The notes below the pieces were generated by a model that did not search any database, was not told the origin of the DNA, and saw nothing but the letters and a program-made list of their open reading frames with translations. The position numbers were made by a program, and so were the translations under genes. DNA of 32,305 bases from Deltaproteobacteria bacterium. Lineage in GTDB: Bacteria > Desulfobacterota > Desulfobulbia > Desulfobulbales > Desulfocapsaceae. The stretch spans positions 1-32,305 of the forward strand of contig JAFDME010000003.1 in the NCBI GenBank assembly GCA_019306075.1. Reading direction: 5' to 3'. This document shows, in pieces, positions 1 to 32,305 of this stretch (position 1 is its first letter; each line of letters begins with the position of its first letter).

Positions 1-819
1 ATTGAGTGCCCTGCCCTGTTTTCCGCGTACCTCCCCGATTAAAGACCAACCGAAGGGAAGGGTCAGCAGGGGGAGACAGATCAGCATCGATTTATTGCCG
101 GAAATCACCATTACAACCGGAACAAGATAACTGGTAACTATCAGTGCGGTATAGCCACGCACGGTCCACCTATAGCCCAGAATCACCGCCAGGGTATTCT
201 TCCCTGCCCTGCTGTCCGTCTCCCTGTCCCGCAGATTATTGACAACCATTATAGCAGTTATCAGCAGTCCCGGTGGTATTGCTGCAAAGACAGCCATCCG
301 GCTCAACTCTCCCGCCTGAATAAAATAGGTGGAGCAGACCGCGACCAGGCCAAAAAAAATAAAAACAAAGAGCTCGCCGAGACCATGGCTGGCAAGAGGG
401 TAGGGACCGCCGCTGTATGCCAGTGCTGCCAATATGGAAGATCCGCCGATTACCGCAATGACCGTGCCGCCGACACTGACCAGGTAGAGGAAAAGCAGAG
501 CAGCAAGGAAAAGAGAGAGAATCATCGCCCGTTTAACTTCCAGCGGAGGAATCAGGCCGCTCTGGGTCACCCGCACAGGTCCCAGCCTCTCTTCCGAGTC
601 CACATTACTCTTAAAATCAAAATAGTCGTTGGCAAGATTAACTGCTATCTGCAGTACAATCGCACAGAAAAGGCATGCCAGAGCGGGCATGGGCAGAAAC
701 CTGCCATCGGCAACGGCAACGGCTGACCCCACAACCACAGGTGCCACGGCAGCAGGCAGTGTTTTTGGTCGTGCGGCCTGGATCCAGAGTGAGAGTTTTG
801 CTGAAAAATGATTTTGCAT
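1..819 (-). CDS. menA: 1,4-dihydroxy-2-naphthoate polyprenyltransferase-like (UbiA family), C-terminus cut by window edge
   Basis: Not in the ORF track because it runs off the left edge. Minus-strand reading from ATG at 819 gives MQNHFSAKLSLWIQAARPKTLPAAVAPVVVGSAVAVADG...LQIAVNLANDYFDFKSNVDSEERLGPVRVTQSGLIPP...VVNNLRDRETDSRAGKNTLAVILG, with UbiA motifs NxxxDxxxD and DxxxD. Confidence 0.9.
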   Translation of the reverse strand, partial: MQNHFSAKLSLWIQAARPKTLPAAVAPVVVGSAVAVADGRFLPMPALACLFCAIVLQIAVNLANDYFDFKSNVDSEERLGPVRVTQSGLIPPLEVKRAMILSLFLAALLFLYLVSVGGTVIAVIGGSSILAALAYSGGPYPLASHGLGELFVFIFFGLVAVCSTYFIQAGELSRMAVFAAIPPGLLITAIMVVNNLRDRETDSRAGKNTLAVILGYRWTVRGYTALIVTSYLVPVVMVISGNKSMLICLPLLTLPFGWSLIGEVRGKQGRALN

Positions 820-847
820 AGCCTGATCAGTTCGAAAAAATTTTCAC

Positions 848-1606
848 CTAATCCCCGTCAACAAACATATGTTTACTGACCTTTAACTCAATGGAGTATA
901 TGGCAAAATAGAGCAATACACCCAGTACTCCCATGCCCATAATACCGGTATACATTTCCGGATAAAGCAGCACCTGATAGGTTTCAATAACGATATAGTA
1001 CCCGAGACCGTAACTGGTCAATGACTGTTCCGCAATAAAAAGTACTGCAACCGCAGTTCCCACTGAAACCCGAAGGGCCGTCAATATTGCCGGAATCGAT
1101 GCGGGTATATAGACATATCTGAATAGAGCGCGTCTGCCCGCACCAAGCGACTTCACAGAGAGGATCAGTTCTTTTCTCAATCCGGCGGCCTCATCACGTA
1201 CCACCACCAGAATCTGAAAAAATATAATAGTGGCGATAAGGGTGATTTTTGAGAGATCCGTTATCCCCATCAGAACATAGATGACCGGCAGGAAAATAAT
1301 CTTTGGTATTGGATAAAGTATGGCGATAAGCGGCCCCACCACCCTGTCCAGACGGGGCATCTGCCCCAGAGCCAGTCCCAGGGGAGCGGCAAGCAGAGTG
1401 GCGGCAACAATAGCCGCAAGAACCCGACCCGCTGATGCGAGAAAATGGAGACCCAGCTCACCCCTGATATTCTGCAGAAAAAGAGGCACCACCACCAGAG
1501 GTGACGGCAGAATAGGCCGATTTACAAACAGGGCCATAAGCTGCCAGAGAAGAAAAAACATAGCTACTCCACCAAGAGTAGACAGAAATGTCGCCTTTTT
1601 CTTCAT
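848..1606 (-). CDS. ABC transporter permease, NitT/TauT (SsuC/TauC) type
   Basis: Multi-TM protein with a BPD_transp_1-like EAA region (KELILSVKSLGAGRRALFRYVYIPASIPAILTALRVSVGTA). Confidence 0.9.
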   Translation of the reverse strand: MKKKATFLSTLGGVAMFFLLWQLMALFVNRPILPSPLVVVPLFLQNIRGELGLHFLASAGRVLAAIVAATLLAAPLGLALGQMPRLDRVVGPLIAILYPIPKIIFLPVIYVLMGITDLSKITLIATIIFFQILVVVRDEAAGLRKELILSVKSLGAGRRALFRYVYIPASIPAILTALRVSVGTAVAVLFIAEQSLTSYGLGYYIVIETYQVLLYPEMYTGIMGMGVLGVLLYFAIYSIELKVSKHMFVDGD

Positions 1607-2415
1607 GGGAAAACCGGCCCTCCCGCCCGGCCCGTGCCGGAGCCTGAGCCGAGTATATCCCTGAGCTCCTCGCAGCGATCGATGAATTCAGGGCTGTTTC
1701 GCTTGTCTATATTGCCTGAAAGATGGTTCTCCCTTATCACAGGCTGACAGTTACAGGGATCATGAAGTACCAGGATCTTTTCACCCAGAACAACAGCCTC
1801 TTCAATATCATGGGTTACCGTCACCGATGTCAGCCCCGACTGCAGATGAAAGCTGTTCATCACTTTTTGCAGCTCCTCCCTGATCGGGGCATCAAGAGCG
1901 GAAAAAGGTTCATCCATAAGGAGAAGGTCCGGCTGCAGAACAAGGGTTCTGGCAATGGCTGCCCGCTGACGCTGCCCCCGGGAAAGCTGTGACGGGTACA
2001 TTTCTCTCAGGTTATCAATACCGAGCCAGGAGAGCCAGTGATTAACCCTTTTATCATCCTCATCTTCATTGAGCTGCATACCCGCAGGGCTGTGTTTTCC
2101 GTCCGGCCCGTAAAACTTTCTCACCTTGAGACCAAGCCGTGTATTATTCTCCACAGTCGCCCAGGGGAGAAGACCGTGATCCTGCAGCACCAGACCTGTG
2201 GAAGGCCTGGCCCTGGTAATCCTACGTCCACCGACCATTATTTTACCCCGGACAGGCTTATTCAGACCGGCGAAAAGAAACAGCAGAGTGCTCTTGCCGC
2301 AGCCGGACGGGCCGATAATTGTCCACGCCTCACCACGGTTTACACGGAAGGAAAAATCACGAAACAGCTCTACCCCGTCCCTGTAGTGAAAGAGAAGATC
2401 TTCAACCTCAATCAT
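1603..2415 (-). CDS. ABC transporter ATP-binding protein, NitT/TauT type
   Basis: Walker A GPSGCGKST, signature LSRGQRQRAAIART, Walker B LLLMDEPFSALD. ATGA overlap with the permease gene. Confidence 0.93.
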   Translation of the reverse strand: MIEVEDLLFHYRDGVELFRDFSFRVNRGEAWTIIGPSGCGKSTLLFLFAGLNKPVRGKIMVGGRRITRARPSTGLVLQDHGLLPWATVENNTRLGLKVRKFYGPDGKHSPAGMQLNEDEDDKRVNHWLSWLGIDNLREMYPSQLSRGQRQRAAIARTLVLQPDLLLMDEPFSALDAPIREELQKVMNSFHLQSGLTSVTVTHDIEEAVVLGEKILVLHDPCNCQPVIRENHLSGNIDKRNSPEFIDRCEELRDILGSGSGTGRAGGPVFP

Positions 2416-2424
2416 TGACAGACA

Positions 2425-3378
2425 CTATCTGGCCAGAAAATCAGAGGTTACAGAATCCCCGTACACAAGAGGCGCGGAGAGAAGTTTTTTCTCAACCATC
2501 CAGTCCATAACATCATCCCACTGGGCCAGATTTGGAACACGCTTTCTCGGGTAGGGCGGGATAGTGAAACTGACTTGAACGTTGCCGGGGACTCTGATTT
2601 TTTTCAGCATCAGCTCTTTATATTTTGCCGGATCCGCATTGAGATCGGCAGCGGCCCTGTCCCAGGCCACCATAAACTTTTTTACGGCATCGGTTTTGTC
2701 CGCAAGGGCGGCTGCAGAAAAGCTGATAACACTGGCACTCAACCCGGCAAGAGCCGTATCATTGACAATCTCCACGGCACCGGCTGCAATAGCACTTGCA
2801 GCCAGAGGATCGGGCAGAGTTGCCGCCTTGATCTGTCCGGAAAGCAGTAACTGCAGTCGTTCCGGCAGAACAGGGACGGACTGGTAGTGAATTTCCCCCC
2901 CCTCAACACCCCCCGCCTGCAAAAGCCGGCCGGTTATATATTCGATAATTGTATTTTTTGATATGCCCACAGGAATACCAGCCAGATCCTTTACCCCTGA
3001 ATAACTGCTTCCCGGCGCAGCAAGAATTCTGAAAATAGGTCTGTCACCTATGGGAGACCTGGCTATCGCAATAATTTTCAGCTGAACCTTATCCCTGTTA
3101 AAAATTGCCGCACCGGAGATCTCATTTATCATACCGTCAATCCGGCCCGCCTGCATCAGCTGATCCCGCTCTACTGCACTGCCTACAGGCAGAGTCTCTA
3201 CAGTGATACCGGATTCCTTGAAATACCCGCTCTCCTCCGCTACAAATATCGGCAGTACGCTGGGGATCGGCAGCAGTGCCAGCCGGAGAAGATGAGCCTC
3301 TTTAGCAGCTGATGCCATTGAAATCATGGAAAAGGACAGTAAAATACAGTGAAAAAAAATCAGACACTTTTTTATCAT
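2425..3378 (-). CDS. ABC transporter substrate-binding protein (NMT1/SsuA-like) with signal peptide
   Basis: N-terminal signal peptide (MIKKCLIFFHCILLSFSMISMASAA), then LPSVLPIFVAEESGYFKESGITVET-type motif. Adjacent to cognate ATPase and permease. Confidence 0.88.
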   Translation of the reverse strand: MIKKCLIFFHCILLSFSMISMASAAKEAHLLRLALLPIPSVLPIFVAEESGYFKESGITVETLPVGSAVERDQLMQAGRIDGMINEISGAAIFNRDKVQLKIIAIARSPIGDRPIFRILAAPGSSYSGVKDLAGIPVGISKNTIIEYITGRLLQAGGVEGGEIHYQSVPVLPERLQLLLSGQIKAATLPDPLAASAIAAGAVEIVNDTALAGLSASVISFSAAALADKTDAVKKFMVAWDRAAADLNADPAKYKELMLKKIRVPGNVQVSFTIPPYPRKRVPNLAQWDDVMDWMVEKKLLSAPLVYGDSVTSDFLAR

Positions 3379-3491
3379 AACTCTCGCTCCTGCTGAAAAA
3401 TTCTACCCTGTTACTCTTTGATGGCGTCGTAAAAAAAAACGATATCCACTCAAACTCAGCTCCAACAAACACTCTTCTTCTGATTCAGCTG

Positions 3492-3581
3492 ACAGCAGGG
3501 TTGCAGCGGGGCACCGGCAAACAATCCCACAGCGAGGCACGAGCGTGGACGTTTGGTGGTATCCTGCTGCAACACTGCTGT
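3492..3581. repeat. long imperfect inverted repeat (about 30-nt arms, 28-nt spacer)
   Basis: 3493-3522 CAGCAGGGTTGCAGCGGGGCACCGGCAAAC pairs with reverse complement of 3551-3580 (CAGCAGTGTTGCAGCAGGATACCACCAAAC), 24/30 identical. Confidence 0.7.
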
Positions 3582-3596
3582 TTCATAAAACTACTC

Positions 3597-3647
3597 AACA
3601 GTGAACCTGATGCAGTGATAATCAAAAATTGCTGCATCATCACTGTT
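3597..3647. repeat. hairpin overlapping the proC stop codon (possible terminator)
   Basis: AACAGTGAACCTGATGCAG ... CTGCATCATCACTGTT, imperfect stem-loop; no strong T-tract on the proC (minus) side. Confidence 0.5.
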
Positions 3648-4488
3648 TTTCATTAACAAAATTCTTAACCATCATTTTTCCCAGCTCACTTGAGCGATTG
3701 GTCGCCGCCTCCACCGCATCCATAATCGTTGTGCGAAGTCCGCCCTTCTCAAGGGTGTGAATACCGGCAATCGATGTACCGCCGGGGGAGGTAACCCGAT
3801 CCTTTAACTGCCCCGGATGTTCATTCGACTCCAGCAGCAATTTTGCCGAACCCATGACGGTCTGCGCAGAGAGAAGCAGCGAATCTCTCCTGGAAAGGCC
3901 CATCTTCACCCCGGCATCGGCCATGGCATCAATTATCAGAAAGACATAGGCAGGACCGCTGCCACTGAGACCGGTAAAGGCATCCATCAGCATGTTTTCC
4001 TGAATAAAAACACTTATCCCGACCGAATCAAATATTGCCTTTGCCAGTTCAACATCACCATCAATAACAAATTCACCAGCGGCAATGGCGGTGGCACTCT
4101 CTTTCACAAAGGCGCAGATATTCGGCATCACCCTGATAAGCCGTAATTCCTTGCCGAGACCCGACGCTATAGCTGCCAATGGTACACCGGCTGCAATAGA
4201 AATAAGCAGTTTCGATTTATCGAGAACTTCGGCAGTTTCCTTCAGCACTGTCGCCAGGATCTGTGGTTTGGTCGCATAAACAATTATCCCCGATTTTTCA
4301 GCAACTTCAACATTGCTTGTTGTGGTAGAGATCCCATATTTCTGCCGCATCACCTCGAGCGGTTCTTCACGAATATCTGAACAGATAATATGCTCCGGAA
4401 TTGTTGCCCCGGAAAGGACAAGGCCGCTGATCAATGCCTCCCCCATATTACCGCTGCCTATAAAACCGATTCTCTTCTCCGTCAACAT
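3640..4488 (-). CDS. proC: pyrroline-5-carboxylate reductase
   Basis: Rossmann start IGFIGSGNMGEALISGL; C-terminal FTGLSGSGPAYVFLIIDAMADAGVKMGLSR...KDRVTSPGGTSIAGIHTLEKGGLR. Confidence 0.96.
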   Translation of the reverse strand: MLTEKRIGFIGSGNMGEALISGLVLSGATIPEHIICSDIREEPLEVMRQKYGISTTTSNVEVAEKSGIIVYATKPQILATVLKETAEVLDKSKLLISIAAGVPLAAIASGLGKELRLIRVMPNICAFVKESATAIAAGEFVIDGDVELAKAIFDSVGISVFIQENMLMDAFTGLSGSGPAYVFLIIDAMADAGVKMGLSRRDSLLLSAQTVMGSAKLLLESNEHPGQLKDRVTSPGGTSIAGIHTLEKGGLRTTIMDAVEAATNRSSELGKMMVKNFVNEKQ

Positions 4489-4674
4489 GGTTAGCTTACT
4501 CCTCGCTGGAAATGATTTTTACAAACAAAAAATTTATGGCTGTCTCTTAAAATTGAATGGTTAGAGTCTGTATCAAAAGACTTATCCCATTTATCGGGGT
4601 TAACACAGTATGAAGAAAACCTGATTCACACTCCGATGTAAAGCAAAATTACCCTTAACCTTTTTATTATCAGG

Positions 4675-6450
4675 ATGGATATCTGGATCACCTCGACAAT
4701 ACTGCTTCTAACCCTCTACTTCCTTGTCTCGGAGAAGATTTCCCTCGATCTTACAGCCGTCGGCATTATGGTCCTTCTGGTTGTAAGCAGAATTCTTTCC
4801 CCGGAGGAGGCGATTGCCGGTTTCGCAAACCCTGCTGTTATCACCGTGGGAGCCATGTTTGTTGTCTCCAAAGGGATGATGCGAACAGGCGGCATCGAAT
4901 TCCTGAGCAGAAAAGTTATTCAGGTCGCAGGCGGAAATTATAAACTTGCCCTGTTAATCATCCTTCTCACCGTTGCCGTCGCTTCCGCATTTATCAACAA
5001 CACTCCGGTTGTCATCCTCTTTATACCGGTCATCATGACATTCTGCTGCGAATATGGCCTCAGCCCCTCCAAATTTCTTATTCCTGTCTCCTATGTCTCT
5101 ATCCTTGCCGGCACCTGCACCCTTATCGGCACCTCAACAAATATCATAATAAGCGATCTCAGTGTCAGTTACGGTTATGACGGGCTGTCGATGTTTGAGC
5201 TCTCCATCATCGGTGTACCTCTGGCTCTTGCCGGTATTTTGTTCCTGTTTTTCGCAGCCCCTGAAATTCTGCCGTCACTGACCAACCCGGTTTGCCGGCT
5301 GCAGAACAGTGAGCACCGCCAGTACCTGGCAGAATTAAAAATTCCGAAAAACAGCGACCTGATCGGCAGAAACCCCGGAGATATTTTCAAAAAAAGATAT
5401 CCGGCCATGAATGTCATTGAACTGATCAATAAATCACATATTTATCGTCCCAACAGAGATGAAATGAAAATTGTGGCCGGAGATATCCTTCTCGTTAAAG
5501 GGTCACTAAACAATCTTGTCGATATTCTGCACCGGGAAAAGGTCGAACTTCCCTCCTCGGAAAAGGGATTGCTTCTCGGGGCACAAAAGGATGCACCCAT
5601 CGTAGTTGAACTGATCATCTCCCCTCATTCAACACTCCGGGGCCAGCGGCTGCTTACAACAGATCTGGCAAAAGATCCGGATGTTAACATCATTGCTGTT
5701 AAACGAAGCAACCTCCACATATCCGAGCAGCAGATACATGACGTATGGCTGCAGACCGGAGATATCCTGCTTATCTGGTGCCATGACAGCAAACTGGAGT
5801 CTATTCGTTCAGAAACCGATTATATCGTGGTGGAAGACGTTTATGAAGAGATAGTACACAAACGAAAGGCGTGGTGGTCCATAATAAATTTCATCGGCAT
5901 GGTGGGTACGGCAACTCTCGGCATTGCAGATATAATGACCTGCGCACTTACCGCCGCCTTTCTTATGATCATTACCGGCTGCCTGCAGATGCGGGACGCC
6001 TACAAGGCACTGCAGGGAGATGTGCTGCTGCTCATTGCCGGAACAATCGCCCTGGGAGCAGCCATGCAAAAAAGCGGCACCAGCCAACTCTATGCCGAAT
6101 CTTTCCTCAGCCTGTTTTCAGATTTTCCCCCGATAGTTGTCCTGGGAGCTATGATTCTGCTGACCAGCATCAGCTCCCAGCTTTTAAGCAACAACGCAAC
6201 CGCAATCCTTCTCCTTCCCATTGCCCTGTCAACCGCCGCAGCCATAAACGTTGATCCCAAACCTTTTATTGTGGGAATCTGCTTTGGTGCCAGTGCCTGT
6301 TTCGCCACGCCCATGGGATATCAGACAAACCTGATGGTCTATGGACCGGGGGGCTACCGGTTTATGGACTATCTGAAGCTGGGCATACCACTGAACCTCT
6401 TTGTGGTGATCGCGTCAACCCTCCTGATCCCTCTTGTCTGGCCATTTTAA
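4675..6450 (+). CDS. SLC13/DASS family anion permease with central TrkA-C (RCK_C) domains
   Basis: Multi-TM protein with FINNTPVVILFIPVI and SSQLLSNNATAILLLPIALSTA repeats, split by two RCK_C-like segments; C-term FATPMGYQTNLMVYGPGGY. Confidence 0.92.
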   Translation: MDIWITSTILLLTLYFLVSEKISLDLTAVGIMVLLVVSRILSPEEAIAGFANPAVITVGAMFVVSKGMMRTGGIEFLSRKVIQVAGGNYKLALLIILLTVAVASAFINNTPVVILFIPVIMTFCCEYGLSPSKFLIPVSYVSILAGTCTLIGTSTNIIISDLSVSYGYDGLSMFELSIIGVPLALAGILFLFFAAPEILPSLTNPVCRLQNSEHRQYLAELKIPKNSDLIGRNPGDIFKKRYPAMNVIELINKSHIYRPNRDEMKIVAGDILLVKGSLNNLVDILHREKVELPSSEKGLLLGAQKDAPIVVELIISPHSTLRGQRLLTTDLAKDPDVNIIAVKRSNLHISEQQIHDVWLQTGDILLIWCHDSKLESIRSETDYIVVEDVYEEIVHKRKAWWSIINFIGMVGTATLGIADIMTCALTAAFLMIITGCLQMRDAYKALQGDVLLLIAGTIALGAAMQKSGTSQLYAESFLSLFSDFPPIVVLGAMILLTSISSQLLSNNATAILLLPIALSTAAAINVDPKPFIVGICFGASACFATPMGYQTNLMVYGPGGYRFMDYLKLGIPLNLFVVIASTLLIPLVWPF

Positions 6451-6503
6451 CCGAACCCGAAAAGCTCAATATACAGGCAGGCGAAGACTCCGGGGCATAG
6501 TGT

Positions 6504-6547
6504 TTTTGCCGGTACCCTGCTGCGACACTGCAGTTACAGGAAGCTAC
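6504..6547. repeat. second copy of one arm of the 3492-3581 element
   Basis: TTTTGCCGGTACCCTGCTGCGACACTGCAGTTACAGGAAGCTAC vs GTTTGGTGGTATCCTGCTGCAACACTGCTGTTTCATAAAACTAC at 3551, about 34/44 identical by eye. Confidence 0.55.
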
Positions 6548-6586
6548 CGGGTAATGAAGCTGAAGTTCTGCAGTAACCAACTCTAT

Positions 6587-9500
6587 TTATTTAAACAGGT
6601 TCTGCAGCAATTTCCCGGCCTGCTCGGTGATCTTCTTTTTACCTGCCTGCATAAGCAGATCACCGATGGCATCCTCCACAAAATCGTCACTGAGGGATGG
6701 TTTGGCGACCGTCCCTTTAACAGGCACGGTTATATGGGTACCCTCCAGATATTTATAGCCATCGCTCCCCACCATGTTCTGTGTGACGGGGATCTGAACC
6801 TCATAGTCCAGACTCTGATCCAGCCCAACTGAACCGGTCATAGTGATTGAGTAATCTTTGATCTGCAGCTCCAGAGGTGAGCATCGCACGCGATCATCCT
6901 TGGCGACACATTGCATCGGTTTGTCACTCAGGGTGACTTCCCGCTCATTGGCCTTCATAAGGTCTAAAATCTTTGCCAGCAGACCGCCGACCTGGAGCCT
7001 TACATCATTAAAAGTCAAAGTGCAGGTTAATTCCCCGTCTTTCCGGGCCGCCTTATCCAGAGGCCAGCTGAGATGCTGCACACCAAGATCTACAGTTCCT
7101 GCGGAAATGGCAGAACCTTTAAAAAGAGGATGAATCTTTGCCAGCACATCACTTGACTCATCCTCGGTCAGGCCCACTCCGGTAAGCACTTTGCTGTTTT
7201 CAGGCAGCGAGAGCAGCGGCGGATCAGCGGTAAAATCAATCTTCGGTTTCAACACCATTTCCCCTCTGTTCACCATCCCCTGAATATCAATTCCGGCCAG
7301 TGAATCGGCCAGTACAACAGCAACCTCAAGAGATTCGATATCAACCCCTGTGGTCCGCACACTGTCCACATGGAACGAGGTTGAGAGTTCAGTGTGTTTC
7401 GGCAGATCCTTCCACTGCCCGTCAGCAGATCTGACCTTAACTGCAAACGACCGTTTCGCCGTACCGGCCATCTCAAGTTTTACATCTGAAAAAGCTTTAA
7501 TATAGTTTTCCAGGGCTTTCAGATCCAGAGTCATATCACCCTGGCTGGTAAACAGGTGCTCCTCCTTATCCGGAACAAGTTTACCCGCCCCCTCCAGAGA
7601 GAAGGGTGGAGAGGATATTGCCACCTTATCAAAGGAGAAATTCTGGTCATAGAGATCACCACTGAGATCCATGGCCAGTTTGATACCATCCTCGGACAAC
7701 AGCAGCTTATCTTCGGAACTCACCTTCAGAGGTCCAATGTCCCCTGCCAGTTGTACTGACTGATGTTGTGCATCGGTCAAATCGATATTGAGATTGACAG
7801 CTGTTTTGCCGGTAATCCCGGTGCCGGGCGGCAGCTTGATGATATCTGCCAGCAGTGTGGTCAAAGGTCCAAGGTTCAAATCTATACTGCCTTCGGTTCT
7901 GACCCCATTTTTTATCCGGCTCCAGTCACTAATTACCAGTTCAGGAAAGGCCAGATGACCGCTGCCTGTTTTTAACTTAACCGGTTTCAGTATGGCTGAT
8001 TTTTTTTTCAGATCTGCTGATCCCCGGGTGGTCAGTACCAGTTCTTTTTCACTGAACTTCTGGTTGCCGTTCTGAAAAAGAAAATCCCCGATATCCAGCC
8101 TGGTATCCGCAAGATTTAGCTTATCATCCTGTAAAGTGGCCCCGGTTGCAACATTCACCATGCCGCCAATCCGGGAATCAACAGGCAGCAGTTCCAAAGT
8201 CTGCAGCAGGGCGGTCAAACGACCCAGGTCAAAGGATCCCTTAAAACCAAAGTCTTTAAATGAAACAGCCGCCTCAGTAGAAGGCAGCAAGAGGTTTTTT
8301 ATCACTGCACTGCCGCTGCCTGCCCAGGACTTAAAACTGAGATCACTGTTTACTATTTCTCTGGGACGCATTTCCGGACCCAACCGCACATCGGCAATCA
8401 GATCAGCCTTAAATGTATCCAGGGGAGCAATGACACGATCATTATAGCGGAGGGTGAAATTGGTGATGCCAGCCTCTCCCCTGACCACCCGTACTGTTTC
8501 TGTTTTACCAGCCATCTGAAGGTTAAGATTGATTTTTCCCCCTGACTGCCAGCCGTCAAGTTGAATAAATTTTCCGATTTCCTTTAAGGCGAGGTTAATA
8601 TCAGCCTTAAGCTGAACATTCATATCATTGATATCACCCTGGCCCGTGCCATTCAGAAAAGCCGATTGAAGCACGAATTTATCCAGACGCACTCCTGATG
8701 CCCCCTGCATACCCCTGACTTCAAGGTTCACCGGCTTGTCCCAGGATATTTTCTTTTTGCCGGCCGCTCCCTCGAGTTTTGCCAGACGGACAGTGGCGTC
8801 AAAAAGTGTCTCCTTGTCACTACCGGTGACCTTTGCCTTGAGATCAATTTTACCAGTTGATACCGAGGTTCCCTTTTTCAGATTCAGAGTGGCGGGCAGC
8901 TGGGAGGAGAGCTGAGCCAGATCAATAACAGCCTGACCGGAAATCTCTTTTTTACTCTCACCGTCAAAGGTACCTGAAACCGTTCCCGAAGCAAAGGGAG
9001 AGGCCAGTTCCAGGTTGCTCAGGGTGAAGGTGGAACCTGCGCTTACTCCATCAATCTTCACCTCCACACTGTCCATGGACGGGCGGTCAGACTTAAACGG
9101 CCCTCCCTGCAGCATGATTTTCCTTCCTGCCAGAACCCCTTTTATCTGCAAAGCTGTCGCTGTACTTCCTGATACGCTCATATTCCCGTTGAGCTGCCCA
9201 CTGCCCGTAGGTCCACCACTGGTAGCAGCCAGAATAGACAGCAGATCCGCTATTTCCCAATTCTCTATATCGATATCCGCCCGGGACTGAATGTCATCCA
9301 ATTTTGCAATATCTCCCGCCGGCAGAGTGACCGTACCCTTCCCCTCCACCCTGCCTGTGCCGTCTCCGGATTGAAATTTGACCAGATAATCAAGAGAATG
9401 TTCAGCTCCGGCTATATCGAGCACGAGATTGAGGTCCTTTACCACCGGTTTCTCTGCCAGATCGGCAGAAATCACAATCACAGTGCCATTAACGATACTG

Positions 9501-9994
9501 ATCCTGCCCCCGATAAGAGGCAGCACCATTCCGCTGCTGTCATCGGTGGAACCGTCAGACTGCACTTTGGTCCCACTTTGCGGCCTCTTTTCCGCAGCCC
9601 CGACATCGGCTTCCGGCTGCTCAGAGCTCCCTTTCAGATAGACAGAAACTACCGGTTTTTCTATGGTGACACTGCCCACATCCGTATGGTTTATGGCAAG
9701 AGCCAGAAGTCCCTTGGGAACCTCGACATCCGCCACCTTTACCAGGACTCCCTCAGAAGGACTGTCATAGGAAATCCCACGGCATTGAATACCGCTGAAC
9801 CAGCCCAGGGAGAGGTCATCGAAATCAAGCTGACCGGCCAGCCTGGAACTGGCGGCCTGTTTCACCCTGTTTTCAGCCCAGCGGGTTGAAAGCAGGGTGG
9901 GAAGGGAGAACAGCCCTGCTAAAATAACCAACAACAAACATCCTGTTATCACCAGTAGCTTTGATTTCTTCTTCCAAAAAGGGATTTCTGCCAT
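6587..9994 (-). CDS. large AsmA-like inner-membrane-anchored protein (1135 aa)
   Basis: Single N-terminal TM, AsmA-like start (RVKQAASSRLAGQLDFDDLSLGWFSGI), long beta-rich repetitive body. Family call by architecture. Confidence 0.7.
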   Translation of the reverse strand: MAEIPFWKKKSKLLVITGCLLLVILAGLFSLPTLLSTRWAENRVKQAASSRLAGQLDFDDLSLGWFSGIQCRGISYDSPSEGVLVKVADVEVPKGLLALAINHTDVGSVTIEKPVVSVYLKGSSEQPEADVGAAEKRPQSGTKVQSDGSTDDSSGMVLPLIGGRISIVNGTVIVISADLAEKPVVKDLNLVLDIAGAEHSLDYLVKFQSGDGTGRVEGKGTVTLPAGDIAKLDDIQSRADIDIENWEIADLLSILAATSGGPTGSGQLNGNMSVSGSTATALQIKGVLAGRKIMLQGGPFKSDRPSMDSVEVKIDGVSAGSTFTLSNLELASPFASGTVSGTFDGESKKEISGQAVIDLAQLSSQLPATLNLKKGTSVSTGKIDLKAKVTGSDKETLFDATVRLAKLEGAAGKKKISWDKPVNLEVRGMQGASGVRLDKFVLQSAFLNGTGQGDINDMNVQLKADINLALKEIGKFIQLDGWQSGGKINLNLQMAGKTETVRVVRGEAGITNFTLRYNDRVIAPLDTFKADLIADVRLGPEMRPREIVNSDLSFKSWAGSGSAVIKNLLLPSTEAAVSFKDFGFKGSFDLGRLTALLQTLELLPVDSRIGGMVNVATGATLQDDKLNLADTRLDIGDFLFQNGNQKFSEKELVLTTRGSADLKKKSAILKPVKLKTGSGHLAFPELVISDWSRIKNGVRTEGSIDLNLGPLTTLLADIIKLPPGTGITGKTAVNLNIDLTDAQHQSVQLAGDIGPLKVSSEDKLLLSEDGIKLAMDLSGDLYDQNFSFDKVAISSPPFSLEGAGKLVPDKEEHLFTSQGDMTLDLKALENYIKAFSDVKLEMAGTAKRSFAVKVRSADGQWKDLPKHTELSTSFHVDSVRTTGVDIESLEVAVVLADSLAGIDIQGMVNRGEMVLKPKIDFTADPPLLSLPENSKVLTGVGLTEDESSDVLAKIHPLFKGSAISAGTVDLGVQHLSWPLDKAARKDGELTCTLTFNDVRLQVGGLLAKILDLMKANEREVTLSDKPMQCVAKDDRVRCSPLELQIKDYSITMTGSVGLDQSLDYEVQIPVTQNMVGSDGYKYLEGTHITVPVKGTVAKPSLSDDFVEDAIGDLLMQAGKKKITEQAGKLLQNLFK

Positions 9995-10217
9995 AGTGTC
10001 CTCTCTCCATTCAATATGGTGTCTTACTGATGTTAATTAGGCTGTTATGAGAAGAAAAAACGGAAAATCTGATCTGTCAATGGATCAACACCTGGGGGTT
10101 GGACCAGAAGCATTTTCATTTTTATTTCTCATCTCCTTAATGATAGACGAACGGTATGTCGAGTATTTATTCTAAAAAAGAGCATTAACTCTAAAATGGC
10201 AAGGAGAAAAGTACCGG

Positions 10218-11456
10218 TCAATTCTTTTTCCGCAGCTCCTCCAACAGTCCCAGGTCAGGGGAACCATCCTCGACCAGACCCGCACGGACCTGGAATCTGC
10301 GAATCGCCTTTTTCGACTCTCTTCCCAGGTTCCCGTCAACCTCTCCAGTGTAGAAACCGAGCTTTTTCAACCGCTCCTGTATCTCAAACTTTTGTGAGAC
10401 ATCCAGTGCCCCTACAGGCCTGGGCCAACCCTGCACCATCCCTTCGCCGCCTGCCAACCGGTCAGCGAGAAGCCCCACGGCGAGAGCATAGGCATCAGCA
10501 TTGTTATACCGTTTCAATACAAAAAAATTCTTCAACATTAAAAACGACGGGCCATCAGATCCGGCGAGCATCTTTAAAACAGCCCTGTCACCGGGGCGGG
10601 GATAACTCTTGCCTTTGGGACGAATAAAACCAAGCTTTTGCCACTGAACCAGGGTTTCTGTTTGACCCCTGTACCTGTCGCCACCTGCGGGAGTAACAAC
10701 TTCATATCCCCAGGTCTTTCCACTCCGCCAGCCATTCTTCTGCAGCAGACTTGCCGCTGTAGCCAGGGCGTCTGGAATAGAATTCCAGATATCGCGCCGG
10801 CCATTGCCATCCATATCCACCCCATAGGCAAGATAGCTGGTTGGAATAAACTGCGTATGCCCCATGGCTCCTGCCCATGAGCCGAGAAACTTGTCTCTGT
10901 CGATATCTCCCGCCTGGAGAATTTTCAGGGCCGCCACCAGCTGGGACCGGCCAAATTTCCGCCTTTTTTTATCACCATATGCCAGCGTTGCCAAGGCTCT
11001 GGGTACATAGTGCAACCGACTGGTCTTTTTCAGAATTTCCCCGTAACTTGACTCCATGGACCATATGGCAAGCAGCACCGACGACCTGACCCCAAACCGG
11101 CTCTCCACACTGCTCAGTGTTGCACCATGGATTTCAGCCATATTCATTCCTTTGCTGATCGTCAGAGGATTTACCCTTGCGTCCAGATAATCCCAGATTT
11201 TCGTTGTAAATTCCGCCTGATAGGCTGCTTTTTTCAAAACCAGAGCGTCCGGCTCCGTAACTCCTGAGAACGCTTTCTCATAGGTCTCCCTGCTCACACC
11301 CTGCAAAGAGGCGACTTCGTAAAAATCAGCTATCCATCTTTCAAACCCACTCTCAGCCCCGGCAGAAAAAGATTGTGCCAGGACGGCTATAAAGATAACC
11401 GGCAGAACCACAAGCCATCTTCTGATTTTAACTGTACTATGCATAACAGATCCCAC
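10218..11456 (-). CDS. lytic murein transglycosylase, MltB-like, with C-terminal peptidoglycan-binding domain
   Basis: FERWIADFYEVASLQGVSRETYEKAF; catalytic LLAIWSMESSYGEI; GAMGHTQFIPTSYLAYGVDMDGNGRRDIWNSIPDALATAA; C-term PG_binding_1-like QERLKKLGFYTGEVDGNLGRESKKAIRRFQ. Confidence 0.93.
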   Translation of the reverse strand: MGSVMHSTVKIRRWLVVLPVIFIAVLAQSFSAGAESGFERWIADFYEVASLQGVSRETYEKAFSGVTEPDALVLKKAAYQAEFTTKIWDYLDARVNPLTISKGMNMAEIHGATLSSVESRFGVRSSVLLAIWSMESSYGEILKKTSRLHYVPRALATLAYGDKKRRKFGRSQLVAALKILQAGDIDRDKFLGSWAGAMGHTQFIPTSYLAYGVDMDGNGRRDIWNSIPDALATAASLLQKNGWRSGKTWGYEVVTPAGGDRYRGQTETLVQWQKLGFIRPKGKSYPRPGDRAVLKMLAGSDGPSFLMLKNFFVLKRYNNADAYALAVGLLADRLAGGEGMVQGWPRPVGALDVSQKFEIQERLKKLGFYTGEVDGNLGRESKKAIRRFQVRAGLVEDGSPDLGLLEELRKKN

Positions 11457-11808
11457 TCTCCTGACTAATTCCTGTCCATAAATGGCCTTTCTGAGGAGTC
11501 TCGCATACTCACTTACCTGTCCTGACTTTTTGGTGCATGTTAAATTTTATCCTCGGAATATCATATATATACCTGCGGTAAAATTTATCCTGCGCCTCAA
11601 TTTAGAAGAAAAAATCTCATTTCTGGACAGACACTGCCTAAATTTTCACAGATGATCAATCTCAACATATTGATATAATACCAACGTTTGCTTTAACAAA
11701 GATACCGGACTGTTACCAGTTATAAATCGTTCATCCCTACTTCTTCCTGCCTTCCAATGTTGACAATAATGGAGGATTCAGGTATCAGACAACGATCCTT
11801 ATATGACG

Positions 11809-11876
11809 CAACCCGGAAACTCCATTCTCTCACCACAGAGAGCACAAAGGACACAGAGAAAGAAGATTTTTTAGTA
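11809..11876. repeat. dispersed repeat of the ACCACAGAG...GACACAGAGAA type, copy 1
   Basis: CACCACAGAGAGCACAAAGGACACAGAGAAAGAAGATTTTTT; shared with 22807-22895 on both strands. Confidence 0.8.
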
Positions 11877-11891
11877 TCACTGGATATTGCC

Positions 11892-12344
11892 ATGGAACTG
11901 CTCCATCACCTCAACCTTGAACCGTCTCTGGCTATCCTTTTCACTCTCAGTTTTCTGGCGGCAACCATCATTCCCATCGGCTCTGAATGGCTGCTGGTAG
12001 TGATGATCCTCACCGGTTTTTCCCCGGCCCAAGCGGTGATAACAGCAACTGCTGGTAACTATCTGGGAGGGTGCACCACCTGGTTTATCGGTCTATATGG
12101 ATCAGATTTCATTATTTCAAGAGTGCTTCGCGTCAGTGATACAGAGCTAACAAGGGCAAAAGAGATCTACAGAAAATACGGTTCCTGGTCACTCCTTCTC
12201 TCATGGCTGCCGGTTATAGGGGATCCGCTCTGCCTGCTCGCCGGAATATTCAGGATAGGATTTATACGCTTTTCTCTCCTTGTATTTTCCGGAAAATTAT
12301 TTCGCTATACAACCCTGGCTGTATTGACTGTACAGTTCAACTGA
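11892..12344 (+). CDS. YqaA/DedA-like (SNARE-associated) small membrane protein
   Basis: ORF track gives 11757..12344. The first ~45 aa translate a dispersed repeat (see findings); the family-like sequence begins at MELLHHLNLEPSLAILFTLSFLAATIIPIGSEWLLV. Start at 11892 is my choice. Confidence 0.72.
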   Translation: MELLHHLNLEPSLAILFTLSFLAATIIPIGSEWLLVVMILTGFSPAQAVITATAGNYLGGCTTWFIGLYGSDFIISRVLRVSDTELTRAKEIYRKYGSWSLLLSWLPVIGDPLCLLAGIFRIGFIRFSLLVFSGKLFRYTTLAVLTVQFN

Positions 12345-12356
12345 GGTTAACAGACA

Positions 12357-13073
12357 ATGAAAAACCAGATTTTAAAGAAAATCTACACTCTTTTTACAGA
12401 GTGGAGTTCCCATGGACAAATTGCCTGCCGCAAAGGCTGCGCCGTCTGCTGCACCAGAAATGTTACGATTACCGCCCTTGAGGGAGAGATCATCCTCCGC
12501 TTTATCATCAAACACAAGATGGCACAGTGGTTTGGTGAAAAACTGAAAGTGGAGAAGGCTCATCACCGCCCGAAGATGAGTACTAATGACTTTGCCAGGG
12601 CCTGCCTGCAGGAGAGAAACGTCGATTTTTCAGAAACACCCGGCCAGGCCCCCTGCCCTTTTCTTGAAGAAAATATCTGCCGGATCTACCCGGCAAGACC
12701 GTTCGGCTGCCGGATGATGATCTCAGAGAGAACCTGCACCGCTGATCAACCGGCTCTTCTTCCCGAGAGATACCTTGCAGCATCAACTGCGGTTACCCAG
12801 ATCATCGAGCATCTGGGCCAGAAGGAATACTGGGGAAATATGCTCGACGTGCTTCCGGCTCTCTGTGATATCAGTGAATTCAGCCCGATTTCCCGCCACC
12901 TGAGCACAGCCGACATGATGCAGGCGCGGCTGCGGACTCTCACTGCAAAACCACTGCCCGGCTTTCTCTTTACGGAGGAAGAAGAACAGACAGTTTCCCC
13001 TCTGCTGCAAACACTATTTGATACAGAAATCGAGGGAAAACGTATTGAGGATATTCTCAACGGCAACTACTGA
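12357..13073 (+). CDS. YkgJ-type cysteine-cluster protein
   Basis: CRKGCAVCC N-terminal cluster with later APCPFLEENICRIYPARPFGCRMM, typical of the YkgJ (zinc/iron-chelating) family. Confidence 0.85.
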   Translation: MKNQILKKIYTLFTEWSSHGQIACRKGCAVCCTRNVTITALEGEIILRFIIKHKMAQWFGEKLKVEKAHHRPKMSTNDFARACLQERNVDFSETPGQAPCPFLEENICRIYPARPFGCRMMISERTCTADQPALLPERYLAASTAVTQIIEHLGQKEYWGNMLDVLPALCDISEFSPISRHLSTADMMQARLRTLTAKPLPGFLFTEEEEQTVSPLLQTLFDTEIEGKRIEDILNGNY

Positions 13074-13087
13074 CCCCTGTAAGAAGA

Positions 13088-14137
13088 CTATTCAAACAGA
13101 GGCAAAAACTCCTTATATCCCCTTTTGCCCAGTTCATTGACCGGGATAAATTCGAGGGATGCCGAATTGATGCAGTATCTCAAACCGGTCGGTTTCGGTC
13201 CATCATCAAAAAGATGTCCAAGGTGGGAATCACCGTAACTGCTGCGCACCTCTGTTCTGACCATAAAAAACTTGGAATCCTTTTTCTCAACGACATTTTT
13301 GTCCACCAGGGGGCGGGAAAAACTTGGCCATCCTGTCCCTGACTTAAACTTATCAAGAGAGCTGAAGAGTGGCTCGCCGGAGACGATATCCACATAAATC
13401 CCAGCCTTTTTGTTATCCCAGTAGGTATTGTTAAAAGCGGGCTCGGTACCATCCCTGCGGGTCACATCATACTGCATGTCCGTGAGCCTGGCGCGGAGCA
13501 CACTGTCATCCGGCCTGGCATACTGCCTCGGGGCAGGCTTGTCTCCCCAGGTATCTTTTAAAAACCCGGCACGACCGGAACCGACCTTGTATGCTGAATA
13601 GTGAACTATATTCTTCCTGTAATAATCCTGATGATATTCTTCCGCCGGATAAAACTTCTTTGCGGGAACGATAGCTGTAACTACAGGTTTGGGAAACACT
13701 TTTTCATCATTGAGTTTTTCCTTCGACTTTTCCGCTATCTCTTTTTCTTCCTCATTGTTATAAAAAATTGCTGTGCGGTAATGGCGGCCGCGGTCAGCAA
13801 ACTGGCCTCCGTCATCGGTGGGATCAATCTGCCGCCAGAAGGTATCAAGCAGCTCACCATAACTGATTTTCCCCGGATCGTATACCACCTGCACAGATTC
13901 GATATGGGAAGTCCTGCCGCTGGAAACTTGATCGTAGGTGGGATTCTTCTCATCCCCCCCGGAATATCCTGCGGTGACACCAACTACCCCTTCCAGCTGC
14001 TCAAACGGCGGCTCCATACACCAGAAACATCCTCCTCCAAAAACAGCAGTTTTATTTTCTTGTACCGCTGTCTCCTGCCCTGCAAGTGCTGGAAGCACCG
14101 CCAGCACCAGCATAGCCGCTATAAATATATACTGCAT
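13088..14137 (-). CDS. msrAB: bifunctional peptide-methionine sulfoxide reductase MsrA-MsrB, exported
   Basis: MsrA motif [13 protein letters not shown]; MsrB motifs [57 protein letters not shown]. The track start (14158) is 7 codons upstream; [20 protein letters not shown] looks like the real signal-peptide start. Confidence 0.93.
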
Positions 14138-14343
14138 ATCTTCCTCCTTTATTGACATTGATTCCCAAAGCTACTTAACCATACCATATTCACTGCCGCA
14201 AATGGATCAAGTTCTATCATTTCACAATCTTAAATCAACTCCATATAAACGACAGGCAGAGAGGGCATGACCAGGCTCTTTTTTTCACGGAGGAGTCCAA
14301 TTTTCTGTTTCATAATTAGGGCTCCATTGCTATAGTGCCAGCC

Positions 14344-16005
14344 ATGGAAAATACAAACAATACAAAACGGACCAAATTTATTTTTGTAACCGGCGGTGTC
14401 CTCTCCTCTCTGGGGAAAGGGCTGGCATCAGCCGCCATAGGAGCCCTTCTTGAAAGCCGGGGCCTGACGGTTACCTTCCAGAAACTCGACCCCTATATCA
14501 ATGTTGACCCGGGAACCATGAACCCTTTTCAGCATGGAGAGGTCTATGTAACCGATGACGGGGCCGAGACTGACCTCGATATGGGCCACTACGAGCGTTA
14601 CACCAACGCCGTTATGGCCCAGAAAAACAACTATACTTCGGGCCGCATCTACTATTCCGTTATCACCAAGGAGCGGCGGGGGGAATATCTTGGAGGGACT
14701 GTACAGGTCATCCCCCATATAACCGACGAAATTAAAGCTGCCGTGCTCCAGCTGGACGGCAGTGTCGATGTTGCCATCATCGAAATCGGCGGCACGGTCG
14801 GTGACATTGAAGGGCTTCCCTTTATAGAGGCAATCCGGCAGCTGCGGGGAGATCTTGGCAAAGAGTATTCCCTCTATATCCACCTTACCCTTGTGCCCTA
14901 TATAAAAACAGCGGGAGAGGTAAAAACCAAGCCAACCCAGCACTCTGTCAGGGAGCTTCGGGCAGATGGTATCCAGCCGGACATCCTTGTCTGCCGGACC
15001 GAGGTTCCCCTGGAAGACAGTCTGAAGGCAAAGCTCTCACTTTTCTGTAATGTCCCGCCTGACGCCGTTATCACCGCAATAGACGTGGACACAATCTATG
15101 AACTGCCGCTCCACCTGCATAAAGAGGGACTGGACAGTAAGATTCTCGAGCTGCTCAATATCTGGACAGGCCAGCCTAATATCAAACCCTGGGAAGATCT
15201 TGTTCACACCATACAGAACCCGACAAGCGATGTCACCATCGGCATTATCGGTAAATATGTTGATCTGACTGAATCATACAAGAGCCTGCATGAGGCACTG
15301 GTCCATGGCGGTATCGCCAACGGCACTAAAGTCAACCTCCTCTATATCAGCGCTGAAGATCTGGAATCGGAAGACCCGGTACCCCTCCTGGAGAAATGTG
15401 ACGGGATCCTGGTCCCCGGCGGGTTTGGCAAAAGGGGCACTGAAGGAAAGATCAAGGCCATCGGCTACGCCAGGGAGAACAAAATCCCCTTCTTCGGCAT
15501 CTGTCTCGGCATGCAGCTTGCCGTTGTCGAATTTGCCAGAACTATACTCGGACTGGCTGGTGCCAACTCAGTTGAAATGGATGAAAACACAGCTGATCCT
15601 GTTATCTATCTGATCAAGGAATGGTTTGATTACAGAGCCGACAAAATGCAGGTTCGCGACGAGGAATCCGACCTCGGCGGCACACTCCGCCTTGGCGCCT
15701 ACCCCTGTGTGCTGAAGAAAGAGACCAACGCTTCCAGAGCATACAACCGGGTTGAGGAGATTTCCGAACGCCATCGACACCGCTACGAATTCAACAATGA
15801 CTACCGCCAGCAGCTTGAAGAAAACGGTCTCGTCATCGCGGGAACATCTCCGGACAATAATCTTGTTGAAATCATTGAAATTAAAGACCATCCATGGTTC
15901 CTCGGATGCCAGTTTCACCCTGAATTCAAATCCAAGCCGATGAAGCCCCACCCTCTGTTCAGGGATTTTATCAGTGCTGCGCTCGAAAAAAAGCAGCAGG
16001 GATAG
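14344..16005 (+). CDS. pyrG: CTP synthase
   Basis: [67 protein letters not shown]-type motif, glutaminase [17 protein letters not shown]. Track start (14335) is 3 codons upstream (GTG). Confidence 0.98.
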
Positions 16006-16022
16006 GAGAGGATTAAAAAAAT

Positions 16023-16859
16023 ATGCAGGAAATCTCTGTTTCCATCCAGACTCCGTCCGGCACTCCGATTACCGTGGGTACGAACCAGCCCCTCCTGCTC
16101 ATAGGCGGACCCTGCGCTCTTGAGTCTGAGGATCTCGCCCGCAGGGTTGCTGAAACGATGCTGGAAATCTGTGACCGGCTTGGTCTCTCCTACGTTTTCA
16201 AGGCATCGTTTGATAAGGCCAACCGCACCTCACTCTCCTCCTACCGCGGCCCGGGCCTTGAGGAGGGGCTGGCGACCCTGGCAAGGATAAGACAGGAGCT
16301 GCAGGTGCCTGTTATTTCCGACATTCATGATGTCAGCCAGGTTGAAGCAGCAGCAGAGGTCCTCGATATTATTCAGATTCCAGCCTTTCTCTGCCGCCAG
16401 ACTGACCTCCTCGCGGCAGCTGCGCTGAGCGGAAAGGTGGTTAACGTCAAAAAAGGGCAGTTTGTCTCTCCCTGGGATATGAAAAATGTGGTGGACAAGG
16501 TGCGGCACAGCGGCGGGAAAAAAATTATGCTGGTGGAAAGAGGTGCAACCTTTGGCTATAACAACCTCGTAGTCGATATGCGATCACTGCCTGTCATGAG
16601 ATCCCTGGGCTGTCCGGTAATTTTTGACGCCACCCATTCTGTTCAGCTTCCAGGGGGGGCCGGAGGCGTCTCGGGGGGACAGCGCGAATTTATAGAACCC
16701 CTGGCCAAGGCCGCTGTTGCTGCTGGAATTGACGGCCTTTTCATGGAGATTCACCCTGCCCCGGACAAGGCCCTCTGTGATGGGCCAAACTCTATCCCCC
16801 TTGACGATATTGAAGAACTGCTGAGAAAAATCGTCAGAATTCGTGCAGCTGTTGATTAA
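16023..16859 (+). CDS. kdsA: 3-deoxy-8-phosphooctulonate synthase
   Basis: [82 protein letters not shown]. Confidence 0.98.
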
Positions 16860-16861
16860 TC

Positions 16862-17425
16862 ATGTCCGAATCCCATTCCATGCAGCCAGATCCCAACCGC
16901 AAACTGGCCCTGACAAAGGCCCGGGATATCAAGCTCCTCCTCCTTGATGTCGATGGAGTACTCACTGATGGCAACCTTCTCTACACCGGCGTCGATCAGG
17001 AAGGTAAATCGTTTAATACCCTGGACGGTTTTGGTCTCCGCCTTATGCATGAGGCGGGAATTGATGTGGGGATTATAACAGCGAGGGAGTCTGCAGTAGT
17101 ACAGCGGCGTGCAGCCGAACTGAAAATGCGCTATATCCACCAGGGTGCCGTCAACAAAAACAGCGCCTTTACACAGATAATCGCCGAATCGGGACTGGCA
17201 CCTTCCCAGATCGCCTATATGGGAGATGACTGGCTCGATCTTACACTCCTCCAGCAGGTCGGTTTCGCAGTCGCTCCGGCAAACGGAGTGGCTGAAGTGA
17301 AGAAAATTGCACACTATGTTACGCAACAGAGAGGAGGCCATGGAGCTGTACGTGAATGTTGCGAGCTGATTCTTGAGGCACAGAACCTGCTTCCGGCCCT
17401 GCTGCGTAAATATACGATCAGATGA
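16862..17425 (+). CDS. kdsC: 3-deoxy-D-manno-octulosonate 8-phosphate phosphatase
   Basis: HAD motif LLLLDVDGVLTDG, KSFNTLDGFGLRLMHEAGIDVGIITARES, AYMGDDWLDL. Confidence 0.96.
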   Translation: MSESHSMQPDPNRKLALTKARDIKLLLLDVDGVLTDGNLLYTGVDQEGKSFNTLDGFGLRLMHEAGIDVGIITARESAVVQRRAAELKMRYIHQGAVNKNSAFTQIIAESGLAPSQIAYMGDDWLDLTLLQQVGFAVAPANGVAEVKKIAHYVTQQRGGHGAVRECCELILEAQNLLPALLRKYTIR

Positions 17426-18024
17426 AACTGCACCGCAATACAATCTGGCTTGTTCCCCTTATTCTGATCATAACCTTTCCGCTCTGGCGTATCCCCGTCG
17501 GAGCATTTCTAACGCCAAGGGGCGGTTTCAACCCTGAAATAGCCAACGGTGGCGGTGAACCAGCCAGCCAGAACTTCAGCATGAAAAAAATTACAATTCT
17601 GCAGAATCAAAAAGGCAAGGACACAGCACTGATCCGAGCCGAATCAGCCCGCACCGCAGGCCACTCAAAAGTTTTTGTTCTCCGGAAAGTTGATGCTGAC
17701 CTCTTTGATGCAGCCGGAAACATTACCCACGTTGTTTCCAATACGGGAGAGTACAATGTTACCACCAAGGTCCTGACACTTATTGACGATGTGGTGGTGA
17801 ACAAAACCCGGGATAAACAGTTTCTCTACACCGACCTGCTCTACTATGACGGTGACAAGCGTACCGTCCGCTGTCCCGGTAAAACCAGACTGGTCAGCCA
17901 GAATGCAACCATTGACGGAGGAAGCCTCGACTATGATATTGAGGCCGCCAGATATGATATAGGGGGCAGGGTCCATGTTACGCTTGATGGATTCAGTGTA
18001 CCTGCAGGCAGTCCAGCACCGTGA
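17422..18024 (+). CDS. lptC: LPS export system protein LptC
   Basis: N-terminal TM plus LptC-like beta domain (DTALIRAESARTAGHSKVFVLRKVDADLFDAAGNITHVVSNTGEYNVTTKVLTLIDDVVV). ATGA overlap with kdsC. Confidence 0.87.
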   Translation: MKLHRNTIWLVPLILIITFPLWRIPVGAFLTPRGGFNPEIANGGGEPASQNFSMKKITILQNQKGKDTALIRAESARTAGHSKVFVLRKVDADLFDAAGNITHVVSNTGEYNVTTKVLTLIDDVVVNKTRDKQFLYTDLLYYDGDKRTVRCPGKTRLVSQNATIDGGSLDYDIEAARYDIGGRVHVTLDGFSVPAGSPAP

Positions 18025-18703
18025 ACTGTTCTCCCTCAACCTGCCAGCGGATATTGACATCCCAGAGCAGCATGCCAAACCGGTTCTTACTCCCCTTTTG
18101 ACTCGCAGGCCTCGGGTCATGGTGAATCATCTCCTCAATCAGCCTTCTTATTTTTCTGCCCGTCTCCTGCTCATAGGTTTTGCAGAACTGCGCAGCCTGT
18201 CCGCTGAACTGAATACCGATCTGCTCACTGCCCTGCCCTGTGCTGTAGCCCCCCGCTGCCGACTCTATGGAGTCGCTGTATGCCACATATGGCTTAATAT
18301 CAAGAACCGGGGTCTGGTCAAGAAAATCAACCCCGGCAAGCTCCAGCATAAACCGTGTTTTCACCTTTCTGACAGAAACGAGCCTTACAGCTGACATTCC
18401 CATATGATTTGGCCGGTGGGGGGATCGTGTGGCAAAAACTCCCACCCTCTTTTTTCCACCCAGCCCGGGAGGACGCACTGTCGGTTTCCACCCTTCCTCT
18501 ACTGTTTTATGAAAGAGAAAATGGACCCAGATATGTGAAAATTGGTCAAGGCCGCGTATCATCTCCTCCCGGTTGAACCGGGGCAGCAATTCCAGCGATG
18601 CGGTGGCCGATTTCACCATACCGGGCTGACGGGGTATACCAAATTTTTCAGTAAAACAAGAATGGATGATGCCTACAGGTTCTATCACAAAACTCTCAAT
18701 CAT
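17993..18703 (-). CDS. trmO: tRNA (N6-threonylcarbamoyladenosine(37)-N6)-methyltransferase TrmO-like
   Basis: PVGIIHSCFTEKFGIPRQPG, FSHIWVHFLFH, KRVGVFATRSPHRPNHMGMSAVRLV, GVDFLDQTPVLDIKPYVAYSDS. Confidence 0.94.
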   Translation of the reverse strand: MIESFVIEPVGIIHSCFTEKFGIPRQPGMVKSATASLELLPRFNREEMIRGLDQFSHIWVHFLFHKTVEEGWKPTVRPPGLGGKKRVGVFATRSPHRPNHMGMSAVRLVSVRKVKTRFMLELAGVDFLDQTPVLDIKPYVAYSDSIESAAGGYSTGQGSEQIGIQFSGQAAQFCKTYEQETGRKIRRLIEEMIHHDPRPASQKGSKNRFGMLLWDVNIRWQVEGEQFTVLDCLQVH

Positions 18704-18809
18704 ATGCAGTTCTCCCGGCCAGCATTAGTGAATCTACCTGTCCGGACACGCTGATATCGCCCCGGACACCGCATAAGTAACACATATTTTATAATTTTAT
18801 TACCAGCCC

Positions 18810-18839
18810 TTGACAAACACCCTTTGTCACTGCTATGGT
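18810..18839 (+). promoter_or_regulatory. candidate sigma70-type promoter for the nik operon
   Basis: TTGACA (18810-18815), 18-nt spacer, TATGGT (18834-18839), about 100 nt upstream of nikM. Confidence 0.5.
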
Positions 18840-18864
18840 AACACAATTTTTACAGTCGTAACAC
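18838..18864 (+). promoter_or_regulatory. candidate metal-regulator operator: GTAACAC-N13-GTAACAC
   Basis: GTAACAC at 18838-18844 and 18858-18864 flank the expected transcription start; another GTAACAC at 18777-18783. Confidence 0.45.
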
Positions 18865-18935
18865 TCCGGCTGCTTCCCGGAGATAGAACGGCTCACTCCC
18901 AATGAAGGGTATCCTGCAAAGAGGATCTGTCTCCA

Positions 18936-19541
18936 ATGCATATTTCCGAAGGAATACTCAGCCCGCCGGTACTTATAGCCGGAGCCGCAGTCGCCGCTGC
19001 CGGAACAGCCATAGGGTTAAAGAAACTCAACTACGACAAGGTGATGGGGGTGAGCATCCTCACTGCCACATTCTTTGTTGCATCTCTCATACACGTCCCC
19101 CTGGGACCTGGCAATGTCCACCTTATTCTTGGCGGACTGATGGGGATTCTCCTTGGCTGGAGCTGTTTCCCCGCTATACTTGTCGCCCTCTTTCTGCAGA
19201 CAATTTTTTTCCAGTACGGCGGACTCCTGGTACTCGGGGTCAACACAACGATAATGGCCCTCCCGGCTGTTATCTGTTTCTATCTCTTTCGCACCTGGTT
19301 TAAAAAGGACGGTAAAAAGAGAAAGCTGGCTGCTTTTTCCTGCGGCTTTCTCTCTATTCTTATCTCGTCTCTCCTTGTGGCCCTTGCCCTCTCACTGACC
19401 GACAAAGGTTTTATCCGGGCAGCAGAGCTTATTGTCGCAGCACATATTCCTATTATGTTTATTGAAGGTATTATAACCATGTTTACTGTCTCTTTCCTGG
19501 CAAAAGTTCAGCCTGAATTTCTACAGATAAATGATCAATGA
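18936..19541 (+). CDS. nikM: ECF-type nickel/cobalt transporter component NikM/CbiM
   Basis: N-terminal MHISEGILSPPVL with His2 (hallmark of CbiM/NikM); multi-TM; HVPLGPGNVHLILGGLMGILLG; PIMFIEGIITMFTVSFL. Confidence 0.93.
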   Translation: MHISEGILSPPVLIAGAAVAAAGTAIGLKKLNYDKVMGVSILTATFFVASLIHVPLGPGNVHLILGGLMGILLGWSCFPAILVALFLQTIFFQYGGLLVLGVNTTIMALPAVICFYLFRTWFKKDGKKRKLAAFSCGFLSILISSLLVALALSLTDKGFIRAAELIVAAHIPIMFIEGIITMFTVSFLAKVQPEFLQINDQ

Positions 19542-20179
19542 ACCATACAGTTTTATTTACTCTGGCATTTGGCATTCTGTTGTCCCTCCTCGCCCCTGTT
19601 CCCGGTCACGCACACAAGGTGCGTATTTTTGCCTGGGAAGAAGGTGGCACTATAAAAACAGAATCAGTATTCAGTGGCGGCAGACCCGCAAAAAGTGCTC
19701 AGATCAGTGTCACCAGCGGACAGGACAGGAAGCTGCTGCTCAGCGGAAAAACAGATGACGATGGGATGTTTTCCTTCCCCGTTCCCGCAACAGCAAAGGA
19801 AAATCAGTCAGATCTTGAAATAACAGTCAACAGCGGAGACGGCCACAAGAACAGCTGGCTTCTGGAGGCCCGGGACTATCTGCAGACAACCGGCAATGGT
19901 ACGCCTCCAAGGCCGCCGCCGGTTGCACCTGACACCTTCCCCGGCCAACCCACGACCACACCTGATCTGCAGCAGAAAGGTACAGTGTCTGCTGCAGATC
20001 AGGCCGAACTCTATAATATTATCGAATCGGCCCTTGATAAACAACTGGGCCCGATAAGACGGTCTCTTGCGGAACTGCAGGATAAAAAAGTATCCCTTCA
20101 GGATATTCTCGGCGGCATCGGCTATATCCTTGGACTGGCTGGTATAGCAGCCTACTTCAAATCCCAAAAAAACCAGTAA
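19538..20179 (+). CDS. nikL: NikL-like accessory component of nickel ECF transporter
   Basis: Signal peptide, then HAHKVRIFAWEEGGTIKTESVFSGGRPAKSAQISV...LLLSGKTDDDGMFSFPVP and a C-terminal TM. ATGA overlap with nikM. Confidence 0.82.
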   Translation: MNHTVLFTLAFGILLSLLAPVPGHAHKVRIFAWEEGGTIKTESVFSGGRPAKSAQISVTSGQDRKLLLSGKTDDDGMFSFPVPATAKENQSDLEITVNSGDGHKNSWLLEARDYLQTTGNGTPPRPPPVAPDTFPGQPTTTPDLQQKGTVSAADQAELYNIIESALDKQLGPIRRSLAELQDKKVSLQDILGGIGYILGLAGIAAYFKSQKNQ

Positions 20180-20192
20180 AAAGGTGAACATC

Positions 20193-20978
20193 ATGAAGAG
20201 AGAAGCAGCTCTTTTCCTTTTCACAGCAGCACTGATTTTTCTCCATGCCGGCAACAGTCTCGCCCATTTTGGAATGGTTATTCCTGAGCGAAATATTATC
20301 ACCCAGAAAAACAAGAGCACCGGTTTTGACATCGCCTTTGCCCACCCCTTTGAAAACAGGGGAATGGACTTAAAAAAGCCGAAAAGATTCACTGTCACCA
20401 GCAGTGGCAGAATTACAGATCTCACCGCCACTCTGCAGCCGGCAACCTTCATGGGTCACAAATCATGGAAAACAGATTTTGCATTTATGAGACCGGGTGT
20501 TTACATCTTTGCAATGGAGCCAACCCCCTACTGGGAGCCCTCCGAAGACATCAGCATCATCCACTATACCAAGACTGTTATCGGGGCATATGGAGGGGAC
20601 GAAGGATGGGATAAGCCCCTGGGTCTTGAAACCGAGATCGTTCCTCTGCTGCGCCCCTTTGGTAACTACGGTGGAAACAGTTTTACCGGCAAGGTGCTGC
20701 TGAAAGGCAAACCCGCACCGGGTGCAGAAGTGGAGGTGGAAATTTACAATAAGGGAAATTCTCTCCGAGCGCCCGGAGACTACCATATCACCCAGGTTGT
20801 AAAGGCCGACCCCAACGGCATCTTTACCTTTACCTGCCCCCTGGCAGGCTGGTGGGGATTTGCCGCCCTCAGCGAGGCTGATTACACCATCAAAGATCCC
20901 GCGGGCGCGGAAAAGGGTGTGGAGATTGGAGCTGTCCTCTGGATATACCTTGACCCGCTGCCGAAGAGGCAGGAGTAA
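20193..20978 (+). CDS. nikK: NikK-like DUF4198 periplasmic component
   Basis: Signal peptide then AHFGMVIPERNIITQKNKSTGFDIAFAHPFENRGMDLKKPKRF...EVEVEIYN, DUF4198-like; located between nikL and nikQ. Track start is 20184; the MKREAALF start (20193) is preferred. Confidence 0.82.
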   Translation: MKREAALFLFTAALIFLHAGNSLAHFGMVIPERNIITQKNKSTGFDIAFAHPFENRGMDLKKPKRFTVTSSGRITDLTATLQPATFMGHKSWKTDFAFMRPGVYIFAMEPTPYWEPSEDISIIHYTKTVIGAYGGDEGWDKPLGLETEIVPLLRPFGNYGGNSFTGKVLLKGKPAPGAEVEVEIYNKGNSLRAPGDYHITQVVKADPNGIFTFTCPLAGWWGFAALSEADYTIKDPAGAEKGVEIGAVLWIYLDPLPKRQE

Positions 20979-20984
20979 GGCATA

Positions 20985-21740
20985 ATGATGGATGAACAGT
21001 TTGCAGAAGGTGACTCACTGCTCCATAAACGTGATCCGAAAGCAAAAATCATAGCTTCCGCAATCTTTATAACAGCCGCCGCCTTAACTAGAAGTTCCAC
21101 CGCGGCAGCCATGTTCCTCGCTTTTGCCGCAATACTCTGCGCTCTCACCGGACTCCCCCTGCGCCCCATTCTCAAACGACTCCTGGCGGTAAACAGTTTT
21201 ACCTTCTTCCTCTGGATCACATTGCCGCCCACCTATGGCGGTAATGAATTCATAACCCTGGGCCCACTCTCCCTCTCTGTTGAAGGAATCCGGCTGGCCG
21301 CCCTTATAACATTGAAAACCAACGCTGTAGTTCTTGCGATAATCGCTCTGCTCGGCACATCACGGATTGCAAACACAGGACATGCCCTGGAAACACTGCA
21401 TCTGCCCCAAGGGCTCTGCTTTATCATGCTCTTTTCTTATCGTTATATTTTTGTTATCTACCAGGAATACCAGCGGCTGGTAAGAGCAGCCCGGCTGCGC
21501 TGCTTCAAACCGGCGACAAACATCCACACCTACCGTACCTTCGGCTACCTTTTTGGCATGACCCTGGTTAAGAGCTGGAACAGAGCGTCACGTGTTCATC
21601 AGGCCATGATTCTTCGCGGTTTTGACGGACACCTGATCCCCCTTTCACAGGACAGATACCGCAGAAGCGACACTCTCTTTCTCCTGGTTATACTGACCCT
21701 CACTCTCTCCATTGCACTGGTCGGCTTTCAGTACCCATGA
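20985..21740 (+). CDS. nikQ: ECF transporter T component CbiQ/NikQ
   Basis: LHKRDPKAKIIASAIFI, LFSYRYIFVIYQEYQRLVRAARLR, VKSWNRASRVHQAMILRGFDG (A-R-G coupling motif). Confidence 0.93.
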   Translation: MMDEQFAEGDSLLHKRDPKAKIIASAIFITAAALTRSSTAAAMFLAFAAILCALTGLPLRPILKRLLAVNSFTFFLWITLPPTYGGNEFITLGPLSLSVEGIRLAALITLKTNAVVLAIIALLGTSRIANTGHALETLHLPQGLCFIMLFSYRYIFVIYQEYQRLVRAARLRCFKPATNIHTYRTFGYLFGMTLVKSWNRASRVHQAMILRGFDGHLIPLSQDRYRRSDTLFLLVILTLTLSIALVGFQYP

Positions 21741-21787
21741 AGACCTTGCCTCTTGCCTTGACCGCAAATATCGTATAGCTTCCTATC

Positions 21788-22516
21788 ATGTCAAAACAAC
21801 CTCTCATTGAATTACGAAACATCAGCTACCTCTATCCCCACAGCACAGGTCCCATACTGGAGAACCTCAACTTTTCCACGCAGGAAAAACATATCGGTGT
21901 TATAGGTTCCAACGGCTGCGGCAAGACAACATTTTTCCAGATTATTGTCGGACTGTTAACTCCGACAGCGGGACAGCTTCTCTTTCATGGCAAGGAGATA
22001 AAAGATAAAAACCGGATGCGCGATCTGCGCCGCGAGGTGGGCTTTCTTTTCCAGAATTCCGACGATCAGCTGTTTTCCCCGACAGTCATTGAGGATGTAG
22101 CTTTCGGCCCGTTGAACCTCGGCTATTCTCAAACTGCAGCAAAAAAAACAGCTATTGAAACTCTGGCAAAACTGGGGCTGGAAGGATTTGAAGAACGCAT
22201 AACCCACAGACTCTCCGGCGGTGAGAAAAAACTTGTCGCCCTTGCCACGATCCTGGCTATGGAACCGAAGATGCTGCTGCTGGATGAGCCAACAAACAAT
22301 CTTGATCCCAAAACACGGTTACGTCTTATCAGCATCCTGCAGGGGCTGGACCTCCACCAGATCATCATTTCCCATGACTGGGATTTTCTCGAACAGACAG
22401 GTTCAACACTCTACCGGATTGAAGATGGCCATATCCATAGATGTGAAGAGGATCATATCCATGTTCACAGCCATATACACAAGGCGGGGGATTATCCACA
22501 CAGACACGGCCATTAG
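21788..22516 (+). CDS. nikO: ECF transporter A component CbiO/NikO with His-rich tail
   Basis: Walker A GSNGCGKTT, Q-loop FLFQNSDDQLFSPTVIEDVAFGPLNLG, LSGGEKKLVALATILAMEPKMLLLDEPTNNLDP, C-terminus HIHRCEEDHIHVHSHIHKAGDYPHRHGH. Confidence 0.95.
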   Translation: MSKQPLIELRNISYLYPHSTGPILENLNFSTQEKHIGVIGSNGCGKTTFFQIIVGLLTPTAGQLLFHGKEIKDKNRMRDLRREVGFLFQNSDDQLFSPTVIEDVAFGPLNLGYSQTAAKKTAIETLAKLGLEGFEERITHRLSGGEKKLVALATILAMEPKMLLLDEPTNNLDPKTRLRLISILQGLDLHQIIISHDWDFLEQTGSTLYRIEDGHIHRCEEDHIHVHSHIHKAGDYPHRHGH

Positions 22517-22762
22517 TACCTTACTCCGTTAAAGCTGTAATAAAAAACAAGGAAATGCGGGAAGTATTCAGCCGTAAAAATAGGTATATACCTCCAAGGT
22601 ACTTACTTGCAGCTTGTCTGCGTTAGTGCCTTATTCCAGAACTTCTGCAAAAAAAACAAGCAACTGGAAAAGGTTGTTTAAAATTATATGGTTGAGTTTA
22701 CTTCAATGGCACTTATCCAAGCATTTTAAATTTCCAATTTATTCGGGTTAGTGCCTTACTCC
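22513..22762 (+). repeat. three spaced copies of TTAGTRCCTTAYTCC
   Basis: 22513-22527 TTAGTACCTTACTCC, 22623-22637 TTAGTGCCTTATTCC, 22748-22762 TTAGTGCCTTACTCC. Confidence 0.8.
22726..22752. repeat. ATTTATTCGGGTTAGT repeat, copy 1
   Basis: TTAAATTTCCAATTTATTCGGGTTAGT, nearly identical to 29686-29712. Confidence 0.75.
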
Positions 22763-22784
22763 AGATAGACCAGGGCATAAACTC

Positions 22785-22895
22785 CGACTCCGAGAAAAAC
22801 CTTTCATCACAGAGGACACAGAGAAAGAATATTTTTTGCCTTCTCTGTGCTCTCTGTGTCCTCTGTGGTAAAAGAATAGAGTTTTTGGATTGCGG
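22785..22895. repeat. dispersed repeat, copy 2, present as an inverted pair (MITE/REP-like)
   Basis: TCACAGAGGACACAGAGAAAGAA (22807-22829) facing TTCTCTGTGCTCTCTGTGTCCTCTGTGG (22841-22868). Confidence 0.8.
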
Positions 22896-25800
22896 GAGAG
22901 AAGAGTGTACGAGCTAGCACATCACCGGATATCTGAAAAAATTCACCATGGCAACAACTCCGTGATTTTCCGGGCAAAAGATACCAGAACGGACAGATCC
23001 GTTATTCTCAAGTTTCTCAAAAACCGCAACCCCGGCAACGAACTGCTCCGCGACTTCGCCCGGGAATACTCAATCACCGCCTCCTTTACATCAGATCGGA
23101 TTGTCAAAGCCTGCTCCCTTGAAAAATATGGCAACAGCCTGGTAATGATCCTGGAGGATTGCGGCGCTGTTTCCCTCGCCTCCATGATCAGCACCGTGCA
23201 GAAAAATATTGCCTGGGTGCTCGATATTGGTATTCAGCTGACCAGGGTTCTCATTGAAATACACCGGAAAAACATAATCCATCGTGACCTCAACCCATCA
23301 AACATTGTGTATAACGGAGAAAAGCAGACAATTACCGTGATTGATTTTGGTCAGGCCCGGGCTGGCAGAAGGTCTGATACTCCGGATAAAGAAACGGACA
23401 TTCTCTCCACCGCTCTTCCGTATATATCTCCGGAACAAACCGGAAGTTATAACAAAACCATAGATTACCGCACAGATCTCTACTCCCTGGGCGTTACCCT
23501 CTACCACCTTTTAACCGGAATCCCTCCCTTTGCATCAAGTGACCCAATGGAACTTATCCATCTCCATCTGGCAACCCTTCCCCTCCCTCCACATGAAATA
23601 GATCCCGCCATTCCGCGGACCTTGTCCGAAATTATTTTAAAACTGATCAGCAAGTCAAGAAAACTCAGATACCAGACCTGCACCAGCCTGCTGGCAGATC
23701 TTTTCAGATGCCGGGCTGAGTGGCATTCTGACCACGCCATCAGCACATTTTCTCCGGGCGAGTACGACCTGCCGGACAAACTCTTTTCCGGAAAACAGGC
23801 AATTGCCTTTCTGCAGGAGGAACTCCAGAGCAGAAACTGTTGCCACCTCTGTAATATTGAAGGGATCGGGTTCGGCAAAAATGAAAAACATGAGCAACCC
23901 GGCACAGCGGCCCCCGATATTGTCCGGCAGGTAAATGAAACTCTTGCCGGAACAAGGTCTCCAGCCGACAGGCTTAGCCTTATCGCCGCAATAGTGGCCG
24001 CCGGAACAAGGGTCAACGAGGCAGAATCCTACGAAACAGCACATTGTTTTCTCCAATCGGGGCTCTCGTTTTTGCCGGAAAACAGCTGGGAACAGCACTA
24101 CGACCTTACCTTGAAACTTCACATCCGGGCATGCGAGGCGGCATATCACACCTGCGACTACCAGGAAGTGGAACGGCTGTTCAGCGAGGTTTGCCGCAGA
24201 GCATCATCTCTTATTGATAAAACAGAGGTATACCATATCAGGATAAGGGCGCTCAAATCCCGATCCAGGCTCACCAAGGCCATGGAAACAGCAAGAGAAA
24301 TATTACATATGCTTGGCGTCAGGCTGCCCTCCTCACCTTCCCGGATTTTTACCACAGCACAGTTTTTTATCACGCGGCGCGCTCTTTCCGGACGGACAAC
24401 AGCCGATCTGCTTAATCTCCCTGAAATGCGGAATCGCAGCAAAAATGAGGCTATGCGGTTCCTGGTGGACATGGGGACCATTGCCTATCACGTAAAACAG
24501 GAACTCCTGCCGCTCATCGCCATCAAGGGTATCGGCCTTACCCTGCAATATGGCAACAGTATCTCCGCAGGCCAGGTGGCATACCCCATCTACGCACTGC
24601 TGCTCTGTACCGCTCCGGGAGGGAATATTTCAAAAGGATACGAGTATGGTCAGCTTGCCCTCAACCTGCAGCAGCGACTGCGTCCCGAAGGACTGGACCC
24701 ATCAACCCTCTATGTCGTCACCATTATGACAGTACACTGGAAAGAGCACCTCCGCAGGACACTGGAACCACTGTTGACCGCCTTCAGGGGCTGCATGGAA
24801 AAAAGTGAACTTGAATATGCAGCGCTTGCGGCCCATGCCTACTCCTATCGTCTCTACTACCTTGGATACAATCTCGGCAGGGCTGAACAGGAGCTCAGCT
24901 TCTATCGCACAGAGATTAAAAAAACCGGGCAGCAGAGTCCTCTTCACCGGCAGAACATCCACTGCCAGGCTGTGGCAAACCTTACCGGGGTCTGCAGCAG
25001 TCCCTGGCAGTTCCAGGGTGATTTCTATAATGAAGAGATAATGATCCCTCTCCATGAAGCCGCAGAGGACAATACGACGCTGTTCCAGCTCTATCTCCTG
25101 AAAGCTGTCCACTGTTTTCTCTTTTACAGTTATGACGAAGCGCTCGTTTTTTCAGATAAGGCGAAGAAGAGGCTGCGGTCGGTCCTCTCCTCCGTTCTGG
25201 TTCCGATCTTTCATTTCTATGAATCCCTTATACTGCTGGCACTGTACCGGAACTGCCGCCCAAATATCCGCCTCCGCTACCGGTTCAGAATCAACGCCAA
25301 CCAGAGGAAAATGAAACTGTGGTCCAGCCATTCGCCCAAAAACTATCAGCATAAATTCCGCCTTGTCGAGGCTGAAAAAGCCAGGGTTCAAGAAAACAGC
25401 AGCCGGGCGATGAACCTGTATGACTCCGCAATCAATCTTGCCAGAACCAACAGCTACCTGCAGGAAGAGGCACTCGCCTGTGAACTTGCATCCCGGTTCT
25501 ATATTTCACTTGATAAGGTTCACCTGGCCCTCCCCTACCTGCATGAGGCCAGGCACTGCTACTACCGGTGGGGGGCAATTGCCAAGGTCCGCCAACTTGA
25601 TCAGCAGAAACCATTGAAAACTGCGACCAGTGACGGACAAACGGCTTCCAGTGACTTCACCCCGCACACCTTTCCACAGGGAGAAGAGGGAAGCAACTTC
25701 AACATGGCAACTGTAGTCAAAGCCTCCAGAATACTGGCGGAGGAGACAACATTCCCGGATCTCCTCAAAAAAATAATGAAAATCATGCTGGAAAGTTCCG

Positions 25801-26948
25801 GGGCCCAGAGAGGAGTCCTGGTTTTCGACGGAGGGGAGAACTGGACAATAAAAGCTGCGGGGTCCACCCGGATGGACAGTATAGAGCTGCCTGACAACAT
25901 GGATCTTGAGCATCAAAACAGAGCGTCCAGCGCAATTATCAACTTTGTCATCCATACAGGAAGAGACATTGTCCTCAACGATGCGCAGCAGAAGGGCATG
26001 TTTACAGATGATGAGTATGTGGTCAGGAATTCTCCCCGCTCCATCCTCTGTACTCCCCTCACCCACCGACAGAAAGTGGAATGTATTCTCTATCTCGAAA
26101 ATAATCTCACCAGGCGTGCCTTCTCCCCGAAGAGGCAGGAACTCCTTCACCTCCTCGGCAACCAGGCGGCAATCAACATCAGGAACTCGCGTCTTTTCGG
26201 GGAGCTGGAAACCAGTGTAAAAGAACTCCAGATGGAGATAGAAAAACGAAGAGAGATCCAGAAGCAGCTGCTGCACTCGGAAAAGCTCAGCGCACTCGGC
26301 CGTCTCTCCTCCTCAATAGCTCACGAATTCGGCAACCCGCTCATAGGGGTGCAGTACCTTCTTACCGACTTTATGGATCGTCCCAACCTGAACCATGAAG
26401 ACCGGAAATTACTCGCACTGGGAATGGAAGAATGTGAGCGGATGAAAAAACTGCTGAAAGATCTGGGCCAGCTGAACCGGCCGACAACGGGAAAAAGAAC
26501 TCTCGCCTCCATTCACAGGATTATGGACAACGTCCTCTTTTTTCACACCAACCAGATAAAATTGCAGCAGTTGAACGTGGTGAAAAAGTATGCCCGCAAT
26601 CTCCCTGATATTGAAATAATAACAGATCAGATCAGTCAGGTACTGTTTAATCTGACCATAAACGCGGTTGATGCGACATCTCCTGACGGCGGCACGATCA
26701 CCATATCAACCCGACAGACCGAAAGTGAAATATTTCTCTCCATCAGCGACACCGGAAAAGGAATCGAGCAGCGGATTCAGAACAATATTTTTGAACCTTT
26801 CTTTTCAACAAAACGGGAAGAAGACGGCACCGGGCTTGGCCTTTCAACATCCTACGGTATTATCAAACGCCACGGAGGCGAGCTCACTTTTGTCTCAAAA
26901 CCGGGTGAAGGGACAACATTTACTCTCTCTCTTCCCCTACCTCCATAA
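22890..26948 (+). CDS. hybrid Ser/Thr protein kinase - TPR-like - GAF - histidine kinase
   Basis: STK: HRDLNPSNIVYN, VIDFGQARAG, LPYISPEQTG. GAF-like: FPDLLKKIMKIMLESSGAQRGVLVFDG...SILCTPLTHRQKVECILYLENN. HK: H-box LSSSIAHEFGNPL, N-box LTINAVDAT, ISDTGKGIE, GTGLGLSTSYGIIKRHGG. Start is TTG at 22890; a GTG at 22905 preceded by GGGAG is an alternative. Confidence 0.92.
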   Translation: MRERRVYELAHHRISEKIHHGNNSVIFRAKDTRTDRSVILKFLKNRNPGNELLRDFAREYSITASFTSDRIVKACSLEKYGNSLVMILEDCGAVSLASMISTVQKNIAWVLDIGIQLTRVLIEIHRKNIIHRDLNPSNIVYNGEKQTITVIDFGQARAGRRSDTPDKETDILSTALPYISPEQTGSYNKTIDYRTDLYSLGVTLYHLLTGIPPFASSDPMELIHLHLATLPLPPHEIDPAIPRTLSEIILKLISKSRKLRYQTCTSLLADLFRCRAEWHSDHAISTFSPGEYDLPDKLFSGKQAIAFLQEELQSRNCCHLCNIEGIGFGKNEKHEQPGTAAPDIVRQVNETLAGTRSPADRLSLIAAIVAAGTRVNEAESYETAHCFLQSGLSFLPENSWEQHYDLTLKLHIRACEAAYHTCDYQEVERLFSEVCRRASSLIDKTEVYHIRIRALKSRSRLTKAMETAREILHMLGVRLPSSPSRIFTTAQFFITRRALSGRTTADLLNLPEMRNRSKNEAMRFLVDMGTIAYHVKQELLPLIAIKGIGLTLQYGNSISAGQVAYPIYALLLCTAPGGNISKGYEYGQLALNLQQRLRPEGLDPSTLYVVTIMTVHWKEHLRRTLEPLLTAFRGCMEKSELEYAALAAHAYSYRLYYLGYNLGRAEQELSFYRTEIKKTGQQSPLHRQNIHCQAVANLTGVCSSPWQFQGDFYNEEIMIPLHEAAEDNTTLFQLYLLKAVHCFLFYSYDEALVFSDKAKKRLRSVLSSVLVPIFHFYESLILLALYRNCRPNIRLRYRFRINANQRKMKLWSSHSPKNYQHKFRLVEAEKARVQENSSRAMNLYDSAINLARTNSYLQEEALACELASRFYISLDKVHLALPYLHEARHCYYRWGAIAKVRQLDQQKPLKTATSDGQTASSDFTPHTFPQGEEGSNFNMATVVKASRILAEETTFPDLLKKIMKIMLESSGAQRGVLVFDGGENWTIKAAGSTRMDSIELPDNMDLEHQNRASSAIINFVIHTGRDIVLNDAQQKGMFTDDEYVVRNSPRSILCTPLTHRQKVECILYLENNLTRRAFSPKRQELLHLLGNQAAINIRNSRLFGELETSVKELQMEIEKRREIQKQLLHSEKLSALGRLSSSIAHEFGNPLIGVQYLLTDFMDRPNLNHEDRKLLALGMEECERMKKLLKDLGQLNRPTTGKRTLASIHRIMDNVLFFHTNQIKLQQLNVVKKYARNLPDIEIITDQISQVLFNLTINAVDATSPDGGTITISTRQTESEIFLSISDTGKGIEQRIQNNIFEPFFSTKREEDGTGLGLSTSYGIIKRHGGELTFVSKPGEGTTFTLSLPLPP

Positions 26949-27441
26949 ACAACGGATCCTTAGACAGCTCCACCACCCTCCACTCATCCCCCTCATGATC
27001 AAAATCGGCAATTTTATCAATATCCATTTTCAGGTACTTTCCTCTTCCCTCAATGGCAACAGTACCGTCTGCAAGAAGAATCTCACCAACCCCGGTAAAG
27101 GAACGACTTCTCTCTTTTTCAATCCGGGCTACCACTTTGATCTCACTGTCAAGGGGTACCGGTTTTCGCAGTTTCATGGAAAAATCCAGAGTTACACCCC
27201 AGATGTTGTCCGAATGGGTCAGCATAATCGCCCGACCGATAGTTTCATCAAGGATAGTGGCGGCAATACCGCCATGCAAACGACCGGGGTATCCCTGGTG
27301 TTCTTCCAGGGGAGTGAAAACAGCCACTAACAGTCCACCCTCCAGCTCGTAAAACCTGCTTTTCAGACCAAATTTATTTTCCAGCCCGCAGACAAAGCAC
27401 ATCTTTGAATTGGGCTGCTTTTTTGTCACTTTTAAACGCAT
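26920..27441 (-). CDS. PaaI/hotdog-fold thioesterase family protein
   Basis: KMCFVCGLENKFGLKSRF, then GRLHGGIAATILDETIGRA (HGG hotdog motif). Confidence 0.85.
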   Translation of the reverse strand: MRLKVTKKQPNSKMCFVCGLENKFGLKSRFYELEGGLLVAVFTPLEEHQGYPGRLHGGIAATILDETIGRAIMLTHSDNIWGVTLDFSMKLRKPVPLDSEIKVVARIEKERSRSFTGVGEILLADGTVAIEGRGKYLKMDIDKIADFDHEGDEWRVVELSKDPLFMEVGEERE

Positions 27442-28061
27442 GAGTTCCTCTCACAATGTGGAATAGGGAGAACGGGTGGGCCCTTCACAATCATTTCAGC
27501 AATCGTCATCTTCACCCTCGGCAGAAGGTGGCGCCTGTTGTCAAGCAGTTCACTTTCCAGCAGCGCCAGCCGGCGCAGCATCGGTGTTCTTTCAACCGAC
27601 AGTGATGGAACATCCTGGTCGCCAACGATCTCCTGGCAGCGAAAACAACCGGGAAACCTCAACACCCTGCCGTCCGGCCGCATCATGGTTGCCGGTACCC
27701 CATGGGTGCGGCAGACAAGCATCCGGTGTTCATAAAGAATACAGAGTCCCCCCTTATTCAGGGGACACATTGACTGCGGTCGCTCACCTTCACTCTCCGC
27801 CTGCCTGCACTGCCTGATATAGTCCCGTGATTTCTCCAGAACTTCATCCTGTTGTGCCGGATCAAGTTCCTGAAAACCGAGCTGGAGATATGCCCATTCA
27901 GCATAGGTGTGGTGCAGAAAATAGGAATCACAGCAGTTATCCGGACAGCCGGCACAGGAAAAATTGAGCTGCTCCGCCACATTATCATACTCACGTCCCA
28001 GCTCTTCATATATCTGCCGTAATCGCCGAAGCATATCTTTTGAAAGCACAACATCCCTCAT
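27432..28061 (-). CDS. YkgJ-like cysteine-cluster protein
   Basis: NFSCAGCPDNCCDSYF followed by MCPLNKGGLCILYEHRMLVCRTHG. Confidence 0.75.
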   Translation of the reverse strand: MRDVVLSKDMLRRLRQIYEELGREYDNVAEQLNFSCAGCPDNCCDSYFLHHTYAEWAYLQLGFQELDPAQQDEVLEKSRDYIRQCRQAESEGERPQSMCPLNKGGLCILYEHRMLVCRTHGVPATMMRPDGRVLRFPGCFRCQEIVGDQDVPSLSVERTPMLRRLALLESELLDNRRHLLPRVKMTIAEMIVKGPPVLPIPHCERNSCV

Positions 28062-28639
28062 CCCGTTTCCTCCTTAAAACAGAGAACACGGTAAGTGCTT
28101 ACCTCAAGCTGTCTTTCTCTCCAGGCCGTTTTTTCCAGCCCCGCCTTCAGACAGAGCTGATCCAGAAACTGCTCAGGAGATGGCAGCTGCTGCCAGACCT
28201 GGGGAAGAAAGGTTGCTCCCCGGCTGCCCTCTCTTATAGTCACTCCATCAGTCCCCGGCTGTAATTTTTGCGGTAAATCAGCAGGATCCTGGAAATCAAG
28301 CGGAACAGAGGGAGTAAGGACGGAAATATCAATCTCCACACTGTCCATCTCCCCGCGGCTGAGAGGAGAAAATCTTCGGTCCCTGAAGGCGGCATTCACC
28401 GCATTGTCGCAAACACTCTGCCACAGCGAAACAGCAGGCTCGAGGGTTCCAATACACCCCCGCAGTCTGCCGGAAATTTTAAGAGTGACAAATGTCGCTG
28501 CCTTTCTGGAAAAAACCGGGTCTTCGGGCATATCCGGCAACTCTTTCTCCCCATTCAGCCGATCGGAGACGACCTTTCTTGCAGCCTCCAGCAGCTGTCT
28601 CCGACGGGCGGATGTCAACCCTTTCTCTGTCCGCTCCAT
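28058..28639 (-). CDS. AMMECR1 family protein (AmmeMemoRadiSam protein A type)
   Basis: FVTLKISGRLRGCIGTLEPAVSLWQSVCDNAVNAAFRDRRFSPLSRGEMDSVEIDISVLTPSVPL; GVTIREGSRGATFLPQVWQQLP. Confidence 0.94.
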   Translation of the reverse strand: MERTEKGLTSARRRQLLEAARKVVSDRLNGEKELPDMPEDPVFSRKAATFVTLKISGRLRGCIGTLEPAVSLWQSVCDNAVNAAFRDRRFSPLSRGEMDSVEIDISVLTPSVPLDFQDPADLPQKLQPGTDGVTIREGSRGATFLPQVWQQLPSPEQFLDQLCLKAGLEKTAWRERQLEVSTYRVLCFKEETG

Positions 28640-29670
28640 TCAACCCCCAGCATCATACAGTTGATACCACTGCCAATACCAAGCAGGGCGCCTTTCTTTC
28701 CCGGCTGAAACACACCCTGCTCAATCGCCATAGCCATGGTGACGGGAGCGGAAACAGACCCCACATTCCCCAGGGTTGCAAGGGTTGCAAAGTTCTTTTC
28801 CGGTGCCAGCTCCAGCTGCTCAAAAAGCAGCCTTGCATGGGCTGAACCAACCTGGTGACAGAAGAAGTGATCAATATCATCCCCCTGCCAGCCGGGATTT
28901 GCAGAAAACTCGCGCCAGGTAAGAAGAGCCGTTTCAACACCGCGAGTCAACAGCTCCTCCGAATTTGTTGCCATCAGGGTTATATTCTGACCACTCTTCT
29001 CCCCGTGGCAGAGGTCGGAGTGAGCGGTGTTCGCCTTCCAGGCACCGCAGACCAGGCGGGGCTTCTTTTCACCCTTCTCAGCCCGCCGCATGAAAAGGCC
29101 CATGGACCCGGAACCTATTGTCAGTGAAGCAAAGGCCGGTTTTATGCTTTTCCTGGTAAAAGTTTTATCATCCCGCAGCGATTGCAGGGTGGACTCAAGC
29201 AGTTCTTCGGCGGTCTCACCGGAGACAACCAACCCGTTCTGTACCTGCCCAAGCTCTATCATACTGGCCAGCACCACCATTCCATCAAGAAATCCGAGGC
29301 AGGCATTGGATATATCGAAAATAAGGCAGGAGGAGGAAAGCCCAAGACTGTTATGCACAAAAGAAGCTGTTGCCGGTTCCATCATATCCCGCGATACCGA
29401 GGAAAAAATCAGACACTCGATATCTTTCGCATCAATATTTCCATTCGCCAGAACTTTTTCCCCGGCATGAATCGCTGCCTCACTGGGCCTGGTACCCTCC
29501 GGCCACAACCGCCTCTCCCTGATACCGCTCATCAGTTCAAGCCTCCCCCGCGGCAGGTGTAACCGGTCGTAAAGAGGAGACAGCCGATCCTCAATTTCTT
29601 CAGATGTAATTACCCTGGGAGGGAGCTGGTAGCCAAAAGTGTCCAGACAGACGTGAGAATAGTGTATCAT
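28615..29670 (-). CDS. OleA-like / FabH-superfamily ketoacyl synthase (thiolase fold)
   Basis: FDISNACLGFLDGM (Cys), FFCHQVGSAH (His), LGNVGSVSAP (Asn), SVSRDMMEPATAS, LLGIGSGINCMM. N-terminal SEEIEDRLSPLYDRLHLP...GIRERRLWPEG resembles OleA more than housekeeping FabH (recalled comparison). Confidence 0.82.
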   Translation of the reverse strand: MIHYSHVCLDTFGYQLPPRVITSEEIEDRLSPLYDRLHLPRGRLELMSGIRERRLWPEGTRPSEAAIHAGEKVLANGNIDAKDIECLIFSSVSRDMMEPATASFVHNSLGLSSSCLIFDISNACLGFLDGMVVLASMIELGQVQNGLVVSGETAEELLESTLQSLRDDKTFTRKSIKPAFASLTIGSGSMGLFMRRAEKGEKKPRLVCGAWKANTAHSDLCHGEKSGQNITLMATNSEELLTRGVETALLTWREFSANPGWQGDDIDHFFCHQVGSAHARLLFEQLELAPEKNFATLATLGNVGSVSAPVTMAMAIEQGVFQPGKKGALLGIGSGINCMMLGVEWSGQRKG

Positions 29671-29685
29671 TGAAAAAAGGGGTTG

Positions 29686-29712
29686 TTAAAATTCCGATTT
29701 ATTCGGGTTAGT
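29686..29712. repeat. ATTTATTCGGGTTAGT repeat, copy 2
   Basis: TTAAAATTCCGATTTATTCGGGTTAGT in the HK/OleA-like intergenic gap. Confidence 0.75.
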
Positions 29713-29750
29713 TATGGTTTCCTGAAAAGTCAGACGCCCTGCGGTCGGTT

Positions 29751-31439
29751 TCAGCAGGAAACCGGCTCAAGGTGCATCCTGATCTTCTCTTCCGTCAGGG
29801 GAGTGGCGATATAGTCATCAACACCATGTTCCAGACATTTATCCTCATCCTCCCCACCACCCAGCCCTATGACTGTTGCCCGTTTACCGGAGTAATCCTC
29901 CAGCTGCCTGATGCTTTCCACAGCCTTGAGACCTTCCAGTTCCGGTGAAGCGGTATCAAGAACAACAAGATCAAAATATGACAACGCGGCCTCATACATG
30001 GCAGAACGCCTGGTTTCAGCAATGGTCACCCTCCAGCCGGACTCAATAAGAGTGTGAACAAGGGATTGCTGAGTCTCAACCTCATTTACCACCAGCAGAG
30101 CCCTGCTGGTGAGATATTTATTCAACAGGTCGACAAGCTGGTCTCTTTCCACCGGTTTCGGCAGGTAATCATCCATCCCCGCCTGCAAACACTTTTCACG
30201 ATCTCCCTGCATGGCAAGAGCCGTCAGGGCTATTATCGGCAGATGACCACCATTTTTCCTCTCATATTCTCTTATTTTCCGGGTGGCCTCCAGCCCATCT
30301 GTCTTCTCCATCTGGACATCCATCAGGACACCATCATAGTCTCCGCCGCACCCTTCCTGCACAGCCTCATCCCCGCTCTCGACACAGACCACCTCCATAC
30401 CAAGCTGCTGAAGGACGGTTTCCACAAGCACCCTGTTTATATACTCATCCTCCGCCAGAAGAATTTTTTTCCCTTTAAGTCCGTAGGTGGTTCTCTCTTC
30501 AATATTCTCAAGAGCCCTGTTCCCCTCCTCCGCCAGGGAAAAGCCGGTCGCCTCCTTCACCGGAAGAGTAAAACAAAAGGCGGAGCCGGAGGAATCACTG
30601 TCGAATTCAATAGTGCCGCCCATGATCTTAACAAGCTGAGAGACTACTGTCAGCCCCAGTCCCGCCGAGCCCACCACCAGGGGTTGCGGAGCATAGTTAC
30701 TCTGTTTTTTTCCAAAATAACGGGTAATAACCTTCCGGGTACTTTCAGTTATGCCACAACCGGTATCGGCAATCGTGAACTTCAGCAGCAGGTTGTTATT
30801 GTTATCGTAACCGCTCTGTTCAATCTTTATCGAGACAGACCCGATATCTGTGAATTTAATGCCGTTGTCCACCAGGTTAACCACCACCTGAACAAGCCTC
30901 TCCCGGTCTCCATGTATATATGACGGAACACTGGGATCTATATGGTAAAGAAGCTTCAAACCTTTCTCCTGAGCGGCCAGCCGCAGGAGGTAAAGATCAT
31001 GATCAAGGCTCTCCTTCAGATCAAAATCCTCCTTTTTCAGGTCAAGCTGTCCGGACTCGATCCTGGAATAATCGATGACCTGATTTACCACCCCCAGCAG
31101 CCGCTCCACAGAGAGATTAACCATCTCCATATATTCTTTCTGCTCTCCCGACAGTCCTGTCTCCATGGCCAGACTGGTCATACCGACAATACCGTTCATC
31201 GATGACCTGATCTCATGGCTCACATTTTCAAGAAAATTATTTTTAATATGGCTCGACTGGTCAGCAAAGAACCGCCCCTGGTCCCCGGACGAATCCTGTA
31301 TATCACGGTCATCAAAGGAGTGACCCTTCACCACTGCCCTGAAAGCCATCTTCTTCAATGTGCTGTTGGTTTTTTTCTGCCTGTCCAGCTGATCCTTTAA
31401 TACCTCGACCTGTTGCTGCAGTTTTTCAGTTTCAGTCAC
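29751..31439 (-). CDS. cytosolic hybrid histidine kinase with two receiver-like domains
   Basis: H-box ENVSHEIRSSMNGIVGMT, N-box VVNLVDNGIKFTD, IADTGCGI, AGLGLTVVSQLVKIMGG; REC1 ILLAEDEYINR...GVLMDVQMEKTDG...ALTALAM...YLPKP; REC2 degenerate. No TM or PAS/GAF input domain seen. Confidence 0.92.
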   Translation of the reverse strand: MTETEKLQQQVEVLKDQLDRQKKTNSTLKKMAFRAVVKGHSFDDRDIQDSSGDQGRFFADQSSHIKNNFLENVSHEIRSSMNGIVGMTSLAMETGLSGEQKEYMEMVNLSVERLLGVVNQVIDYSRIESGQLDLKKEDFDLKESLDHDLYLLRLAAQEKGLKLLYHIDPSVPSYIHGDRERLVQVVVNLVDNGIKFTDIGSVSIKIEQSGYDNNNNLLLKFTIADTGCGITESTRKVITRYFGKKQSNYAPQPLVVGSAGLGLTVVSQLVKIMGGTIEFDSDSSGSAFCFTLPVKEATGFSLAEEGNRALENIEERTTYGLKGKKILLAEDEYINRVLVETVLQQLGMEVVCVESGDEAVQEGCGGDYDGVLMDVQMEKTDGLEATRKIREYERKNGGHLPIIALTALAMQGDREKCLQAGMDDYLPKPVERDQLVDLLNKYLTSRALLVVNEVETQQSLVHTLIESGWRVTIAETRRSAMYEAALSYFDLVVLDTASPELEGLKAVESIRQLEDYSGKRATVIGLGGGEDEDKCLEHGVDDYIATPLTEEKIRMHLEPVSC

Positions 31440-32305
31440 TTCCCCCCCTCCCGGGTCTCAACCTTTCTCTTTCTAACTTCCCAGCATCTATGAATTCTTT
31501 TATTCCTGGAAAAATCATACGGTATTGTTTTAGCACTAATATCCTCGACAGCAAACATTTCTTTCAACCGGGGGTCCATGGCAAACTTTCTGTAATTTGT
31601 TGAAAAAAACAGAACCCCTGCTCCCTCCAGACGAGACATTGCAAGGTGTATAAGCTGAAAATGATCCTTTTGAATATCAAAGATACGATTATCTTTTTTG
31701 GTATTTGAAAAGGTGGGCGGGTCAACAAAAATCATATCAAAAACCGCATGGCACTCACGCAGCCATGCCATGCAGTCACCCTGCACAACCCTGTGTTTTT
31801 CCTCGCTCAGACCGTTAAGTGCAAGGTTCATCTTCGTCCATCCGGTATAGGTGTGGGAGAGGTCCACCGTGGTGCTGGAACTGCATCCTCCCACAGCAGC
31901 CTGAAGAGTAGCAGTGCCTGTATAAGCAAAGAGATTGAGAAATCTTTTACCCTGCGCCTCCCTGAAAATTCTCTGCCGCAGGGGGCGGTGGTCCAGAAAA
32001 AGGCCTGTGTCGAGATAATCGGTAAAGTTTACCAGATAATAACAGCTACCCTCCTTCACCTCATACAGTTTTTTCCGGCTGTCCTTTTTTTGATACTGAC
32101 TCTTCCCCCTCTGCCTCGCCCTTGTTTTGAGAAAAACCCGGTTTGAACGTACTCCAAGTATCTCTTTTACCTGCCTGACCCCACCTCGAAGCCTCTCCGC
32201 CGCAAGCTCCTTTTTGATCGACCTGGGCGGCGAGTGTTCATGGATATGCACCCACTTGCCATAGAGATCAACACTGATATTGTATTCGGGTAAATCCCTG
32301 TCATA
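31436..32305 (-). CDS. 23S rRNA methyltransferase RlmK-like C-terminal domain, probably part of RlmKL; truncated at right edge
   Basis: Frame stays open to the edge: YDRDLPEYNISVDLYGKWVHIHEHSPPRS..., so the GTG at 32251 used by the track is probably internal. RSNRVFLKTRARQRGKSQYQK, FLDHRPLRQRIFREAQGKRFLNLFAYTGTATLQAAVGG, DMIFVDPPTFSNTKK. Confidence 0.88.
   Translation of the reverse strand, partial: YDRDLPEYNISVDLYGKWVHIHEHSPPRSIKKELAAERLRGGVRQVKEILGVRSNRVFLKTRARQRGKSQYQKKDSRKKLYEVKEGSCYYLVNFTDYLDTGLFLDHRPLRQRIFREAQGKRFLNLFAYTGTATLQAAVGGCSSSTTVDLSHTYTGWTKMNLALNGLSEEKHRVVQGDCMAWLRECHAVFDMIFVDPPTFSNTKKDNRIFDIQKDHFQLIHLAMSRLEGAGVLFFSTNYRKFAMDPRLKEMFAVEDISAKTIPYDFSRNKRIHRCWEVRKRKVETREGGK

Follow-up and report, generated by a model that had tools for sequence, protein, structure and literature searches.

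The closest described relative of the gene considered here is OleA of Xanthomonas campestris, an organism whose ole region includes a PF03692 gene of unknown role (PMC7064751). A sequence pattern for OleA has been published, EPxx[AS]x(14,18)DxxNACL (PMC7158056). Ketones are the output of OleA alone when OleBCD is absent (PMC6463001), and in some Actinobacteria, OleACD clusters that lack OleB make β-lactones (PMC7064751). Two published surveys retained just those OleA homologues whose oleBCD lay no farther than about 5 kb or six genes away (PMC7158056, PMC7064751). Because linked oleBCD was required, the oleA genes of a split pathway would be discarded, and a family with such an arrangement would have dropped out of both surveys. 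A search of the available literature for Ole in Desulfobulbales, or for AMMECR1 in connection with Ole, found nothing relevant.

Here, we describe a candidate of this kind in a window of 32,305 nucleotides, by which we mean the whole stretch of DNA that was analyzed. It constitutes contig C51 of assembly G000, which totals 3.07 Mb and is 85% complete. The reading that we consider most likely, with high confidence, is that the OleABCD olefin pathway is a normal one whose genes are divided between two loci. In essence, OleA would condense two fatty acyl thioesters head-to-head, yielding a 2-alkyl-3-ketoacid, with Cys124 carrying the acyl chain that is bound first and the partner subunit contributing Glu98 to the condensation. 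OleD would then reduce the keto acid, OleC would close the β-lactone, and OleB would decarboxylate it to a long-chain internal olefin. One locus would comprise oleA together with the genes for AMMECR1 and a CxxCxxCC protein, and the other oleB-oleC-oleD, followed in the family of the window (f1, most likely Desulfocapsaceae) by the gene for an M48-TPR protease.

Membership of the OleA family

The ORF at 28615–29670 (minus strand, 351 aa) scores 434.4 bits against the NCBIfam profile PRK09258/NF006720 (cut-off 285, E = 3e-130) and, judged by that score, the match is not due to chance. The NCBI name for this family is 3-oxoacyl-ACP synthase III, which bears out the suspicion, raised in the sequence-only reading, that the gene is liable to FabH-type misnaming. 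That name, and the superfamily that these enzymes have in common (PF08541 and PF08545 are both above cut-off on the ORF), might be taken to mean that the gene encodes FabH, another KAS III of primary fatty acid synthesis, or an HMG-CoA synthase. Such an assignment is virtually inconceivable, however, given that the models for FabH, HMG-CoA synthase, and other KAS III enzymes all fall below their own cut-offs in profile searches (102 bits for FabH, the cut-off being 292) and that both the tree and the sequence pattern described below already contradict it.

The motifs SNACLGF, CHQVGSAH, LGNVGSV, and SVSRDMMEPATAS are each found in the translation of the ORF. In an alignment, Cys124, His272, Asn302, and Glu98 correspond to Cys143, His285, Asn315, and Glu117 of OleA and are invariant in 14 orthologues, in keeping with the earlier claim of a catalytic Cys, His, and Asn accompanied by the glutamate of OleA. 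The Glu98 column is occupied by Asp in entry 5vxh, the E117D variant of OleA, and Glu98 therefore takes the Glu117 position. The published OleA pattern lies at residues 98–125; it is present in 56/56 OleA rows and is missing from the FabH rows (0/9).

A structure model built from the 14 orthologues (pLDDT 87) gives the same answer. Its best 28 fold matches, with TM of about 0.9, are all Xanthomonas OleA entries (27 from X. campestris together with 3fk5 from X. oryzae, which was deposited as FabH), and the first FabH, with TM of about 0.8, ranks after all of them. As regards the two channels that would take up long acyl chains, the comparison covered the fold as a whole, which agrees with OleA. 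The closest solved sequences are likewise X. campestris OleA, its mutants, and a single entry from Xanthomonas oryzae that was deposited under the name FabH. Phylogeny, which had been suggested as a check, separates OleA from FabH at 100/100 and places the window sequence within OleA, nested in the f1 clade. Separate FabH homologues of the Desulfobulbales fall outside the OleA clade, again at 100/100. Profile, fold, tree, and pattern agree with the original proposal of OleA rather than FabH, and at the level of family, ORF 28615–29670 is confirmed on sequence grounds as encoding a true OleA, which is presumably catalytically active.

The remaining pathway genes

No oleB, oleC, or oleD was found among the ORFs that flank oleA within the window, just as had been noted; these ORFs encode a hybrid histidine kinase, AMMECR1, a CxxCxxCC protein, and a hotdog thioesterase. 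The earlier contention that the product is left open by this lack does not hold, because oleC and oleD are found elsewhere in the same genome. In profile searches, the 3′ part of oleC (340.9 bits) was located at base 5 of contig C130, adjoined by oleD (401.5 bits), such that the contig begins within oleC and continues with oleD and then the gene for the M48-TPR protease. The whole-genome search that the sequence-only reading had proposed was thus successful for oleC and oleD and failed to find oleB. The latter was found in neither this assembly nor that of G001, a member of the same genus, and the oleC-bearing contigs of both break inside oleC.

In the sister genome G002, oleB, which encodes a haloalkane-dehalogenase-like hydrolase, precedes the same order of oleC, oleD, and M48-TPR protease gene. 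Because oleB is directly upstream of oleC in five of the six other sampled genomes of the genus, and the contig of the sixth (G001) is also broken inside oleC, the simplest and most likely reading is that oleB of G000 was lost in the contig break, and we infer that it lies in the unassembled gap. The breaks within oleC in both G000 (L046) and G001 (L056) may point to a sequence feature that hinders assembly. Also, the gene immediately after oleD encodes a TPR-containing M48 protease resembling BepA in 11/11 of the f1 oleC loci examined (L046–L056; for example, L046:1811-3220 and L048:4516-5925).

An OleA that stands alone would offer a different outcome, in which its keto acid decarboxylates to a ketone without an OleBCD step. 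The window without oleBCD, the failure to find OleB in this assembly, and the formation of ketones by OleA when OleBCD is lacking (PMC6463001) are all compatible with it, but it is highly unlikely in a genome that has oleC and oleD on a contig starting inside oleC and whose congeners carry oleB as set out above. Furthermore, the presence of OleA, OleB, and OleC is coupled across the order. Among 144 Desulfobulbales genomes, all three are present in 112 and none in 18, and the association between OleA and OleC gives a Fisher p of 7.7e-14 (a value that ignores relatedness, the 144 genomes not being independent). On the other side, five incomplete members of f1 have OleA without OleB or OleC.

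The absence of OleB from an assembly that is 85% complete could also be read as the sign of a β-lactone pathway, for which the OleACD clusters of some Actinobacteria (PMC7064751) provide a precedent and in which no olefin would be formed. This is extremely unlikely: oleB is adjacent to and upstream of oleC in 79 of the 80 f1 genomes that have both, and the assembly break falls exactly at the place expected for oleB. With oleC and oleD elsewhere in the same genome, and a contig break as the most likely reason for the missing oleB, the product of the OleABCD pathway is probably the usual one, predicted to be a long-chain internal olefin. A profile search for PUFA synthase as the source of the acyl chains found PfaA above cut-off in 0/97 genomes; this candidate was rejected, and ordinary fatty acid synthesis is therefore the probable source of the chains.

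Origin of the split arrangement

Adjacency of oleA and oleB is seen in 0/77 f1 genomes, 0/8 genomes of its sister family, f4, and 27/29 of other families. In f1, the two genes are on different contigs in 71 of the 77 genomes and far apart on one contig in the remaining 6. The split is probably also that of the cultured strains Desulfopila aestuarii DSM 18488, Desulfoprunum benzoelyticum DSM 28570, and Desulfosediminicola flagellatus IMCC35005; NCBI places Desulfosediminicola and Desulfopila in Desulfocapsaceae, which is why f1, a family of marine sulfur bacteria, is most likely Desulfocapsaceae. The clustered arrangement is probably ancestral, because at most of the OleA loci sampled elsewhere in the phylum, outside the order, oleB adjoins oleA. 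Families f1 and f4 are joined in the OleA tree (99/91), which suggests one split event, and this clade was kept, at the same support, after removal of the KAS III L002, which in the first tree had been an outlier on a long branch. The f1 and f4 grouping is not resolved in the OleC tree and is weak in the OleBCD concatenation (76/61), and an AU test on the clustered families gave p 0.085. The chemistry does not depend on linkage of oleA to oleBCD, although such linkage is the usual state.

Neighbors of oleA and a co-inherited reductase

In both f1 and f4, oleA is the first gene of a tight operon, followed by the only AMMECR1 gene of the genome and then by a gene for a CxxCxxCC protein. AMMECR1 adjoins oleA in 54/57 f1 genomes, 4/4 f4 genomes, and 0/19 others. 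In the window, it is encoded at 28058–28639 (minus strand; AmmeMemoRadiSam system protein A, 193 aa; TIGR04335 201 bits, cut-off 99), the sole copy in the genome, and the first 25 nt of its gene overlap the 3′ end of oleA. Normally present in single copy, AMMECR1 is widespread in the order, as is Memo, and curated models label it just as a hypothetical equivalog. Its candidacy as a dedicated component of the pathway is weakened by this wide distribution and by its occurrence in 12 genomes without OleA; a role as an Ole-specific enzyme is therefore unlikely.

The CxxCxxCC-type cysteine-cluster protein (27432–28061, minus strand, 209 aa), whose gene overlaps that of AMMECR1 by 4 nt, was rejected as a member of PF03692, its match of 17.1 bits being below the cut-off of 23; a structure search found no solved relative. 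A second CxxCxxCC (PF03692) protein gene is present in the window at 12357–13073 on the plus strand. Overlapping the first by 10 nt is the gene for a hotdog-fold thioesterase of the 4HBT type (26920–27441, minus strand, 173 aa; PF03061 36.8 bits), which has the THEM2/THEM4 acyl thioesterases among its nearest solved structures and occupies this downstream position at some of the f1 loci. Upstream of oleA, across a gap of 80 nt and on the same (minus) strand, a hybrid histidine kinase is encoded at 29751–31439. It belongs to a syntenic block in many f1 loci and is probably outside the Ole pathway.

A FabI-like SDR is strongly conserved across the Desulfobulbales (for example, G000:C107:8822-9628 (L210), L011:2547-3356, and L058:9153-9956). 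It retains a Tyr-x6-Lys pair, the typical FabI motif. In f4 and the clustered families, its gene is the immediate upstream neighbor of oleA; in f1, it has been relocated and is about 5–90 kb from oleA (by coordinates, in the contiguous genomes compared). The reductase is co-inherited with OleA, being present in 113/122 genomes with OleA and 3/22 without it (Fisher p 3.5e-14, relatedness ignored). At clustered ole loci (L058:9153-12654, L061, and L181), genes for FabI-, FabZ-, and FabG-like proteins and a CrtI-like FAD oxidoreductase are located upstream of oleA.

As a tentative and rather doubtful extension, the Ole pathway of the Desulfobulbales might have extra members that have so far escaped recognition, namely the FabI-like reductase, gained and lost together with OleA, and, in f1 and f4, the AMMECR1 and CxxCxxCC pair, which would be co-expressed with OleA and assist or regulate it, leading to a modified olefin or to a metal-dependent control of the initial step. 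Testable leads on auxiliary steps are provided by the FabI-like gene, given its co-inheritance, and by the AMMECR1 operon, which also gives AMMECR1 a context. Should the family indeed form long-chain olefins, biogenic hydrocarbons would have an overlooked source in these bacteria of marine sediments.

Comparison with known systems

X. campestris OleA (PDB 3row and mutants) matches the window protein in full-length fold and sequence, and the Cys, His, and Asn and the equivalent of Glu117 are kept, but the two are 36% identical, which predicts neither chain length nor product. The X. campestris gene sits in an oleABCD region (PMC7064751), whereas the oleBCD that would serve the window oleA is at another locus. 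A gene for a cysteine-cluster protein lies near oleA in both cases, although that of the window matches PF03692 below cut-off. Clustered oleABCD loci elsewhere in the Desulfobulbales and in the phylum at large (e.g. L058, L061, and L183) have an orthologous OleA and the same OleB and OleC families, as well as, within the order, the same OleD family. What distinguishes them is the position directly after oleA, which is taken by oleB-oleC at the clustered loci and by the AMMECR1 and CxxCxxCC genes in f1 and f4.
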